Below are positions 1 through 64,000 of a stretch of 64,000 nucleotides of DNA, one piece after another. The notes under the pieces are model-generated. The model was not told the origin of the DNA, searched no databases, and saw nothing but the letters and a program-made list of their open reading frames with translations. Location of the stretch: the NCBI RefSeq assembly GCF_001632845.1, contig NZ_CP011994.1:930001-994000 (forward strand), written 5' to 3'. A program made the translations under genes and the position numbers. Numbering within the stretch: the first letter of the stretch is position 1; each line of letters begins with the position of its first letter. The DNA is from Ectothiorhodospira sp. BSL-9. GTDB lineage: Bacteria > Pseudomonadota > Gammaproteobacteria > Ectothiorhodospirales > Ectothiorhodospiraceae.

Positions 1-2
1 TT

Positions 3-308
3 ACCCACGTACAACCGGAGAATTTATTCCTTCTGAACATGACAGATGCCGGGAAACTGGAGGTTGTTCGCCCGAACGAGTCCTACGGGAAGACTGTGGA
101 TAGAGTACTTGAGGATCTGATGGGCCTTGAGACTACACGCCCCAACCAAGTGGAAAGTGACCTTCGAGCGATTTACGAGAAAATTAGTGACGGTGAACTC
201 GATACGGCCAGAGAAGGCATTGCTGTATTGGAAGAAGACATTGGCGAAGACCCGGAACTGGTGAAAGCCAAGGTGCTGATCAAACGCAAGGAACTGATTG
301 GTCGATGA
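3..308 (+). CDS. PtuA-like AAA ATPase, C-terminal fragment (5' end outside window)
   Basis: The reading frame is open from the first bases of the window, so this is the last ~101 residues of a larger protein. The phrase HVQPENLFLL near the window edge resembles the strand that follows the H-loop (TTHSP) of OLD/ABC-type overcoming ATPases. The charged C-terminal tail with a conserved NESYGKTVDRVLEDLMG segment is typical of the ATPase paired with TIGR02646-type HNH nucleases, as in Septu PtuA and retron-associated ATPases. Its stop overlaps the HNH gene start by ATGA, implying translational coupling. The assignment rests mostly on this partnership, since the Walker motifs lie upstream. It could also be called a RecF/OLD-like ATPase of a retron-type module. 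Confidence 0.65.
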   Translation, partial: THVQPENLFLLNMTDAGKLEVVRPNESYGKTVDRVLEDLMGLETTRPNQVESDLRAIYEKISDGELDTAREGIAVLEEDIGEDPELVKAKVLIKRKELIGR

Positions 309-940
309 AACATGTGAAAAAGCGCCAAGAGCCCGAGGCCTTTACTCAATGGAAAGCTCTGGCCAATGAGGATTGGCAGCCCACCTATGACGACTTGATT
401 GGTGAGCCCAAAGCTGCGGTAAAGGGAGCGTTGATGCAGGAGCAGGGCTACCTCTGCTGCTATTGTGAGCGCCGGTTAACCGAGGCGGATTCTCATATAG
501 AGCACTTCCAGCCCCAGAGAGACCCGGCTGTGGATCCGTTGGATTACAGCAATCTTTTGTGTTCTTGCCAGAACCAGATCAGGAAGGGTGAGCCCCGCCA
601 CTGCGGCAACCTGAAAGGTGACTGGTTTGACCCCGAGCTGTTGATATCTCCGCTGGACCCGTATTGCGAAAACCGGTTTGCTTTTGAAGGTGATGGATTG
701 ATTAAGCCCGCTGATATAAACGATCATGCAGCAAGTGAAACCATCAACAGACTGGGTCTGGATATCCCCAAGCTGAACGACCTCAGGGCAAGTGTCATTG
801 ACCCGTTTCTGGAGGACAGTCTGACCCAGGATGAGCTACGCCGGTTTGTTTCGGGCTATTTGAAAGTGGGCGACGATGGCCGTTTCGCTGAATTCTGGAC
901 CACTATCAAATACCTATTTGGAGACCTGGCCGCCGCATGA
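305..940 (+). CDS. ptuB: PtuB-like HNH endonuclease (Septu / TIGR02646-type)
   Basis: A 211-residue putative DNA- or RNA-cutting effector. Residues ~45-70 carry the signature CCYCERRLTEADSHIEHFQP: a Cys pair followed by the HIEH core of an HNH nuclease. A second Cys cluster (LLCSCQ ... RHCGN) follows, probably a structural zinc site, and the LLISPLDP segment is typical of this family. Length matches PtuB-type proteins. The start ATG overlaps the upstream ATPase stop, and its own stop overlaps the pglZ start (ATGA both times), so it is co-translated with both. In Septu the ATPase restrains the nuclease until phage infection; that role here is inferred from family and context. Confidence 0.75.
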   Translation: MKHVKKRQEPEAFTQWKALANEDWQPTYDDLIGEPKAAVKGALMQEQGYLCCYCERRLTEADSHIEHFQPQRDPAVDPLDYSNLLCSCQNQIRKGEPRHCGNLKGDWFDPELLISPLDPYCENRFAFEGDGLIKPADINDHAASETINRLGLDIPKLNDLRASVIDPFLEDSLTQDELRRFVSGYLKVGDDGRFAEFWTTIKYLFGDLAAA

Positions 941-3435
941 GCAATCGAGTTTCTCAGGCATTAACAAAATTATTCGAGCGGCACCGGATCGTGTTCTGGT
1001 ACGACACCAAGCAGGAGTTGCGCAGTGACTTCGAGGCGGTTTCCGTCCCGGACGTGGAGAAGCTTGAGATCGCCAACAATGAGTATGGTCTGAAATATCG
1101 TGTTCTGCGGGAGTCACCTGAACAGAAGTTCCTGCTGTACAAGGAGGGTCCACAACCGGAGGACCTGGACAACTGGTTGCTGGACGTACAGCTGGCCCAC
1201 GGCGAGTTCAGGACCGACCAGGTGGCCATCTGGCTATCCGAGCTGGAGCTGGGTCTGGAGTTTGCCGAGGTAGCGCAGGCTCACACGGAGTTTTTCCAGG
1301 CGATCAGGCGCAAGGAGGCGTTGAAGAAGTTGCTGAAGCCGGACGACACCGCCGGCCAGTTGCGCCTGAAGATGCTGGCCGTGTGTGCCGGTAGCGAACC
1401 CCGCATGGACTCGGTGGTGGAAACCCTGCTGCAGCAACTGGCAGAAGGGCGCGACGACGGCGTTCGGCTGATCGAACGCTGTGGTCTGGATGGCTTTTTG
1501 TGGGAGCAACTGACCCGTTTCTACGGCTACGAGGCCAGTGAACCGAGCCTCCGGGACTTCGCGCTCGAGCTGTTCAAGTCCTGCTACGCCATGGGTACCG
1601 ATGGCGAGGTCAGGTTGACCGGCGACGCCCTGGTGTTCCTCAAGCGCTGGAAGGACAGCCGCCAGTTTGAGAAAGGATTTGAAACCCTATCCGCCGAATG
1701 TGCCGAGGTGCTGGGCATTGAGCAGGATCTGGGCAGGCGGGACTTTCGGGATCTGGTTGAGCTGGATTACTTCCGGCTGATCGACCAGAAGATCATCAGT
1801 GATCTGGTGCGGGCGGTGGTGGGGCGCACGGTCACCAGCGGCGATGTGGCACTTTGGGTGCGTCAGCGGCGTCAGGGCCACTGGTATGGCGAGTTCCGCC
1901 ACCTGTATGAAGCCATTGAGTTTGCGGCCCGCTTTATCCAGATGCTGAGTGAGGCCAGCCTGAACATGGACAGCCTGACCGAAGGCGTTCAGCGATACAG
2001 CCGTACCTGGTTTCAGCTGGATCAGCTCTATCGCAAGTTCACCTACCATGTGCGCATGTCCGGCCAGGCCTCGCTGATGGGTGAACTCAGTGAGCGGGTG
2101 GAGAACCTGTACTCCAACAACTACCTGCTCAAGCTGGGTGATGCCTTTCAGATCCACGTGGACGCCGCGCCCCGCTGGGAGGCCTATCCGGTCGTTCAGC
2201 AGAAGGCCTTTTTCGAGCACTGGGTGCGCCCGTACCTGCGCAAGGACAAGCGGATCTGCGTGATCATTTCCGACGCCATGCGCTACGAGATCGGCGACGA
2301 ACTGCTGGGCCTTATCCGGCAGGAAGACCGCTACAGCGCCGAGCTTGAACCGGCACTCTCAACCCTGCCCAGCTATACCCAACTCGGGATGGCGGCGCTG
2401 CTGCCCAACAAGTCGCTGGCGATCGCCGACAACGATACCGGCACGGTACTGGTGGATGGCCAAAGCTCACAGGGCACGACCAACCGAACCAAAATCCTGC
2501 AGGCCGCCCTGGATGGGCGGGGCCAGGCCGTCAAGGCGGAAGACTTCATGCAGCTCAACCGGGAAGAGAGCCGGGAGCTGCTCAAGGGTCATGATGTGCT
2601 GTACATCTACCACAATCGCATCGATCACACCGGCGACAAGATGCACTCGGAGGGGCAGGCCTTTGAAGCCGCGGAACAAACCCTGGGCGACCTCATTCGT
2701 CTGATCAAGAAGCTCACGGCGGCCAATGCCAACAACCTGTTGATCACCGCTGATCATGGCTTTATTTACCAGGACCATGAGCTGGATGAGAGCGATTTCC
2801 TGGGTGACGCCGTTTCCGGCGACGATGTCCGCTATCGGGATCGTCGTTTCGTGCTGGGTAAGGGACTGTCCACTTCTCCGGCCTTCCATCACTTCTCGTC
2901 TGAGCAACTTGGGCTGGATGGAGACATGGAGGTGCAGATTCCCAGGTCCATCAACCGGCTGCGCCTCAAGGGCTCCGGTAGCCGTTTCGTGCATGGAGGT
3001 GCCTGTCTGCAGGAAGTGGTGATACCGGTGCTGAAGGTCAACAAAAAACGCCAGAGTGATGTCAGCGCCGTGGAGGTGGATATCCTGCGTGGGGCCAGTT
3101 CGGTGATCACCTCTGGCCAACTGGCCGTCACCGTGTATCAGTCCGCGCCGGTGACGGAGAAAGTGCAGCCTCGCCACCTCCGGGCCGGGATTTACACCCA
3201 GTCAGGGGAGTTGATTTCGGATAGCCACGAGCTGTCGTTTGATCTGACCTCGGAGAATCCCCGCGAGCGGGAGCTTCAGGTGCGTTTTGTGCTCAGCCGC
3301 AAGGCGGACGAGGCCAACGGCCAGGAGGTCTTCCTGAAGCTGGAAGAGCAGCACGCCGGCACCTCCCACTACAAGGAATACAAGTCGCTCAGGTACCTGA
3401 TGCGGCGCTCCTTTACCAGCGATTTCGACTTCTGA
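937..3435 (+). CDS. pglZ: BREX system alkaline-phosphatase-superfamily protein PglZ
   Basis: An 832-residue protein matching the length and start (LFERHRIVFWYD) of BREX-1 PglZ. The central PglZ domain shows alkaline-phosphatase-superfamily metal-site motifs: IISDAMRYE (~residue 445), HNRIDHTGDK (~560) and LLITADHGF (~600), followed by a beta-rich C-terminal region. PglZ is an essential core component of BREX phage defense; it binds metal and nucleic acid and acts with the methyltransferase PglX. The gene overlaps the upstream HNH gene by 4 nt and is followed 12 nt later by the BrxL-like gene. No frame damage is visible. PglX, BrxC and BrxA/B are not in the window and should lie upstream if the system is complete. 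Confidence 0.9.
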   Translation: MSNRVSQALTKLFERHRIVFWYDTKQELRSDFEAVSVPDVEKLEIANNEYGLKYRVLRESPEQKFLLYKEGPQPEDLDNWLLDVQLAHGEFRTDQVAIWLSELELGLEFAEVAQAHTEFFQAIRRKEALKKLLKPDDTAGQLRLKMLAVCAGSEPRMDSVVETLLQQLAEGRDDGVRLIERCGLDGFLWEQLTRFYGYEASEPSLRDFALELFKSCYAMGTDGEVRLTGDALVFLKRWKDSRQFEKGFETLSAECAEVLGIEQDLGRRDFRDLVELDYFRLIDQKIISDLVRAVVGRTVTSGDVALWVRQRRQGHWYGEFRHLYEAIEFAARFIQMLSEASLNMDSLTEGVQRYSRTWFQLDQLYRKFTYHVRMSGQASLMGELSERVENLYSNNYLLKLGDAFQIHVDAAPRWEAYPVVQQKAFFEHWVRPYLRKDKRICVIISDAMRYEIGDELLGLIRQEDRYSAELEPALSTLPSYTQLGMAALLPNKSLAIADNDTGTVLVDGQSSQGTTNRTKILQAALDGRGQAVKAEDFMQLNREESRELLKGHDVLYIYHNRIDHTGDKMHSEGQAFEAAEQTLGDLIRLIKKLTAANANNLLITADHGFIYQDHELDESDFLGDAVSGDDVRYRDRRFVLGKGLSTSPAFHHFSSEQLGLDGDMEVQIPRSINRLRLKGSGSRFVHGGACLQEVVIPVLKVNKKRQSDVSAVEVDILRGASSVITSGQLAVTVYQSAPVTEKVQPRHLRAGIYTQSGELISDSHELSFDLTSENPRERELQVRFVLSRKADEANGQEVFLKLEEQHAGTSHYKEYKSLRYLMRRSFTSDFDF

Positions 3436-3447
3436 GGGTTGTAGCTG

Positions 3448-5499
3448 ATGAGTATGCTTGACCAAAAGATCAACGAGCACTTCCCCGGCCTGGTTGTGCG
3501 CAAGGATCTGGTAAAGACGGTCAAGGGTAATGCCATCGTCCCCTCGTATGTGCTGGAGTATCTGCTGGGTCAGTATTGCGCCACCAATGACGAGGCCACG
3601 ATTCAGACCGGCATCGAAACGGTCAAGGAGATCCTGGCCAAGCATTATGTCCACCGGAATGAGGCCGGCCTGGTCCGGTCCAATATCAAGGAGAAGGGAC
3701 GCTATAAGGTCATCGACAAGATCAGCGTGGCCCTGAATGAGAAAACAGATGCCTATGAGGCGCGGTTTTCCAATCTGGGCATCAAGAAGGTATTGGTGGA
3801 TTCAGGAACCGTGAAGGCCCACCCCAAGCTATTGGTCAGTGGCGTCTGGTGCATTGCGGACATCGAGTATGTCTTTTCTGAAGACCAGAACGTGAGCCCA
3901 TGGATCCTCTCCACCCTCAAGCCGATTCAGCTGTCGCACTTTGACTTCGATGCCTACGTGGCTGCACGGCAACGGTTCAGTACCGACGAATGGATTGATC
4001 TGCTGATACAAAGCATCGGCTTTAATCCGGAGATGTTCGGTCGGCGCAGCAAGCTGACGCAATTGGTCCGTTTAATACCGTTCTGCGAACGGAACTATAA
4101 TCTGATTGAACTGGGCCCCAAGGGGACGGGCAAATCCCATGTTTACTCTGAGTTCTCGCCCCATGGGATTCTGGTATCCGGCGGTGAGGTCACCGTACCC
4201 AAGCTTTTCGTGAATAACTCCAGCGGCAAGATTGGGCTGGTGGGCTACTGGGATTGCGTGGCCTTCGACGAGTTCGCCGGCAAGCAAAAGCGGGTCGACA
4301 AGGCGCTGGTCGACATCATGAAGAACTACATGGCCAACAAGTCCTTTTCCCGGGGCGTGGAAACCCTGGGTGCCGAGGCTTCCATGGTGTTTGTTGGCAA
4401 TACACGGCATACCGTCCCTTATATGCTGAGGCACTCGGACCTCTTCGAAGAGCTGCCGGACAAGTTCTACGATTCTGCATTTCTGGACCGCATCCATTTT
4501 TATATCCCGGGGTGGGAGGTCGACATCATCCGGGGCGAGATGTTCTCCCATGGCTATGGCTTTGTGGTGGACTACCTCGCGGAAATCCTGCGCTCGATGC
4601 GGAACCACGATTATTCTGACCAGTATCGGGAGCACTTTACCCTTTCTTCGGATATCTCGACCCGTGACCGCGATGGTATCCAGAAGACGTTTTCCGGGTT
4701 GATGAAGATCCTGTTCCCTCAGGGTGGAGCGACCCGGGAAGAAATTGAAGAAGTGCTGCGGTTCGCCATTGAGGGTCGGAAACGGGTCAAGGATCAGTTA
4801 CAACGAATTGATACCACCTATGGCAACGTGCGATTTGCCTATGAGGATGAGCAAGGCAAGGAAACGCTGGTCACCACACTCGAGGAACAGGAGTACCCGG
4901 GTTACTACCACCAGACGGTATCCGGCCGTGAAGATGAGGACATGGCACCCAATCCATCCATGGATGTGAACGATATCGAGGCAGCTTCCTCACGCACCTC
5001 TGGGCCCGTGCTGGAGGAAAAGCATCTGACCTTCCAGGAAAATCAGAAGGGTATATCATACGACAGTTTGTTTGGCCCCTATCTGGACAGGGCCGGCAGG
5101 ATCACCGTAACAGACCCCTATATTCGACTTTTCTACCAGATCCGTAACTTCATGGAGTTTCTTGAGGCCGTAGTGAAAAACAAGGCTCGGGAGGATGAAG
5201 TGTCGGTGCATCTGGTCACGGTCCGGGATGAGTTCAAGGGTGATCTGCAAGACGAGAGTTTTGAAAAGATCCAGGAATCCGCTCGTACCGTGGGCATCGA
5301 ATTCACCTGGGAGTTCGACGAAACCGGCAGCATTCACGCTCGCCATATCGTAACGGACCATGGCTGGAAGATATCGCTGGACAGGGGTCTGGACATCTTT
5401 CAGCACTACGAGATGAATGACGCCTTCGCGTTTGCCAACAGACTGCAGCAGTTTCGTTCCAGTAAAGCCTTTGAGGTCACCTTCATCAAGCAACCGTAG
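3448..5499 (+). CDS. brxL: BREX protein BrxL-like AAA+ ATPase with MIT-C-like C-terminus
   Basis: A 683-residue protein. The N-terminal half matches BrxL (TIGR02688): an N-terminal domain, Walker A GPKGTGKSH (~residue 225), the BrxL phrase SGGEVTVPKLFVNN and Walker B VAFDEFAGK. BrxL forms DNA-binding MCM-like rings. After ~residue 440 I cannot find the Lon peptidase motifs usual for type-1 BrxL. Instead there is an acidic linker and then a domain (~residues 530-683) with VTDPYIRLFYQIRNF and GWKISLDRGLDIF. These closely resemble the MIT C-terminal phospholipase-D-like fold of eukaryotic MITD1 and its prokaryotic relatives. The start follows GAGG by 8-9 nt. It is the last gene of the operon and meets a convergent gene 37 bp on. 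Confidence 0.82.
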   Translation: MSMLDQKINEHFPGLVVRKDLVKTVKGNAIVPSYVLEYLLGQYCATNDEATIQTGIETVKEILAKHYVHRNEAGLVRSNIKEKGRYKVIDKISVALNEKTDAYEARFSNLGIKKVLVDSGTVKAHPKLLVSGVWCIADIEYVFSEDQNVSPWILSTLKPIQLSHFDFDAYVAARQRFSTDEWIDLLIQSIGFNPEMFGRRSKLTQLVRLIPFCERNYNLIELGPKGTGKSHVYSEFSPHGILVSGGEVTVPKLFVNNSSGKIGLVGYWDCVAFDEFAGKQKRVDKALVDIMKNYMANKSFSRGVETLGAEASMVFVGNTRHTVPYMLRHSDLFEELPDKFYDSAFLDRIHFYIPGWEVDIIRGEMFSHGYGFVVDYLAEILRSMRNHDYSDQYREHFTLSSDISTRDRDGIQKTFSGLMKILFPQGGATREEIEEVLRFAIEGRKRVKDQLQRIDTTYGNVRFAYEDEQGKETLVTTLEEQEYPGYYHQTVSGREDEDMAPNPSMDVNDIEAASSRTSGPVLEEKHLTFQENQKGISYDSLFGPYLDRAGRITVTDPYIRLFYQIRNFMEFLEAVVKNKAREDEVSVHLVTVRDEFKGDLQDESFEKIQESARTVGIEFTWEFDETGSIHARHIVTDHGWKISLDRGLDIFQHYEMNDAFAFANRLQQFRSSKAFEVTFIKQP

Positions 5500-5535
5500 G
5501 GGCCGTCTGAACGTGTTCTGTTTCCACATGGCGGA

Positions 5536-6069
5536 TCATGGTTTGGGCAACACATGCCCATCGATGACCTTCGTTTCACCCCCCGCCTCGCCTTCGATGA
5601 TGGAGGACAACAGGCCATAACCGACCCTCCAGTGCGTGGTTCCTACAAGCACGCCGGCGGTCTTCGGGTTCAGCTTGGTCACTTCCCCGAACAGCTCGTT
5701 CCCCTTGCGGTCCTTGAAGGCCACCCTGTCGCCGATCCTGAGAGTGTTGCGGTCAAGCTTGCCGGTGGGATTCGAGATGGCCACATCGGCGCCATCAAGG
5801 TTGATGAAGTGGAGGGGGATGCTCCAGCGCTGGCCATCATGGCGGTCGGCGACCAGGGCCCGGGTGCTTTTCAACTCGATGATGCTGGCCTCGATGAGGC
5901 GGTTTTGCTGCGCATCAAAGTACTCGATCTCCTGCCCCACCTTCAGTGCGCGCCGGATCTGCAGGATCCTCTGGGGATCTTCCAGATTCCGTTGAATGGC
6001 CTGCTGGAGACGATAGAGTTCGAACAGGGACGCCCTGTTCAAGGCTTCAAGGATCTGGGAATAGTTCAT
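5536..6069 (-). CDS. Conserved hypothetical protein, 177 aa, probable C-terminal KOW/SH3-like beta domain
   Basis: I do not recognise this family. Residues 1-50 are predicted helical (LNRASLFELYRLQQAIQRNL). Residues ~50-170 are beta-rich with GQEIEYFD, IGDRVAFKDRKGNELFGEVTKLNP and a glycine-rich end. The repeated 'G-D-x-V-x-F ... G-x-V' pattern recalls SH3/KOW-type nucleic-acid-binding barrels, but this is only a pattern match. There is no signal peptide or membrane segment. The start has a GAGGA site 6 nt upstream. It converges on brxL with a 36-bp gap and is separated from the next upstream gene by ~95 bp. It may belong to the chromosomal backbone flanking the BREX island. Confidence 0.6.
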   Translation of the reverse strand: MNYSQILEALNRASLFELYRLQQAIQRNLEDPQRILQIRRALKVGQEIEYFDAQQNRLIEASIIELKSTRALVADRHDGQRWSIPLHFINLDGADVAISNPTGKLDRNTLRIGDRVAFKDRKGNELFGEVTKLNPKTAGVLVGTTHWRVGYGLLSSIIEGEAGGETKVIDGHVLPKP

Positions 6070-6163
6070 TCGATGTCCTCACTGTCAGGAGCATGTTGGC
6101 CGAAGCTGAGGATCGGGAGTCTCAAGCTGATAGGCCTCCAGCATCAACCCCCTCCATCTCGGC

Positions 6164-6889
6164 CTACCGCCCGAACAGCTGCCTCAGCATCTGACCGCCC
6201 TGCCCCACCGGGTCCTCCCGGATCATGCCTTCGCGTTCCGCCATGAGTTCGAACAGGCCCTCCACGGTTTTGTCGTTCACGTAAGCGTCCAGATCGAAAT
6301 CCTGCAGCCTGCTCATCCCTGGTAGACGGTTGCCGACGCGGTCGATGAGACGGGAGAGCGCCTCGGTGGCGCCAGTCTCTTCCAGGGCGCGCCGGGTCTC
6401 GGGGAGCAGGGCCTGAGTGACCCGCTCTCCCTGTCGATCCTGCAGATGGCGAGTGGCTCCATCGGAGGACCCCAGGATGGGTTGCACATCTTCGAAGCGC
6501 ACATCCCGGATGGCCTCGGCCAGGATGGGGCGCGCGGCCGGCGCGGCTCGCTCCGCGGCTTCATTGATGGCCGCTTCCAGGTCGTCGAGTTGCTGCGACA
6601 GGCCCAATCGGCTCAGCATACTTTGCGCGTCTTGCAGCACCCCCGGCAACGGGATCTTGATGCCGGGATTGTCCAGGAATCCGCCACTTTGCGAGGCTGC
6701 AGATACGGCGTGGTCACTGCTGCTGCCGAGCAACTCCCTCAGTCCTTCGACCTGCCCGGATGCAGGCCTTTCGGCGTCACCTCCCGGCAAGGCTCCGCGA
6801 AGACGATCGGCCCAGTCGGCCTGAGCACCCATTGGCAGACTCAAGGCCATCACCAGGGCAGCAATCAAGCCAGTTGAATGGGTTTTCAT
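6164..6889 (-). CDS. DUF4197 domain-containing exported protein
   Basis: A 241-residue protein that begins with an N-terminal signal peptide (MKTHSTGLIAALVMALSLP followed by MGAQA) and continues with the helical DUF4197 domain: LGLSQQLDDLEAAINEAAERAAP in the middle, and the C-terminal DLDAYVNDKTVEGLFELMAE signature. Function is unknown; the family is periplasmic or envelope-associated in proteobacteria. I chose ATG 6889 because GAGGAGG lies 9 nt upstream; an in-frame start 18 nt earlier has no comparable site. Between the signal peptide and the domain there is a Gly/Ser-rich insert of ~60 residues. It is monocistronic, with ~180 bp to the photolyase gene upstream. Confidence 0.82.
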   Translation of the reverse strand: MKTHSTGLIAALVMALSLPMGAQADWADRLRGALPGGDAERPASGQVEGLRELLGSSSDHAVSAASQSGGFLDNPGIKIPLPGVLQDAQSMLSRLGLSQQLDDLEAAINEAAERAAPAARPILAEAIRDVRFEDVQPILGSSDGATRHLQDRQGERVTQALLPETRRALEETGATEALSRLIDRVGNRLPGMSRLQDFDLDAYVNDKTVEGLFELMAEREGMIREDPVGQGGQMLRQLFGR

Positions 6890-7070
6890 CGTATATTGCC
6901 TCCTCATTATGGTGTCTCTTTCGGGACGACAACGGTGCCAGATCAGAGGGTGCCGCGCACCGGGTCAGGTGCTTCATGGCCCCCGCACAGTCATGCCCTC
7001 GCTGACGGGGGCATATTAACCCGGGCGGAGCAAGACCAGGTCGCATCGGAAAGCGGTGTCCGGCCCTCTT

Positions 7071-8636
7071 TCAATGGTCCGTGTCGGGGAAGAGGTCGAG
7101 CTGCCTGGAACTGGGCGGGCTGCGGGTGGTGGTGCGTGGAGAAGGGCGGCGACGACTGCCGTGGCGCTGCTGGATGCCGGCACTCTCCTGACGCGATGCC
7201 GCCTTGCCACGCACCCCTTTGAAGCGTGCGCGGGCCTCTCGCGCCGCCTGTTCATAATCCACGACGGGCGCCGGATAGTCGTGGCCGATGCGGCAGCCCG
7301 ACTCACGCTGCTGGAAAGCTGGCATCCGCCATGGCTGGTGGATCCAGTCCCCCGACACCCGCGCCAGTTCCGGCACCCATTTGCGAATGAAACGACCCTC
7401 CGGGTCCTGGTCCACCGACTGCTTCACCGGATTATAGATGCGCAGGGCGTTGATGCCCGTGGTGCCGGATTGCATCTGCATCTGGCTGTAGTGAATGCCG
7501 GGCTCATAGTCGGTGAAAACCCGTGCCAGGTGCAGTGACGGCTCGCGCCAGTGCAACCAGAGATGATAGGAGGCGAAGGCCACCACCATCGCGCGCATGC
7601 GGAAATTGATCCAGCCATGGTCGCGCAGCGCACGCATGCAGGCATCCACCAGGGGATAACCCGTCAGGCCCTGCTGCCAGAGCCGCATGCGCTCCACGTC
7701 GAATGCGTCCTCGCGCAGACCGTCACAGGCACGGTGCAGATTGGCGAATTCGATGGAGGGCTGGTCCTCCAGCTTCTGCATGAAATGGCAGTGCCAATGC
7801 AGCCGTTCCTCGAACTGACGCAGGGAGCGCTGCCAGGCCGTGCGTTGGCGATCCCCGGCGGGCATCTCACCCACCTGGGCCTTGCGCTCACGGGTGGCCT
7901 GCAATACCCGACGCAGCGAGAGCGTGCCGTAGGCCAGGTGCGGGCTCAGCCGTGAACTGGCCGTCCAGGCCTTTTCCGGGCTGCTGATGCCGCCGGCATA
8001 CCGCTGGCCGCGCGCCTCAAGGAAGTCCCGCAGGACAGTATGACCGGCATCCAGCCCGGGCGTCTGAAGCGATATGGGAGGATCCGCCGCCACACCCGCC
8101 GGGCAATCCGGCAAGGTCTCGATGCCACCCGCCACCCCATGGCAGGGCGTGAGCGATTCGGGGAGCGCGGCGGCTGGCTGGCCCATCAACTGTTCCCATT
8201 GTGCCGCCCAACCATCGCGGCTACGGAGCGGGCGGACCACGCCATGCTGACGATACTCATGCCAGGGGATGCCTCGATCCCGCAGTCGGCGAGCGACTGC
8301 CCGATCCCGATTGAAGGTCCAGCCGTTACCGGTCTCCTGGTGGCTATGGACCGCGGCAATCGGAAGTTCCTCGCACAACCGGTCGAGTACCACCTCGGCC
8401 TCGCCCTCACGTACGATCAGCGGTTGCCCAAGCTCGCGCAAGGCCCGGTCAAGATCCCGCAGGCTGCCATGGATGAAATCCCAGTGCCGGCGACTGGTAT
8501 CCGGCTCATCCCAATACCCGGGCTCCACGATATACAGTGGCAACACGGGCCCGCTCTGTGCCGCCTGGCAGAGCGGGGCATGATCGTCGACCCGAAGGTC
8601 ACGCTTGAACCAGACCAGTTGCACAGGCGCGGGCAT
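7071..8636 (-). CDS. Cryptochrome/DNA photolyase family protein
   Basis: A 521-residue flavoprotein. Residues 1-165 form the antenna-binding alpha/beta domain, starting QLVWFKRDLRVDDHAPL. Residues ~220-480 form the FAD-binding helical domain: LSPHLAYGTLSLR, then the substrate/FAD segment DACMRALRDHGWINFRMR, then MQSGTTGINALRIYNP and FIRKWVPEL. This variant set occurs in bacterial proteins annotated as cryptochrome or deoxyribodipyrimidine photolyase. The likely role is blue-light-driven DNA repair or light sensing. The C-terminus (~residue 470 on) is a basic, low-complexity tail. The start has GGAGG 6 nt upstream. It is divergent from the tcuA-like gene, so the ~260-bp gap should hold both promoters. 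Confidence 0.88.
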   Translation of the reverse strand: MPAPVQLVWFKRDLRVDDHAPLCQAAQSGPVLPLYIVEPGYWDEPDTSRRHWDFIHGSLRDLDRALRELGQPLIVREGEAEVVLDRLCEELPIAAVHSHQETGNGWTFNRDRAVARRLRDRGIPWHEYRQHGVVRPLRSRDGWAAQWEQLMGQPAAALPESLTPCHGVAGGIETLPDCPAGVAADPPISLQTPGLDAGHTVLRDFLEARGQRYAGGISSPEKAWTASSRLSPHLAYGTLSLRRVLQATRERKAQVGEMPAGDRQRTAWQRSLRQFEERLHWHCHFMQKLEDQPSIEFANLHRACDGLREDAFDVERMRLWQQGLTGYPLVDACMRALRDHGWINFRMRAMVVAFASYHLWLHWREPSLHLARVFTDYEPGIHYSQMQMQSGTTGINALRIYNPVKQSVDQDPEGRFIRKWVPELARVSGDWIHQPWRMPAFQQRESGCRIGHDYPAPVVDYEQAAREARARFKGVRGKAASRQESAGIQQRHGSRRRPSPRTTTRSPPSSRQLDLFPDTDH

Positions 8637-8895
8637 GAGGGGCCTCCGGCGGGGATGATTGGACGTTCGCGGCGTTGATCAGCCTTATGGCCAAGGCCAT
8701 GACTGTACGGGCGCGTATGGATTAGAGACTCCGAGTCGTGCTTCGGGTTTCAGGTACCTGGTACGACAAAGGTATTGAATACTGATGAGGGATCACCGGG
8801 CTGCCCCATTCCTCTCCAGGATCAGTGATGCGAGACTAACGCCATTGGAGATCCATCTCAGGGTCCGCTTCAGGCCAGGATACGGCTCAAGCCGG

Positions 8896-10326
8896 ATGAT
8901 CCCACCCGCCACCCAGGACATGGCCCTCGGAATGCCCTCACAAATCCATGATGTCATCGTGATCGGTGGTGGCCTGGCTGCCCTGTGCGCAGCCATCTCC
9001 GCCCGTGAGCACGGGGCCACGGTGCAGATGGTGGACCGCGCGCCGGCCTATCAGCGGGGTGGCAACTCCCGCCACTCGCGCAACCTGCGCATTGCCCATG
9101 AAGCCCCCTCGGCCCTGTTTCCCGGTCGCTATACCGTGGAGGAGTTCATGGAGGACCTGCGTCAGACCAGCCAGGGGGGCTGTGACGAGGCGCTCACGCG
9201 CACCCTGGCCGAGGGCTCGCTGGAACTGCCGGCATGGTTGCAGGCCCAGGGGGTGCACTTCGAGCGCCCGGCCCAGGGCACCCTGCCCTGGTCGCGCAAG
9301 ACGGCCTTCTTCCTGGGGGGTGGGCGCAACATGATCAATGCGCTGTTTGGCCGTGCCGAGGCTCTGGGCGTGGATATCCGCCAGGACACGCGGGTGGAGG
9401 ATCTCGTCCTGGAAGACCGCGATCTGCATGAGATCCAGGCCCGGCAACAGGATCAACCGCTGACGCTGCGGGCCCGGCGCGTCATCGTCTGCAGCGGCGG
9501 CTACCAGGCCGACCGGGAGGCCCTGGCCGCGGCGCGGGGCGATGCGGCGCAAGACTTCATCATTCGCGGCAGTCCGCATGTACGGGGGGAGTTGCTGCTG
9601 TCACTGCTGCGGCAGGGGGCCGCACCCAGCGGTCAGCCCGGGGCCTGCCATCTGGTGGCGGTGAATGCCCGGTCACCCGATGCCGACGGCGGCATCGTCA
9701 CCCGGGTGGACGGCATGCCCTGGGGGCTGGTGGTGGACACCCAGGGGCATCGCTTTCGGGACGAGGGCGAGATCATCTCCCCCAGGCGCTATTCAGCCTG
9801 GGGGAGATGGGTGGCCGAGCGCCCCGATGCCCGGGCCCATCTGATCCTGGACGCACGCGGTCATGCCCGGGCACCCACATCCATCTACGCCCCGGTCGTG
9901 GCCCACACCCTGGAGGATCTGGCCATACAGCTGGGCATACCGCCCCAGAACCTGGCGGACACCGTCGGGCGTTATCACCAGTCCATAGTCCCCGGGGGGG
10001 ATGATCCGGAGACACACCACACCCAGGGCATGGAGCCCCCCAAGAGTCGCTGCGCCCTGCCCCTGTCGCAGCCGCCCTATTTTGCCCACACCATGGCCCC
10101 CGGTGTGACCTTCACCGGCCACGGTCTGAGCGTGGACACCTGTGGGCACATCCGCCGCAGTCGGGGCCCCACCTGTCAGACGCTGCTGGCCGCTGGCATG
10201 ATCATGTCGCCGGCGATCCTGGGCACCGGCTATGTGGCCGGCGCCGCGCTGACCATCGGCGCGGTCTTCGGTCGCATTGCCGGTGCAACGGCGGCATCGG
10301 GCTGTCCGATGGAGCAACATCATTGA
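8896..10326 (+). CDS. tcuA: FAD-dependent tricarballylate dehydrogenase-like flavoprotein TcuA
   Basis: A ~476-residue member of the succinate dehydrogenase/fumarate reductase flavoprotein superfamily. The N-terminal Rossmann motif is DVIVIGGGLAALCAA, followed by the TcuA-like GGNSRHSRNLRIAH and a C-terminal FAD loop ending LGTGYVAGAALTIGAVFGR. TcuA oxidises tricarballylate to cis-aconitate with TcuB re-oxidising FAD; a tcuB lies 4.2 kb downstream. The start is uncertain: the frame is open to ATG 8785, but residues before 8896 look non-homologous, and ATGs at 8920 and 8932 are also possible. None has a strong ribosome site. Substrate specificity is inferred only from family resemblance and the distant tcuB. 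Confidence 0.75.
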   Translation: MIPPATQDMALGMPSQIHDVIVIGGGLAALCAAISAREHGATVQMVDRAPAYQRGGNSRHSRNLRIAHEAPSALFPGRYTVEEFMEDLRQTSQGGCDEALTRTLAEGSLELPAWLQAQGVHFERPAQGTLPWSRKTAFFLGGGRNMINALFGRAEALGVDIRQDTRVEDLVLEDRDLHEIQARQQDQPLTLRARRVIVCSGGYQADREALAAARGDAAQDFIIRGSPHVRGELLLSLLRQGAAPSGQPGACHLVAVNARSPDADGGIVTRVDGMPWGLVVDTQGHRFRDEGEIISPRRYSAWGRWVAERPDARAHLILDARGHARAPTSIYAPVVAHTLEDLAIQLGIPPQNLADTVGRYHQSIVPGGDDPETHHTQGMEPPKSRCALPLSQPPYFAHTMAPGVTFTGHGLSVDTCGHIRRSRGPTCQTLLAAGMIMSPAILGTGYVAGAALTIGAVFGRIAGATAASGCPMEQHH

Positions 10327-10359
10327 TCACCAAAGACTCAGGGACATCATCACACCCCC

Positions 10360-11604
10360 ATGACTGACAACCACGACCCCATCTCCTCCCACAGCGATCT
10401 GTTCCCGCCGAGCCATATCGCCGCGCTGGAGCGGCTGAAGGCCTTTGTTCCCAGTGCCGGGCGGCACTACGCAGCACAGCGCAACCGGGACCCTGGGCCG
10501 GGCCAGCGCGACAACGTGTCGCTGCTGTCGCCTTATATCCGGCACCGAGTCCTGAGCGAACATCAGGTCATCGAGGCCGTGCTGCAACGGCACTCCCCCG
10601 AGGCGGCCGAAAAGTTCGTACAGGAGGTGTTCTGGCGCACCTACTGGAAGGGCTGGCTACAGATGCGCCCGCAGGTCTGGCGGGCGTTCCTGCGGGAACA
10701 GGCTGAAGATCGCAAGCGTATGGAAGAAGACACCGCCCTGCAGGCGGCAGTCACCGCAGCCGAGGAGGGGCGCAGCGGGGTGGAGGGATTCGATGACTGG
10801 GCCCGCGAACTGGTACACACCGGCTATCTGCACAATCACGCGCGCATGTGGTTCGCCTCCATCTGGATCTTCACCCTCGAGCTGCCGTGGACGCTGGGGG
10901 CCGACTTCTTTCTTCGGCACCTGCGCGATGCCGACCCGGCATCCAACACCCTGGGTTGGCGATGGATCGCCGGCATTCAGACGCCGGGCAAGACCTACCT
11001 CGCCCGTGCTGACAACATTGCCCGCTTTACCGACAATCGCTTCCAGCCAGCCAACCTGGCCGCCGAGGCCCTCCCGATTCGGGAGGAGTCACCCCCTCCG
11101 CCCGCGCCCCTGCCAGCGCTGCGAACACTGCCCCCTGGGCAGCGCGTGCTGCTGTTGCTCCATGGCGACGACCTGAGCGGTCAGGAGGTGTTGCCCGCCA
11201 AGGTGGATGTAGGCGGAATTGCCGTTGCCCGGCAGGGTCATCCCGACAACCCTTGGCCTTTCGGTGGGGCGACCGCCAGCTGGTTTGCGGCGCTGGCCGA
11301 GGATGCCGCGCAACGGGCCAGCAACACCCTGCAACAACCGGCAAGCGTACTGTCCCACCTGGATGCCGACAGCCTGCGCGAGGCCTGCACCCTTGCTGAG
11401 GTCCGCGTGATCGCCACACCCGAAGCACCGGTCGGGCCGATTGCCGATGCGCTTGAGCGTATCGCCGGGGAGTTGGAGGCAGACGGGATTGAACTCATCC
11501 CCTTGCGCCGCGAATGGGACGAACTGGCCTGGCCGCACGCAACCCACGGGTTCTTCCGCTTCAAGCGCCAGATCCCCGAGTTGCTGGTTCGGAGCGGTCT
11601 GTAG
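10360..11604 (+). CDS. FAD-binding-domain photolyase-like protein with reversed domain order
   Basis: A 414-residue protein. Residues ~45-240 match the FAD-binding helical domain of photolyases: NVSLLSPYIRHRVLSE, EVFWRTYWKGWLQMRP, YLHNHARMWFASIWIFTLELPW, and GWRWIAGIQTPGKTYLARADNI. The antenna-type alpha/beta domain normally precedes this domain but is absent at the N-terminus. Instead, residues ~260-410 form an alpha/beta segment (RVLLLLHGDDLSGQEVL ... VRVIATPEAPVGPIADALE) that looks Rossmann-like. The order is therefore C-domain first. It starts 33 bp after tcuA in the same direction, probably co-transcribed, with no clear ribosome site. The function, whether light-dependent repair, sensing or another flavin role, is unknown. 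Confidence 0.75.
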   Translation: MTDNHDPISSHSDLFPPSHIAALERLKAFVPSAGRHYAAQRNRDPGPGQRDNVSLLSPYIRHRVLSEHQVIEAVLQRHSPEAAEKFVQEVFWRTYWKGWLQMRPQVWRAFLREQAEDRKRMEEDTALQAAVTAAEEGRSGVEGFDDWARELVHTGYLHNHARMWFASIWIFTLELPWTLGADFFLRHLRDADPASNTLGWRWIAGIQTPGKTYLARADNIARFTDNRFQPANLAAEALPIREESPPPPAPLPALRTLPPGQRVLLLLHGDDLSGQEVLPAKVDVGGIAVARQGHPDNPWPFGGATASWFAALAEDAAQRASNTLQQPASVLSHLDADSLREACTLAEVRVIATPEAPVGPIADALERIAGELEADGIELIPLRREWDELAWPHATHGFFRFKRQIPELLVRSGL

Positions 11605-11741
11605 GAGGGTCGACGCAGCCTCACCAGGCGACGGCAGACGGCCGGCCGATCGACGATAGCACGCGGTAGACTTTCGGGTCCGGCTGGGCCACGATCGTAG
11701 CGATCGCATGGTACTTTGGTCGACACCTGGACAACATCATC

Positions 11742-11942
11742 ATGGAGTGCGTGAGATGCGGCGGTACATTCGATGGAGCGGGTGATGAAACCCTGGAATC
11801 CATGCTCAAGCGCGCCGACCGTGCCCTGTATCGTGCCAAGGCCGAAGGCCGTAACCGCATCGTTGCTGATGGCGAACAGCTCGAACCTGCCGCACCCAGA
11901 CTGCAACAGAAGGCCACGCAGCGTGCTAGGAACGGCCTATAG
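11742..11942 (+). pseudogene. Remnant of a GGDEF diguanylate cyclase (C-terminal end only)
   Basis: A 66-residue frame containing LKRADRALYRAKAEGRNRI, the highly conserved C-terminal helix of GGDEF domains. The GGDEF motif itself and the rest of the enzyme are missing. Upstream sequence back to 11605 shows no matching frame, so this is a truncated relic, not a short functional gene. It overlaps the 3' end of the convergent methyltransferase gene by 17 bp. Confidence 0.7.
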
Positions 11943-12540
11943 GGCGGGCCACAACAAGGCAGGATGTCCGATTCCCATGCCGGGACAGCACCGTGAACTC
12001 GTCCACCTCCAGCCCGGCGCTGCGAATATGGGCTTCCAGATCTTCCCGGTAGGTGACCCGCCCGAAATCGATGCTGGTCAGGCGTCTGAGTAACGGTTTG
12101 AAGGTTTCCATCCAGCGCGAGCGACGCACCTGGATGGTCTGGGTGAAGAAAATGCGCCCGCCGGGATTCAGCAAATCGCAGCAATGCCGCAGGGCCTTTT
12201 CGGGATCGGGCAGGAGCATGAAGCTGGCGGAGAAGTACACGGCGTCATACGGCCCACCCTGATGCGCGTATACCGATTCGAGCCGTACCTGAATCTGATC
12301 CTCCACAGGCGACCCCTGCAGCCGCCTGTGGGCGCGCTTCACATAGTCGCCATCAATGTCGATGCCCACCACGCTCAGCGCCTTGACCTTCACCCGTTCG
12401 GCGTTGGCCATCAGCGCGCCCGCCGTGCCGACGCCCACATCCAGGAGTGCCGCCCCCTCCGGCATCCGCTCCAGCACCTCGGCATACCAGCGCGAGGTGA
12501 GCTGAAGGATCAATCTGTCGTAGATCATGCCTCGAATCAT
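11926..12540 (-). CDS. Class I SAM-dependent methyltransferase
   Basis: A 204-residue Rossmann methyltransferase. Motif I is LLDVGVGTAGALM, motif II VVGIDIDGDYVKRA, and post-II YDAVYFSASFMLLPDPEKAL, then LLNPGGRIFFTQTI, all as in small-molecule methyltransferases (Methyltransf_11/25). ATG 12540 is preferred because GGAGG lies 4-5 nt upstream; extension to 12639 would overlap the divergent transporter. The substrate is unknown. It is divergent from the SLC13 gene with ~97 bp between starts, and its 3' end runs into the GGDEF relic. Confidence 0.85.
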   Translation of the reverse strand: MIRGMIYDRLILQLTSRWYAEVLERMPEGAALLDVGVGTAGALMANAERVKVKALSVVGIDIDGDYVKRAHRRLQGSPVEDQIQVRLESVYAHQGGPYDAVYFSASFMLLPDPEKALRHCCDLLNPGGRIFFTQTIQVRRSRWMETFKPLLRRLTSIDFGRVTYREDLEAHIRSAGLEVDEFTVLSRHGNRTSCLVVARPIGRS

Positions 12541-12637
12541 GAGTCCTCCACTCGTCGATGCCGATTTCACGCAGGGATTCGGATATCGTAATAGTCTACG
12601 ATTCGTGAGCTCCGAAAAACCAAGGACTGAACGGACC

Positions 12638-14518
12638 ATGACCCAGGATCAATGGCTTATTCTAACCATCCTCACCGCGACGGTCGCCATGTTCCTGTGG
12701 GGCCGCTGGCGCCACGACATGGTGGCGGCGGGCGCCCTGCTGGCCTGCGTGGTGGCGGGTCTGGTGCCCACCGGCGAGGCATTCGCCGGGTTCGGCCACC
12801 CAGCGGTGGTCACGGTGGCCTGTGTGCTGGTGCTCAGTCGCGGCCTGCAGATCTCGGGGGCAGTGGATGTGCTGGCACGCAACGTGTTGCCGGCCCAGTC
12901 CGGGCGCGTGCTCAGCCTCATGGCACTCATGGGCCTTGGGGCCTTCCTGTCGGGCTTCATGAACAATGTTGGCGCCATGGCGCTGCTGATGCCGGTGGCA
13001 ATCCACCTGGCACAGCGGCTCGAACTCACCCCCGGGCAGGTGCTCATGCCACTGGCCTTCGGCACCATTCTCGGGGGCATGACCACGCTGATCGGCACCC
13101 CGCCCAACCTGATTGTGTCCGGCTTTCGTGCCGAAGCCGGGCTGGGCAGCTTTGCCATGTTCGACTTCACGCCGATCGGCCTGGCTGTGGCGTTGGTGGG
13201 GGTGCTGTTCGTCGCCCTTGTCGGCTGGCGACTGGTACCGGCGCGCAAACAATCAGGCATTGAAGGTTTCGAGTCCGGCGCCTACATCACCGAGGTGCGG
13301 GTACTGGAAGACAGCAAGGCCGCGGGCATGCGGCTGCGGGAGATCGAAGACGAACTCGCCGATGTGGATGCGCAGATCATCGGCATGGTGCAAAAGGAGG
13401 TGCGGCTCATTGCCGCCAACCCGGGGCGCATGGTGCATGCCGGCGACATCCTGATGATCGAGGCCGAGGCCGAATCCCTCAAGGATGTGCTGTCCATTCT
13501 CGGTTTGAAGCTGGAAGAAGAGGTGAAGCCCGAGAAGGATGAGGCCCCCGAAGAGGATGAAAAGACGGGTGCCACCGCCTCCAGGAACGAGGATTCGGAC
13601 AAATCCGCCAAGCAGGAAGACGGCGATGAGGCCGAGGCCGCCGAAGCCTCGTTGAAGTCCGGCGATGTGGTGCTGATGGAACTGGCCGTGCTGCCCAACT
13701 CACCCCTGGCGGGGCGCTCGGCCAGCGACATCCTCCTGCGCACGCGCTATGGGGTCAACCTGCTTGCCCTGTCCCGGGAGGGCAAGCGCTCCATGAAACG
13801 GCTGCGTTCCATGGCCTTCCAGTCCGGGGACCTGTTGCTGATGCAGGGCCCGCCTGAGTCCATCTCCGAGTTTGCCTCCGACAATGCCTGCGTGCCCCTG
13901 GCCGAGCGTGAGCTGCGCATCCCCAACAAGCGCAAGATCTGGGAGGCCAGTCTGATCATGCTGTTCGCCATCGGCGGCGCCGCCTTCGGGTTATTGCCGG
14001 CGGCGGTGGCCTTCGCCATCGGCGTGCTGGCTTCCATGGCCCTGCGCACCGTGCCGCCACAGCAGGTGTACCATGCCATCGACTGGCCGGTGATCGTGTT
14101 GCTGGGCGCCCTGATACCGGTGGCGGGTGCCATGGCGAGCACCGGCACCGCTGACCTGATCGCTCGTTTCATGATCGAGAATGTGGCGCAGGGTCATGCC
14201 GTGGTCGGGCTGGCGCTGATCCTGGTGGTCACCATGTTCCTGTCCGACCTGATGAACAATGCTGCCACCGCCGCGGTGATGTGCCCCATTGCCATCGGCA
14301 CCGCCGCCGCGCTGGGCGTAAGCCCCGACTCCTTTCTGATGGCGGTGGCCATTGGCGCCTCCTGCGCCTTCCTTACACCCATCGGCCATCAGAACAACAC
14401 CCTGATCCTTGGCCCGGGAGGGTTTCGGTTCAGCGACTACTGGAAGCTGGGTCTGCCGCTTGAGATCCTCGTGGTGGCCATCTCCGTGCCGCTGCTGCTG
14501 GTGGTGTGGCCGCTTTAA
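12638..14518 (+). CDS. SLC13-family (divalent anion/Na+) permease with two TrkA-C domains
   Basis: A 626-residue inner-membrane transporter. N-terminal helices contain GFMNNVGAMALLMPVAIHLA and GTILGGMTTLIGTPPNLI, the first SLC13 repeat. Helices after ~residue 430 contain the second repeat (FLSDLMNNAATAAVMCPIAI; ASCAFLTPIGHQNN). Between them are two RCK_C/TrkA-C domains (~residues 210-290 and 340-420) separated by a ~55-residue strongly acidic linker of Glu/Asp/Lys. The chosen ATG follows AAGGA by 11 nt; upstream in-frame ATGs lie in the divergent promoter. Its stop overlaps the tcuB start (TAATG). That coupling suggests a di- or tricarboxylate such as tricarballylate or citrate as substrate; this is inference. 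Confidence 0.87.
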   Translation: MTQDQWLILTILTATVAMFLWGRWRHDMVAAGALLACVVAGLVPTGEAFAGFGHPAVVTVACVLVLSRGLQISGAVDVLARNVLPAQSGRVLSLMALMGLGAFLSGFMNNVGAMALLMPVAIHLAQRLELTPGQVLMPLAFGTILGGMTTLIGTPPNLIVSGFRAEAGLGSFAMFDFTPIGLAVALVGVLFVALVGWRLVPARKQSGIEGFESGAYITEVRVLEDSKAAGMRLREIEDELADVDAQIIGMVQKEVRLIAANPGRMVHAGDILMIEAEAESLKDVLSILGLKLEEEVKPEKDEAPEEDEKTGATASRNEDSDKSAKQEDGDEAEAAEASLKSGDVVLMELAVLPNSPLAGRSASDILLRTRYGVNLLALSREGKRSMKRLRSMAFQSGDLLLMQGPPESISEFASDNACVPLAERELRIPNKRKIWEASLIMLFAIGGAAFGLLPAAVAFAIGVLASMALRTVPPQQVYHAIDWPVIVLLGALIPVAGAMASTGTADLIARFMIENVAQGHAVVGLALILVVTMFLSDLMNNAATAAVMCPIAIGTAAALGVSPDSFLMAVAIGASCAFLTPIGHQNNTLILGPGGFRFSDYWKLGLPLEILVVAISVPLLLVVWPL

Positions 14519-15654
14519 TGGGGAGGAAAGCCTTGCAACAGCCCGAACCCGAACACGACGCCGAACCCCGCCGGGTGATGCAGTTGTGCAATGTGTGCAG
14601 CTTCTGCACCGGCCTGTGCGACGTGTTCCCCGCCTCGGAACGCAGGCCGGACCTTGACGATGCCGATCTGGACTACCTGGCCAACCTGTGCCACAACTGC
14701 CGGGCCTGCTGGTATGCCTGTCAGTATGCGCCGCCCCATGAGTTCGCCATCAATGTGCCAGCCACCCTGGCCCGTCGCCGCACGCAGAGTTACCGGCGTT
14801 ACGCCTGGCCACGACCCCTGGCCGCCCTGCTGGCCCGTAGCGGGCTGGCCACCACGCTGGTCAGCCTGGGCGCCACGCTGCTCATCCCCCTGCTCACCCT
14901 GCTGCTGGTGCCCTTCGACACCCTGTTTGCCACCCACCAGGCCGAAGGTGCGTTCTATGAGGTCATCCCCTGGGGCGTGATGAGCGCGGTGGCCGCCCTT
15001 ACCTTGGGGTTCTCCGTGCTGGCGGTGATCGTGAGCGTGATGCGCTACTGGCGGGACATCAGCACCCCGGGACCGCCGGCCATTCGGGTATGGCGCGCCC
15101 TGCCCGCCGCTGCCCGCGATCTGTTCACCCTGCGTAACCTGGATGGAGGCGGGGGAGGCTGCAACGACCGCGATCATCGGTTCAGTCAGGTCCGGCGACG
15201 CTTTCATCACGCCCTGTTCTATGGCTTTCTGCTCTGCCTGGCGGCCACCACCGTGGCTGCGGGCTATCACCACTTTCTTGAGTGGCAGGCCCCCTACCCC
15301 TTCTTCAGCCTGCCCAACCTGCTGGGTACCGTGGGCGGAATAGGCATGATGGTGGGCGCCACGGGCCTGGTATGGGTGAAATGGGGGGCCGATCCGGAAC
15401 CCACCGCCACCGAGACCCTGCCCGCCGACTACGCGCTCCTGGTACTGCTGTTTGCCACCGCCGCCACGGGCCTGATCCTCATGGCCCTGCGGGAGACCCC
15501 TGCCATGGGTCTGTTGCTGGCCTTGCACCTGGGCACGGTGCTGGGGTTCTTCTTGATGATCCCCTACAGCAAGTTTGTGCATGGCGCCTACCGGGGGGCC
15601 GCCCTGCTGCAGGCCGCCCGGGAACGACCCGGCCACCGAAGCATTGCCCAGTGA
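14518..15654 (+). CDS. tcuB: Tricarballylate utilization 4Fe-4S membrane protein TcuB (CitB-like)
   Basis: A 378-residue protein. Two N-terminal cysteine clusters (LCNVCSFCTGLCDVFP and LCHNCRACWYACQYAPPHEF) bind 4Fe-4S centres. They are followed by about six transmembrane helices with heme-type histidines (RRRFHHALFYGF; GYHHFLEW). This is the TcuB/CitB layout. It re-oxidises the TcuA flavin by passing electrons to the membrane quinone pool. The start ATG shares a base with the transporter stop, so the pair is translationally coupled. tcuA is not adjacent but 4.2 kb upstream, with four unrelated or broken genes between. Confidence 0.88.
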   Translation: MGRKALQQPEPEHDAEPRRVMQLCNVCSFCTGLCDVFPASERRPDLDDADLDYLANLCHNCRACWYACQYAPPHEFAINVPATLARRRTQSYRRYAWPRPLAALLARSGLATTLVSLGATLLIPLLTLLLVPFDTLFATHQAEGAFYEVIPWGVMSAVAALTLGFSVLAVIVSVMRYWRDISTPGPPAIRVWRALPAAARDLFTLRNLDGGGGGCNDRDHRFSQVRRRFHHALFYGFLLCLAATTVAAGYHHFLEWQAPYPFFSLPNLLGTVGGIGMMVGATGLVWVKWGADPEPTATETLPADYALLVLLFATAATGLILMALRETPAMGLLLALHLGTVLGFFLMIPYSKFVHGAYRGAALLQAARERPGHRSIAQ

Positions 15655-15749
15655 CGGGCCTGGGTTTAGAGTCGGGGGGTATGAGCGAATCCGCGCCGCA
15701 AGGGATGCAGGCGGTGATCGGGAGAGACGACAAACAAGGAGGTTGAACC

Positions 15750-16421
15750 ATGCGAATCACCGACTGGCCCGCCAGTGAGCGGCCCCGGGAAAAACTGCTG
15801 GGCCAGGGCCCCGAGACCCTGTCCGATGCGGAACTGCTGGCCATTTTCCTGCGCACCGGCGTGAGTGGCCTGACCGCCGTGGATCTGGCCCGGGACCTGC
15901 TCAACCGCTTCGGCGGGCTCAGGCCGCTGCTGCAGGCAGACATCAAGGACTTCTGCAGCGCCCGGGGCCTGGGCGAGGCCAAGTATGCCCAGTTGCAGGC
16001 GGTACTGGAGATGGGTCGCCGGCACCTGTCCGAAACCCTCAAGCGGGGCGATGCGATCACCAGCCCGGAGCACACCCGCCGTTACCTGGCAGCACGGCTC
16101 AGGGACTACCCCTTCGAGGTCTTTGCCTGCGTGTTCCTGGACAACCGCCACCGGGTGCTGGCCTTCGAGGAGCTGTTTCGTGGCACCATTGACGGGGCCA
16201 GCGTTCACCCCCGGGAGGTGGTGCGCCGGGCCCTTCACCATAATGCAGCCGCCCTGATTCTGGCCCACAATCATCCCTCGGGCATTGCCGAACCCTCCCG
16301 CGCCGACCAGAGCATCACCGAACGTCTGCGCGATGCCCTGGGGCTGGTGGATGTGCGCGTGCTGGATCACATCATCGTCGGCGATGAACTGGTATCGTTC
16401 GCGGAGCGAGGGTTGATATGA
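15750..16421 (+). CDS. radC: RadC family JAB-domain protein
   Basis: A 223-residue protein. The N-terminal helix-hairpin-helix region reads [20 protein letters not shown]. The C-terminal JAB/MPN+ metalloprotease-like domain carries [19 protein letters not shown] and the metal-site HNHPSG, followed by the Asp of PSRADQ. Length and motifs are standard for RadC. The true molecular role is unclear, since the classical DNA-repair assignment in E. coli has been withdrawn. AAGGAGG lies 6 nt before the ATG. The 3' end overlaps the carotenoid oxygenase gene by 4 nt (ATGA). Confidence 0.92.
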
Positions 16422-17839
16422 ACGCAAGGGTTGGCTATCACCTGGGCCTCACCTCCCAGGGCCGGGAACTGGAACAGACGGCCCTGCCCCTGCGCGGGCA
16501 ACTGCCCGACTGGCTCAAGGGCGTGCTGCTGCGCAATGGCCCGGGCCTGTTCGAGGTGGGTGGTTACCGCTGCCGGCACTGGTTCGACGGCCTGGCCATG
16601 CTGCAGGCATTCATCCTGCGGGACGGTCGCGTGGGGTTTCGTAACCGGCACCTGCTCACCCGCACCCTGGAGCAGGCCCGACGCAGCGGACGCATTGAAG
16701 GCTCGGGATTTGCCACCGACACCAACCGCTCCGTGCTCAAGCGCCTGCGGGGCATGATCCGCCCCAACCTCACCGACAACGCCAATGTGAGCATCGCCCA
16801 CCTGGCGGGACAGCCCGTGTGCCTCACCGAAACGCCCCTGCCCATGGCGTTCGACGCCCACACCCTGGAGACCCGGGGCATCCTGCCCTTCACGGACAAC
16901 ACCACGCTGCACATGAGCACCGCGCATCCAGTGGCGGATCACCACGGCGGCGATCTCTATGGCTTCGGCATACAGTTCGCGCTCACCAGCCAGTACCTGC
17001 TGTACCGCATCCCGGCAGGCAGCCGCCGGCGCCGCATTCTCGCACGGCTGCCGGTGAAGACCCCGGCCTACATGCACAGCTTTGCGGTCACCGAGCATCA
17101 TGTGATCCTCAGCGAGTTTCCCCTGGTGATCCGCCCTGTGGATATGCAGATCACGGGACGGCCCTTCATCGAGAACTTCCGCTGGGAGCCGGAGAGGGGC
17201 ACCCGGTTCCAGGTCTTCGACAAGCACCGCGGCACCCACCTGGGCACGTGTGTGGGCGAGCCCTGTTTTGCCTTCCACCATATCAATGCCTTCGAGGATC
17301 AGGCCGGCCGCCTGCGGGTGGACCTGGCCGCCTACCCCGACGACGACGTGATCCGCCGACTCTATCTGGAGCCGCTGCGCCGGGGCTGGCGGGAGCCCGC
17401 CTGCGGGGAGGCATGGCGCTTCACGCTGGATTTACAAAAGGGCACGGCAGAGTGCACCCGGCTCGCTGAGCGCGGCCTGGAATTACCCCGCATCCATGGC
17501 GATCGCTGTAGCGGGCGGGACTATCGCTATGTGTACGGCACGGGCAACCACGTGCCCGGCGCGCTCACCGATGAACTGGTGAAGCTGGATGTCAGCCAGG
17601 GCACCCACCAGGTCTGGAGCGAGACGGACTGCTACCCCGGCGAAGCTGTGTTCGTACCCAGACCAGAGGCCACGGACGAGGATGATGGCGTGCTGCTGAG
17701 CGTGATCCTGGAGGCCGACACCGGCACCAGCAGCCTGCTGATCCTGGACGCCCGCAGCCTGGAGGAGCGGGCCCGGGCCACCCTGCCCTTTCATCTGCCG
17801 TTTGGCTTTCATGGGGAGTTCCTGCCCGATCAGGGATAG
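16418..17839 (+). CDS. Carotenoid oxygenase (RPE65/CCD) family protein
   Basis: A 473-residue non-heme Fe(II) oxygenase of the seven-bladed propeller family. The N-terminus has [20 protein letters not shown], then HWFDGLAML. Candidate iron ligands are the histidines in [33 protein letters not shown] and the C-terminal FGFHGEFLP. Members cleave carotenoid or related double bonds; the substrate cannot be read here. It is translationally coupled to radC by an ATGA overlap, an odd partnership probably reflecting operon packing. It converges on the cls gene with only 7 bp between. Confidence 0.9.
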
Positions 17840-17846
17840 GGCCCGG

Positions 17847-19265
17847 TCAAAGATAGGGCGTCAGCAGCCGGGCCGTGCCATCGCGCAGCCGGATCGGCAA
17901 TGAGCGTTGATCCGCCTCCTGCAGGGTCAAGGGGCGCGCCTCGGCCAGACGCTCGTCCACCCAGGCGGCCAGTTGCTGGCCCAGCACTTCGTCATAACAC
18001 TCCATGTCGAATTCGAAGTTCAGCCTCAGGCTGCGCGGATCCCAGTTGGCCGAGCCCATCAGCAGCCAGTGGTCATCCACCAGCAGGAGCTTGCTATGGT
18101 CAAAGGGCGGCGGGGTGAACCAGATATGGCAGCCCCGCTCCAGCAGCTGCCAATGCAGGGCCTGGGAGGCCCAGTGCACCAGCACATGGTTGTTGCGCGC
18201 CGGCAGCAGGATATCCACGCGCACCCCGCGCAGGGCGGCAGCATTGAGCGCCGACATGAGCACGTCATCGGGCAGGAAATAAGGCGTGATCACCACCACC
18301 TGCTCCCGGGCCTCGGCCAGGGCCGTATGCATCAGCTGACGCAGCGGATCACGGTGTTCGTCCGGGCCATCCACCACGCCCCTGACGAGGGCCTGGCCGG
18401 CTGGCTCCAGGGGTGGAAAGAAGGCCTCGCCGAACAGGTGCTCGCCGCAGGTGAAGTGCCAATCTTCGTTGAAGATGGTCTGCATCTGTACCACCACAGG
18501 GCCGCGCAACTGAAACTGGATGTCCTGGATGGCATAAGGGTAAGGGGCCCGGCGTCGATGCCCCTCGCGAATGTTCATGCCGCCGGTGAAACCGATGGCG
18601 CCATCCACGATCAAAAGCTTGCGGTGGTTACGCAGATTGAACACCGCCAGGCTGCGCGGCAGGTGCATGGGCAGGAACAGTTGCGCTGGCACGCCGCGTG
18701 ACCGCAATTCCCGCACCACGCTGCGACGGCTGTAGCGGGCGCCCACGCCGTCAACAAGCACTCGCACGGCCACGCCCCGGGAGGCGGCCGCCACCAGGGC
18801 GTCGATGAATTCGCGCCCCGCCGGATCGTGGTCGAAGATGTAGGTGGACAGGCACACGCTGGCGCGGGCCTCCTCGATGGCCTTGAGCATGGCGGGATAG
18901 GCCTGCTCGCCGTTGATCAGGGCCTGCACATGGTTGCCGGCCAGCAGGTTGAAGGGGCTGAGGGCGTCGCCGGCCCTGGCCAGGCGCTGCCAGCGTTCGG
19001 CCACCTGCACGGCGCCATTCACGGGGGCCGACTCGCGATGCAGCACATCGGGCCGCAAGGCCCGGGCCTGACGCGCGATACGGTTCACGCCCAGCAACCA
19101 GTAGAGGACAGAGCCCAGCAATGGCAGCAACATGATCAGGCCCACCCAGGCGATCACCGCGCGGGTGTCCCGTTTGTAGATCACCGCATGACCGGCGCTG
19201 TACACGGCCAAACCCAGTACACCCAGGGCAGTGGCGCTGGCCGCGAGGGCCTGCCAATCAAACAA
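17847..19265 (-). CDS. cls: Cardiolipin synthase (PLD superfamily)
   Basis: A 472-residue protein. Two N-terminal transmembrane helices (ATALGVLGLAVYSAGHAVIY; AWVGLIMLLPLLGSVLYWLL) precede two phospholipase D HKD motifs: HRKLLIVDGAIGFTGG (~residue 220) and HSKLLLVDDHWLLMGSANWD (~residue 395). It joins two phosphatidylglycerols, or PG with PE, into cardiolipin at the inner membrane. The TTG start at 19265 is chosen because AAGGAGG lies 5 nt upstream; the longer frame to 19418 would add 51 residues of non-membrane sequence. It is divergent from the ABC exporter gene. Length and layout match ClsA-type enzymes. Confidence 0.9.
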   Translation of the reverse strand: MFDWQALAASATALGVLGLAVYSAGHAVIYKRDTRAVIAWVGLIMLLPLLGSVLYWLLGVNRIARQARALRPDVLHRESAPVNGAVQVAERWQRLARAGDALSPFNLLAGNHVQALINGEQAYPAMLKAIEEARASVCLSTYIFDHDPAGREFIDALVAAASRGVAVRVLVDGVGARYSRRSVVRELRSRGVPAQLFLPMHLPRSLAVFNLRNHRKLLIVDGAIGFTGGMNIREGHRRRAPYPYAIQDIQFQLRGPVVVQMQTIFNEDWHFTCGEHLFGEAFFPPLEPAGQALVRGVVDGPDEHRDPLRQLMHTALAEAREQVVVITPYFLPDDVLMSALNAAALRGVRVDILLPARNNHVLVHWASQALHWQLLERGCHIWFTPPPFDHSKLLLVDDHWLLMGSANWDPRSLRLNFEFDMECYDEVLGQQLAAWVDERLAEARPLTLQEADQRSLPIRLRDGTARLLTPYL

Positions 19266-19454
19266 TGCGGCCTCCTTGTGAGGAATGATGTATCGGGAAC
19301 CATACCAAGTAGCGGGGCCATGACCAATGTGTGGGGGTTTGGGTGGCATCGGGGGGCAACATTCGCGGCCGAGGGCCGCTCCCACGGGGGCCCATGAACG
19401 GCTCGGCTGCGTTACCATGAAACCGTTTCACGCCATTTCAGGAATCATCGACCC

Positions 19455-21278
19455 GTGTCTGAACACGCATCCAACGAACTCTCCGATCGTCCCACCAGCC
19501 TGAATCTGAGCGTGCTGGGACGCCTGCTGGATTTTGTCCGACCCCATGGCTGGCGGGTGCTGGCGGCCATCACTGCACTGGTGGTGGGTTCGGGTGCGGT
19601 ACTGGCCTTTGGGGCCGTGTTGCGCCTGGTGATCGACCGGGGGCTCACCGCCGGCAATGCCGACGCCCTGAACCTGGCCCTGATCCTGTTGCTGGGGGTG
19701 GTGCTGGTCATGGCCGTGTCGGTGGCCCTCAGGCTCTACCTGGTCACCTGGATCGGTGAACGGGTCGTGGCGGACTTGCGCCGGGCCGTATTCGCCAAGG
19801 TGTTGCGCCTGGACCCGGCATTTTTCGAAATGACCCGTACCGGTGAGGTGATCTCCCGCCTGACCACCGACACCTCTCTGGTGCAGGTGGTGGTGGGCTC
19901 CACCCTCGCCATTGCCATGCGCAATGCCCTGTTGTTCGCTGGCGGCCTGGTCATGCTGTTCATCACCAGCCCCAAACTCACCCTGTGGGTGATGATGGGG
20001 GTGCCGCTGGTATTCATCCCCATCTGGATCCTGGGGCGCCACGTGCGTCAGCTCTCGCGCCAGACGCAGGACCGGGTGGCAGACATCGGCGCCTATATTG
20101 ACGAGACCCTGTACGGCATCCGCACGGTGCAGGCCTTTTGCCACGAAGCCGTGGATGCGGTGCGTTACGGTCGGCAGGTGGAGAGGGCCTTCGATGCCGC
20201 TATTCGCCGCACCCAGGTGAGTGCCCTGCTCAGCGCGGTGGTGATGCTGCTGATCTTCACGGCCATCAGCCTGGTGCTGTGGGTGGGGGGGCACGATGTG
20301 CTGGCCGGTCGCATGACCAATGGCCAACTGGCGGCCTTCGTCTTTTACGCCGTGCTGGTGGCTGGCGCCGTGGGCGCCCTGAGCGAGGTCATCGGCGAGT
20401 TGCTGCGCGCGGCCGGTGCCGCGGAAAGGCTCATGGAGCTTCTGGACACCGAGCCCACCATCAAGCCGCCGCCGCACCCCAAGGCCCTGCCACAGCCACC
20501 CCGTGGGCAGGTGATCCTGGACCAGGTGGTATTCCGCTATCCCTCAAGACCCGAACCCCCCGCCCTGGCGGGCGTTTCCCTGACCCTGGAGCCAGGCGAG
20601 AAGGTGGCCCTGGTGGGTCCCTCTGGCGCCGGCAAATCCACCGTGCTGCAATTGTTGCTGCGGTTCTACGACCCGGAATCGGGCGTGATCCGGTTTGACG
20701 GTGTGGATGTGCGCGAGACCGACCCGCCGGACCTGCGCCAACGCATGGCCCTGGTGCCTCAGGATGCGGTGATCTTCGGGGCCAATGCCTGGGAGAACAT
20801 CGCTTTTGGTATGGAGGATGTCACGCGTGACCAGATCCGCGCCGCCGCCGACGCGGCTCATGCCAGCGAGTTTCTGGACCAGTTGCCGGAGGGGTTTGAC
20901 AGCCACCTGGGCGAGCGGGGGGTGCGCCTCTCCGGCGGCCAGCGTCAACGCATCGCCATTGCACGGGCGATTCTGCGCGACCCCGCGCTGCTCCTCCTGG
21001 ATGAGGCCACCAGCGCCCTGGATGCGGAGAGCGAACGCCTGGTGCAGGAGGCGCTGGAACGCCTGATGGAAGGTCGCACCACGCTGATCATCGCCCATCG
21101 CCTGGCCACGGTACGCAAGGCCGATCGGATCGTGGTGATGGATCAGGGGGCAATCGCGGCGGTGGGTACCCACGATGAGCTGGTGGCTGCCGGGGGCCTG
21201 TATGCCCGCCTGGCGGCACTGCAGTTCCGGGATGGGGCTGACGAAGCGGGGGAGATGCTGAGGACGGGGACGGACTAA
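19455..21278 (+). CDS. ABC exporter, fused transmembrane and ATPase domains (MsbA-like)
   Basis: A 607-residue half-transporter. The six-helix ABC_membrane domain spans ~residues 30-320. The nucleotide-binding domain follows, with Walker A GPSGAGKST, Q-loop LVPQDAVIFGANAWENI, signature LSGGQRQRIAIARA, Walker B LLLLDEATSALD and H-loop IIAHRLATV. It matches the MsbA-related subgroup (TIGR02204-like) common in proteobacteria. It dimerises and exports lipids or amphipathic compounds; the substrate is unknown. The start is GTG. A strong inverted-repeat terminator lies just after the stop. Confidence 0.9.
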   Translation: MSEHASNELSDRPTSLNLSVLGRLLDFVRPHGWRVLAAITALVVGSGAVLAFGAVLRLVIDRGLTAGNADALNLALILLLGVVLVMAVSVALRLYLVTWIGERVVADLRRAVFAKVLRLDPAFFEMTRTGEVISRLTTDTSLVQVVVGSTLAIAMRNALLFAGGLVMLFITSPKLTLWVMMGVPLVFIPIWILGRHVRQLSRQTQDRVADIGAYIDETLYGIRTVQAFCHEAVDAVRYGRQVERAFDAAIRRTQVSALLSAVVMLLIFTAISLVLWVGGHDVLAGRMTNGQLAAFVFYAVLVAGAVGALSEVIGELLRAAGAAERLMELLDTEPTIKPPPHPKALPQPPRGQVILDQVVFRYPSRPEPPALAGVSLTLEPGEKVALVGPSGAGKSTVLQLLLRFYDPESGVIRFDGVDVRETDPPDLRQRMALVPQDAVIFGANAWENIAFGMEDVTRDQIRAAADAAHASEFLDQLPEGFDSHLGERGVRLSGGQRQRIAIARAILRDPALLLLDEATSALDAESERLVQEALERLMEGRTTLIIAHRLATVRKADRIVVMDQGAIAAVGTHDELVAAGGLYARLAALQFRDGADEAGEMLRTGTD

Positions 21279-21287
21279 GGAGCGTGA

Positions 21288-21318
21288 AACCCCTCTCCTG
21301 CTGGCGGGGAGAGGGGTT
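21288..21318. terminator. Hairpin terminator shared by convergent genes
   Basis: A perfect 11-bp stem, AACCCCTCTCC paired with GGAGAGGGGTT, closes a 9-nt loop. It lies between the converging ABC exporter (stop 21278) and universal stress protein (stop 21335) genes. The base composition is G/C with short T ends, so it could serve both strands. Confidence 0.6.
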
Positions 21319-21334
21319 GGGGTGAGGCTGGGGT

Positions 21335-22225
21335 TCAGGCGCGCACCAGCAGCACGTCGGCGTCCTTCACCTGGTGCACCACCCGCCGGGCCACGCCACC
21401 CAGCAGGGCATCCTGCAGCCGATTGCGGCCATGGGTACCCATGACCACCAGCTGTGCCTTCCATTCCAGCACCGCGCGATCCAGCACGTCCGGCGCATAG
21501 CCCGTGCGCAGATATCCCTCCAGCTGTTCCGGGCTGACATCGCAACTCATCAGGAAGGCATCCAGTTCCTGCTGGCGCTCCGCCCGCACCTCCGACTTGA
21601 TGCGCTCCACCTCTTTGCGGTCCACCCGATTGCGCAGCACATTATCCAGGGCATCCAGGTTGTGGGCGTGCACGGCGTGCAGCTTCTTTCCCGGTGCAAG
21701 CGACGCACCCAGCTCCAGGGCGGAACGGGTGCGCTTGGAGAAGTCCACGGGCACCACCACGCGCTCATAGGGGCCATCGACCGGGCGTTTCACCACCAGA
21801 ATCGGGCGATCCGTGTGGTGCACCAGATTCTGGGTGGTGGTGCCCAGCAGGACATCCTGAAGGGAGCGCTCCCCGTGGGACCCCACCACGATGAGATCGG
21901 CGCCATAGCTGCGAGCCTCCGCCAGGATCCGCTTGTGTCCCTGACCCTGAATGCAGTGATACTCGATATCCTCATCATCCGATGCCCCCAACGCCCGCAT
22001 GCGCTCCTGCATGGCCACCTCGGTAGCCTCTGCCAGGTCGGTCATCATGTCCCCGGGGCTGCCACGCAGGCGACGCATGACCTCCTCGTTGACCACAGGC
22101 GCATTGACCACGCTGATGACCCGCAGATTGGCACCATGGGTCCTGGCCAGTTGCAGCGCGCGGCGCCCGGCGTCATCGGCACCGGGCGACAGATCGGTGG
22201 CGTAGAGGATCTTTTCAAGTTTCAT
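21335..22225 (-). CDS. Tandem-domain universal stress protein
   Basis: A 296-residue protein with two UspA domains. The first (~1-145) opens KILYATDLSPGADDAGRRAL and contains the nucleotide-binding phrase VVGSHGERSLQDVLLGTTT. The second (~155-296) ends VVMGTHGRNRLQDALLGGVA with VVHQVKDADVLLVRA. Both G-2x-G-9x-G(S/T)-type loops are present, suggesting ATP binding. Tandem Usp proteins act in stress or energy-limitation adaptation. It converges on the ABC exporter and is divergent from the MFS gene, with ~170 bp between starts. Confidence 0.9.
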   Translation of the reverse strand: MKLEKILYATDLSPGADDAGRRALQLARTHGANLRVISVVNAPVVNEEVMRRLRGSPGDMMTDLAEATEVAMQERMRALGASDDEDIEYHCIQGQGHKRILAEARSYGADLIVVGSHGERSLQDVLLGTTTQNLVHHTDRPILVVKRPVDGPYERVVVPVDFSKRTRSALELGASLAPGKKLHAVHAHNLDALDNVLRNRVDRKEVERIKSEVRAERQQELDAFLMSCDVSPEQLEGYLRTGYAPDVLDRAVLEWKAQLVVMGTHGRNRLQDALLGGVARRVVHQVKDADVLLVRA

Positions 22226-22393
22226 GTATTGATCTCCCGCACGGCAAACGCAGGGGCGACCCCCGCACCGTGAATGGCTGGATTTGAACTGCCATCAGTG
22301 TCGCATAGCCAGAAAGACATGCAAGCCACTTTGGTGAAGTGCCCCGGGGTCATCGATGGTGGTACGAGATGAGGGTGAGGCAGTTCAGGTATC

Positions 22394-23626
22394 ATGAGCG
22401 CCGAAAAGCCGCTTGTCGGCCCGTCAGCTGATCCTTTCTCCCGCCCGGCAACCGGGCGTGGCTTCGGGGAATTGTCATTGCCTGCCCGTCACCTTGCCAT
22501 CGTGCTGTATTGCGCGATCCTCGTCTTTTCCGCCCTGTATGCGCCGCAGCCGCTGCTGCCGGTACTCGCCGATGCCTTTGCGGTGAGCGAGGCCAAGGCC
22601 TCGCTGTTGATCACGGTGGCGCTGCTGCCGTTGGCGGTGGCACCCATTGCTTACGGTTTCCTGCTGCAGCGCTTCTCGGCCCGACGCCTGCTGATCACCG
22701 CCACCTGGCTGCTGGCCGCCACCCAGGCCCTGGCGTTCTTCGTTACCAGTTTCGAGCTGCTGCTGCTATTGCGCCTGGCCCAGGGGCTCATCATCCCGGC
22801 CATGCTCACCTCGCTGATGACCTACCTGGGCGCCAGCGCCGCACCGGGGCAGGTGGCCCGCGTCATGGCCCTTTACATTGCCGGCAGTGTGATGGGGGGC
22901 TTTTTGGGGCGCATGGCCTCCGGGCTGATCTCCACCCACCTGGGCTGGCGCTGGTCCTTCCTGTGCCTGGCGGGTGCCATTGCCCTGTGTGCACTGCTGC
23001 TGCAGCGGCTGCGCAGCGACCCACCGGCCAGCTTCCAGCGCCTGGAATGGGGAGCCATCCTGAAAGTCCTGCGTGATCCCACCTATCTGCGACTGTATCT
23101 GGTGGTCTTCTGCGCCTTTGGGGCCTTTGCCTCGCTGCTGAACTTCCTGCCCTTCCGCCTGGTGGAGCTGGGCACCGGTCTGAATGAGACGGGCATCGCC
23201 CTCATGTATGCCGGTTATCTCATGGGCGTGGTCACCTCCCTGCTGTCGTTGCGTCTGTCGGACTACATAGGCGGCACCGTGAACACCATGTTGCTGGGCA
23301 CGGCCGTGTTTCTGGCTGCGCTGCTGTTCTTCACCGGAAGCCAGGTCTGGGTGATGTTCCTGGGCATGTTCGTGCTATGTGCGGGCATGTTCCTGATCCA
23401 TTCCCTGGCCCCGGGGGTGCTCAACCAGGGGAACGACGGCCAGCGGGGGGTGGTCAATGGGTTGTACATTGCCTTTTACTATGCGGGAGGCGCCACCGGA
23501 TCCTTTCTGCCGGGGTATCTCTATCACGGGCTGGGCTGGCACGCGTACCTGGGATCACTGGCGGTGATCGTGGGGCTGGGGGCCTGGCTGCTATGGGGAC
23601 TCAAGGGGAAACTGACACATGAGTGA
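22394..23626 (+). CDS. MFS transporter
   Basis: A 410-residue protein with about 12 hydrophobic helices and the MFS motif-A-like loop FLLQRFSARRLLITATW between TM2 and TM3. The N-terminal phrase YAPQPLLPVLADAFAVSEAKASL is typical of the YnfM/drug-sugar efflux branch. The substrate is unknown. The last 8 bases overlap the start of the next small membrane-anchored gene, so the two are likely co-translated. Confidence 0.88.
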   Translation: MSAEKPLVGPSADPFSRPATGRGFGELSLPARHLAIVLYCAILVFSALYAPQPLLPVLADAFAVSEAKASLLITVALLPLAVAPIAYGFLLQRFSARRLLITATWLLAATQALAFFVTSFELLLLLRLAQGLIIPAMLTSLMTYLGASAAPGQVARVMALYIAGSVMGGFLGRMASGLISTHLGWRWSFLCLAGAIALCALLLQRLRSDPPASFQRLEWGAILKVLRDPTYLRLYLVVFCAFGAFASLLNFLPFRLVELGTGLNETGIALMYAGYLMGVVTSLLSLRLSDYIGGTVNTMLLGTAVFLAALLFFTGSQVWVMFLGMFVLCAGMFLIHSLAPGVLNQGNDGQRGVVNGLYIAFYYAGGATGSFLPGYLYHGLGWHAYLGSLAVIVGLGAWLLWGLKGKLTHE

Positions 23627-24065
23627 GAACAAAAAAGAAGAAAAGCAATCCGGCGGGCTGCCTCGTTGGGCCAGGCTGCTGATGACCCCCCTGATCCTGG
23701 TGGTGGCAGGGGCATTGATCTGGAGCCAGCTGCCCAAGGGTGCCTACCCTACGGACCTGTCGCGCATCGGTGATGGGCGCCCTGCCCTGGTGGTCACCTA
23801 TGATGCTTCCTACATGACCGGAATGCAGGTGCTGGAACTCATGGACCGGATCCGGGATGAGTATCGTGATGAGGTGGAGTTTCTGGTCGCCAACCTTGGC
23901 ACCCCCGATGGCCGGGATCTGGCCACGCGGTTTCGGGTGAACGACGGCGCGGTGGTGCTGTTTCGGAGCGACGGACAGCCGGTTCAGGTGCTGCAAAGCC
24001 CGCGCCATGAGCAGGTTCTGCGCGATGCCATGCAGGAACATCTGGGCGTCTCGCCCGCCCGGTAA
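23619..24065 (+). CDS. Membrane-anchored thioredoxin-fold-like protein without active-site cysteines
   Basis: A 148-residue protein. Residues 1-20 are charged and cytoplasmic, ~18-38 a single transmembrane helix (LLMTPLILVVAGALIW), and the rest periplasmic. The soluble part (ALVVTYDASYMTGMQVLELM ... VEFLVANLGTPDGRDLATRFRVNDGAVVLF) follows the beta-alpha-beta order and closing 'vFR-dG-pV' strand of thioredoxin-like domains. However, no CxxC or any cysteine is present. I do not recognise a named family. It overlaps the MFS gene by 8 bp and probably works with it or with the hydrolase gene 33 bp downstream. Confidence 0.65.
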   Translation: MSENKKEEKQSGGLPRWARLLMTPLILVVAGALIWSQLPKGAYPTDLSRIGDGRPALVVTYDASYMTGMQVLELMDRIRDEYRDEVEFLVANLGTPDGRDLATRFRVNDGAVVLFRSDGQPVQVLQSPRHEQVLRDAMQEHLGVSPAR

Positions 24066-24097
24066 CGACGCCACCCACTCTCCCCGGAGACGCCCAC

Positions 24098-25327
24098 ATG
24101 CCAGACCATAACCCTCGTATACGCTTTCCCGGCTCCCAGGGTAACGAGCTCTCCGCACGCCTGGACATGCCCGAGGGCCCTCCCCGGGCCTATGCCCTGT
24201 TCGCCCACTGTTTTAGTTGTACCAAGGACATCCTTGCAGCGGTACGCCTGAGTTCGGCCCTGCGGGCCCACGGAATTGCGCTGCTGCGCTTTGATTTCAC
24301 CGGGCTGGGCCACAGCCAGGGAGATTTTGCCAACACCAACTTCAGTTCCAACCTGGAAGATCTGCGGCGGGCCGCCGATTACCTGCGCCAGGAGCATGAG
24401 GCCCCACAATTGCTCATCGGCCACAGCCTGGGAGGGGCGGCCGTGCTGGCCGTGGCGAAGGATGTACCCGAGGTGCGCGCCGTGGCCACCATCAATGCCC
24501 CCAGTGATGTGGCCCACGTGACTCATCTGTTCGGCGAGGACACCCTGGAGGTCATTCGGGAGCAAGGGGAATCGGAGGTGAACCTGGCGGGGCAGAAATT
24601 CCGCATCCAGCGGCAGTTCCTGGAGGATCTGGACAGCCACAAGGTGCTGGATCAGGTGGCGAAGCTGCGGCGGCCCCTGATGATCTTTCACTCCCCCCAC
24701 GACAAGATCGTCTCCATCGATCATGCGGCGCAGATCTACCGGGCTGCCAAGCATCCCAAGAGCTTCGTGTCCCTGGATAACGTGGACCACATGCTCTCCC
24801 GGCCCGCCGACTCCAACTACGTGGCATCCCTGCTCAGCGCCTGGGCCGAGCGCTTTCTGGACCCGCCGGAGCGAGAGGAATCAGGGGATCACGAGCGGGG
24901 CGTGCTGGTGGCGGAAAACGGCGTGGGTCCCTATGCGCAGACCGTCGAGATTGGCCCCCATCGGATCAACGCCGACGAACCCGAGTCCATGGGCGGCAAG
25001 GATCAGGGCCCGGCCCCCTATGAGTTCCTCATGGCGGGCCTGGGCGCTTGCACGAGCATGACCCTGCGCATGTACGCGCAGCGCAAGGAGCTGCCTTTGG
25101 AGCACGTCTCGGTGCGCCTGCGGCATCGCAAGGTGGAAGAGGAGAACGAGGACGGCGGCAAGCCCGCACAGAGGGATCAGTTCGAGCGGGAAATCACCCT
25201 GGGTGGGGATCTCACGGAGGACCAGCGCAAGCGGCTGCTACAGGTTGCCGATCGCTGCCCGGTACATCGCACCCTGGAATCCGAGGTGCGGATCCAGACG
25301 CGACTGGGGGATGAGGGGACGGAGTGA
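24098..25327 (+). CDS. Bifunctional alpha/beta-hydrolase / OsmC family protein
   Basis: A 409-residue fusion. Residues ~1-255 are an alpha/beta hydrolase with LLRFDFTGLGHSQGDF, the nucleophile elbow GHSLGGAA and a C-terminal His in DNVDHMLSRP. Residues ~270-405 are an OsmC peroxiredoxin-like domain: LMAGLGACTSMTLRMYAQRK holds the first catalytic Cys, and RCPVHRTLESEV the second as CPVH. The fusion is a recognised bacterial architecture linked to organic peroxide handling, though the hydrolase substrate is unknown. It follows the small membrane protein by 33 bp with a GGAG-type site, and converges on infA. Confidence 0.92.
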   Translation: MPDHNPRIRFPGSQGNELSARLDMPEGPPRAYALFAHCFSCTKDILAAVRLSSALRAHGIALLRFDFTGLGHSQGDFANTNFSSNLEDLRRAADYLRQEHEAPQLLIGHSLGGAAVLAVAKDVPEVRAVATINAPSDVAHVTHLFGEDTLEVIREQGESEVNLAGQKFRIQRQFLEDLDSHKVLDQVAKLRRPLMIFHSPHDKIVSIDHAAQIYRAAKHPKSFVSLDNVDHMLSRPADSNYVASLLSAWAERFLDPPEREESGDHERGVLVAENGVGPYAQTVEIGPHRINADEPESMGGKDQGPAPYEFLMAGLGACTSMTLRMYAQRKELPLEHVSVRLRHRKVEEENEDGGKPAQRDQFEREITLGGDLTEDQRKRLLQVADRCPVHRTLESEVRIQTRLGDEGTE

Positions 25328-25416
25328 GGTAGTGCAGTCCCCCCGGTGATGGGGGAACCCGGTGTCGGCGGGGCGGCGGAGCGCATCAGCGCTCGCGACC
25401 GCGGCGCCGCGATCCA

Positions 25417-25641
25417 TCAATGCTTGTAACGGTAGCTGATGCGACCCTTGGTGAGGTCGTAGGGGGACATTTCCAGCTTGACCTTGTCGCCGCTGACCAC
25501 GCGGATGCGGTAGCGACGCATCTTGCCGGAGGCATAGGCCTGAACATGGACGCCATTGTCCAGTTCCACCTTGAAACGCTGATCGGGCATCACGTCAGTG
25601 ACGGTGCCTTCCATTTCGATGAGATCTTCTTTATTAGACAT
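25417..25641 (-). CDS. infA: Translation initiation factor IF-1 (paralog type)
   Basis: A 74-residue S1/OB-fold protein with the IF-1 core [37 protein letters not shown] and [11 protein letters not shown]. It binds the ribosomal A site during initiation. The sequence carries [11 protein letters not shown] rather than the LTPYDLSKGRI of E. coli IF-1, and resembles the second IF-1 found in several proteobacteria. It also stands outside the usual clpA/aat neighbourhood. GAGGT lies 6-7 nt before ATG 25641. It may be an accessory copy, with a canonical infA elsewhere. Confidence 0.9.
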
Positions 25642-25952
25642 GGTTGTACCTCGCACGCATGGGAATGGGGAATTGCAGTCCATTCCCGGGGCTTATGATG
25701 AAGTGAATCGGTGTGTCGACCAGACAGCCAGGGCCGAGACGTTATTCGGGCTGCTTCCGGTGAGGCCGCAACCCCGGATCGTCAGTGCAGGATGGTGCGC
25801 AGGCTGCCGGGCGTGGCCGTTGCTGGGATTGGAGACGTTCGGCTAATCCACGCCCTGAATGGCCGATGATTTCTTGAAGTCGCGCACAGTATACATGAAT
25901 CGTCAAGGTGTTTCAGGGGCTTGCCCTGAATCGATGACGGGCCCTGGAGAAA
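25642..25952. other. Intergenic region between infA and the DUF2726 gene
   Basis: About 310 bp without a supportable gene. On the minus strand it should contain the infA promoter. Short frames on the plus strand here have no family resemblance. No repeat or RNA structure stands out apart from the terminator hairpin at its right edge. Confidence 0.5.
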
Positions 25953-25981
25953 ACCCGGGACGCCGGAGGGCGTCCACGGGT
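25953..25981 (-). terminator. Rho-independent terminator of the DUF2726 gene
   Basis: Read on the minus strand, this is a GC-rich stem (GGACGCC/GGCGTCC extended by ACCCG/CGGGT with one bulged base) around a 4-nt loop, followed by TTTTCTCC. It begins 15 bp after the stop codon at 25997. Confidence 0.65.
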
Positions 25982-25996
25982 CATGAAGGACAGCCT

Positions 25997-26908
25997 TCAG
26001 GAACTGCTGCCGGGCGAGCTCACGGTGCCGCTCAGGGGCTTGGCAGCCTCATCGGTCTTGGCGGCCGTTTTGGCCGGTTCGCTGGCCGGGGCCGCGGCAG
26101 CACCCTGCCCTGCCGGAGTCTCTGCCGGCTTGGCGTCAGCCTTTACTTCAGGTTTGGTTTCAGGCTTGGGCTCCGACTTGGCCGCAGGCTTGGGCTCGGG
26201 TTTGTCTGCCGCCTTCGGTTCGGGCTTGGGCTCGGATTTGCTTTCGGGCTTGGCAGGTGACGGCGCCGCCTCGGAGGGGGCGGGGCGACCGGCGGGGCCG
26301 GACTTCGCGGCAGCCTTCTTGGCCTGGGCAGCCTTTTTCTCCTCGGCGGCCTTCTTTCTCTGCTCTTCAGCCTTGGCCTTGCGGATCCTGGCTTCTTCAG
26401 CCCGGTCGGCCACGGCCTTGATAGCCTCTTCCACCACCGTCTTGACCTTGGCAGCCGAGATGGGCTGATCGATACGGATCACCCCCAGAGGCAGTTCGAT
26501 ATGCGCGCAGACCTCCTCCAGGAAGTCGTCCGGGTCGTGCACCAGGCCCTTGCGCCGGGCACTGCGGCAACGAATCGCACAGACCACATCGAAGCTGTCC
26601 TTCTTGCACAGGACAAAATCGAAGGTTTCATCGTCGATGCGCTTTTGAGCCGTTTCCTTCAGGGGCTGATCGGGAGTGGGCTTGACGGCCACCACTTCGC
26701 TGGCTGTCAGGTTGGGGTAGATACGATGCTGGTCGCCGAAACTCTCTTCGAGAGCCTTGAGGATCTCGACCTCCTTGGGAGTGAGCAGCTTCTCTTCGCG
26801 CTGGTAGGCACCGGAATTGGGCGGGGGTAGATCCACCCGGGCACGATACTGGGTATAGAAAGCGATCGCCGCCGCAGCGAACAACAGTATGATCAGTACT
26901 TCCGCCAT
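25997..26908 (-). CDS. DUF2726 domain-containing membrane protein with Lys/Pro/Ala-rich tail
   Basis: A 303-residue protein. One N-terminal transmembrane helix (VLIILLFAAAAIAFYTQY) is followed by a DUF2726 domain (~residues 35-165) with the restriction-endonuclease-like phrase DFVLCKKDSFDVVCAIRC and a later DPDDFLEEVC. DUF2726 is often found in nuclease-like or topoisomerase-associated proteins; catalysis here is unproven. The C-terminal ~130 residues are low complexity: coiled Lys/Ala/Glu, then repeats of EPKP/KSEPKPE type. ATG 26908 is chosen because GGAGGG lies 8 nt upstream; the longer frame adds 36 residues without a site. It lies downstream of bioF in the same direction, ~215 bp away. 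Confidence 0.78.
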   Translation of the reverse strand: MAEVLIILLFAAAAIAFYTQYRARVDLPPPNSGAYQREEKLLTPKEVEILKALEESFGDQHRIYPNLTASEVVAVKPTPDQPLKETAQKRIDDETFDFVLCKKDSFDVVCAIRCRSARRKGLVHDPDDFLEEVCAHIELPLGVIRIDQPISAAKVKTVVEEAIKAVADRAEEARIRKAKAEEQRKKAAEEKKAAQAKKAAAKSGPAGRPAPSEAAPSPAKPESKSEPKPEPKAADKPEPKPAAKSEPKPETKPEVKADAKPAETPAGQGAAAAPASEPAKTAAKTDEAAKPLSGTVSSPGSSS

Positions 26909-27123
26909 CACAACATCCCTCCATCGGATTGAATAGAAATCCGGGCAAGGGTCCGGTTTTGTTCGGGCTACGGGCCACTTCCCGGCAACAGATTCTGACC
27001 GGCCTTGAAAAGGCACAGTCGTCCGATTTTGTAGGCCGTGGCGAACGTATTACAAGCCAATTAATAGGGTTTTTTGAGGGATATCGGGTCTTGGGCACTT
27101 GAAATGTGGCAGCCCATGGTTTT

Positions 27124-28296
27124 TCAGGGCTCGCCGACCAGCCCCTCCAGGGCCTGCAACAGCCTATCCACCTGCACTTTGGAGTGGGTGGCGCTGAGCG
27201 TGACACGCAGCCGCGCCCCGCCCTGGGGAACGGTGGGGGGCCGAATGGCCGGCACCAGCAACCCCTGCTCAAGCAGGCTGTCGCTCCACTGGACAGCCTG
27301 GTCGGAGGACCCGACCAGGATGGGTTGAATGGGCGTGGCGCTTTCCATCAGCTCCAGACCCAACTGCCCTGCCCCCTCCCGAAAATGCCCCACCAGATCA
27401 CGCAAATGCCCCCGACGTTCCGGTTCTTGCTGCACGATATGCAGCGAGGCCCGGGTGGCCTCGGCCACTGCGGCGGGCATGGCGGTGGTGTAGATGTAGG
27501 TGCGTGCCGACTGGATCAGGGTTTCGATCAGGTCATCAGGGCCGGCCACGAAGGCACCGGATGTGCCCAGTGCCTTGCCCAGGGTGCCCATGAGGATGGG
27601 CACCTGGTCCTGGGTGAGCCCCAGGTGCTCCAGGGTTCCTGCCCCCTGCTCGCCCAGCACGCCGATGCCATGGGCATCGTCGGCCATCAACCAGCAGCCG
27701 TGGGTATCGGCCAGTGGGGCCAGGGCCTCCAGCGGCGCCAGGTTGCCATCCATGGAGAATACCGCGTCGGTACTGATGAGGGCCTCGCGATCATCATCCG
27801 CACCTGCTGCAGCACCCAGACGGCGGGCCAGATCCCCGGCATCGGCATGATGATAGCGGCTGAGCCGGGCACCACTGATCATGGCGGCATCAATCAGCGA
27901 GGCGTGGTTGAGGCGGTCCTCGAACAATCGATCACCCCGGCGCAGCAGGGCCTGGGCCACGCCCAGGTTGGCCATGTAGCCGGTGGAGAACAGCAGCGCC
28001 CGATCACGACCGGTGAAGACGGCCAGTTCATCCTCCAGGGCGTGATGGGCCCGGGTGTGGCCGTTCACCAGATGGGCGGCACCCGCCCCCACGCCATAGG
28101 TCTCGGCCCCTTGCCGGAAGGCCTGGATCACCTGTGGATGATTGGCCAGGCCCAGGTAATCGTTGCTGCAAAAGGCCAGCACGGGCCGACCGTCGATCAC
28201 CTGTTCCGGCTGCTGGGGCCCCTCCAGGATGCGCCGCGAACGATACCGGTGCTCGTTGTGCAGGGCCTGCAGGGGTGCCTTGAGATCCCGTGTCAC
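27124..28296 (-). CDS. bioF: 8-amino-7-oxononanoate synthase
   Basis: A 390-residue PLP enzyme joining pimeloyl-ACP and alanine in biotin synthesis. Visible motifs are [19 protein letters not shown], the cofactor region [25 protein letters not shown], and the Schiff-base lysine in [15 protein letters not shown]. Length is standard. It overlaps bioB by 4 nt, so the two are co-translated. No bioH, bioC or bioD lies in the window; these are presumably elsewhere. Confidence 0.95.
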
Positions 28297-29276
28297 GCGA
28301 CCTGGGTTTCGTCGCCCGCCTTGTGCTCCACTTCCAGGGTGTTCACACCCAGACGACGGAAGAGTTGCTGGTCGTGGTTTTCCGTGGCGTTGGCGGTGGT
28401 GAGCAGTTTCTCACCATAAAAGATGGAGTTGGCACCGGCAAAGAAGCACATGGCCTGCATCTCGTCGCTCATCTCGCTGCGCCCGGCCGACAGGCGCACA
28501 TGGGAGGTGGGCATGATGATGCGGGCCACGGCCACCACCCGCACGAACTCCAGCGGATCCACCGGCTGGGCGTCGGCCATGGGGGTACCCTCCACCGGCA
28601 CCAGGTTGTTGATGGGCACGGATTCCGGATGGCGCGGCAGATTGGCCAGCTGCTGCAGCAGGCTGGCCCGGTCACGACGGGACTCGCCCATGCCCAGGAT
28701 GCCGCCGGAACAAACATTGATCCCGGCCTCACGCACATGGGCCAGGGTGTCCAGGCGATCCTGATAGGTTCGGGTGGTGATCACTTCGCCGTAATACTCC
28801 GGCGAGGTATCCAGGTTGTGATTGTAGTAGTCCAGGCCGGACTCCTTGAGGCGGCGCGCCTGCATCTCGGTGAGCATGCCCAGGGTCATGCAGGTCTCCA
28901 GTCCCATCTCCCGCACGCCCCGCACCATCTCGATGACCCGTTCCAGGTTCTTGTCCGTGGGGTTGCGCCAGGCGGCCCCCATGCAAAAACGGGTGGCGCC
29001 CTCGTCCTTGGCCTTGCGGGCCTCGGCCAGCACCTCTTCCACGGGAAGCAACCGCTCCCGCTCCACGTCGGCGTCGTTATGGGCGCTCTGGGAGCAATAG
29101 CCGCAATCCTCGGAGCAGGCGCCTGTCTTGATGGAGAGCAGGCGGCTCACCTGCACCTGGTTGGGATCGAAATGGGCCCGATGGATGGTATGGGCCTCGA
29201 ACAGCAGATCATTGAAGGGACGATCCAGCAGGGTGAGGATCTCATCCACCGTCCAGTCGTGACGGGTTTCAGCCAT
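28293..29276 (-). CDS. bioB: Biotin synthase
   Basis: A 327-residue radical-SAM enzyme inserting sulfur into dethiobiotin. The 4Fe-4S cluster motif is [14 protein letters not shown], and [38 protein letters not shown] and the 2Fe-2S-site LSAGRSEM are all present. ATG 29276 is chosen because AAGGAG lies 7 nt upstream; the frame extends further but into the upstream gene. It overlaps that membrane-protein gene by 8 nt and bioF by 4 nt, forming one tight operon. Confidence 0.96.
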
Positions 29277-29727
29277 GGTCAGGCTCCTTGGGAATCTCGA
29301 CGTCTTGCCAATGCTCCCGGTTGATCCGGATGATGTCGCGGATCGACCAGGGAATGATGATGAGTGCGGCCACCAGCCAGTAGATCCGGAAATAGAAGAT
29401 CTCGGGCGGGAAGAAGGTGCCGATGACAATCAGCGCCCCCATGAAGGCGTAGTAGCGATAAGCCGCCTGCTGGGTGTAATACCCCACCCGCTCGTCCGGG
29501 TGGTGCCGGTTCAGGGCGTACACCAGCATGGAGCCACCGAACCACAATACCAGGGGCACAATCCCCATGATGGCCGCGATGATGGTGGCCACACCCACTT
29601 CGCCGGTCACCAGAAACAGGGGCACGCCGGCCACGGTGACAGCGATAATGGTGCCATAGTTGAACAGCTTGGCCGATCCGGCACAGGCACGCGCTGATAC
29701 ATGGCGGGCGGCGGCGGGCTGGGACAT
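29269..29727 (-). CDS. Small integral membrane protein upstream of bioB, function unknown
   Basis: A 152-residue protein with about four predicted transmembrane segments: [53 protein letters not shown] and [14 protein letters not shown]. It ends in a charged cytoplasmic tail. I do not recognise a named family. ATG 29727 begins [10 protein letters not shown]; longer starts lack support. The 3' end overlaps the bioB start by 8 nt, so it is part of the biotin operon transcript. A role in precursor or biotin handling would be guesswork. It is divergent from comF, with ~110 bp between starts. Confidence 0.72.
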
Positions 29728-29836
29728 ACTTGTACACCTAAGGGAAACGGCCGGCCCATCCGGCCACCGGGATGTTCCGGTCGCGACGACGGGCAAACCG
29801 TGAATATACCTCAACCCATAGCGAGGTGACAGGGAC

Positions 29837-30643
29837 GTGAATCCACTGATGGAACGTGTGCGGCACCTGGGCGCCGCCTGGATGGAGCGCGCCTACCCGC
29901 CTGTGTGTCTGCTCTGCGGGGCCCCTGGGCACGACGGGCTGGATCTGTGCCGACCCTGTGCCGCGGAACTGCCCCGCCCGAGCGGCCCTTGCCCCCGTTG
30001 CGGACTACCCGTGCCCGGTGATCCGGGCAGCCTGTGTGGCCATTGCCTGAGCCATCCACCGGCCTTTGATTGCACCTGGGCGGCCCTCACCTATCTCTGG
30101 CCGGTGGATGAGCTGGTGGGGCGCTTCAAGTTTCACGCGCGCCTCAACCACGGTCGGCTGCTGGGCGAGTTCATGGCCCGGGAACTGGGGCCCCGGGTAA
30201 CGCGTCCGAACCGTGTGATTCCGGTGCCACTGCATCCGGATAGGCTGCAGGAGCGGGGATTCAACCAGGCGTTGGAGCTGGCGCGCCCACTCAGTCGCGC
30301 CCTGGACTGCCCGCTGGACACCCAGGCGGTGCGCCGGGTACGCGCCACACCGCCCCAGCAGAAGCTCGCCGCAAAGGATCGCCAACGCAATCTGCGCGGC
30401 GCCTTCCAGGTGGCTGAAGGGTTTGCGCCGACGCATGTGGCGCTGGTGGATGACGTCATGACCACCGGCTCCACCCTGGATGAACTGGCCGGGCTGCTGA
30501 AGGCCAGCGGTGTACGGCGGGTGGATGTCTGGGTGCTGGCGCGGGTGCCGGAGCCCGCTAGAGCGCACCCCGAACCAGATAATCCAAAGCAATCCCGGCA
30601 AACACCACCGCCCCAAACCAGTTGTTGTTCAAAAAGGCCTTGA
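29837..30643 (+). CDS. comF: ComF family phosphoribosyltransferase-like protein
   Basis: A 268-residue protein. The N-terminal zinc-binding double cluster is CLLCGAP ... LCRPCAAEL ... CPRCGLPV ... CGHC. The C-terminal PRTase domain has [19 protein letters not shown] and the PRPP loop [16 protein letters not shown]. It is needed for natural transformation in several bacteria. The last ~28 residues ([13 protein letters not shown] onward) are unlike the family and lie inside the convergent ubiA gene: the stop is 86 bp beyond the ubiA stop. It is divergent from the biotin operon, the usual gammaproteobacterial arrangement. Confidence 0.92.
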
Positions 30644-31460
30644 AACAACCCTTGGGGTCCCGGTCATGGATCAGATACTGCTGATAGATGACCAGGCCGG
30701 CCGCAACCACCAGGCTCAGGGTGAAGATCATGCCAAGCTCCGCCTGCATGCCCACCAGCACCAGGGCAATCAGCACCAGCAACTGGAGCAGGCCAATGAT
30801 GCTCCGGTCCGACTCCCCGAACAGGATGGCACTGGATTTCACGCCGATCTTGAGATCATCGGGCCGATCCACCATGGCGTACATGGTGTCGTAGGCCGTG
30901 GCCCACAGAATGGTGGCCAGAAACAGCAGCCAGGCCAGCGGGGGAGGGAAAGCGCCGGTCTGGGCGGCGAAGGCCATGGGCACCGCCCAGCCGAAGGCCG
31001 CGCCCAGATGCACCTGGGGCAGATGATGGAATCGCTTCATGAAGGGATAGGTGCCCGCCAGCAGCACCGCCACCACCGAGAGGGCAATGGTCAGCGGGTT
31101 CATGAGCAACACCAGACCAAAGGCAATGATGGACAGCACCACCGCCACGCCCACGGCCTCGGCAGGACTGATCAGACCCATGGCCAGTGGGCGATCCCGG
31201 GTTCGGGTGACATGACCGTCGATATGCCGGTCGGCAAAGTCGTTCATGGCACAGCCGGCCGCCCGCATCAGCGCCACGCCCGCCACGAACACGAACAGCA
31301 CCAGGGGATCGGGAACCCCCTCGGCAGCAATCCACAGGGCCCAGAGCGTGGGCCACAGCAGCAGCAGCGTGCCCACGGGCCGATGCATCCGCGTGAGCAG
31401 CGCATAATTGATCAGCCGGCCCTTCAGGCCCCCATTGGATGATGCGGTCTCGGTGTTCAC
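30558..31460 (-). CDS. ubiA: 4-hydroxybenzoate octaprenyltransferase
   Basis: A 300-residue polytopic prenyltransferase of ubiquinone synthesis. The first Asp-rich motif is [20 protein letters not shown]. The second is in the segment [21 protein letters not shown]. The protein opens with the UbiA phrase [21 protein letters not shown]. About nine membrane helices are visible. The 3' end overlaps convergent comF by 86 bp, a genuine antisense overlap. This is the last backbone gene before the accessory region. Confidence 0.95.
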
Positions 31461-31879
31461 GGGTGTCGACGCATATTGGGTCAGTGGCGGTCGGTGCCCA
31501 AGTGTAGCAAAGCCCGGCCGCTGGGTCAGATCGGGGCCATGACGGCCGCTTACGGCCCGAAACAGCCATTAGGACGAACTGGCCCAGTGACTATTGTGGA
31601 ACGAACAGCGGACTTTCCATAAGGCCCTCCATCTCACCGAACGCCCGATCCTGAAGTGTCCTTACAGCGTCAATGATGCTCTGGAGGCGGACAAAGACGC
31701 GGGAGCCGCCGCGAGGATAGGCGGATCGCCACTTTAAGAGTCACTGAAACCCGCTTTTGGTAAGAGCGGGAGTGGACCTTCCGTCGCGCCATGCGTGTAG
31801 TTGAGCACACCATTGACCACAGGGGTCAGGCCTTGGTTTTCCCCGACTGGGGGACGAGGACTGGTACCCCCCCCCTCCG
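31461..31879. other. Intergenic region before the accessory island
   Basis: About 420 bp. The left part (to ~31600) should hold the ubiA promoter on the minus strand. The rest has only short frames with no recognisable family. A run of C residues occurs near 31866. It marks the change from the GC-rich backbone to mixed-composition DNA. Confidence 0.5.
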
Positions 31880-32119
31880 GCAAGTTCGTGTATAACATCC
31901 TGCGCCGCATAGGACTGCAGATGTTGATCGCGATGACTTGTCCGTGCGCCATCCCGCTAACCGCCGTCGCACCCGGATGGTGCTCAAGCAGTTGATCAGC
32001 CTTTCGGCAAAATGGCTCACTACACCCGCCAGGTCTGGCTGCGCTTTGGCACCCACTATCCCGGCTTTTCTAGCTTCAAAAGAGCGCTCACTCAGCTAGA
32101 GGCTTCCGCTTCCGGATAG
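31880..32119 (+). pseudogene. Decayed C-terminal end of an IS1380-like DDE transposase
   Basis: Pieces in different frames join into one plausible C-terminus: KFVYNILRRIGLQML, then DDLSVRHPANRRRTRMVLKQ, then MAHYTRQVWLRFGTHYPGF ending with TAG at 32119. The basic RRR-T segment and the late 'RFxxHxPxFxxF' pattern resemble IS1380-family transposase ends. At least two frameshifts are needed and no N-terminal part is present, so it is a relic. The family assignment is from memory of motifs only. Confidence 0.45.
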
Positions 32120-32540
32120 CGGGACACGCCCCCCCTCATATCCTGAGCCCTCGCCCACGGCCTAGAGCACAAGCGGTGTGGATACCCGTGGCTCTGGCCG
32201 CGGAAATCCTCCCAACTTCTTGCTTGGAAGGGCCGACATTTCATGGTTGAACACCATCAGGTACACTTAGCGCTGGTTGGTCGCTACTCACAGCATCCCT
32301 CGCGGGATTACTCGCCCCCTAGGGCGGTTTTCCGGTAGGGCAGACGAGGTTGGCCAAGGATTCCGGCAAACCACACAACAATCATGTAATGTGCTATGCG
32401 AACCGCTTTAGGGAACCTCTATTAATTCGATTTGCCGGAATTTCCACCCAACAAAATCAATGGGTTACTGACGGCAGCAAGCAATTAATAGAAGTCCCCT
32501 TTAATCTCTGGATCTTCTCGCTTCACGTCCCAAACAATAA
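32120..32540. other. Upstream region of the SIR2-STAND gene
   Basis: About 420 bp of non-coding sequence, more A/T-rich toward 32380-32540, presumably holding the promoter of the large gene at 32541. The last 20 bases (CACGTCCCAAACAATAA) give no strong ribosome site. No RNA gene was recognised. Confidence 0.45.
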
Positions 32541-35500
32541 ATGGCCAAATCAATGGACCTCGACCCTAGCCTCCTCGACGCCGTCAAAAAAGGAAAGGCA
32601 ATACCCATATTCGGTGCTGGCATCCTGCACGGTGCTCACTTTCCTACTGGTAAAAGCCCGTTGTTGGGAGAGGATCTCAAGATCCTCTTATCTGACCATT
32701 TCCTATCCGGTGACCACAAAAATACTTCGCTGGCTTTCGTCGCTGAACTGGCCGTAAGCCAATCCGATTTATTTACTCTACAGCGCTTTGTCGCGGATCA
32801 ATTTTCCGATATAAAACCAGCGACTTTTCATTGCGACCTAACCCGCTTCAATTGGCGAGCGCTTTTCACCACCAACTATGATCTCCTGATTGAGGAAAGC
32901 TACAAGGCAAGCGGTAATCCTCTACAGCGTTGCCAGCCGATTCTATCCAACTTCGATCCGCTTGATGAGATACGAAGAACAGACGATCGGGTCCCCCTTT
33001 ACAAACTACATGGCTGCGTAACGCGCATACGGGACGTATCACTTCCGCTGATTCTAAATATTGAGCAATATAACGACTACCTCACCAATCGAGATCGGCT
33101 TTTCACAGAGCTTTTTGAACTGGCACACGAAAACACATTGATCTTTGTCGGACACAGTCTACAAGACGCTGACATTCGCGAAATAATCAAGCGCGTTGAT
33201 CGCACGATCGGCCAAGGCCGGCCACAATATTACCTTATCAAACCGGGAGTCAAGATCTCGGAGGTCAATCTTTGGGCACAGAAACGAATAAGGGCACTCA
33301 ACGGCACTCTCGAAGACTTCGTTACGGCCCTACTCGACCAAGTACCCGAACCCCATAGAGCGCTGTCGTTCTCCACCACTCCGGATACCCACCCAATCCA
33401 ATCCAAGTTCTGCACACACAATACTCTCAGCGAAGATATCCTCTCTTTCCTTACCAATGACGTTCAATTTATTGAACAGACACTTCTAACAGGTACCGGA
33501 ACACCTCAAGAGTTCTACCGGGGCCATGGCCAAGGATGGTATCCAATATCTGAGAACCTTGATGCCCCACGCACAATCTGTCGAAAGCTTCTTGCCGATG
33601 CAATAGTTATTGCCGAAGCCAATCGAACCGATAGCGCCGATCTATTCGTCATCAAGGGTGAAGCGGGTTCCGGGAAGAGCGTTCTTTTGCGCCGACTCGC
33701 TTGGGATGCCGGAATCCACAAAAGCCGCATATGCTTTTACGTTTCCGGTCTTTCCTCAATAGACCCGGAGCGATTAGAAGAATTACACGCCAACATTCAG
33801 GAACGCTTATTTATTTTCGTCGACAACGCCGCTCAGTGCATTTGCACGATCAATCGACTAATCAAATTTGCACGCATACGGTCTCTTCCTATTACCATTA
33901 TCACTGCCGAACGGTATACAGAGTGGAACGACCGATGCTCCACACTCGATGAACTTGTTACAGCTCAGTACAAACTACCGTATCTTGGTCCTGATGAAAT
34001 TGACGCTCTTGTGACTCGTCTTGAGAAATATGATTGCCTCGGAGAGGCACTTTTGCCGTTAACGCATAAAGAAAGGGTGCAACGCTTCCAAGACGCTTTT
34101 GGCCGCCAACTTCTTGTTGCCCTGCATGAAGTTACGATGGGTCGCCCATTCGAGGATATTATCTATGACGAATACCGTTCGATTCGATCCGACCGTGCCC
34201 GATCCCTCTATCGGACCGTTTGCATTCTAAATCGACATCGCGTACCGGTTCGCGCAGGGTTGATTCACCGAGTTTTCGATATCGATTGGAATGATTTCCA
34301 GAGCCAGTTTTTAAAACCGCTAGAGAAAGTTGTTATCGCAAGTGGGCACGGGGAGCGCGACTTGCACTACGCCGCACGTCATCCGGAGATTGCGGATATT
34401 GTTTTTCAGCGCGCATACGACTCTGTCCAAGACAGATACCATGAATATGTCCGCGTGCTCAGCTTGCTAAATATTTCATACCAATCAGATCGTACTAGTT
34501 TTAGGAGTATGATTCGAGCAAAAACGATTCTAGATCTATTCCCTGACTCCACCGATGTACAAAGAATATATGACACCGTTTTGGAGTGCGTCGGCCGTGA
34601 TCCCTACGTGCTACAACAGATCGCCAACTTTGAACGGTTACGTGACAACGGTAACCTTCGAAAAGCTATTGATTTTTTAAATGAAGCAAGCAACACTGCT
34701 CCTAAGGATGGTTCAATACTCCACAGCCTCGCTACGACTTGGCGGGACCGCGCCAAAACAGAGGCGGATCCAGGCATTAGGGACCAATATCGAGCGGAGG
34801 CGAGAGCCACTCTCGAACGCCTTCTCCGCATGGATGGCCACAGCGCTTACACTGATTCCGGAATCATTGATCTCGCGATCGACGATGTCCGTGACGCTAT
34901 CGCTGATTCGGGAACAGCAGATCGCACCCTGGACCACTTGGTGCGGAACGCAGAGAAGGCCATTTCGGAAAGCAGACGGAGGTTTCCGTCTGAGGGTCAC
35001 CTTCCTGCGCTCGAAGCGACATTCGCTGAGCTTCTAGCGGACACACCCCGTGCCGTACGTGCGCTCGAGACTGCATGCGGGCAGGACCCAAGTGACCCGT
35101 TCTTGGCTATTCGCCTTTCCACTATATACCGACGACAGGGTCGGCAGCCCGAAGCTAAGTCAGTACTGGAACGAGCGCTAGACTCACGCCGGTCAGACCA
35201 TCGCCTGAACTTTTTTTATGCAGATCTACTCCGCGGCACAGACGAGGCCTCACCTAAATTATTGTCATACTATTTTCGGCGGTCATTCACACCAGGGGAT
35301 TCAAGTTATGAAGCGCAGTTCTGGTACTCACGTTTCGCCATTGAGAGCGATGACGCGACGGAGCGCAAAGCGGCTGGTATGACTTTCAGTGCGCTCCGGC
35401 GAGCAAAGGTTCCCCAAGCGGTAAAATCAAAGATTCGTGATTACCATGGCGGAGAGAATCCAATTAGACACCGGGGCCGCCTCACTGAAAAGAGGGGTGC

Positions 35501-35663
35501 CTATGGGTTTGTCAATGTACGAGATTTTGACATCACGGCATTTATTCATGAAGAAGCGTTTGATGACGGCCTGTGGGAGCTAGTCAGCCTTGGGGAGGAT
35601 CTTAAGTTCAACATTGGGTTTGCGTATACGGGCCTTGTGTGCACTAAAGTGGAGCTTGCTTAA
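32541..35663 (+). CDS. SIR2-like / STAND NTPase / helical-repeat protein with C-terminal cold-shock-like domain (candidate antiphage sensor)
   Basis: A 1040-residue protein. Residues ~15-235 form a SIR2-like NADase domain: IPIFGAGILHG, FTTNYDLLIEESY, KLHGCV with the catalytic-position His, and LIFVGHSLQDADIREI. Residues ~365-640 form a STAND-type NTPase: P-loop IKGEAGSGKSVLLRRL (~370), a Walker-B-like FIFVDNAAQ (~425) and sensor ITIITAERY. Residues ~690-930 are helical repeats of TPR type. Residues ~975-1040 resemble a cold-shock OB fold, with GAYGFVNV (RNP1-like) and ITAFIHEEA (RNP2-like). SIR2-STAND proteins (Avs5-like) degrade NAD on sensing phage; here a nucleic-acid-binding end may be the sensor. 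GC is clearly lower than in the neighbours, indicating transfer. It is a single gene with no visible partner. Confidence 0.85.
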   Translation: MAKSMDLDPSLLDAVKKGKAIPIFGAGILHGAHFPTGKSPLLGEDLKILLSDHFLSGDHKNTSLAFVAELAVSQSDLFTLQRFVADQFSDIKPATFHCDLTRFNWRALFTTNYDLLIEESYKASGNPLQRCQPILSNFDPLDEIRRTDDRVPLYKLHGCVTRIRDVSLPLILNIEQYNDYLTNRDRLFTELFELAHENTLIFVGHSLQDADIREIIKRVDRTIGQGRPQYYLIKPGVKISEVNLWAQKRIRALNGTLEDFVTALLDQVPEPHRALSFSTTPDTHPIQSKFCTHNTLSEDILSFLTNDVQFIEQTLLTGTGTPQEFYRGHGQGWYPISENLDAPRTICRKLLADAIVIAEANRTDSADLFVIKGEAGSGKSVLLRRLAWDAGIHKSRICFYVSGLSSIDPERLEELHANIQERLFIFVDNAAQCICTINRLIKFARIRSLPITIITAERYTEWNDRCSTLDELVTAQYKLPYLGPDEIDALVTRLEKYDCLGEALLPLTHKERVQRFQDAFGRQLLVALHEVTMGRPFEDIIYDEYRSIRSDRARSLYRTVCILNRHRVPVRAGLIHRVFDIDWNDFQSQFLKPLEKVVIASGHGERDLHYAARHPEIADIVFQRAYDSVQDRYHEYVRVLSLLNISYQSDRTSFRSMIRAKTILDLFPDSTDVQRIYDTVLECVGRDPYVLQQIANFERLRDNGNLRKAIDFLNEASNTAPKDGSILHSLATTWRDRAKTEADPGIRDQYRAEARATLERLLRMDGHSAYTDSGIIDLAIDDVRDAIADSGTADRTLDHLVRNAEKAISESRRRFPSEGHLPALEATFAELLADTPRAVRALETACGQDPSDPFLAIRLSTIYRRQGRQPEAKSVLERALDSRRSDHRLNFFYADLLRGTDEASPKLLSYYFRRSFTPGDSSYEAQFWYSRFAIESDDATERKAAGMTFSALRRAKVPQAVKSKIRDYHGGENPIRHRGRLTEKRGAYGFVNVRDFDITAFIHEEAFDDGLWELVSLGEDLKFNIGFAYTGLVCTKVELA

Positions 35664-35673
35664 CCAAGGTCGT

Positions 35674-36296
35674 GTTATTAACGCGGCAATCAAATAAATC
35701 ACTTGATTTCGTGTTTACTTTTGGCAAAATCAGCAACTTACCGGGAGCGCGACGGATATGAATGGTCGCCGGGTTAATAAGCGAAACTGGGAATCGATTT
35801 GCCGGCGACCGGGATTGAATCGATTCTTGAATTTCAAACCGCTGATACGACACGGTCACGTGGTATGGGCGCCGAGGGCCCAGCCCCACTCAGCGTATGC
35901 ACGTTCCCACGGCCGCCTTCAGGGCGAGCCTTTTCCCCGCGTGCAGGATTAGGGCTCGTTTTGCAGTTTTCCGGGAACGACCGCTACCCATCATTATGCG
36001 GTACTTCGACGTTATTGTCCCGGTGCCCGCTTCGGGTCGGCTAGAGTCAGCCATTGGCAGTGCTCGGCCCGGAGCGGGCACTCGAGCCCAGACCGCCTGC
36101 GGCAGCAATGGCGCGCCTACTGGGCACTGAGGAGCATATGTTGTCAAAAAACGGTTCAAATCGCGGCTCGCTCGCTTCGCTCTCACGATCTATTAACCCG
36201 GCGACCATTCATATCCGTCGCGCTCCCGGTAAGTTGCTGATTTTGCGAAAAGTAAACACGAAATCAAGTGATTTGTTTGATTGCCGCGTTAATAAC
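35674..36296. repeat. 623-bp element bounded by 106-bp near-perfect inverted repeats
   Basis: The left arm 35674-35779 and right arm 36191-36296 are reverse complements over 106 positions with two mismatches; outer ends are GTTATTAAC/GTTAATAAC. The 411-bp centre has no convincing gene and contains a GAATCGATT direct repeat and a short copy of the dispersed GGGTCGG repeat near 36030. It starts 11 bp after the SIR2-STAND stop. It could be a MITE-like non-autonomous element or an inverted duplication. No target duplication is obvious. Confidence 0.8.
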
Positions 36297-36347
36297 CATG
36301 TTCGTCGAACGCCGCCCGGAGCCTGCGTTTTTTCGTTGCCTGCCGAA

Positions 36348-36896
36348 CTACAGGTCTAATACCCAGCGGGGAAGGTTTACAACCAACCTGAGGTACGCTC
36401 CAGCAATCATGTTTCTCTCCGCATCACTGCCACTGTCGAACGAGACCCCTAGCGCCTTGCCTGACAATAAAAAAGGCGTGGCCGACCAAAACCTGTCCGA
36501 AGGTGTGCCCGGGAATACCTCCTCGTTTACGGCAGGGCCTGTTTTGCACAGCTCCACAATGCTGCGCAACTCGCTGATGCTGGGCACGCGAAATGCCGAC
36601 CCCTCCTGCTCCGCGAATTCCAATGCTGCCCCCCAACTGCCCATGGAGGCGCTGCCGGCACAATCAGTGCCTGTCCAAGACATGCCCACCGGACATCTTA
36701 GCCAGAAAAGCTCGGTGGGCTCATGGTACACCATCATACCCCCCAAAACGGGTCTGAAATCGCTGGAAGGCGTGGTTTCCAGAAGGTCCGATACGCACTC
36801 GTTGGCGGCCGAAGGGATATCTGCAGCAACGCCGGTAGAGAACAAAACAAGACAGATTGTCAGGAGCCATCGCACGCGAGTTAGTCCAGGTTTCAT
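36348..36896 (-). CDS. Exported DUF1566 (Lcl-like) protein
   Basis: A 182-residue protein. The signal peptide is VRWLLTICLVLFSTGVAA. The mature part has the DUF1566 layout: FWLRCPVGMSWTGTDCAG, FRVPSISELRSIVELC, VFPGTPSDRFWSATPF. It closely resembles the C-terminal ~150 residues of the large upstream protein, so it may be a detached duplicate. ATG 36896 is chosen. A 27-bp tandem duplication (36881-36934) adds a second in-frame ATG at 36923 with the same MKPGL start. It is the last gene of a three-gene exported-protein cluster on this strand. Confidence 0.75.
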   Translation of the reverse strand: MKPGLTRVRWLLTICLVLFSTGVAADIPSAANECVSDLLETTPSSDFRPVLGGMMVYHEPTELFWLRCPVGMSWTGTDCAGSASMGSWGAALEFAEQEGSAFRVPSISELRSIVELCKTGPAVNEEVFPGTPSDRFWSATPFLLSGKALGVSFDSGSDAERNMIAGAYLRLVVNLPRWVLDL

Positions 36897-36934
36897 AATC
36901 ACGGCCCTTAGTCCAGGTTTCATAATCACGGTCC
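36881..36934. repeat. 27-bp tandem duplication covering a start codon
   Basis: Two adjacent 27-bp units (36881-36907 and 36908-36934) differ at one base. The unit is 9 codons long, so the duplication keeps frame and gives the DUF1566 protein two alternative MKPGL starts. Confidence 0.9.
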
Positions 36935-36947
36935 TTGGTCGAAAAGC

Positions 36948-39900
36948 TCAATCCGCGCCACTTACTAACCGAGCCGGGCTGGGCCAGAGACTCGATTGTG
37001 TACGGGTATAGCCCCTGTCAAGAAGGATCTCCCTCACATCTTGGTTCACGGCCCATGCATCACCGGAACGACCAGCATACGGCGACGCCGACCAGAAACG
37101 CCTAGGAACGGTATTTGGGAAGAAGTTCGCATCTACGGGCAGATTATCGCCCCCATGATGGACGATCGAAAGAAGTTCGCCCAAGGTGGGCAGGCGCCAG
37201 TCAGTCGTGCCGCAAAGGCCCTGAACGTTGACGGCCTGCACGAAGCCGGTGGTGTCGCAGGCGCTGCCCTCACAACGGCCGCCATCCTGGGTGCCGGGAT
37301 CGCCCATATTCGGTCCGGCGGGTTGATACCAAGTATAGGTGTTGTCGCGATCGCGCAGGCCGCCGTCGGTGGTCTTCACCTCCCAGATTAGCCCGGTGAC
37401 ATTGTCACGGGTGCAGGCCCACTCATTCGGGCCGCTGCCGAGCGTCGCCGAGGCTGGCAATTCGGCGCCGTCGTTCGCAATCTTGGTATAGTCGAAGCCC
37501 GCATCACCGGCGCCGACTTTCTCAAGCGTGCCCTCGCGGGCGGCGGCGTCACGGCCGAACTCGCCGTCCTGTCCAGGATAACCCGCCACCGGGCAGCCCA
37601 GGAAGTTGGCGCCGCCATCGGCGCACCAGTCGATGCCGGTGTCGTTGAGGGGGTGTGTACCGGGCAACCCTACCCCCGCTTCGGTCGGGGTGGCTGTGGC
37701 TTCATTCGAGTAGATCCGCCGGTCGCCAAATCGTCCCTCGAGCCGGAAAAAGTACTCTTGGGCATTCGCCAACCCGGAAACTAGATGCGGGGGCATGCCG
37801 ATGTCACCCTCGACGTGCTCACCGCCCTCGGAGTAACAGTTGTCCAGGTGGCTCACAGACGTCTCGGACCGACACAAGTTGTACTCATCGGCGGGAAGTG
37901 CAGGCCAGTCCAGAGTGACGCTGTGATCACCAGGCGTAGCGTCCAGAGGGAGCGCATTGACCGCCGTGACTGAGAACTCCGCCGGTACCGTCTGCCACGC
38001 GCCTTCCCCGAACGCATAGCTTAGCGATGCGCCAAATGATCCTGGATCCGCGTACGAGCCCCAGACACGTATCCGCCCATCACCCTGGTCTCGGCATACT
38101 CCAGACGCGATACAGTCCTGAACCGAAACCCGGGAAAGGAGGGCACCGTTGCCCCAGTCGATCTCCACGTACGTATCCGAGAAATCCGTTTTGGGCGCAA
38201 ACACGACCTCAAAACCACACAGACCATACTCGGTGCAGCTATCGGCATCCAGAGCCCTGATCTCAATTTCCAGGAAGATGTCAAATAATACTTCCTTGCG
38301 CTGGCCGGGGTCGGCGTTTACAAAAGTCAAGAACCAGCCATTCCAACTCTCATCGCCGTACATCTTCATGCCATCATTCGTCACGAAATCCGGCTTTGGG
38401 TCTTCACCCTCGCTGTTTCGTAATGACACAAATGCGGTAGTGCCTTCGTGGCCATCAGTTGCTTTCCTGACGCTGAGCGCTCTGCGCCCAAGGTCCCCGT
38501 GCTGATCTTCGAGACGCACTACAATAGAAGAAAGCGGCGCCAAATTCAGTGAATGCGTGACACCCGGCTCACTCGATACTGACTCCTCGCGCCCCCATGG
38601 TACAAGCCGCGGATAGATCTCACCATCAAACGTCCAATCGTCGAAATCGGACGGTTCGCTCCGATCCAGTAACCGTATGTCTTGCTTGATCTGGGTGGCG
38701 TAAGTGTAATGCTCCAGCGCGTTCGCCATCCTGTTGTCGGCACCGAACACGGATCCGAAACCACAGGAAAAGCTCGGATCGCTGATCGCATCAAGAAGAC
38801 GACCCGCGCCGTCGTCTTTCGATGAGTGTCCTGTAAAGATTTCAGCGAGGAAGTTGCGCTCATCTGAGTTTGTGGCTGTAAAATCGCAGCCATATTCGTC
38901 ATTGCCCCTCCGTTGCAGCAACTTAAAGAATGGACCGTGGTCGTACCCCCGGCTCACCACCATATTCTCCGGCACCGGCACACCGAACCCGAAGGCGTCT
39001 GCAGGCTGCGTGTTGGAAGCTAGCCCGCGATCCAAGATCCTTAGAATCCCGTAGCGAACATAGTAATTATGATGATCGTAAACTTCATCTTGAAACCAAA
39101 CTGCTGTACCTTCATACAACCATTCTCGAACCTCATCGGAAACCACGGTGCTTCTCCAATCGAAGAGAGGATACAGCCTTTCTTCGACTCGGGTTTGGGC
39201 GTGATGAAAATACTCATGAACCAAAGCGGACTTCATTCTCTGTACGGAACTCTCGCGCGCACATGTGTTAAATGCATTGAGATGTAAAACCCGGTAATTA
39301 TTAACGGGCTTCACTAGTGCCGTATACCTGCATGGATTTCTTAGCCGGCTTATATCTCTTATCTTAACTTCTATGTTGGCATCACGAGTAGAGATCAACG
39401 CGTCGGTCCATGCGTCGAACGGAAGTCCTAACGTGTTAAATTTGACCAAGGCGTCAGCAGCCCAACCCGCGACGTGATGGACACTAAAGTCAGGAGGCGG
39501 ATTGGTCCAATTGTTTTCGGAAAAATCACGTATGCGGATCTTAGCCTTGCAATCGGTGAGTCCGTCCAGCGAACACGCACCAAGCTGGCGGGGGAATTCG
39601 ACCGTACATAGCTGTAGGTCTATCCAACTCGAATCGCTTTCACACTCGATTGGGACGGTCTCTCTCCCTGCGACCGGAGTGGCCAGCCGATACCAAAATG
39701 CCCCAGAGGTGCTCTCGGCGGCGGCAGCAATCACTGCCGATATGCCTACCACCATTGGTTGTCCCGTGGCAGCAATCATTATCAGAGCCCGACCATCCTC
39801 GGTCACTCTGAGCCCATGCGTCACCGCTGTCCAGATCGGCCCTTGTGCAGCCGAAATACCAACCGGTCGTTCGTAGACGTAAAGCATGAGTTCTTCGGAA

Positions 39901-41093
39901 TAGCGTCCAGCCGGCAGTTCGACGGGCGGAAGCAGGACTCCAATGTAATCCGTCCCAATGGAGACGGGATCGATCCGGAAGAATTCTGTCAGGAGAATGT
40001 CAGTTTCCGGCGAGAAGGAATCTGGGCTGGGCACGTCGGAGGGATTGATAAGCGTGATATCCGGAATCCCGTCCGTAACTGAGGTGACATAGTCCGAAGC
40101 CGTGAAGTCCTCCGGCAAGAAAACCTCCAACCCGTCAAGCGCCAGATCAGTATCCGTAACGGTGATCCGGATTCGCCCGTCGTCAAGGACCTCGGAAGTC
40201 GTTGCCACCACGGTGGGCTGCGCAACGCGGACGGAAAACACAACCAACGATGACGTCTCGCTATCTGCGGCCGATAATTGCACAGTGAAGGTCTGCCCCG
40301 CATGTTCATCCGTGGGCGTCCATCGGAGGTGTCCAGTACGCGCGTTCACGGTCATGCCCAGCGGCGATTCAACAAGCGAGAACTCAAGGAAACCATCCCC
40401 GGAATACCGCACCCCCGGACTGAGGTCCGCGGTTGAACCGGGTAGCAGCGCACCCTCAACGACTGGAGCTGAAAGCTGGATTGGGCGATCGTCCCGCGTG
40501 AATTCGGCGGTTACCGTGCAGGCCGTGGTAACCGGAGCCGTGGTGAAGAGTGTGGCGTCGAGTGTTCCGCCACACCCGTGGACGGTGTCGATCACGTAGC
40601 CGAGGTCCGGAGTCACGCTGAAAACTGCGATGTCACCTGGACTCAACTCGTGGCTGGACGGGCTGATCGCTCCCCCCTCGCCAGCGATGGCGCTGACTGA
40701 ATAGATGCTTGGCTGGAAGGTGAACGACCACGTTAAGTCGTCCACGCCAAATCTGTGCCGGCGATCGTGCAGAATCTTAAAGGTGTCGCTGCTTGGGGCG
40801 CTGGTCCCAGTGGGGACATCGCCGAAACTGAGCGCGCCTTCCTGCACGGTCACACCCGGCGCTTCGACGCTGAGCGTGGCCGCGACATCCAGGGCATCAG
40901 CTCCGGTGTTGGTGACCTCGGCGCTGTAGGTGTACTCGAACTCGAAACGGCTGATGCGGTTAGAGGAGACGAGCTCGTAGTTCTCAATCGATAGCTCGGG
41001 CGTTGCTTGGGCAGGCACTGCAACCGTCACCAAGACGAGTGTCAGCACTGTTATCAGGGTATTCCATGCGGCGGACATGATAGAGTGCGGCAT
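36948..41093 (-). CDS. Large secreted multidomain protein with HExxH metallopeptidase-like domain and C-terminal DUF1566
   Basis: 1381 residues. A signal peptide (LITVLTLVLVTVAVPAQA) is followed by beta domains. One at ~130-205 matches the bacterial 'YSVSAIAGEGGAISP ... GCGGTL' repeat, and one at ~215-300 is a putative Ig (GMTVNARTGHLRWTPTDEHAG). Around residue 625 is ALVHEYFHHAQ, an HExxH motif, and ~30 residues on WLYEGTAVWF. The spacing HExxH ... WLxEGxA is that of gluzincins (peptidase MA-like). A fibronectin-III-like segment (~1125-1210) and a DUF1566/Lcl domain (WRLPTLGELLSIV, RFWSASPYAG) follow. ATG 41093 has GGGAG 9 nt upstream. Composition and context suggest a transferred envelope or surface factor. 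Confidence 0.78.
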   Translation of the reverse strand: MPHSIMSAAWNTLITVLTLVLVTVAVPAQATPELSIENYELVSSNRISRFEFEYTYSAEVTNTGADALDVAATLSVEAPGVTVQEGALSFGDVPTGTSAPSSDTFKILHDRRHRFGVDDLTWSFTFQPSIYSVSAIAGEGGAISPSSHELSPGDIAVFSVTPDLGYVIDTVHGCGGTLDATLFTTAPVTTACTVTAEFTRDDRPIQLSAPVVEGALLPGSTADLSPGVRYSGDGFLEFSLVESPLGMTVNARTGHLRWTPTDEHAGQTFTVQLSAADSETSSLVVFSVRVAQPTVVATTSEVLDDGRIRITVTDTDLALDGLEVFLPEDFTASDYVTSVTDGIPDITLINPSDVPSPDSFSPETDILLTEFFRIDPVSIGTDYIGVLLPPVELPAGRYSEELMLYVYERPVGISAAQGPIWTAVTHGLRVTEDGRALIMIAATGQPMVVGISAVIAAAAESTSGAFWYRLATPVAGRETVPIECESDSSWIDLQLCTVEFPRQLGACSLDGLTDCKAKIRIRDFSENNWTNPPPDFSVHHVAGWAADALVKFNTLGLPFDAWTDALISTRDANIEVKIRDISRLRNPCRYTALVKPVNNYRVLHLNAFNTCARESSVQRMKSALVHEYFHHAQTRVEERLYPLFDWRSTVVSDEVREWLYEGTAVWFQDEVYDHHNYYVRYGILRILDRGLASNTQPADAFGFGVPVPENMVVSRGYDHGPFFKLLQRRGNDEYGCDFTATNSDERNFLAEIFTGHSSKDDGAGRLLDAISDPSFSCGFGSVFGADNRMANALEHYTYATQIKQDIRLLDRSEPSDFDDWTFDGEIYPRLVPWGREESVSSEPGVTHSLNLAPLSSIVVRLEDQHGDLGRRALSVRKATDGHEGTTAFVSLRNSEGEDPKPDFVTNDGMKMYGDESWNGWFLTFVNADPGQRKEVLFDIFLEIEIRALDADSCTEYGLCGFEVVFAPKTDFSDTYVEIDWGNGALLSRVSVQDCIASGVCRDQGDGRIRVWGSYADPGSFGASLSYAFGEGAWQTVPAEFSVTAVNALPLDATPGDHSVTLDWPALPADEYNLCRSETSVSHLDNCYSEGGEHVEGDIGMPPHLVSGLANAQEYFFRLEGRFGDRRIYSNEATATPTEAGVGLPGTHPLNDTGIDWCADGGANFLGCPVAGYPGQDGEFGRDAAAREGTLEKVGAGDAGFDYTKIANDGAELPASATLGSGPNEWACTRDNVTGLIWEVKTTDGGLRDRDNTYTWYQPAGPNMGDPGTQDGGRCEGSACDTTGFVQAVNVQGLCGTTDWRLPTLGELLSIVHHGGDNLPVDANFFPNTVPRRFWSASPYAGRSGDAWAVNQDVREILLDRGYTRTQSSLWPSPARLVSGAD

Positions 41094-41148
41094 CGCCAAG
41101 GTCTCCCAGTTCCTAGTTGCAGTGTCGGAAGTACGATTCCTAATAGTG

Positions 41149-41706
41149 CTATCGAGGAACTAAGTCCCGCGGCCGTCTGCGACACATAGATGCCGCAAGC
41201 CCAGCGATGCCCCCAAGCATCAAAACCAGGCTACCGGTTGCAGGAACAGCTGTCGCCTCGGGTTGGGTGTCGCCGGTAAAAAGCACATCAAAAGTATCGG
41301 GATCGTAGATCTGATATGGTTGCGACCCGGGCGTACCACTACCCAACCAATAGAACTCGACCTTAAAACCAGAAACCGTCTCGCCCACCGCGATAGCGGC
41401 TTCGAAGGCGTCGTAGGCCGGATCGACACCGAGGCCACCCGCTAAGATGAACTCATCCCAATCCGATGCAAGCGGATCAGCCGTCACGATCAAAAGAGAC
41501 CCTTCGTCGTACAGATCGGTATCGAAGAGGATCGTAAACCCCTCCAACGCCACCCCGGCGCCGAGCGAGCCGTCGTTGGTAACAGTGTATTCGTAGCGGA
41601 AATCATTACCACCAAGTGATTCGACCTTATACTGGATTGGGATCGCAAGTGCGGCCTGTGAGGCGAACACGAGAGCCAGCATTACGAAAGCGCGAGTCGC
41701 GAGCAT
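41149..41706 (-). CDS. Exported protein with PEP-CTERM-like sorting tail
   Basis: 185 residues. The signal peptide is FVMLALVFASQAALA. A beta-rich body (LGGNDFRYEYTVTNDGSLGAG) follows, then a C-terminal tail VPATGSLVLMLGGIAGLAAS with MCRRRPR. The tail shows the tripartite PEP-CTERM plan: a short Pro motif, a hydrophobic helix and an Arg cluster. The motif reads VPATG rather than VPEP, so recognition by a standard exosortase/EpsH is uncertain. It lies 55 bp upstream of the large secreted protein on the same strand, likely one transcript. A decayed relative lies at ~54.6 kb. Confidence 0.75.
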   Translation of the reverse strand: MLATRAFVMLALVFASQAALAIPIQYKVESLGGNDFRYEYTVTNDGSLGAGVALEGFTILFDTDLYDEGSLLIVTADPLASDWDEFILAGGLGVDPAYDAFEAAIAVGETVSGFKVEFYWLGSGTPGSQPYQIYDPDTFDVLFTGDTQPEATAVPATGSLVLMLGGIAGLAASMCRRRPRDLVPR

Positions 41707-42176
41707 CTTAAAATCCCCCGGTTAGAGCATAAATCGCACGATCGGCGCATCCCTTTGGTCTCTCTTATGTGCATGCTCTGCGATCGTCAAGGTCCCTTTA
41801 TTTTACTTTCATCCTTGATGATGCAATCACCTTGCCATTTGACTTATTACGACAAAATTTCCCAAAAAACAGAAAGCTAATCATAAGGCTTACTGATCCA
41901 TATATGGTAAATGTAAATAAATCTGACACTCCGATATCTCGGCTAAGCCTCATTTCAGCGACGTTGCATAATTTCGGGTTATAAAAATTCGCTTGCAACG
42001 ATGGAGCACCACACCGTGGTTCGGCTGCACAGAAGGACATGCGAACGAGCGGATCATGTCTTCGGCCGGTAATCAGCTTGGTGCCACCCCGGCCCTACTG
42101 ATGCGATATAGAGGTGTCGGGCGACAGCTTCACAGCGGACTGCAGCCTCTCGCCTCATGCTGCCGAGTGTCGGCTT
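41707..42176. other. A/T-rich intergenic region with a dispersed-repeat copy
   Basis: About 470 bp. The segment 41770-41990 is strikingly A/T-rich and probably carries the promoter of the minus-strand exported-protein cluster. From ~42125 to the recombinase element there is a copy of the dispersed palindromic repeat, with AGCGGACTGCAG and later GGCTTTGGGTCG. No gene is supported. Confidence 0.5.
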
Positions 42177-42245
42177 TGGGTCGCACACCGCCATCCCTGT
42201 GGGCCCATGCTTGTGTTTCCTCCACCTCAAACGAGGAAACTGACC

Positions 42246-42875
42246 ATGAACGATTCGGAAAAGACTGCCCCACACCACCCTGCCCCGTGGAACAAGGGCA
42301 AGCTCATTGGCCAGAAGCCGCCACTCAAACTCAGAGAGATCTGGGCCCTACGCACTCGACTGGAACTGGCGGGGAAAATCCGGGAACTCGCCCTGTTCAA
42401 CCTGGCAATCGACAGCAAGCTCAGGGGCTGTGACCTGGTCCAGTTGCGGGTGAACGATGTGGCCCGTGGTGGGGAAATCCTGACCCGGGCCAGCGTGGTT
42501 CAGCAGAAGACCCATGAACCCGTCCGCTTCGAACTTACCGAGCCAACCCGAGCCGCAGTCGCGGCCTGGATCACCAAAGCCGGCCTGACGAGTGGCAGCT
42601 ACCTCTTTCCAAGCCGGAGGCAGGACTCGCCCCATCTCTCAACACGACAATACGCGCGGATCGTCAAGGGATGGGTGGGACTGATCGGAGGCAATCCACA
42701 GGAGTACGGCACCCACTCACTTCGCCGCACCAAGGCCACGCTGATCTACCGGCGAACCAAGAACCTGCGGGCGGTGCAACTCCTGCTTGGTCATCGCAAG
42801 CTGGAAAGTACCGTCCGCTACCTCGGCATCGAGGTCGATGACGCCCTGGAGATGGCCGAACGCACCGAATGCTGA
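42246..42875 (+). CDS. Small tyrosine recombinase/integrase
   Basis: A 209-residue phage-integrase-fold protein. Box I has the catalytic Arg in DSKLRGCDLVQLRVND. Box II reads THSLRRTKATLI (H-x-x-R), then LLGHRKLESTVRYLG supplies the second His and the nucleophile Tyr. The N-terminal arm is short, with no separate SAM-like core-binding domain of usual size. The start ATG has GAGGAAA upstream. A damaged twin lies 14.2 kb away, so the enzyme probably mobilises its own unit. Integron-like or inversion roles are alternatives. Confidence 0.88.
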   Translation: MNDSEKTAPHHPAPWNKGKLIGQKPPLKLREIWALRTRLELAGKIRELALFNLAIDSKLRGCDLVQLRVNDVARGGEILTRASVVQQKTHEPVRFELTEPTRAAVAAWITKAGLTSGSYLFPSRRQDSPHLSTRQYARIVKGWVGLIGGNPQEYGTHSLRRTKATLIYRRTKNLRAVQLLLGHRKLESTVRYLGIEVDDALEMAERTEC

Positions 42876-42882
42876 TACGCCT

Positions 42883-42924
42883 GGGCCGGTCAGCGCTCCT
42901 CCCACCAGGGACGCTGACCGGCCC
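42883..42924 (+). terminator. Hairpin at the 3' end of recombinase element copy 1
   Basis: GGGCCGGTCAGCG (42883-42895) pairs perfectly with CGCTGACCGGCCC (42912-42924) around a 16-nt loop, 7 bp after the recombinase stop. The same hairpin closes copy 2 (57060-57101). No T-run follows, so it may be an element-end structure as much as a terminator. Confidence 0.6.
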
Positions 42925-43250
42925 TGAGCTGCCGTCCGGTTCTCCGGGACCAAAGTCCGCACAACCCCAGGCTGCGGACACTCACCCCATATAGAGATGG
43001 CTGTGGTTTGGCACCGGTTGCGATAGGGCCTGGCGCGAGAGATTCTGCACTTTGGGATCCTTGCATCCCGCTGCAAACAATTCATCTACCAGCGGGGAAG
43101 TCCCGCCACCCGCATCGATGATGCCGGCGGCACGAGCCGCTATGATCATCGCCTGCGACAGTTCAAGGCTCCCATGCTCCCGGGTGGTGGCTCAGACTGC
43201 CGCCCTGTTGGGCAGCCGCGGTGGTGCCCCCCCGCCCCTGTGGGGACGGG
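42925..43250. other. Intergenic region after the recombinase element
   Basis: About 325 bp. On the minus strand, 42982-43194 has an open frame with fairly natural protein composition (SLELSQAMIIAARAAGIID). It has no start, ribosome site or recognised family, so it may be a gene remnant. Nothing else is supported. Confidence 0.4.
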
Positions 43251-44036
43251 TCAGGCTCCTTCATTATCGTAGTGCGTGGAACGTCCCACGTCATTGCGCA
43301 GTACCTGCAAGGTGTGAGGGATGGCCACCACATCGCCGGTGTCGGGGCGCCAGGTCTGGATCCAGACGCTCAAACGCCCCAGGCCCGCCAGCCACCAGGC
43401 CCAGGTGCGCGCCGCAGCCCAGGCCTCGGATGGGGCGTGTTGGCGGTAGCCTGCCACGGCCGCGTACAGTTCCGGGCCGATCTGGCGTTTCACGGCGAGA
43501 ATGGAATGCAGGAACAGAAACACGTCAAGCCCGAAATGGGCATTGCGATGCCGCCGAGATGAGAACCACTCCAAGTCGATAAAGGTTGCTTGCGCGCCGT
43601 CCCAGCAGATGTCGCGTATCCCCGGGCGGCCATGACTGAAGCCAGCCCCGTGCAAAGTTGCCAACGCGACCCCGGCCGCCGCACAGGCCGCGACGCCTTG
43701 CTCGGACTGTGTGCGTAGCAGGCGTTTGATCGGCTTCCCGACATCGGGAGTGGCCAGGAACGTCTCTCCCTCAGCAACGATAGGCGCTACGGGCATCCGC
43801 GTAGAGGCCAAAAGATGCAGCCCGCGCCTCTCCCTTTCGAGGGCGCGCTTACTGTTGCCTTTTTGCAATCGCCAGCGCCAGTTCAGGCGTTCAGGCTGCT
43901 TGAGCCATAAGGCTTGCCCATCGGCATGCAGCCGTCGTACACGCTGCGGTGGTTCACTGAGGGCCTGTTGCAGGGCGTGCCGTAAGGCGGTAGGTAAGAC
44001 CACGGCCTCGGCGGAAGATGGGCTCGAAATGGACAT
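43251..44036 (-). CDS. Lipopolysaccharide-kinase-like protein (KdkA/WaaP-type kinase fold)
   Basis: A 261-residue protein kinase-like enzyme. The beta-lobe begins RRLHADGQALWLKQPERLNW. ERERRGLHLLASTRMPVAPI is the helix-C/hinge region. The catalytic loop is GFSHGRPGIRDICWD, followed by ATFIDLEWF in place of the DFD/DFG motif. These features match small bacterial Kdo/heptose kinases (LPS kinase family) that phosphorylate the lipid A inner core. ATG 44036 is chosen; a GTG two codons upstream is possible. It stands alone, divergent from the SulP gene with 400 bp between. Confidence 0.72.
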   Translation of the reverse strand: MSISSPSSAEAVVLPTALRHALQQALSEPPQRVRRLHADGQALWLKQPERLNWRWRLQKGNSKRALERERRGLHLLASTRMPVAPIVAEGETFLATPDVGKPIKRLLRTQSEQGVAACAAAGVALATLHGAGFSHGRPGIRDICWDGAQATFIDLEWFSSRRHRNAHFGLDVFLFLHSILAVKRQIGPELYAAVAGYRQHAPSEAWAAARTWAWWLAGLGRLSVWIQTWRPDTGDVVAIPHTLQVLRNDVGRSTHYDNEGA

Positions 44037-44042
44037 ACGCAC

Positions 44043-44444
44043 AAATGATCGGATGAGAATTTACCAAGCGAGTGTAGACAGAAAACAACCTTCCCGCCTC
44101 CTGGTCACTGTCAAAGAACACGGTGGCCAGGACCCACATCAGGCCGCATTTTAGCCGAGCGCAAGGCTTGACAGACTGGCCAAAACCCTGTTCGCAGTGT
44201 ATTATTCACGTCCTTTCCGCATTGGCCTCTCCACGGCACCCCCAGAGGACTGCCGTTGGATCACTGGATTCCGGCCACACTCGGGCATCGCTTGGGGCCA
44301 CCGCCCCCGCGCAGTAACGCCCTTACACGACCGCTTCAACCGCATGCTTCGCGGCTCCGATCATCGCAGACGGGGGCGCGTGACCTCATTTGGCAATAAT
44401 CCGGGCCCAGCCGGCAACGCATTCGCACTCATAGGACATCATCC
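44043..44444. other. Long leader/intergenic region upstream of the SulP gene
   Basis: About 400 bp. TTGACA at 44168-44173 has no well-placed -10 box; TATTAT at 44200 is 26 bp away. Otherwise the region is G/C-rich, with no recognised gene or riboswitch. A long 5' leader of the transporter mRNA is possible. Confidence 0.4.
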
Positions 44445-45938
44445 ATGAACCTCACCCGCATCAAGAAGGAATGGTTTTCCAACATACGCGGGGACATGCT
44501 CGCTGGCCTGGTGGTTGCCCTGGCCTTGATCCCGGAAGCCATTGCCTTTTCCATCATCGCGGGGGTGGACCCCAAGGTGGGGCTGTATGCCTCGTTCTGC
44601 ATCGCGGTAGTCATCGCCTTTACCGGCGGCCGGCCCGGCATGATCTCGGCGGCCACGGCAGCCATGGCCCTGCTCATGATCACGCTCGTCAAGGAACACG
44701 GGCTGGAATACCTGCTGGCGGCCACCATTCTGACCGGCGTGCTGCAGATCATCGCAGGCTATCTGCAGGTGGGGCGCTACATGCGCTTCATTTCCAACTC
44801 GGTCATGACCGGGTTCGTGAATGCCCTGGCCATATTGATCTTCCTGGCACAGCTGCCGGAGCTCACCGGCGTCACCTGGCATGTATACGCCATGACCGCC
44901 CTGGGCCTGGCCATCATCTATCTCTTCCCCTACCTGACCCGCTCCATCCCCTCGCCCCTGGTGACCATTGTCGTGCTCACCCTCTTGGCATGGCTGCTGA
45001 ACCTGGACATCCGCACGGTCAGCGACATGGGCGAACTGCCCGACACCCTGCCCGTCTTCCTGTGGCCGGACATCCCGCTGAACCTGGAAACCCTGTGGAT
45101 CATCCTGCCCTATGCCCTGGCATTGACCGTGGTGGGCCTGCTCGAGTCCATGATGACCCAGAACATCGTCGATGACCTCACCGACACCCGCACCGACAAG
45201 AACCGCGAGTGCAAGGGTCAGGGCATCTCCAATATCGTCGCCGGCAGCTTTGGTGGCATGGCAGGCTGCGCCATGATCGGGCAGTCGGTGATCAACATCA
45301 AATCCGGTGGCCGCGGGCGGTTATCCTCATTCATGGCCGGCATCTACCTGCTGGTCATGGTGGTATTCCTGACCCCGCTCCTGGGGGCCATCCCCATGGC
45401 GGCCCTGGTGGCGGTGATGATCATGGTGGCCATCGGTACCTTCAGCTGGAATTCCATCAAGAACATGAAGGACCACCCGCTGAGCACCAATATCGTCATG
45501 ATCACCACCGTAGCGGTGACCGTGTTCACCCATAACCTGGCCCTCGGCGTGCTTTCGGGCGTGTTGCTGGCGGCCCTGTTCTTCGCCAACAAGGTCAGCC
45601 AGTTCATGTTCGTGGGTGCCGACACCGACACCCGTCCGGATGAACACACCCTGCACCGCACCTATCGCGTGTATGGGCAGGTCTTCTTCGCCTCCACGGA
45701 GAAGTTCATGCAAGCCTTTAATTTCCGGGAGGATCTGGATAAGGTGACGATCGATCTGTCCCGTGCACACTTTTGGGATATCAGTTCCGTCGCCGCGCTC
45801 GACCGCGTGGTCGTCAACTTCCGACGTGAAGGTGCCGAGGTGGAAATCATCGGCATGAACGAGGCCACCGCCACCATCGTCGACCGTCACGCCGTACACG
45901 ACAAGCCCGATGCCGCTGACCGGCTCATGGGCCACTAA
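44445..45938 (+). CDS. SulP family inorganic anion transporter with STAS domain
   Basis: A 497-residue protein. The membrane part (~residues 10-390) opens with [20 protein letters not shown], the SulP signature, and contains [39 protein letters not shown] as separate blocks, and NNP-like central turns. The C-terminal STAS domain (~410-490) has [17 protein letters not shown] and [20 protein letters not shown]. It could carry sulfate or bicarbonate; the substrate cannot be told by eye. The downstream Usp gene is 19 bp away, a recurring SulP-Usp pairing in proteobacteria that suggests stress-linked control of the carrier. Confidence 0.9.
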
Positions 45939-45957
45939 CCTGCTGGAGGATGCCCCT

Positions 45958-46809
45958 ATGAACAAGGTCATTGCCTGTATTGATGGCTCGCGCTCGTCGT
46001 TATCCGTGTGTGATTACGCCGCCTGGGCCAGCCGGCGCATGGACTCGCCACTCACCCTGCTGCATGTGATCCATAATCCCCATGCCGAATCCCAGCGGGA
46101 TCTGAGCGGCAACCTCAGCCTGGGGGGCCGCGAAGCCCTGCTGGAGCAGATGGTGGAAGCCGAGGAGCAGCGCGGCAAACTGTTGCGGGAACAGGGGCGC
46201 GCCATCCTGGCCGATGCCCTGGATCGGGTGCGGGCCAACGGCGTCGCCGAGCCCGGCAGCCTGCTGCGCAATGATGGCGTCACTGCGGCCCTGGACGATA
46301 TCCAGGAGGAGGCCCGTCTGGTGGTGGTGGGCAAGCAGGGCAAGGATGGCGACATGCTCAAGCAGCATGTGGGGAGCCACCTGGAGAGCATCATCCGCAC
46401 CCTGAAGCGCGGCGTGCTGGTAGCCCCCCTGGAATACCGGGAGCCGGAGCGTTTCCTGATCGCCTACGATGGCAGCGCCACGGCGCATACCGTGGTGGAA
46501 AAGGTCTCGGAGAGCCCACTGCTCAAGGGGCTGGAGGCCCATGTTCTGATGGTGGGCGAGGACAATCAGGAAAACCGCTCACGCCTGGACAATGCCCGCG
46601 GCACGCTGGCCCAGAAAGGCTTCGATGTGCGCTCGGAGATCCGCAGCGGCGAGGTGGCGGAAGCCGTCTGCGCCTACCGCCAGGAACACGACATCCACCT
46701 GCTGGCCATGGGCGCCTACGGCCACTCCCGGCTGCGGCGCTGGTTTGTGGGCAGCACCACCACCAACATGATCATGCGGTCGCCGATTCCGCTGATTATC
46801 CTGCGGTAG
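45958..46809 (+). CDS. Universal stress protein paired with SulP transporter
   Basis: A 283-residue tandem Usp-domain protein. The N-terminal domain opens KVIACIDGSRSSLSVCDYAA. The C-terminal domain opens FLIAYDGSATAHTVVEKV and ends HLLAMGAYGHSRLRRWFVGS with TTNMIMRSPIPLIIL. The ATP-loop (G-A-Y-G-H-S-R) is intact in the second domain; in the first it reads VVVGKQGKDGDMLKQHVG, a divergent form. ATG 45958 has CTGGAGG ~8 nt upstream. It sits 19 bp after sulP and is surely co-transcribed. Confidence 0.9.
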   Translation: MNKVIACIDGSRSSLSVCDYAAWASRRMDSPLTLLHVIHNPHAESQRDLSGNLSLGGREALLEQMVEAEEQRGKLLREQGRAILADALDRVRANGVAEPGSLLRNDGVTAALDDIQEEARLVVVGKQGKDGDMLKQHVGSHLESIIRTLKRGVLVAPLEYREPERFLIAYDGSATAHTVVEKVSESPLLKGLEAHVLMVGEDNQENRSRLDNARGTLAQKGFDVRSEIRSGEVAEAVCAYRQEHDIHLLAMGAYGHSRLRRWFVGSTTTNMIMRSPIPLIILR

Positions 46810-46926
46810 CGGTTTTGCCCCCCCCTCCCCGATCGGGACGGGGGGCAACTGAGCACTTCGTGCAGGTAGATATTCGAATCATGCCGAATGTTCACCCGCA
46901 TGGCATCCGAGGGTATTCTTCGCGCC

Positions 46927-49026
46927 ATGAATAGCACTGACCCTACCCAAGACCCGCAACGCGCCCGGGAAGAAGAACACCTCCGCCACGTGCAGACACG
47001 CCTCGAGCAGACCCTGAAGGGGCTGGACGGGCGCCTACAGCATTACCGCGATGACATCCAGGAACAGAAGACCTATGCCTGGGAGGCGCGATCGGAGATG
47101 GATCACGTAGAGAAGATCGCCGCCCGGGAGTCCATTCAGCAGGCGGTGATGACCGGTGAGGCGGTGCTGGATCAGAAAAGGCGCCTCACCCGGCTACTGG
47201 ACACCCCCTATTTCGGGCGCTTCGATTTCCGGCCCGACGCCAGGCCCACAGCGGATGCCATTTACATCGGCCTGCACCATTTTTTCGATGAGGCCGACAA
47301 TCACACCCTGATCCACGACTGGCGCGCCCCCATCGCCACATTGTTCTACGACTACGAGACCGGCCCGGCCCACTACACCTCCCCAAAGGGCGAGGTGGCG
47401 GGTGAAATCCAGCGTAAACGCCAGTTCCGCATCCGCCAGGGGCGCCTGGAGATGATGCTCGACACCACCCTGAACGTGGTGGACGACGTACTGCAGGACG
47501 CTCTGAGCCGCAGCTCGGATGAGCACATGCGCAATATCGTTGCCACCATCCAGCGCGACCAGAATGCCATCATCCGGGATGAACACACCCAGACCCTGAT
47601 CATTCAAGGGGTGGCCGGATCAGGCAAGACCTCCATCGCCCTGCACCGAATCGCCTTCCTGCTCTATCGGTTCAAGGAGACCCTCACCTCCGAGGACATC
47701 CTGATCATTTCTCCAAACCAGGTATTCGCCGACTACATTGCCAACGTGCTGCCCGAGCTGGGTGAGGAATCCATCCAGCAGATCAGCATGGACACCCTGG
47801 CCGACAAGCTCCTGGAATCCCGGTACCGTTTCCAGACCTTTTACGAGCAGGCCTGCGCCCTAGTGGAAAAGGAAGACCCGGCCCATCGCGCCCGTGTGGA
47901 ATACAAGGCCTCGGCCGACTTTTTAAAACGGCTGGATGATTACGCCGCCCACATGGAGACGAATCGCTTTGACAGTTCCGACCTGTGGATTGCCCGGCGA
48001 CTGGTGCCAGGCTGGCTGCTGGAAGAGATCCATCAGCGCCACCGACGGCAGGCACCTGCGGAGCGCATCCGCCTGATGGCCCGGGAGGTGGAACAGAAGG
48101 TCGCCTTCCAGTATCACTACGACCTGCTACCCGAGGAGCGCAAGGCGCTGCAGGTGGCCCTCAAGGAGCGCATGAACGAGTCCAGCCTGCGGGAGACCTA
48201 CAAGGGTTTCTTTACCTGGATGGGTCAGCCGGAACTCTTCAAACCAACGGGCGGCAAGCTGGAATACGCAGATGTTTTTCCGCTGATCTACCTGAAGCGG
48301 CGCCTGGAGGGACTCAAGGCCCCCTACCCCCACATCAAGCATCTGGTCATCGATGAGATGCAGGACTACACCCCGGTGCAGTACGCCGTACTGGCGCGGC
48401 TATTCCAGTGCAACAAGACCATCCTCGGGGATGCCCATCAGGCCATCAGCCCCTATGGGGCCTCCGGCGCCGGACAGATCCGGGATGTCTTGATGAAGGC
48501 GCTCTGCGTCACGCTGAACAAGAGCTACCGCTCCACCCTGGAAATCACCCGGTTTGCCCAGGGTATCTGCCATAACCCGGATCTGGAACCGGTCGCTCGC
48601 CACGGTGAAGCACCGCAAATCCTGGCCTGCAGGAACCGGCGCGAAGAGATGGATCGAATCAAGGCCCTGATCGAGGCATTCCAGGGCTCGGAAGACCACA
48701 ACCTATGCATCATCTACAAGACCCGTCGCCAGGCGAAACGAGGCCATGAAGCCCTGCAAAAGGCCGGGTACCACACCCACCTCATCGACGAGAATACGGC
48801 ATCACTGAGCCGTGGGGTGATGATCTGTACCGCCCACCTGGCCAAGGGCCTGGAGTTTGACCGGGTCATCGTGCCCGAGGCCGATGACAAGACCTACCGA
48901 AGTGACCTGGACCGCAACCTGCTCTACGTGGCCTGCACCCGCGCCATGCACCGACTGACGCTCACCCATACGGGGAACCCGTCCCCGTTCTGCCAGGTGC
49001 CCGACCAGCACGACAGCCGTAACTGA
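46927..49026 (+). CDS. helD: HelD-like UvrD/Rep superfamily ATPase (RNA polymerase recycling)
   Basis: A 699-residue protein. The N-terminal coiled coil (~residues 10-80) and the following DARPTADAIYIGLHHFFD / LIHDWRAPIATLFYDY segment are characteristic of HelD. The helicase core has Walker A IIQGVAGSGKTSIALHRIAF (~residue 230), DEMQDYTPVQYAVLARLF (motif II), GDAHQAISPYG (III), LNKSYRSTLEI (IV) and AHLAKGLEFDRVIV (V). HelD removes stalled RNA polymerase from DNA in Gram-positives; the proteobacterial homologue may act similarly. ATG 46927 is preferred because earlier in-frame ATGs lie in non-conserved sequence. Confidence 0.85.
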   Translation: MNSTDPTQDPQRAREEEHLRHVQTRLEQTLKGLDGRLQHYRDDIQEQKTYAWEARSEMDHVEKIAARESIQQAVMTGEAVLDQKRRLTRLLDTPYFGRFDFRPDARPTADAIYIGLHHFFDEADNHTLIHDWRAPIATLFYDYETGPAHYTSPKGEVAGEIQRKRQFRIRQGRLEMMLDTTLNVVDDVLQDALSRSSDEHMRNIVATIQRDQNAIIRDEHTQTLIIQGVAGSGKTSIALHRIAFLLYRFKETLTSEDILIISPNQVFADYIANVLPELGEESIQQISMDTLADKLLESRYRFQTFYEQACALVEKEDPAHRARVEYKASADFLKRLDDYAAHMETNRFDSSDLWIARRLVPGWLLEEIHQRHRRQAPAERIRLMAREVEQKVAFQYHYDLLPEERKALQVALKERMNESSLRETYKGFFTWMGQPELFKPTGGKLEYADVFPLIYLKRRLEGLKAPYPHIKHLVIDEMQDYTPVQYAVLARLFQCNKTILGDAHQAISPYGASGAGQIRDVLMKALCVTLNKSYRSTLEITRFAQGICHNPDLEPVARHGEAPQILACRNRREEMDRIKALIEAFQGSEDHNLCIIYKTRRQAKRGHEALQKAGYHTHLIDENTASLSRGVMICTAHLAKGLEFDRVIVPEADDKTYRSDLDRNLLYVACTRAMHRLTLTHTGNPSPFCQVPDQHDSRN

Positions 49027-49210
49027 ATAAGCTGTAGTGTATGTGATTGATATGAAAGCAATCACAGGGTGAGACGCGCTCGATTCAGGTCCGATACCGG
49101 ACACCCTTCCATCCCAACTGATTGCCCGCTCAGGATCGGCAAGAGCCCCCAACGGCCAAGAAAGCAAGTGACAGGATATTTCCTCATCGTTGGCACCTGC
49201 CGCCGGGCCC

Positions 49211-49665
49211 TCAGCCGTGTGCGCCCCGAGGGCCGGCGGCAGGACTGGGTTGTTCATCCTCATCTTTCGGGCCAACCCAGAAGAGCGGGTTGTGCGCGAC
49301 CTCCCATAAATGGCCGTCTGGATCCGCGAAGTAGCCGGAGTACCCCCCCAGAACACTTTTTGCGCAGCTTTCACCAGTTGAGCGCCTGCCAAGACCGCCT
49401 GTTCCAGAAGCTCGTCAACTGCCGCTTCGGAATCGACGTTGTGCGCAATTGTGAAGCCGGAAAAGCCGGTGCCGTCGGCAGGCACCCCTACGTCTTCGGC
49501 CAGGGACTCGCGGCCGTAGAGTCCCAACCAGGTACCATGGAGCGTGAAGAACGCCACCTCGGGCGGCGAATCCATCCTCGGCAGACCAAGACCCCGCTCG
49601 TAGAAGCGAGTCGACTCCTCCAGATCCCGGACGCCCAGGGTGATCATGCTGATCCGTGGCTTCAT
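49211..49665 (-). pseudogene. VOC/glyoxalase-fold protein with one-base frameshift in a G run
   Basis: Reading from ATG 49665 (AAGGAGG 6 nt upstream): MKPRISMITLGVRDLEESTR ... VAFFTLHGTWLGLYG is a typical VOC domain. At ~49341-49347 a run of seven G (minus strand) shifts the frame. Adding one G gives VFWGGYSGYFADPDGHLWEV, then AHNPLFW and a stop at 49211, making a 151-residue family-length protein (455 bp present, 456 needed). Without it the frame runs on into helD. This is either a recent inactivation, phase variation or a homopolymer sequencing error. It would be a small metal-dependent dioxygenase- or glyoxalase-like enzyme of unknown substrate. Confidence 0.8.
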
Positions 49666-49773
49666 GCAGAACCTCCTTCCTCGCAGCAATTGCGCTGACG
49701 AGATGCTGGAATAACGATGATAGGCAGATTCTGTATTTCCATCCGAGCCCCGGCACGACCGGGGCTTTGCGCA

Positions 49774-50112
49774 TTAGAGTGGCCGCGACTGCACCGAGAC
49801 GCCGGGTTCCCGGTTCTCGTTCGCACTTTGGGCGTGCAGCCGAAGCCCGAGGGCGCGCACAACCTTTATGATCGTGTTGAACTCAGGGTTTCCCTCGCTG
49901 GACAGCGCCTTGTACAGTCCCTCGCGAGCCATGCCGGTGTCCCGGGCTAGTTGGGTCATACCGCGGGCTCGGGCAATGTCTCCGAGCGCGGCCCGGATCA
50001 GGCTTCCGTCCCCGGGATCTTCAGCGAAGCAGGCGTCGAGGTAGAGGGCCATGTCCTCGTCAGTGTGGAGGTGGTCCACTGCGTCCCAGCGCTTCAGCGT
50101 CACGTCGGTCAT
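49774..50112 (-). CDS. higA: HigA-type addiction module antitoxin
   Basis: A 112-residue protein with a C-terminal helix-turn-helix: LARDTGMAREGLYKALSSEG, then NPEFNTIIKVVRALGLRL. This is the family annotated 'addiction module antidote protein' (TIGR02684-like). It binds and silences the toxin and represses the operon. ATG 50112 lies 4 nt after the toxin stop, so it is co-translated. The toxin-first gene order is typical of HigBA. Confidence 0.87.
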   Translation of the reverse strand: MTDVTLKRWDAVDHLHTDEDMALYLDACFAEDPGDGSLIRAALGDIARARGMTQLARDTGMAREGLYKALSSEGNPEFNTIIKVVRALGLRLHAQSANENREPGVSVQSRPL

Positions 50113-50116
50113 GTCG

Positions 50117-50440
50117 TCAGTCTCCAATCTGCCGGGCCAGCGTCGTGGCCGCGCGTATATCCCGTTGCTGGGAGTCCTTGTCGCCACCAGCCAACAGGAT
50201 CACGATCTCGATGCCCCGCCGGGTAAAGTAAATCCGGTATCCGGGGCCGCAGTCGATCCGCATCTCCTGCACGCCCTTGCCAACCGCCTTCGCGTCGCCC
50301 ATGTGCCCCATCTCCAGGCGCCGCAATCGGGCTGCAATCCGGGCCTTGCCTTGCCGATCCCGCAGTGACTCGAACCACGCATCGAACGTACTGGTTGTCT
50401 GGATCGTGACCGTTCGACCATATTGTGAACCATAGTTCAC
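50117..50440 (-). CDS. higB: HigB/RelE-family toxin (TIGR02683-type)
   Basis: A 107-residue protein. Typical phrases are FDAWFESLRDRQGKARIAAR, DAKAVGKGVQEMRIDCGPGY and RIYFTRRGIEIVILLAGGDK, with DI(R)AA at the end. It belongs to the ParE/RelE superfamily, inhibiting translation by mRNA cleavage. The start is GTG 50440 by length; the true start may be a few codons downstream, since the ribosome site is poor. It is followed by the antitoxin gene 4 nt on. Confidence 0.86.
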   Translation of the reverse strand: MNYGSQYGRTVTIQTTSTFDAWFESLRDRQGKARIAARLRRLEMGHMGDAKAVGKGVQEMRIDCGPGYRIYFTRRGIEIVILLAGGDKDSQQRDIRAATTLARQIGD

Positions 50441-50815
50441 TCCTGGTCACGCACTGGCGCGTCGTGGTGCAAACATCTCCTTACCGGGGTAGAACCATCC
50501 AGAAACTCGGAATCAATTTAGAAGGAGACCCAGCTCAACGAAAGCGTTGGCCTACCTGACCCCAACACCAAAGGGCGGGTGACGACCGTCCGCTTGAGGC
50601 AGGGCTGGAGACACTCATCAATTGAGACCGACTGACCGCTCCGGGTCGGCAAGAGACAACCATTGCTGGGGGTGCTCGGCCTTGAGCGGGCAGTCAACAT
50701 CAACCGACCAGCGGCTGCAGTTGGACTTGAAGCTGGCAGATGGATAGCAGGGATTGCGAGGGCACATTCAGCAACGGCGCCCCCCCGGATGTTAATCCTT
50801 TCCTAGATGCCGAAA
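50441..50815. repeat. Non-coding region with two dispersed palindromic repeat copies
   Basis: About 375 bp. One copy around 50625-50660 (ACCGCTCCGGGTCGGCAAGA) and an inverted relative at ~50670-50730 (GAGCGGGCAGTCAAC, CCAGCGGCTGCAGTTGG) face each other, forming a large potential hairpin. The region lies between two minus-strand transcription units: the three-gene exported cluster ends at 50816 and HigBA begins at 50440. Confidence 0.6.
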
Positions 50816-51823
50816 TCAGTCGTACTTCCCTAGATAAAGAGAGCACTCCTCTCCTGTCTCGTCCTGAACGAATCCCCCGTAAAGCACACCCTTTGAGATC
50901 AACTGCAGCGGAATGCCGCGCTGGCCAACATTCAGAATGAAGCTGTTTCCGATACTTCCTGCCGACATATCGTAAGAGAGAGTGGTGATCACTTCCGCGT
51001 GCCGACTGCTACTTGTCCTGGGATGATGAAAGTACCATGCTTCTGCGCCGATCCGCGATGGATTGCTAAGCCTTACCGCGCGATCCCATGTTCCTTTCTC
51101 ACAATTAAGCTGCCCTGACCAGCTACCCGCAAGTGAGGCTATTTCAAAGTCTTCGTCGATGTCAGGAAGCGAGATCTCGAAACTCGGTGCGGGACGACCT
51201 TGTGCCTTCGCCTGTACTCTGGAATTCCCTCGCCCTCCCGAGGGCCTCATCGTGCAGCCGCTGGCGGCGGGCTGTTCCATGAGTTGCTCGAATGTTGAGG
51301 TGCGTGGAATGTTGACGGCTGCAGCGGAATAGACCTGCGCTGTCTCGGTGTCGATCAGCCGCGCGTTAACGCGCAGATCGTCCCCTATAGTGCTCAGCGT
51401 TCCAACAAGCAGCGTGTCAACGCCGTGCACACGTCCGAGTTCTTGGGTAGTGTTGACGTCCACGGCCCCGGAGAGAGAAAGTTCGAGCTCGGAAAAGATC
51501 CGGTCAAGTTGCGAACGTTCGATAATTGAGAGCTGGTTGTCAGGCATGCTGAAAAAGCTCAAGACAAGCTCATCGACCAGGAAATTGCTCAGCTCACTGC
51601 AGGTATCGTCCACATGGGGGAAAGACGCTATAGCGATGGTTGTCCGGTCTGCCGCAACCGAGCGGGCGACGATTTGAGCCGCAAGCTGGTCGATACCATC
51701 AGCTACGCCGGACGAGACTTGGATGGGAGTGACCAGCCCTACGGAAAGCGCGACGCTAGCTAGTAGCTTTATTGACGGTAAACGGTAGCAGGGTCCAACA
51801 TTCGTGTCCGGGTCATCTTTCAT
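50816..51823 (-). CDS. Exported FlgO/CsgG-like protein with extra C-terminal domain
   Basis: A 335-residue protein. After a signal peptide (IKLLASVALSVGLVTPIQVS) comes an ~140-residue domain: TTIAIASFPHVDDTCSELSN with FLVDELVLSFFS, LSIIERSQLDRIFSELELSL, and GVDTLLVGTLSTIGDDLRVNARLIDTETAQV (quoted here only as a region, 51400-51450). This matches FlgO / LpoB-CsgG-type folds that build or signal from the outer membrane. The last ~130 residues are a beta-rich region (LAGSWSGQLNCEKGTWDRAV) of unknown type. ATG 51823 follows GGAG by 6 nt. It is the third gene of an exported operon. Confidence 0.68.
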   Translation of the reverse strand: MKDDPDTNVGPCYRLPSIKLLASVALSVGLVTPIQVSSGVADGIDQLAAQIVARSVAADRTTIAIASFPHVDDTCSELSNFLVDELVLSFFSMPDNQLSIIERSQLDRIFSELELSLSGAVDVNTTQELGRVHGVDTLLVGTLSTIGDDLRVNARLIDTETAQVYSAAAVNIPRTSTFEQLMEQPAASGCTMRPSGGRGNSRVQAKAQGRPAPSFEISLPDIDEDFEIASLAGSWSGQLNCEKGTWDRAVRLSNPSRIGAEAWYFHHPRTSSSRHAEVITTLSYDMSAGSIGNSFILNVGQRGIPLQLISKGVLYGGFVQDETGEECSLYLGKYD

Positions 51824-51890
51824 GCTTTGCTCCGTAGCATAACGTGTGTCTCGTGCCATTTCCTGATAGGCTGTTTTTCTCACGGGCTCT

Positions 51891-52814
51891 TCATCGCCGT
51901 GCATAGTCGAGTGCCCCAGCGTCAAGTTGATCAATGAGCAGCGTGCTTGCCAAAGTAGCGCCCTCGACCAGCAGTTCAGCAATGGCGTTATCGGGTGAAA
52001 CATCGAGTGCAACACGTCGCCGCCGTTCAATGGTTTCAGAAATCGTTCGGCGGTCGACAAAGCGCACTGCACTCAGCGTGGTTGTCACGCTAACCAACTG
52101 GAAACGCAACGCCCCTTCGTCGATCATCTCCGGGTCTCGAAACCTGCCCAAGATCGCAGCCTTCTCGGAATGGTCGACGTTGCGCACCTCCACAGCGTGG
52201 TCTAGTTCGATGCGAAGATCGTGATAGGTGTCAACAGGTGCCTCGCGAACTACGGCGAGGGAGTCGCTTGCCTCGAACATTTGGGCAAGACGTGCACGGA
52301 TAACGCCCGAGAGATCAGCCGGAATGCCAACGGGTTCGCCAATCGCGACCACGAGTGCCTGCGGTTCTTGCATCGATGGGCAGACCTTGACGTGAAGATG
52401 GACGACAATGGTGGTGCCCTCCATGCCGTCCAAAGTACGATCTTCCTCGTCGATGACCTGCCAGCCCAGCACACGCCCCCCGCTGCGTATGACTAGATGA
52501 TCGCGCGTCTCGCGATCGAGGCTGGTCAAAGAGCTGGTTGTCGCAGTTTGTGCACTGCGGGCGATCTCTGCCCCAGCGGCTCGTTGCAGTGCATCGACGA
52601 CTCCGTTTCTTATGGCTGCCTGACGCGCTGCTTCACGCCCAGACGAATCGGAAAAGTCGGACTCACTCGAGAGCTCCACAACCTCGGGGGCGTCACACGC
52701 GATGGCCGGCAAGGATACCAGCGTCGCACCGATGGCTAGAAAACTTGCCGCCAGACCTGATGCCCAAATGCGGCGGGCCCATAATTGAACGCAAGTCGGA
52801 CCCTTAAAACGCAC
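51891..52814 (-). CDS. Exported FlgT-like protein
   Basis: A ~307-residue protein. The signal peptide is AASFLAIGATLVSLPAIA followed by Cys. The N-terminal domain (AIRNGVVDALQRAAGAEIAR, later HLVIRSGGRVLGWQVIDEE) resembles the FlgT N-domain of LPP20/FlgT envelope proteins. A middle domain follows (VVAIGEPVGIPADLSGVIRA) and a C-terminal helix region. The start is inferred as GTG 52814, overlapping the upstream stop; a longer frame to 52880 is possible. It shares the operon with the DUF-like protein upstream and the FlgO-like one downstream. No flagellar genes are near, so a flagellum role is doubtful. Confidence 0.62.
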   Translation of the reverse strand: MRFKGPTCVQLWARRIWASGLAASFLAIGATLVSLPAIACDAPEVVELSSESDFSDSSGREAARQAAIRNGVVDALQRAAGAEIARSAQTATTSSLTSLDRETRDHLVIRSGGRVLGWQVIDEEDRTLDGMEGTTIVVHLHVKVCPSMQEPQALVVAIGEPVGIPADLSGVIRARLAQMFEASDSLAVVREAPVDTYHDLRIELDHAVEVRNVDHSEKAAILGRFRDPEMIDEGALRFQLVSVTTTLSAVRFVDRRTISETIERRRRVALDVSPDNAIAELLVEGATLASTLLIDQLDAGALDYARR

Positions 52815-54219
52815 TCGGATCCACCGCTGGGCTCTCGAACATCCTTCCCTTTGCGTCTTGATCATTTTCTTCAGGACCATTCTGCCCCGCCTCGCTGCCC
52901 CTGGATCTTGCCGCATCCACCGCATCACCCATGCGCTCCCCCATTGCCTGGCTGGACGGTGACCATGACACTGCAACAATCGCCACGTCTTGTCCTGTCT
53001 CGGGATGCTCAACCACGTCCCGCCAGAAGGGCTGAGCACCCGTGATCGACACGCGCCCGCTTGCAGCTCTGATTGTCTGGACCTGCTCAGTCTCGATCTC
53101 TACCCCACGCTGGACCAAATCAGCGTAAACCTGTGTGAGCTGTGTAGAGGCCACCTCGCTTTCCAGTGTCACGTTCTCACCGACAAATGAGGCGATCTGC
53201 CCCAGTGCGAGATCTTGCGCGGTAGAGAGCGCGGCGCGGCGAGCCATGTCACGCTCCGTGGGGTTGACCCGTGCCGGCTCGGCCTGTGCGAACGAAACGA
53301 TTGCGCGATCCCCGTTTTCATCTATAAAAACCCGCGTACCCATGGCGGCCACGGCTTCGCCAACCGTCGCGGGCCTCATTTCTTGAAGACTCGTGCGCGC
53401 GGCATCAACCGGCAAGGAGGTTCTCCCTTCGCCGATCGCAGATGCGAGGGCGGACAGCCGCGGGCTCCAAACCAGCCCTACGAGAACTTCGTGGTTCGAG
53501 CCGTCTGAGCTCGGCCCCTCAATAACGCGGAACGTTGTCGCACCCGCAATGACACGTGATGCGATCCGGTAAGTCTCCTGCTCAAAGAGGTCTTCCAAGG
53601 CCACCTGCCGCTGTGGCATAGGCGTTCCTTCATACCGTTGCGCATCGTAATCTGGATCAAGCTCGCGCAGGGCTGTGTCCAGCATGGTTTCGGTCAAATC
53701 TGCGGCCTTGTCCAGAATACGGGCCGTTTGTTCGACCTCCTCAACCCTTTGAATATGACCCTGACCGAAACTGGCGTTCGATACGAAGCGTGCATTCCCT
53801 GTCTGCTGTATCGTTTGACCCATTGCCGCGACCAGGTCGGCCTTAGCGCGTGCAAAGGCGATATCGTGCGCTATACGCCGGGATTCTATCCAGCCAGGTG
53901 CTCCTTTCTCCATCGCAACGTTCGCAAAACCGGAGGCGATAAACACGTCGCGTGGATTCTTACCCTCTACAAGACCCGCCTCGGCGAGCACCGCGCGCCA
54001 TCGCTGCTCAACCTCCGAACCGTATTCCCCATCGAGCGGCTGAAGGGCACGCTGTTCCACCTCATCCAATAAAGTTTGACCATCGGAAATTTCGCTCTCA
54101 TCCGTGAGATCAAATGCCTCTTGCGCGACCACTACCCCCGATTGACCACCGACCGCAAAAATTATTGCCCCTGCTAAAGTCAGGTATGCAACCTTCGGTT
54201 TCATCAAATTACCAGTCAT
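52804..54219 (-). CDS. Exported protein of unknown function, first gene of the FlgT/FlgO-like operon
   Basis: A 471-residue protein. The signal peptide is VAYLTLAGAIIFAVGGQSG. The body alternates helical stretches (RRIAHDIAFARAKADLVAAM) with beta segments (NHEVLVGLVWSPRLSALASA; IVAVSWSPSSQAM), resembling the LPP20/FlgT-type repeated fold. I do not recognise a named family. ATG 54219 is well placed after GGAGG (7 nt). The stop overlaps the next gene start by ~11 bp, so translation is coupled. The three proteins probably form one envelope complex. Confidence 0.68.
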   Translation of the reverse strand: MTGNLMKPKVAYLTLAGAIIFAVGGQSGVVVAQEAFDLTDESEISDGQTLLDEVEQRALQPLDGEYGSEVEQRWRAVLAEAGLVEGKNPRDVFIASGFANVAMEKGAPGWIESRRIAHDIAFARAKADLVAAMGQTIQQTGNARFVSNASFGQGHIQRVEEVEQTARILDKAADLTETMLDTALRELDPDYDAQRYEGTPMPQRQVALEDLFEQETYRIASRVIAGATTFRVIEGPSSDGSNHEVLVGLVWSPRLSALASAIGEGRTSLPVDAARTSLQEMRPATVGEAVAAMGTRVFIDENGDRAIVSFAQAEPARVNPTERDMARRAALSTAQDLALGQIASFVGENVTLESEVASTQLTQVYADLVQRGVEIETEQVQTIRAASGRVSITGAQPFWRDVVEHPETGQDVAIVAVSWSPSSQAMGERMGDAVDAARSRGSEAGQNGPEENDQDAKGRMFESPAVDPSAF

Positions 54220-54542
54220 TCGTTCACCTCCTGCGGTGTGTTAGAACGCCTGCGGGTTAGGTCCATGCATCGTCGCGCAGGGTACGGGGCAGATAAAACC
54301 GTATGGACGCTGTCTATTCAAGAGGCCGATGAATGGGATTCAGCGCCCAATCATCCACCGATACCCAGAAACCCTTGCCCATCTCAAGCCCCGCAATCTA
54401 AGGATAAGCTCTCCTCGAGGCTGATGCCTCTCAGACCATTTAGGCTGAGTCAATCCCAATACCAATTCATTTTTGTCGGTCGCCAAAATGGTTAGGGACC
54501 ATTGGTCATAAAGCTAGAATTGAGGAGTATTGTGAGAACGCC
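54220..54542. other. Upstream region of the exported operon
   Basis: About 320 bp with no supportable gene. It should contain the operon promoter (minus strand). A/T-rich patches occur at 54440-54530. The right edge runs into a decayed gene. Confidence 0.45.
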
Positions 54543-54700
54543 TTAACCGATACATCCTTCCCGAACAGAACCGTTGTTGGTAACAGTGTTGTCGTAAAGA
54601 TAGTCCTCACCACCCAGCAATGTGATTTTGCAGTTGACCTAGTACGCATATGCAATCTGTGCCGTGAATACAAGAGCTAGTGTTCTGGGAAAACAGATGA
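54543..54700 (-). pseudogene. Decayed relative of the PEP-CTERM-like protein at 41.1-41.7 kb
   Basis: On the minus strand TLALVFTAQIAYAY is followed by a stop and then KITLLGGEDYLYDNTVTNNG with SVREG, ending at TAA 54543. The intact gene at 41.1 kb has LALVFASQAALA and SLGGNDFRYEYTVTNDGSLG in the same order and spacing. Only the signal peptide and first beta strands remain. It lies next to the exported operon, so the sorting-tail family may have been duplicated together with neighbouring envelope genes. Confidence 0.7.
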
Positions 54701-54851
54701 GATTACTGTCAGTTGCCTCCGTGAAAGCAGAAATCCAGCTATCGGAGCGTGCCTCTACCTTCGGGTCTGTGCACGATCTGCGCTCGAGAAACATAATCTT
54801 CAAGCACCACGGTGTGAAGATAGGGGGCAATTTATATGCCGTTTGGTACAT

Positions 54852-55336
54852 TGCGAAACATTTTTTTAAAAAAAACAGTGCACTATCAACTCAGCCTTGA
54901 TAGCCAGACCTTGTCTTTGTAAAGAAACCTGACACTTCAGAACACTCGGCAAGTGGCCGCCACAGCGGTTCCGCGTCAATTCTTGTTATATTGATCATGT
55001 TGAACCTGAGAGGACCTCATTGTCGCTCGGATCCATAGAAAGGTCTTTTGCAGGAGCGATTTGGTCGGTGGTCGACACGCCTAGATCTCAAAGTCGAGGA
55101 GATGTCCCGCACGTCCGCTTTACCGTCGATTGCAGCCCGCCATCCGTTCGTGCTGACTTGCTGCTTCGGGTCGTGGACAGCCACCGACTGCGGAGGAGAC
55201 GGACCTCGCCCCTTGCGGAGATTGTTCCTCAAGGGGCACTTGGGACTCTGGAGGTCAAATACCGCTGCAAGCTCTCTCGAGATCGGTCTGGACGCGCGCG
55301 GTCGGGCGTGTGAGCGAGTCCGGGCTGAGCGCGTTC
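54852..55336. other. Non-coding region with a dispersed-repeat copy
   Basis: About 485 bp without a convincing gene. Around 55110-55200 it contains a copy of the dispersed repeat family (ACGTCCGCTTTACCGTCG, then GCTGCTTCGGGTCGTGGAC). Longer open frames here reflect G/C bias only. Confidence 0.5.
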
Positions 55337-55366
55337 ATTGGCATAATATGCCAATACTGCTATGCT
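55337..55366 (+). promoter_or_regulatory. parDE promoter overlapped by a palindromic operator
   Basis: TTGGCA (55338-55343) and TATGCT (55361-55366) are separated by exactly 17 bp. The -35 box lies inside the palindrome ATTGGCAT-AAT-ATGCCAAT (55337-55355). The parD start is 33 bp downstream of the -10 box. Ribbon-helix-helix antitoxins bind such palindromes, so this fits ParD autorepression. Confidence 0.7.
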
Positions 55367-55398
55367 CAGGATGGTTCCATCATGGGAGTCAATCCGCC

Positions 55399-55689
55399 AT
55401 GCCGACCCGCAATGTGGTGCTGAGCGACCATCAGCAAGAGCTTGTCGAAACCCTGGTGCAATCCGGGCGGTACCAGAACGCCAGTGAGGTGCTGCGCGAC
55501 GGGCTGCGCATGATCGAGCAGCGCGAACGGCTCGAAGCGGCCAAGCTGCAGGCACTGCAGCAAGCGGCCGAGAAGGGCTGGGCCGATATCACCGCTGGGC
55601 GCTATGTCGATATCGTCGAGGACGATCTCGAGGATTTCATGAGCCAACTGGGGCAGCAGGCCGCCAACCGGGTTAAGTTGGCAGGTTGA
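55399..55689 (+). CDS. parD: ParD-like ribbon-helix-helix antitoxin
   Basis: A 96-residue protein. The RHH part is RNVVLSDHQQELVETLVQSG with RYQNASEVLRDGLRMIEQRE. The C-terminal acidic helix (EDDLEDFMSQLG) would wrap the toxin. This is the CC2985/ParD family (TIGR02606-like). The ATG follows a weak GGGAG-like site. Its stop overlaps the toxin start (TGATG). A self-regulated promoter is visible upstream. Confidence 0.9.
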   Translation: MPTRNVVLSDHQQELVETLVQSGRYQNASEVLRDGLRMIEQRERLEAAKLQALQQAAEKGWADITAGRYVDIVEDDLEDFMSQLGQQAANRVKLAG

Positions 55690-56054
55690 TGGCGCGCTAT
55701 CGACTCTCCACCGCCGCGCAGGCGGATCTCATCGACATCCTCGCCTGGACACAAAGTCAGTTCGGAGAGGCGGCCCGCAAACGCTACGAAACGCTGCTGG
55801 TCACCGCGCTGCGTGACATCTCCAGCCAGCCTGCTCGGGCCGGCAGCGTCGAACGACCGGAGCTTGGCGACGGCGTACGATCCTGGCACCTGCATTTGAG
55901 CCGGGAGCGCGCCCGAACGGAATCCGGCGCTGTGCGCCGTCCAAGACATTTTTTGATTTACCGGGTGGAGCACGATCAAGTTGTCGTCGGACGGGTTCTG
56001 CACGACGCCATGGAACTCGCGCGACACTTGGATGCCGAGGCACTCTGGGAATAA
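55689..56054 (+). CDS. parE: ParE-like toxin (RelE/ParE superfamily)
   Basis: A 121-residue protein starting MARYRLSTAAQADLIDILAW, with a phrase AARKRYETLLVTALRDIS and the C-terminal RHFLIYRVEHDQVVVGRVLH. The typical ParE length is ~100; here a ~15-residue insert (SRERARTESGAVRRP) sits before the final strands. ParE toxins poison DNA gyrase. The start codon shares a base with the parD stop. Confidence 0.88.
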   Translation: MARYRLSTAAQADLIDILAWTQSQFGEAARKRYETLLVTALRDISSQPARAGSVERPELGDGVRSWHLHLSRERARTESGAVRRPRHFLIYRVEHDQVVVGRVLHDAMELARHLDAEALWE

Positions 56055-56199
56055 GAGCCGGTGGAGGTATGGTCTGAGGAGGCATAACGGCGCCTGCCCG
56101 GCCGCAAGCCGAGCGAGGTCTCGCGCATGTCTACATTGCAATGACTACTTAGCCAGCCCTCCACCGGCACGCACAGCTCGAGGGCCTCGCGGGCGGGTC

Positions 56200-56310
56200 C
56201 GCCCCTGCTGAAAGTAGAGGCCGGCGAAATTGATGCGGGCGATGATCCGCACTGCGAAACCGCAGGCCGGGCAGGTGTCGATGTCGATACCGAACCCCCG
56301 CCAGTGGCAG
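56200..56310 (-). pseudogene. IS91-family transposase C-terminal remnant
   Basis: Minus-strand translation of 56200-56310 gives RGFGIDIDTCPACGFAVRII followed by ARIN, matching the zinc-knuckle end (VFGIDIETCxxCGGxVRIIA) of IS91-type transposases. Nothing of the catalytic domain is left. It lies just left of recombinase element copy 2. Confidence 0.55.
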
Positions 56311-56359
56311 GTTTACGTCCGGCTACAGCCGCTCATCCTGTGCCGTTGACTGCCCGCTC

Positions 56360-57101
56360 TGGGTCGCACACCGCCATCCCTGTGGGCCCATGCTTGTGTT
56401 TCCTCCACCTCAAACGAGGAAACGACCATGAACGATTCGGAAAAGACTGCCCCACACCACCCTGCCCCGTGGAACAAGGGCAAGCTCATTGGCCAGAAGC
56501 CGCCACTCAAACTCAGAGAGATCTGGGCCCTACGCACTCGACTGGAACTGGCGGGGAAAATCCGGGAACTCGCCCTGTTCAACCTGGCAATCGACAGCAA
56601 GCTCAGGGGCTGTGACCTGGTCCAGTTGCGGGTGAACGATGTGGCCCGTGGTGGGGAAATCCTGACCCGGGCCAGCGTGGTTCAGCAGAAGACCCATGAA
56701 CCCGTCCGCTTCGAACTTACCGAGCCAACCCGAGCCGCAGTCGCGGCCTGGATCACCAAAGCCGGCCTGACGAGTGGCAGCTACCTCTTTCCAAGCCGGA
56801 GGCTCGCCCCATCTCTCAACACGACAGTACGCGCGCATCGTCAAGGGATGGGTGGGACTGATCGGAGGCAATCCACAGGAGTACGGCACCCACTCACTTC
56901 GCCGCACCAAGGCCACGCTGATCTACCGGCGAACCAAGAACCTGCGGGCGGTGCAACTCCTGCTTGGTCATCGCAAGCTGGAAAGTACCGTCCGCTACCT
57001 CGGCATCGAGGTCGATGACGCCCTGGAGATGGCCGAACGCACCGAGTGCTGATATGCCTGGGCCGGTCAGCGCTCCTCCCACCAGGGACGCTGACCGGCC
57101 C
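56360..57101 (+). mobile_element. Minimal tyrosine-recombinase element, copy 2 (742 bp, damaged)
   Basis: It has the same boundaries as copy 1 (TGGGTCGCAC to the hairpin end GACCGGCCC), with a 1-nt deletion in the leader and a 5-nt deletion inside the gene. Left flank TGCCCGCTC and right flank AACCGGGCATTCGGCCTGC both belong to the dispersed repeat family, so the unit is embedded in, or fused to, such a repeat. Confidence 0.75.
56428..57052 (+). pseudogene. Frameshifted tyrosine recombinase (copy 2)
   Basis: Identical in translation to the intact copy up to ...LFPSRR. A 5-nt deletion near 56803 (GGCAGGACTCG becomes GGCTCG) then shifts the frame, so His/Arg/Tyr catalytic residues fall in a different frame. 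The downstream part (HSLRRTKATLIYRRT) is intact in that frame and ends at 57052. The upstream part continues out of frame to 57018. Confidence 0.88.
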
Positions 57102-57330
57102 AAACCGGGCATTCGGCCTGCACTGACCAGCGGCCGCAAGCCCGCTCGAACCAGAAAGGTTACTCGCACCTTTTGGACTCAACTCTGGACGGCCTCTTAA
57201 CCTCTACTAGAACGGGTGGGAGGCCTCGAATAGGGGCTAACGTGCGTTCCCCGCCTCCTGGTTTGGCCCCTCTACCTTGTGATGGCCAGCGACTCCCCAA
57301 TGTACTGCCGGGTGCTTCACAGCGCCTTAC
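57102..57330. other. Dispersed repeat followed by possible intron/IS remnant
   Basis: About 230 bp. 57103-57145 is a copy of the dispersed repeat in the reverse orientation (CTGACCAGCGGCCGCAAG region). The rest, including GTGCG at 57242, could be leftover group II intron sequence interrupted by the transposon at 57331, but domain I cannot be recognised. No gene is supported. Confidence 0.4.
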
Positions 57331-57472
57331 TGAGTACGATCACCCTTACTGAGGGTGTTTGCGGGTGGAATGATCACGCAGGGTGAGGTTTGAGGGGGGA
57401 TCCCCCTCGGGGAGCTTGAACGAACGCGCCCTTTGGGGGAGTCTCTGGTTACCAAGCCAAGAGACACTCACA

Positions 57473-58030
57473 GTGTGCCATGTTCCGTTGTCCGATCCCC
57501 AGTTTTTCCGGTTTCTAATCCACATCGATGAGGCATTGGCGGCCGAGGCGCAGGCGGCCGGGTGCCCGTGTGGCGGCGTGCTACACCGCGCCAACTATCC
57601 ACGCAAGCCGCGCGGCTGCCCGCCTGCGTTCCGCGCTGAATACGCGACGCGGCTGAGTTTCTGCTGCAGCCAGTGCCGACGTCGGACGACCAGCCAGTCG
57701 GTGCGTTTTCTGGGGCGGCGCGTATGGCTGAGCTGGGTGGTGGTGCTGGGGTCAACCCGGCCGGCCGGGCACGGCACGGCGGCGGCTGCGTTGTGTGAAG
57801 CGTTATCGATTCCCTGGCGCACCCTGGCACGGTGGCGGCGGTGGTGGCGCGAAGACTTTGTGCGGACCTCGCTGTGGCGGGTGCTGGGTGCGCGGTTCCT
57901 GCTGCCGGTGGCTGCGGCACGGTTGCCGAACGGTCTCCTGGAGCAGTTGCCCGGCCAGGAACACGAACCGCTGCGGTGCCTGCTGGCCTTGCTCACCCCA
58001 CTCACGATCACGGCGCCCGAGGGGCGCTGA
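57473..58030 (+). CDS. Cys-rich putative DNA-binding protein of the transposon
   Basis: A ~185-residue protein. The N-terminal zinc-ribbon-like pair is GCPCGGVLHR ... LSFCCSQCRRR. Then comes a helical, Trp/Arg-rich segment (ALSIPWRTLARWRRWWREDF) suggestive of a helix-turn-helix. I do not recognise a named family. The start is uncertain: GTG 57473 avoids the terminal repeat region, but the frame is open to ATG-like codons at 57383. The stop is 98 bp before the transposase. It could act in end recognition or target choice; this is inference from the element context. Confidence 0.6.
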   Translation: MCHVPLSDPQFFRFLIHIDEALAAEAQAAGCPCGGVLHRANYPRKPRGCPPAFRAEYATRLSFCCSQCRRRTTSQSVRFLGRRVWLSWVVVLGSTRPAGHGTAAAALCEALSIPWRTLARWRRWWREDFVRTSLWRVLGARFLLPVAAARLPNGLLEQLPGQEHEPLRCLLALLTPLTITAPEGR

Positions 58031-58128
58031 GTTCCCGCAGAGGATGCCAATGGTCGAACCGATTCCCGCTGCGTAGCCTTCTCTCCCGGTCGTGGTGCCG
58101 CCGGCACCGCGCATATTGGGAGACGAAC

Positions 58129-59574
58129 GTGCATCCACCGAACGATCCTCTGTTGCGTGATCGATGGGCGCGCTTGCGCTTCTCGATCATTGGTCCCTTG
58201 TTCGCCGCACCGCCGGAACCGGGAGCATTGCGGGCGGCACTGGCGGCGTTGGCCGAGCGCGTCTGGCGCCATCCCGTCACCGGCACCGAGGTGCGCTTCG
58301 GGGTGTCCACACTGGAGCGCTGGTATTACGCGGCACGGTCGGCCCCCGACCCGGTGGCGGCACTGCGCAACCAGCGCCGCCCGCATGGCCACTTCACCGC
58401 CATGACGCCGGCCGTGATCGCCGCCCTGGTGCAGCAATACCGGGAACATCCGGGCTGGACGGTGCAGTTGCACTTCGACAACCTGTGCGTGGACCTGGCC
58501 GACAGCGAGGTCTGCATGCCCTCGTATCCCACGGTGCGGCGCTATCTGAAGGCGCACGGGATGTTCCGCCAGGCGCGGCCGAAGTGTGCAACCGACGGCG
58601 CGATCCTCGCCCGCGACCGATTCGCAGCGCTGGAGGTGCGCAGCTACGAGCTGGACCATGTCTGTGCGCTCTGGCACCTGGACTTCCACCACGGTTCGCG
58701 CAAGGTACTGACCCGAGAGGGCGCCTGGGTCAAACCGTACCTGCTCGGCATCCTGGATGACCGCTCGCGCTTGATCTGCCACCTGCAGTGGTACCTGGAC
58801 GAGACGGCGCAGAGCCTCGTCCACGGCCTGTCCCAGGCACTCATGAAGCGCGGGTTGCCGCGTGCCCTGATGACGGACAACGGTGCAGCGATGATCGCCG
58901 AGGAAACCGTTGCCGGATTGCAGCGCCTGGGTGTGCTGCACCAGACGACGCTACCGTATTCTCCCTACCAGAACGGGAAGCAAGAGTCCCTTTGGGGGCG
59001 TATCGAAGGTCGCCTGATGCCGATGCTGGAGGGACAAACCCCACTCACCCTCGATGTGCTCAACCAGACCACGCAGGCTTGGGCCGAGCAGGAGTATCAC
59101 CGCACCCGCCACAGTGAACTCGACACCACCCCGCTGAAACGCTATCTGGCCGGGCCGAACGTCAGCCGGGACTGCCCGCCGGTCGCGGCACTGGCCGATG
59201 CTTTCCGTGTTGAGGTCACCCGCCGCCAGCGACGCTCCGATGGCACGGTGTCTCTGGAGGGGCAGCGCTTCGAGATCCCCGCCCGCTACCAGCACCTCGA
59301 CCGGGTGTCGCTGCGCTACGCGCGGTGGGATCGCACCCGCGTCGACTTGGTCGATCCCCGCACCGGCACCGTCCTGTGCCCGGTGCTGCCGCTCGACAAA
59401 TCCGCCAACGCCAACGCACAACGACGCGTCCGGCCACCTGCGGCACGCGCGCTCACGCCACTGCCACCCTCGGGGATGGCGCCGCTGTTGCGCCAGTTGC
59501 TGGCCGACTATGCCGCCACCGGCCTGCCGCCCGCCTACCTGCCCACCCCAGACCCCGAAGAGGACTCCGCATGA
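58129..59574 (+). CDS. DDE (RNase-H fold) transposase, TnsB/IstA-like
   Basis: A 481-residue protein. N-terminal helical DNA-binding region; rve-type catalytic core with first Asp in LWHLDFHHG (~residue 188), second in MTDNGAAM (~250) and Glu in YSPYQNGKQESLWGRIEGRL (~290). A beta-barrel region follows (QRFEIPARYQHLDRVSLRYA), as in Mu transposase C-type domains. GTG 58129 has GGGAG 6 nt upstream. The stop overlaps the ATPase start (ATGA), tying the two together as in IS21/Tn7/Tn5053-like elements. Confidence 0.87.
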   Translation: MHPPNDPLLRDRWARLRFSIIGPLFAAPPEPGALRAALAALAERVWRHPVTGTEVRFGVSTLERWYYAARSAPDPVAALRNQRRPHGHFTAMTPAVIAALVQQYREHPGWTVQLHFDNLCVDLADSEVCMPSYPTVRRYLKAHGMFRQARPKCATDGAILARDRFAALEVRSYELDHVCALWHLDFHHGSRKVLTREGAWVKPYLLGILDDRSRLICHLQWYLDETAQSLVHGLSQALMKRGLPRALMTDNGAAMIAEETVAGLQRLGVLHQTTLPYSPYQNGKQESLWGRIEGRLMPMLEGQTPLTLDVLNQTTQAWAEQEYHRTRHSELDTTPLKRYLAGPNVSRDCPPVAALADAFRVEVTRRQRRSDGTVSLEGQRFEIPARYQHLDRVSLRYARWDRTRVDLVDPRTGTVLCPVLPLDKSANANAQRRVRPPAARALTPLPPSGMAPLLRQLLADYAATGLPPAYLPTPDPEEDSA

Positions 59575-60416
59575 ACTCGAAATTACTGGCCCTCTATGGG
59601 CTGAAGTGGAACCCATTCGCCACCGAAATCCCGGTCGAGGCGCTCTATGTGCCCGCACGCGTCGAGGACTTCTACTGGCGCATCGAACAGGGCCTGGTCC
59701 GCGAAGGCGGCTTCGCCATGATCAACGGCGACCCCGGCACCGGCAAGAGCGTGGTTCTGCGCCTGATCGCGGAACGCCTGGCACGGCTGCCCGATCTCAC
59801 CGTCGTCGCCATCCATCATCCGCAGAGCCAGTTGGCCGACTTCTACCGCGAGATGGGCGATCTCTTCGGCGTCCCCCTGCGCCCACACAACCGCTGGGGC
59901 GGCTTCAAGGCCTTGCGCGAGAACTGGTTCGCGCATCTGGACACCACCCGCCGGCGCGCAGTGCTCCTGATCGACGAAGCCCAGGAAATGAGTCCCGCGG
60001 TCCTGTCCGAACTGCGCCTGATGGCCAGCGCCCGCTTCGACTCACAGACGCTCTTGTGCGTGATCCTTGCCGGCGATGCCCGCCTGCCCGAGAAGCTGCG
60101 CCGCGAGGAACTGATCCCGCTCGGCTCCCGCATCCGCACCCGTCTGGTCACCGAAGCGGCCAGCCGCGAGGAACTCCTGGCTTGCCTGCAGCATCTGCTC
60201 AACACCGCCGGCAACGCCAGCCTGATGACGCCCACGCTCCAGCACACCCTGTGTGACCACGCCATCGGCAACTACCGCCTGCTCACCACCCTGGCCGCCG
60301 AACTGCTCGCCGTGGCCGCCCAGCGCGATCTGCCGCAGCTCGACGAGAAACTCTACCTCGACGTGTTCGCCCCCGCAGAAAAACCCACTCCGCGCCGTGC
60401 CGCCGCAAGCCGTTGA
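59571..60416 (+). CDS. ExeA-type AAA+ ATPase of the transposon
   Basis: A 281-residue protein. It opens YGLKWNPFATEIPVEALYVP, the ExeA/TniB-like N-terminus. Walker A is INGDPGTGKSVVLRLIAERL (~residue 45), Walker B VLLIDEAQEMSP (~130), sensor LCVILAGDARLPEKLR and an Arg-finger region SRIRTRLV. Such ATPases select targets and activate the paired DDE transposase. It overlaps the transposase gene by 4 nt. The C-terminus extends ~20 residues with Pro/Arg-rich sequence. Confidence 0.87.
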   Translation: MNSKLLALYGLKWNPFATEIPVEALYVPARVEDFYWRIEQGLVREGGFAMINGDPGTGKSVVLRLIAERLARLPDLTVVAIHHPQSQLADFYREMGDLFGVPLRPHNRWGGFKALRENWFAHLDTTRRRAVLLIDEAQEMSPAVLSELRLMASARFDSQTLLCVILAGDARLPEKLRREELIPLGSRIRTRLVTEAASREELLACLQHLLNTAGNASLMTPTLQHTLCDHAIGNYRLLTTLAAELLAVAAQRDLPQLDEKLYLDVFAPAEKPTPRRAAASR

Positions 60417-60432
60417 ACCCCTGGAGACCCTC

Positions 60433-60660
60433 ATGCCCGCAACCCTCCATCCGCAATCCCTGCCCTGGCCCGAACTCAGCGACGACGCTGTCGTCGAGTT
60501 GCAGGCCCTGCTCCACGACTTCCTGATCTTGTTCGAATCCCACTACCTGGGGCAGATCCACCGCTACCACGACGAACGCTCGCAGGAAAATATGACCCAG
60601 CTCAGCTTACTGTCCGACGTCCCCCTCCCGACCGAGGACCCAGACAACCCTCCGTTCTGA
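60433..60660 (+). CDS. Small protein at the end of the transposon operon
   Basis: A 75-residue protein with a central acidic-hydrophobic helix (DAVVELQALLHDFLILFESH) and an ending rich in Asp/Pro. No family recognised. It begins 16 bp after the ATPase stop, with CTGGAG ~8 nt before the ATG. Given its place between the ATPase and the terminator it is probably a real element gene. Confidence 0.6.
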   Translation: MPATLHPQSLPWPELSDDAVVELQALLHDFLILFESHYLGQIHRYHDERSQENMTQLSLLSDVPLPTEDPDNPPF

Positions 60661-60682
60661 CGTCCTCCCAAGACCTACGCCC

Positions 60683-60723
60683 AAGACGCCGCCGAACTCC
60701 CTCCCGGGCGCCGGCGGCGTCTT
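60683..60723 (+). terminator. Terminator hairpin of the transposon operon
   Basis: AAGACGCCGCC (60683-60693) pairs perfectly with GGCGGCGTCTT (60713-60723), 22 bp after the last gene stop and inside the right transposon end. A short T-containing tail follows. Confidence 0.65.
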
Positions 60724-60797
60724 GCTGATCAGGCCCCTTAACGAACGTGATCAGGAGGACATCAATTCGGGTGATCACACTCACCTTACCAAGGTTT

Positions 60798-60872
60798 GAG
60801 CCGTGTGCGGTGAAAGTCGCACGCACGGTTCTTATGGAACGGGGCGGCGGTAACGTCGCCTCGCTACCCGAC
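60798..60872 (+). ncRNA. Group II intron 3' end: domain V and probable domain VI
   Basis: 60798-60831 is exactly 34 nt and matches domain V: 5' strand GAGCCGTGTGC with the AGC triad, a GTGAAAG loop region and 3' strand GCACGCACGGTTC. A second hairpin-like stretch (GGCGGCGGTAACGTCGCC) and the end CTACCCGAC follow, consistent with domain VI and an intron 3' boundary near 60872. No reverse-transcriptase gene or domains I-IV are visible nearby; the transposon sits 15 bp upstream, so the intron is a remnant. Confidence 0.7.
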
Positions 60873-60995
60873 GCCTGCGACACCACGTTGAGGTTTATCA
60901 AGGGCAGTCACTGAAGACGAGAATTCCACTGAGTGAATGCCCTACCATGGGGAGCTCAAGCGCAGCATTCCCGGATTGTTCCCAGGACAGCCCCA

Positions 60996-63188
60996 ATGTC
61001 GATCAAAGCAAAAATTTCCGCCGGTTTCGCAACCGTTGCCCTCATCACACTCGCGCTGGGAGGCCTGGGTTATTGGGGAGCCGTCAAGAGTGAGTCCGCT
61101 ATCGGCGAATTGGGTTCCTTGCGACTTCCGTCGGTGCAGACCGTACTGGAGATGCAGGTGGCGCTTAGCGACCTGGTGGGCAGTTTCCGCACGCTGATGG
61201 ATCAGACCGCTACGCAGGAGCAACGGACCGTGCAGTACCAGGCCATTGAAGAAGCCCGCAACGTATACGGCCAGGCAGTCGACCGCTATGACGCGCTGCC
61301 CAAGACGGCTGAGGAAGCGGCGGCCTGGGAGGCCTTTCAGACCACCCTGCCCAACTGGCTGGAGGCCAACAACACCATACTCGCCCTGCACCATGAACTG
61401 GATGAGATGCGGCGCGCGACCCCACAGGGAGACTTCACCGCACAGTGGCAGCAGATTGCCACCCAAACCATGGGAGAAACGCTGCGCCATCAGGAGGCCG
61501 CCTTCCAGGCACTGGACCAGTTGGTGCAACTGAACATGAGAGCTGCCGCAGTGGAGGTGGAAGAAGGCCTCTCCCAGGCGCGCTGGCTGGAAGGCATCAG
61601 TCTGGCGGCCATGATCATCGGCGTGCTGCTAGCCGCCCTGCTGGGCATCCTGATCACACGCGGGATCACCGGACCGTTGAGACTGTTGGTGGATTCAGTG
61701 GAACGGGTACGCGACACCGGTAATTTCAATGAGCGGATCACCTATCACAGGCGAGATGAGATCGGCGCCGTGATCACCTCTTTCAATGCCCTGCTCGAAT
61801 CTCAACGACAAGCCCTTGAAGAAGTCAATATGGCAGTCCACGCCCTGGCTAGCGGTGACTTTGGCTCACGGATCAAAGGTGATTATGCCGGCGACCTGGA
61901 CAGCTTGAAGACGGGCTTCAATGCAAGCGCTGATACCATCCAGCTCACCATGAATGAACTGGCCAAGGTGATGCAGGCCCTTCGGACCGGAGAATTCAGC
62001 GTGTCCATCGACCCCAATCGGGTGGAGGGCGAGTTCCGCCGCATGCTGGAAAATGCCTCTACCGGGATGCATTCGCTGGATGACAGTACCAAGGGCATCA
62101 TCAGCGTCATGGAGCATATGGCAGGCGGCGTGTTTCGACACCGGATCGAGGCCGATGCCGCCGGGCAGATGTTGAAACTCAAACACATGGCCAACGACTC
62201 CGTCAGCGCCCTGGAAGAGGCCATCCACGAGATCCAGACGGTCATGATCGCCCAGGCCCGGGGTGATCTGAGCCTGCGCGTTGAAGGCCAGTACGCCGGT
62301 GATCTGGCGGTACTGGCCACATCAGCCAACGATACAGCGGAAAAACTCTCCGACATCATCCTGAAGATCAACGACGCGGTCCTCTGCGTGAGCACGGGCG
62401 CCGGGCAGATCTCGACGGGCAACACCAACCTGTCCCAGCGGACCGAGGAACAGGCTGCCAGCCTGGAAGAGACCGCCACCAGCCTGGAGGAAATCACCAG
62501 CACGGTCCGGCAAAATGCCGATAACGCCCGCCAGGCCAGCCAGCAGGCCGATCAGGCAAAGACCATGGCGGAATCAGGGGGGCACAAGGTCAGACAGGCC
62601 ATGGAGAACATGCGCGAACTCACCGCCAGTTCCGAAAAGATGACCAACATCATCAGCGTCATCGACGGCATCGCCTTCCAGACCAACATCCTGGCGCTCA
62701 ATGCTGCCGTTGAGGCTGCCCGGGCGGGTGAACAGGGACGAGGCTTTGCGGTGGTCGCCAGTGAAGTCCGCACCCTGGCACAACGGTCTTCAGCCGCCGC
62801 GAAGGAGATCCAGTCGCTGATTAGAGAAGACGTCAGCATCGTGGAGGACGGCACCCGCGCGGTGCATGAAACCAGTGCATCCATGGAGGAAATCATCCGG
62901 GCCATCAAGCGCATGAGCGACATCAATGGAGAAATCGCGGCAGCATCGGATGAACAGACCCAGGGCATTGAGCAGATCAACCAGGCAGTGTCGCAGATGG
63001 ACGACGTCACCCAGCAGAACGCGGCCTTGGTGGAAGAGGCTGCCGCCGCGGCAGAATCCCTGGTGGATCAGGCAGAACAGCTTTCTGCCGCCGTTTCCGC
63101 ATTCCAACTCAGGGAGGCACAGCCCGATCGCCAACAACTTCTGATGCATGATAAAGAGGTTGAACTGATCCCCAAAAGGTGGGAATAG
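60996..63188 (+). CDS. Methyl-accepting chemotaxis protein with extended HAMP region
   Basis: A 730-residue receptor. TM1 is ~residues 10-30 ([18 protein letters not shown]), followed by a periplasmic four-helix-bundle sensor (~35-190) and TM2 (~192-215, [18 protein letters not shown]). A canonical HAMP is followed by further HAMP-like units ([57 protein letters not shown]). The signalling hairpin tip is [20 protein letters not shown] with [20 protein letters not shown] 60996 has AGGA 9 nt upstream; the earlier frame start at 60933 is less likely. It is a single gene placed directly downstream of the intron remnant. No CheB/R-binding pentapeptide is seen at the end. Confidence 0.9.
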
Positions 63189-63290
63189 CCTGCCCGGTTC
63201 AAAGCGGTTTGCGGCCGCTGGTCAGCGCAGGCCAAATGCCCGGTTCGGGTCGGCAAGAGACAGCAATCGGCAAGGCACGGCCTAGATCGC
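63188..63290. repeat. Dispersed palindromic repeat copy (longest in window)
   Basis: Contains GCGGTTTGCGGCCGCTGGTC followed by GCGCAGGCC, then AAATGCCCGGTTCGGGTCGG and AAGAGACAGCAATCGG. Its reverse complement matches the right flank of recombinase element copy 2 (57103-57145) over about 45 bases. Related partial copies lie near 36030, 42130, 49125, 50640, 50700, 55130 and 56350. Confidence 0.65.
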
Positions 63291-63406
63291 GCCCCGCCTT
63301 GGGAGTCGTAGAGTCCGGAAGCTGGCCAACCACGGGCGGTCTCGGCAGTGGCCAGGACATCAAACCCAGCTTACCCTGCTCGCTAACAACCCCACGGTCC
63401 GACGGG

Positions 63407-64000
63407 CTACGAGGTGCGGCAAAGATTTTCGAGTTCCACGCGCTGCGCGGCATGCTTGGCTGCGTTCTCATGCGCAAGCTTTTTCAGGTTGAAGAGTTTC
63501 CAGCGCACGGCTGGAAGGGTTTGTGCCTGCGGCAAGCCGATCGCTTCGAAATCAGGTTCGCCGTCGTGCAGGCTGAGCAGGAATCGCGCGGTGTTGTCAC
63601 ACAGTCGACCGCGGATATCGGTGATGAGCCGAACTCTGGTCGCTTCGAGCTCGTCGACGGAGATCGGGATGGTCGTCATGCCGACGAATTCCTTGGCATA
63701 GGGTTCGTTCAGATCGCTCAGTCCGGGCGCGAGCAGTTCATGCGTCGGGCGCGGGGAGCTGGCGATATAAACCAGGAAGGTGCGGAACAGCGCGTCGGTC
63801 AGTCCTTCGTGTTCGTAGAGCAGCTTGATATCGAAAAGGTCGCGCGGGTGCTGGCGATCGACCGCCGCATGGAGTTTGCCACCGAACAAATCCTCAAATG
63901 ACACGACCTGGACGGTGGCATAGCCGAATTCGTCTTCGACCGTTGGGGATACCGCGCGGCGTTCAGGATCGTGCACGACGCCACGCGTGACGGGTGAGAT
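63407..64000 (-). CDS. AbiEii/AbiGii-type nucleotidyltransferase toxin (5' end outside window)
   Basis: The reading frame is open through the right edge, leaving ~197 C-terminal residues. The segment VVSFEDLFGGKLHAAVDRQH with PRDLFDIKLLYE is the signature of AbiEii toxins (the GK-AA-RxxPRDLFD block), preceded by a beta strand YATVQV. The C-terminal half is helical. AbiEii nucleotidyltransferases block protein synthesis and are paired with an AbiEi antitoxin, which would lie upstream, beyond the window. The assignment is firm for the family, less so for the exact activity. Confidence 0.85.
   Translation of the reverse strand: MSPVTRGVVHDPERRAVSPTVEDEFGYATVQVVSFEDLFGGKLHAAVDRQHPRDLFDIKLLYEHEGLTDALFRTFLVYIASSPRPTHELLAPGLSDLNEPYAKEFVGMTTIPISVDELEATRVRLITDIRGRLCDNTARFLLSLHDGEPDFEAIGLPQAQTLPAVRWKLFNLKKLAHENAAKHAAQRVELENLCRTS

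Follow-up and report, generated by a model that had tools for sequence, protein, structure and literature searches.

The window analysed here, a stretch of 64,000 nucleotides of the Ectothiorhodospira sp. BSL-9 genome, contains one intact open reading frame of 1040 amino acids with zero internal stops, whose product consists of an N-terminal SIR2 domain, a STAND NTPase, TPR-like helical repeats and a C-terminal cold-shock domain (CSD; Table 1). Because the homologues begin at the second methionine of the window protein (Met5, ATG at 32553), this codon may be the true translation start. The SIR2 domain starts about ten residues from the beginning of the protein, with no other N-terminal domain, and carries the motifs GAG/GSG, TTNYD (Asn112), KLHG (His157) and GHSLQD, while the NTPase carries a Walker A motif GEAGSGKS (Lys379) and a Walker B aspartate (Asp428). 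These motifs are kept family-wide, and Asn112, His157, Lys379 and Asp428 are conserved in every member covering those positions, among relatives of 25–48% identity from at least six phyla; Arg458 and Arg613–His614 of the STAND part are likewise invariant across the family. Both PF25199 and TPR_19 are matched by all 20 aligned family members and SIR2_2 by 19, the exception (L011) being a row without the N-terminus. The earlier note, made from the sequence alone, had quoted the SIR2 motifs and the P-loop and had proposed this four-part layout; all of the quoted motifs are present and conserved in the family, and the layout is borne out by Pfam for SIR2, STAND and TPR and by family profile and model for the CSD.

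Table 1. Features of the gene and its flanks, in window positions
Feature	Position	Strand	Basis or remark
97-bp dispersed repeat (MITE-like)	32405..32501		Lies 40 bp before the gene; two further copies elsewhere in the genome
SIR2-STAND-TPR-CSD protein, 1040 aa	32541..35663	+	Open reading frame, Pfam, homologue alignment; start possibly 32553
N-terminal SIR2, residues ~5–270, catalytic Asn112/His157	32553..33350	+	SIR2_2 match at residues 107–252 (Pfam, E = 2.9e-23); conserved motifs; ThsA structural match
STAND NTPase (NBD and helical/winged-helix parts), residues ~321–680	33501..34580	+	nSTAND_NTPase5 (PF25199) match at residues 323–468 (Pfam, E = 1e-26); CED-4, Avs5 and SAMD9 fold matches; conservation
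TPR-like helical repeats, residues ~681–955	34581..35405	+	TPR_14/TPR_19 match at residues 834–896 (Pfam, E = 7e-9); TPR_19 in 20/20 members; all-helical in the AlphaFold model
Cold-shock domain (OB barrel), residues 976–1040, RNP1-like AYGFV, RNP2-like AFIH	35466..35660	+	PF00313 in relatives, family profile, AlphaFold model
Left arm of a downstream inverted pair of 106-bp repeats	35674..35779		Sequence repeat
106-bp repeat, right arm of inverted pair	36191..36296		98% complementary to left arm

Inserted DNA and repeats around the gene

The G+C content is 48–53% over 32–36 kb, compared with 62–67% upstream, and homology to two related genomes stops at 31521, just past ubiA. The gene is absent from the nine other genomes of the genus and the 37 genomes of the family that were sampled, and the horizontal transfer that had been suggested from the low G+C content is upheld by these comparisons. 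A transposase relic had also been proposed next to the gene, and has indirect support from the 97-bp repeat and from the segment at 31.88–32.36 kb, of which the genome contains a second copy with 75% identity; no transposase was identified there. The other copies of the 97-bp repeat are located at genome positions 1313617 (92%) and 923189 (86%), and its ends resemble an inverted repeat (AGGGAACCTCTATTAATT...AATTAATAGAAGTCCCCTT). This MITE-like element may carry the promoter of the gene or may have disrupted it; no promoter or terminator at the locus scored above chance. Imperfectly palindromic copies of the 106-bp repeat occur at genome positions 723717, 1653991 and 1662691. No RNA family was found in 31.4–37.0 kb, and the window has no tRNA marking an integration site.

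A gene of the Phage_integrase family (42114–42872, 253 residues, E = 1e-18) lies about 6.5 kb downstream of the gene. The window copy is outside any recognizable prophage or defence island, and its neighbours encode Lcl_C-domain and PEP-CTERM-like proteins. Two adjacent Lcl_C-domain proteins are encoded at 36348–41099; the larger (1383 residues) contains Ig-like and InlB-like repeats and the gene of the smaller begins with a 27-bp tandem repeat. Further downstream, the sulfate permease and universal stress protein genes at 44400–46805 recur at genome positions 3292558–3294963 as a 2.4-kb copy with 99% identity, a recent duplication.

Domain folds and comparison with Avs5 and SAMD9

The AlphaFold model of the full protein, built on a 20-sequence alignment, has a pLDDT of 84.7 and a pTM of 0.52, so that the packing of the domains is weakly determined. 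Its best whole-protein matches in the PDB, as found by Foldseek, are EfAvs5 (E = 9.2e-25), followed by structures of human SAMD9 (E of ~1e-21). Alignment with VIA-align gives a Z score of 21.0 for EfAvs5 (747 residues aligned, global r.m.s.d. of 23 Å) and 15.7 for human SAMD9 (833 residues, r.m.s.d. of 28 Å), with residues 4–1040 of the model placed onto SAMD9 residues 391–1589. Since these r.m.s.d. values are large, the domain order and the folds are common to these proteins and the arrangement of the domains is not. For the parts taken separately, the NTPase matches CED-4 (Z = 17.0, 4.5 Å over 302 residues) and the SIR2 part matches ThsA (Z = 23.4, 2.9 Å over 255 residues), KomC (Z = 22.3) and DSR2 (Z = 21.5), which gives the N-terminal SIR2 assignment of the earlier note its structural counterpart. 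The likeness to ThsA, a shared NADase fold, is confined to the SIR2 part, and that to DSR2 also runs through SIR2 (defence sirtuins score Z = 19–23); the window protein reaches 24 bits against the DSR2 model NF041819, for which the cut-off is 1400. Assignment to a known PADLOC system was tried and rejected, the matches (ThsA, PDC-S25, LmuA and Dsr2) being mainly to the SIR2 part.

The C-terminus is a genuine Csp-type cold-shock domain, and its fold is established. Pfam does not recognize a CSD in the window protein itself; PF00313 is matched by 12 of the 20 relatives (best 9.5e-9), and a family profile of residues 955–1040 matches the structures of UNR, CspE, CspA and CspB with E values of 2e-10 to 2e-8. 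The AlphaFold model of the same residues is a five-stranded barrel (pLDDT of 91.7, pTM of 0.76) that superimposes on the CSD of YB-1 (Z = 11.9, r.m.s.d. of 1.2 Å over 69 residues) and on CspA (Z = 10.6, 1.6 Å over 66 residues); its top structural matches are CSDs, some of them solved with RNA. An OB-fold end had previously been called from two short motifs, and both the model and the profile turned out in its favour.

Judged from the predicted model, Avs5 (AVAST type 5; EfAvs5, 9jap; AVAST5 filament, 9nc9) is the nearest known protein in overall fold, likewise having an N-terminal SIR2, a central STAND NTPase and C-terminal helical repeats. However, Avs5 ends with its repeats and has no reported CSD, which the window protein adds. 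The window protein also falls below the cut-off of the NCBIfam Avs5 model NF041814 (15.7 bits against 1000) and below that of the nSTAND3 NTPase found in PaAvs5 (PF20720; 12.2 bits, cut-off 27.2), and matches PF25199 instead; nSTAND3 is matched by six of the 20 relatives at E < 0.01.

The order of all four parts is identical to that of SAMD9/SAMD9L, human and bacterial (9zjr, 9zjw; PMC5445408). The protein had been put forward as a candidate new antiphage sensor in the earlier note; its layout is not new, as SIR2, P-loop NTPase, TPR and cold-shock-like OB were already described as the SAMD9 core, bacterial members included, by Mekhedov et al. (2017; PMC5445408). SAMD9-family proteins differ in having SAM, AlbA_2 tRNase (lost in some members) or kinase domains, none of which is present in the window protein. 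Furthermore, their Walker A motif has glycine in place of lysine (GGT/S), whereas the lysine here is canonical, with GKS/T in 20 of 20 relatives, and the SIR2 domain has the full set of catalytic motifs, unlike the published description of the SAMD9 family. No SAMD9 chain appears among the listed matches of the STAND profile up to E = 10; the match to SAMD9 obtained here is a structural one. On the best reading, the family is a CSD-bearing variant of SIR2-STAND defence with a SAMD9-like architecture, and is neither Avs5 nor SAMD9 proper. No record of the CSD-bearing family as a tested defence system was found in PADLOC, NCBIfam or the open-licence papers searched.

Distribution of the family and genomic niches of its members

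About 25 relatives with the same layout are spread over at least six phyla, and genomes with full-length relatives belong to Pseudomonadota, Bacteroidota, Ignavibacteriota, Balneolota, Cyanobacteriota, Planctomycetota and Armatimonadota. A single-protein search of genome contigs returned no relative; an alignment-based search did find relatives. The gene is rare and patchy, with a relative in one of 5426 E. coli genomes and in two of 368 other genomes of the class, and prophages, satellites and plasmids are frequent carriers. Plasmid relatives comprise 14 records that cover most of the query, the carriers including conjugative and mobilizable plasmids. On viral contigs, about ten loci were found in a STAND-TPR-CSD search and six long matches in another search, and no relative was found in 50,697 phage records. 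No exchange of the effector was detected, as the STAND-TPR-CSD search gave the same SIR2-headed plasmid loci and the viral matches were mostly loci already known. A PF25199 search in the phylum gave one Avs5-like protein and other STAND-TPR proteins, none with the CSD layout.

In a tree that includes two Avs5-like relatives rather than Avs5 itself, a branch with 100/100 support splits the 25 CSD-bearing proteins from these two CSD-less proteins. The sister of the window protein in this tree comes from Zhongshania (48% identity). The two Avs5-like SIR2-STAND relatives (L116/L078 and L079; 818 and 843 residues) have NIDD in place of TTNYD. Several relatives are broken, either by frameshifts or stops or by being annotated in at least two pieces (L063, L069, L074, L104 and Klebsiella plasmids such as NZ_CP031801.1). 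Because these genes are split, their sequences suggest that the gene is costly or quickly lost.

Two relatives occupy well defined positions in mobile elements. In a P2-like prophage (L009), the gene lies between gpA (phrog_91, nicking at the origin of replication) and the portal gene gpQ (phrog_68), and in E. coli N18-04097 (L103; protein WP_097725118.1) a P4-like satellite carries it between psu (polarity suppression) and the integrase gene. Both positions are described as hotspots of anti-phage systems in the available part of Rousset et al. (2022; PMC9122126), which also describes hotspot STAND proteins that have repeats at the C-terminus and whose N-terminal effector (TIR, SIR2 or nuclease, with SIR2 named) can be swapped. 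The hotspot STAND proteins thus share the niches of these two relatives, but no CSD is described for them in that part of the paper. This location is that of L009 and L103 and not of the window copy, and the P2 and P4 hotspots carry other cargo too, so that position in a hotspot is not proof of defence. Among other relatives, three adjoin integrase genes (L010, L011 and L063). L002 has VapBC, an Abi family protein and an integrase as neighbours, L003 has type I restriction and Fic, L058 has AbiEi, L067 has a DNA methylase, and L076 has caspase and nSTAND1-WD40 genes. No recurrent partner gene was found beside family members, and the gene is therefore read as a single-gene system.

Proposed anti-phage function and the sensing domain

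An anti-phage role, which the earlier note had proposed, is very probable because the layout resembles the SAMD9 core and relatives sit in the P2 gpA–gpQ and P4 psu–int antiviral hotspots. Also in favour of defence are the conserved catalytic residues, the match of the SIR2 fold to defence NADases, the mobile and patchy distribution and the defence-gene neighbours of some relatives. By analogy with ThsA, DSR2 and Avs5, from which NADase activity, oligomerization and abortive infection are carried over, the protein is probably a single-gene, horizontally transferred anti-phage NADase of the SIR2-STAND kind. At rest, the TPR-CSD C-terminus and an ADP-bound STAND module would keep the protein inactive. 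A cue of infection would be sensed by the TPR-CSD half, upon which the NTPase would exchange ADP for ATP and oligomerize. Oligomerization would bring the SIR2 domains of the N-terminus together, so that they form an active NAD+ hydrolase, and the loss of NAD+ would stop both cell and phage.

The cue could be read by either component of the C-terminal half or by both. It is nearly an even chance that a phage protein is sensed by the TPRs, like in Avs5, the CSD being not the trigger but a structural lid, a clamp for autoinhibition or a module for docking (e.g. to ribosomes or mRNA). Both halves of the TPR region vary as much as the CSD does (mean pairwise identity of 27–31% and 27%, respectively, versus 46% for the HD/WHD part), although such variability fits sensors and also fits less constrained parts. 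The closest relative with a solved structure, Avs5, carries TPR/Sel1 repeats, lacks a reported CSD and is activated by a phage protein (PMC12931631), and activation of SAMD9 is thought to consist of release from autoinhibition by the C-terminal half (PMC13245274). By analogy with what is proposed for Avs5, the TPRs may be as good a sensor candidate as the CSD. However, a CSD is present in every complete member examined, in several phyla, and its RNP aromatics are retained, which exceeds the needs of a mere lid.

That the CSD itself is the sensor, freeing the STAND switch and the NADase when it binds single-stranded RNA or DNA that infection produces or exposes, is more doubtful. The domain has a true CSD fold, CSDs with RNA in the solved structure are among its best matches, and three RNP aromatics, which keep this idea alive, are nearly invariant despite the low mean identity: position 988 of RNP1 is Phe, Tyr or His in 26 of 26 sequences, position 990 is Phe or Tyr in 23 of 26, and the first aromatic of RNP2, at position 1001, is Phe or Tyr in 25 of 26. 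We take these positions to match the Csp residues, the correspondence being assigned by motif. Yet the RNP1 lysine and the W8-type residue (the strand 1 tryptophan) are not kept in the family and are absent from the window protein, position 1003 is histidine in only about half of the members, and the net charge of the CSD varies between −4 and +4, that of the window protein being acidic (−3). Known Avs proteins, moreover, sense phage proteins (PMC12931631). It is possible, though less likely than not, that the CSD acts as a pattern-recognition domain in which phage-derived or stress-derived single-stranded RNA or DNA gates the STAND switch and the SIR2 NADase.

It is improbable that the protein primarily defends against plasmids or competing mobile elements, or stabilizes its own element, rather than acting on phages. 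Members are carried on conjugative and mobilizable plasmids and on satellites, and SIR2 effectors in some defence systems, such as the SIR2-Argonaute system SPARSA, also act against plasmids; set against this are the lack of a recurring partner gene and the P2/P4 anti-phage hotspot positions, which favour phage defence. Least probable is that the window copy has lost its function and is a passenger in decay. It is surrounded by repeats and relics and several relatives are broken, but its own reading frame is open over the full length and every catalytic motif is intact.

The preferred reading, a SIR2-STAND anti-phage NADase, bears on SAMD9 and SAMD9L, human antiviral and disease proteins for which the trigger and the role of the OB domain are unsettled; the functions of their bacterial homologues are hard to predict according to a 2025 review (PMC13245274). 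The SIR2-STAND-TPR-CSD-like OB layout itself is already known. The family is set apart from Avs5 by the added CSD and from the description of SAMD9 by the canonical Walker A lysine, the full SIR2 motif set and the lack of AlbA_2 and kinase domains. This is a widespread prokaryotic family with the SAMD9-type core order, an apparently active SIR2, a canonical P-loop and members in anti-phage hotspots, and as a single-gene family it could tell whether a core of the SAMD9 type is antiviral machinery of ancient origin and what the CSD recognizes. Should the CSD prove to be the sensor, the family would represent a SIR2-STAND defence protein that has a SAMD9-type core and senses nucleic acid, which would point to a bacterial origin, in nucleic-acid sensing, of the OB domain of human SAMD9.

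Follow-up and report, generated by a model that had tools for sequence, protein, structure and literature searches.

What a long, nearly perfect inverted repeat represents immediately downstream of a defence gene is the question raised by a locus of Ectothiorhodospira sp. BSL-9, which lies in a 64-kb stretch of DNA (64,000 nt, hereafter the window). A first-pass annotation had described 106-bp inverted repeats, matching at 104 of 106 positions, around a gene-free element of 623 bp (35674-36296) starting 11 bp past the stop codon of a SIR2-STAND gene, and had offered a MITE-like passenger, or a structured RNA or DNA cruciform linked to the defence gene, as explanations. As set out below, the 623-bp feature is best read as a single non-autonomous MITE of 104 bp present in two inverted copies, produced by a recent local duplication and mobilized in trans by an IS630-type transposase (probability about 0.72).

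Structure and coding content of the locus

The geometry was reproduced at the same coordinates. The arms (35674-35779 and 36191-36296) are 106 nt each and 98% complementary (104/106), with two mismatches at arm columns 57 and 85 and a spacer of 411 nt, and the left arm begins 11 bp downstream of the end of the SIR2-STAND stop codon at 35663. When the window was scanned for inverted pairs of at least 25 nt with arms no more than 3 kb apart, the next pair was one of 25 nt at 80% and no further pair was found; as the sole long inverted repeat in 64 kb, the 106-nt pair is therefore not attributable to chance. The description as gene-free also held, with no Pfam match for the four small ORFs (81-101 aa) overlapping the 623-bp element. 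No Rfam family was found within the element, and a tRNA search of the 64-kb window returned none. The sole Rfam match in the window is a group II intron domain (RF00029, 60796-60872, E 4e-08).

Each arm contains one complete 104-bp element (35676-35779 and 36191-36294), outside of which each 106-nt arm carries two extra complementary bases. The features of the locus are as follows:

32541..35663, + strand: SIR2-STAND-TPR gene, 1040 aa; stop codon 12 bp from the left MITE
35676..35779, - strand: left MITE copy, 104 bp; model R1, 104 bits; terminal repeats TATTAACCCGGCGACCA / TATTAACGCGGCAATCA
35780..36190, no strand: non-coding DNA between the two MITE copies, 411 bp; dispersed-repeat matches, no Pfam match in scanned ORFs
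36191..36294, + strand: right MITE copy, 104 bp, 98% identical to the left copy; model R1, 105.4 bits

A second MITE-like family is represented just upstream of the SIR2-STAND start (window 32411-32499); it is 89 bp long, has the terminal repeat GGGAACCTCTATTAATT and shows apparent 4-bp target duplications, TTTA in the window and TTAT, TTTA and ATAA at three other loci.

Copies and distribution of the MITE family

Searching the genome of origin with the whole element recovered single arm copies at three other places, 78-82% identical in that search and 76-81% identical to the arms when the copies were aligned, while the whole 623 bp was found only once. In the 10 genomes of the genus, the sequence-only arm model R1 located 25 places in 7 genomes (29 model rows, four of which are the same place on the opposite strand), with one to five copies per carrying genome; in 37 genomes of the family outside the genus it had no match. 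An exact-pattern scan of named genomes matched five contigs, all of them from Ectothiorhodospira (marina, shaposhnikovii and haloalkaliphila). Phages and plasmids searched with the whole 651 bp gave no match, and viral contigs contained neither the exact MITE-end pattern nor that of the centre (0 each).

An alignment of 17 copies defines the arm as an element of 104 bp bounded by a 17-bp terminal inverted repeat of its own, TATTAACCCGGCRAYCA. TA starts all 17 copies and also ends 16 of them; the rows were chosen with the same exclusions as the stop-codon count given below, and the absence of internal gaps among them carries no weight. The two arms are mutual nearest relatives (98%), followed at 89% by a copy in another genome of the genus.

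Inverted pairs of copies were also seen at two other loci. At L037:4992-13795 in the genome of origin (G000:C1:1653991-1662794), two copies with 80% mutual identity span 8.8 kb end to end, and the roughly 8.6 kb between them includes polysaccharide-type genes, as read by eye from the translations. The pair at L040, in G007, measures 426 bp end to end.

A probable IS630-type partner

With up to two mismatches allowed, a scan of the 10 genomes gave 75 occurrences of the 17-bp terminal repeat, against two of a reversed control pattern. In the genome of origin, three elements have this repeat at both ends, with no more than one mismatch:

L101: 1106 bp, intact transposase ORF of 351 aa (NF033545 transpos_IS630, E 8.5e-65; DDE_3, 6.8e-38)
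L102: 1106 bp, transposase frame broken
L103: 2599 bp (2.6 kb), IS630 ORF of 350 aa (NF033545, E 1.3e-70; DDE_3, 5.1e-38)

Because L103 holds a second long ORF besides that of the IS630 transposase, the strongest candidate for an active IS is L101. The sequence common to the MITE and the IS is limited to the terminal 17-19 bp. Each arm thus shows the traits of a MITE, being short (104 bp), devoid of a detected transposase or other gene, present in multiple copies at unrelated sites with varied neighbouring genes, and bounded by terminal repeats in common with an autonomous IS630-family IS. Both arms are copies of one IS630-type MITE of 104 bp, which belongs to a known kind of element. The earlier label ‘MITE-like’ accordingly applies to each arm and not to the 623 bp as a whole, found in a single copy and with its arms solo elsewhere.

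IS630-family elements are described as inserting at TA and duplicating it (PMC2170065). Given the shared ends, the MITE is probably moved in trans at TA targets by an IS630-type transposase, which would bind the MITE ends, cut the element out and paste it into a TA dinucleotide that would thereby be duplicated.

Insertion sites

We infer the TA target duplication from the element ends, where the TA might just as well belong to the repeat itself. Clean empty sites were sought at the window flanks and at two further loci, L049 and L043, and none was found. The flanks of the window element are not conserved, and those of L049 were matched only in its own genome. At the L043 locus, an ortholog without the MITE exists in G005, where the alignment is broken by a 210-bp gap corresponding to the MITE plus other DNA, and in G002 only the right flank is kept. 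L043 also carries, at 6910-7018, a very abundant repeat of ~75 bp; G005, G002 and G003 each have dozens of copies of it, with matches on either strand.

In 4 of 16 cases, taking out the element and one TA in silico leaves the target TA inside the stop codon of an adjacent ORF, compared with an expectation of 0.2 for random TA (P 4e-5) and of 2.2 for TA sites whose use disrupts no ORF (P 0.11). The 16 sites comprise 15 single copies and the window pair, counted once; the count leaves out the truncated copy G003:C33, of whose 104 bp 84 remain, as well as seven model hits of lower strength, some of which contain indels (G009:C26, G007:C1, G002:C7 and four in G005). None of the three IS copies has its target TA in a stop codon. 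Special targeting of stop codons was considered and rejected, as 4/16 is not clearly above the level of non-disruptive TA sites (P 0.11); the counts fit harmless insertion without it.

Origin of the pair: separate insertions or a composite unit

Much of the argument about the origin of the pair concerns its 411-bp centre. The part at 36024-36132 resembles a dispersed intergenic repeat that is also found at 50633-50719 and 63237-63292 of the window and in relatives. The part at 36141-36190 resembles a second dispersed repeat of attC-like look, with copies in relatives at L020, L027, L031 and L036, and the match runs up to the right MITE.

The arms are 98% alike, compared with 89% or less for all other copies, which points to a recent nearby duplication. 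The recent origin proposed in the first-pass annotation fits this pattern, as the arms are also closer to each other than to the other copies of their own genome (76-81%). One copy would have hopped a few hundred bases away in the opposite orientation, and the 411 bp between the copies would be pre-existing intergenic DNA. The place just past the defence gene would be one where insertion at TA does no harm, with no functional coupling to the gene.

The alternative, that a composite unit of 619 bp (TA to TA) arrived beside the SIR2-STAND gene as one piece with the 411 bp as passenger, is unlikely, though it has points in its favour: the outer ends form a correctly oriented pair of terminal repeats with TA at each end, two further inverted MITE pairs exist (L037 in the genome of origin, L040 in G007), and units called TIME-COMPs, bounded by inverted MITEs, are described as moving their contents (PMC13367494). 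Against it, the whole unit was found in one copy only, and the right part of its centre resembles ordinary intergenic repeats. The attC-like homology of the centre stops at a TA at the right MITE, and the DNA beyond that MITE weakly resembles the continuation that insertion into the repeat would predict (7/15, equalled at 143 of 2714 TA sites), which leans towards separate insertion. However, when the two sides are joined, the attC-like hairpin ranks only 1906 of 3000 in folding against random joins. Two separate hops around existing intergenic DNA remain the favoured reading. A more far-reaching proposal is very unlikely: the family would act as a non-autonomous cargo system of Ectothiorhodospira whose inverted pairs, driven in trans by IS630 transposase, ferry accessory segments for surface polysaccharide or defence from one island to another, and insertion at the 3′ ends of genes would spare the neighbours.

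Relation to the SIR2-STAND gene

The 1040-aa neighbour combines nSTAND_NTPase5 (1e-26), SIR2_2 (2.9e-23) and TPR domains, and its SIR2 region is ThsA-like (5.9e-18). The proposed link between the element and this gene was not borne out. A search for SIR2-STAND homologues in 144 genomes found the protein in its own genome only (0/143 other related genomes), and none of the 50 stretches returned by a pattern scan of named genomes was confirmed as a homologue; since the protein has no detected homologue, no conserved pairing of MITE and gene could be found. The earlier annotation had held that many unrelated genomic copies would make the link accidental, and for the arms such copies were indeed found, beside many kinds of gene. 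The neighbours include an ABC transporter and other polysaccharide-type genes (identified by eye), an FkbM methyltransferase at L044 (confirmed by scan) and a CopG antitoxin. Ten neighbouring proteins, picked by eye and hence the basis of no enrichment claim, were scanned, and five matched defence models, at four loci:

L041: PDC-M36A
L045: PDC-S35
L050: PDC-S52
L051: SspA/DndA and SspB

These surroundings suggest that MITE neighbourhoods are accessory regions in general. Most likely, the MITE pair lies beside the defence gene incidentally, the gene being a bystander and the pair no part of a defence system.

That the element might instead serve the defence gene as a functional module at the 3′ end, acting as an RNA hairpin, a terminator or a regulatory cruciform, is highly improbable. 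Its position 11 bp past the stop codon would suit such a role, read-through transcription could give an RNA with a 106-bp stem, and the centre folds better than shuffled sequences on the + strand (z -3.45). The same sequence nevertheless adjoins unrelated genes, no terminator-like site occurs in 35500-36500 (0 versus 1.6 in shuffles), the element holds no Rfam family, the advantage of the isolated right arm over shuffles in folding is modest (z -1.7 for one strand, -1.9 for the other), and no SIR2-STAND homologue was found in which conservation could be tested. On the - strand, folding of the centre is not clearly better than that of shuffles (z -1.6), and a 17-nt inner inverted repeat of the centre may explain the + strand signal. 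The suggestion of a structured RNA gained no backing from Rfam or from the search for terminator-like sites.

The ends of attC sites follow the rule RYYYAAC...GTTRRRY. An integron-type attC pair with a gene cassette is extremely improbable: the arm does measure about 104 bp, its ends pair imperfectly, several copies directly adjoin stop codons, an integron integrase scores above the cut-off in 3/10 genus genomes and there is the attC-like repeat match in the centre, but the arm ends do not fit that rule and match IS630 terminal repeats, and the copies are dispersed, the three in the genome of origin outside the window not being near the intI locus. The integron region of the same genome, compared with the attC-like part of the centre, gave no match. 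The integrases above the curated cut-off (G000:C1:269244-270176; L174) are in the genome of origin, in G009 and in G005, and in G009 a MITE copy that adjoins the CopG antitoxin gene lies about 7.3 kb from the integrase.

Comparison with known systems

The closest precedents are RUP with IS630-Spn1 and the TIME-COMPs. RUP of Streptococcus pneumoniae, for which 108 copies and 9-bp repeats are reported (PMC2229807), is likewise described as about 105 bp long and non-coding, with ends like those of a resident IS630-family IS, terminal TA and a proposed mobilization in trans. Likened here by description, it differs in belonging to another genus, in its copy number (108 copies versus one to five per carrying genome) and in its repeats (9 bp versus 17 bp).

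TIME-COMPs, described as composite units bounded by Tn3-derived MITEs (PMC13367494), similarly place two inverted MITE copies around a segment. As described, they have Tn3-type repeats and 5-6 bp direct duplications, whereas the putative unit considered here has IS630-type ends and TA targets, and the five bases just outside it on either side (CGTGT and ACCAT) form no direct repeat.

ISY100, of the IS630/Tc1/mariner group, offers a mechanistic model, its single transposase being reported to excise the element by double-strand breaks and to insert it at TA with TA duplication in vitro (PMC2170065). ISY100 is autonomous and its mechanism was shown in vitro, whereas the mechanism proposed here is drawn by analogy.

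Implications

For the defence gene, the analysis removes a false lead, the inverted repeat being most likely no component of a SIR2-STAND system. For Ectothiorhodospira, it brings to light a MITE family of which no description was found in a literature search for MITEs in this genus. The family has an identifiable IS630 partner, which makes its mobilization in trans directly testable.
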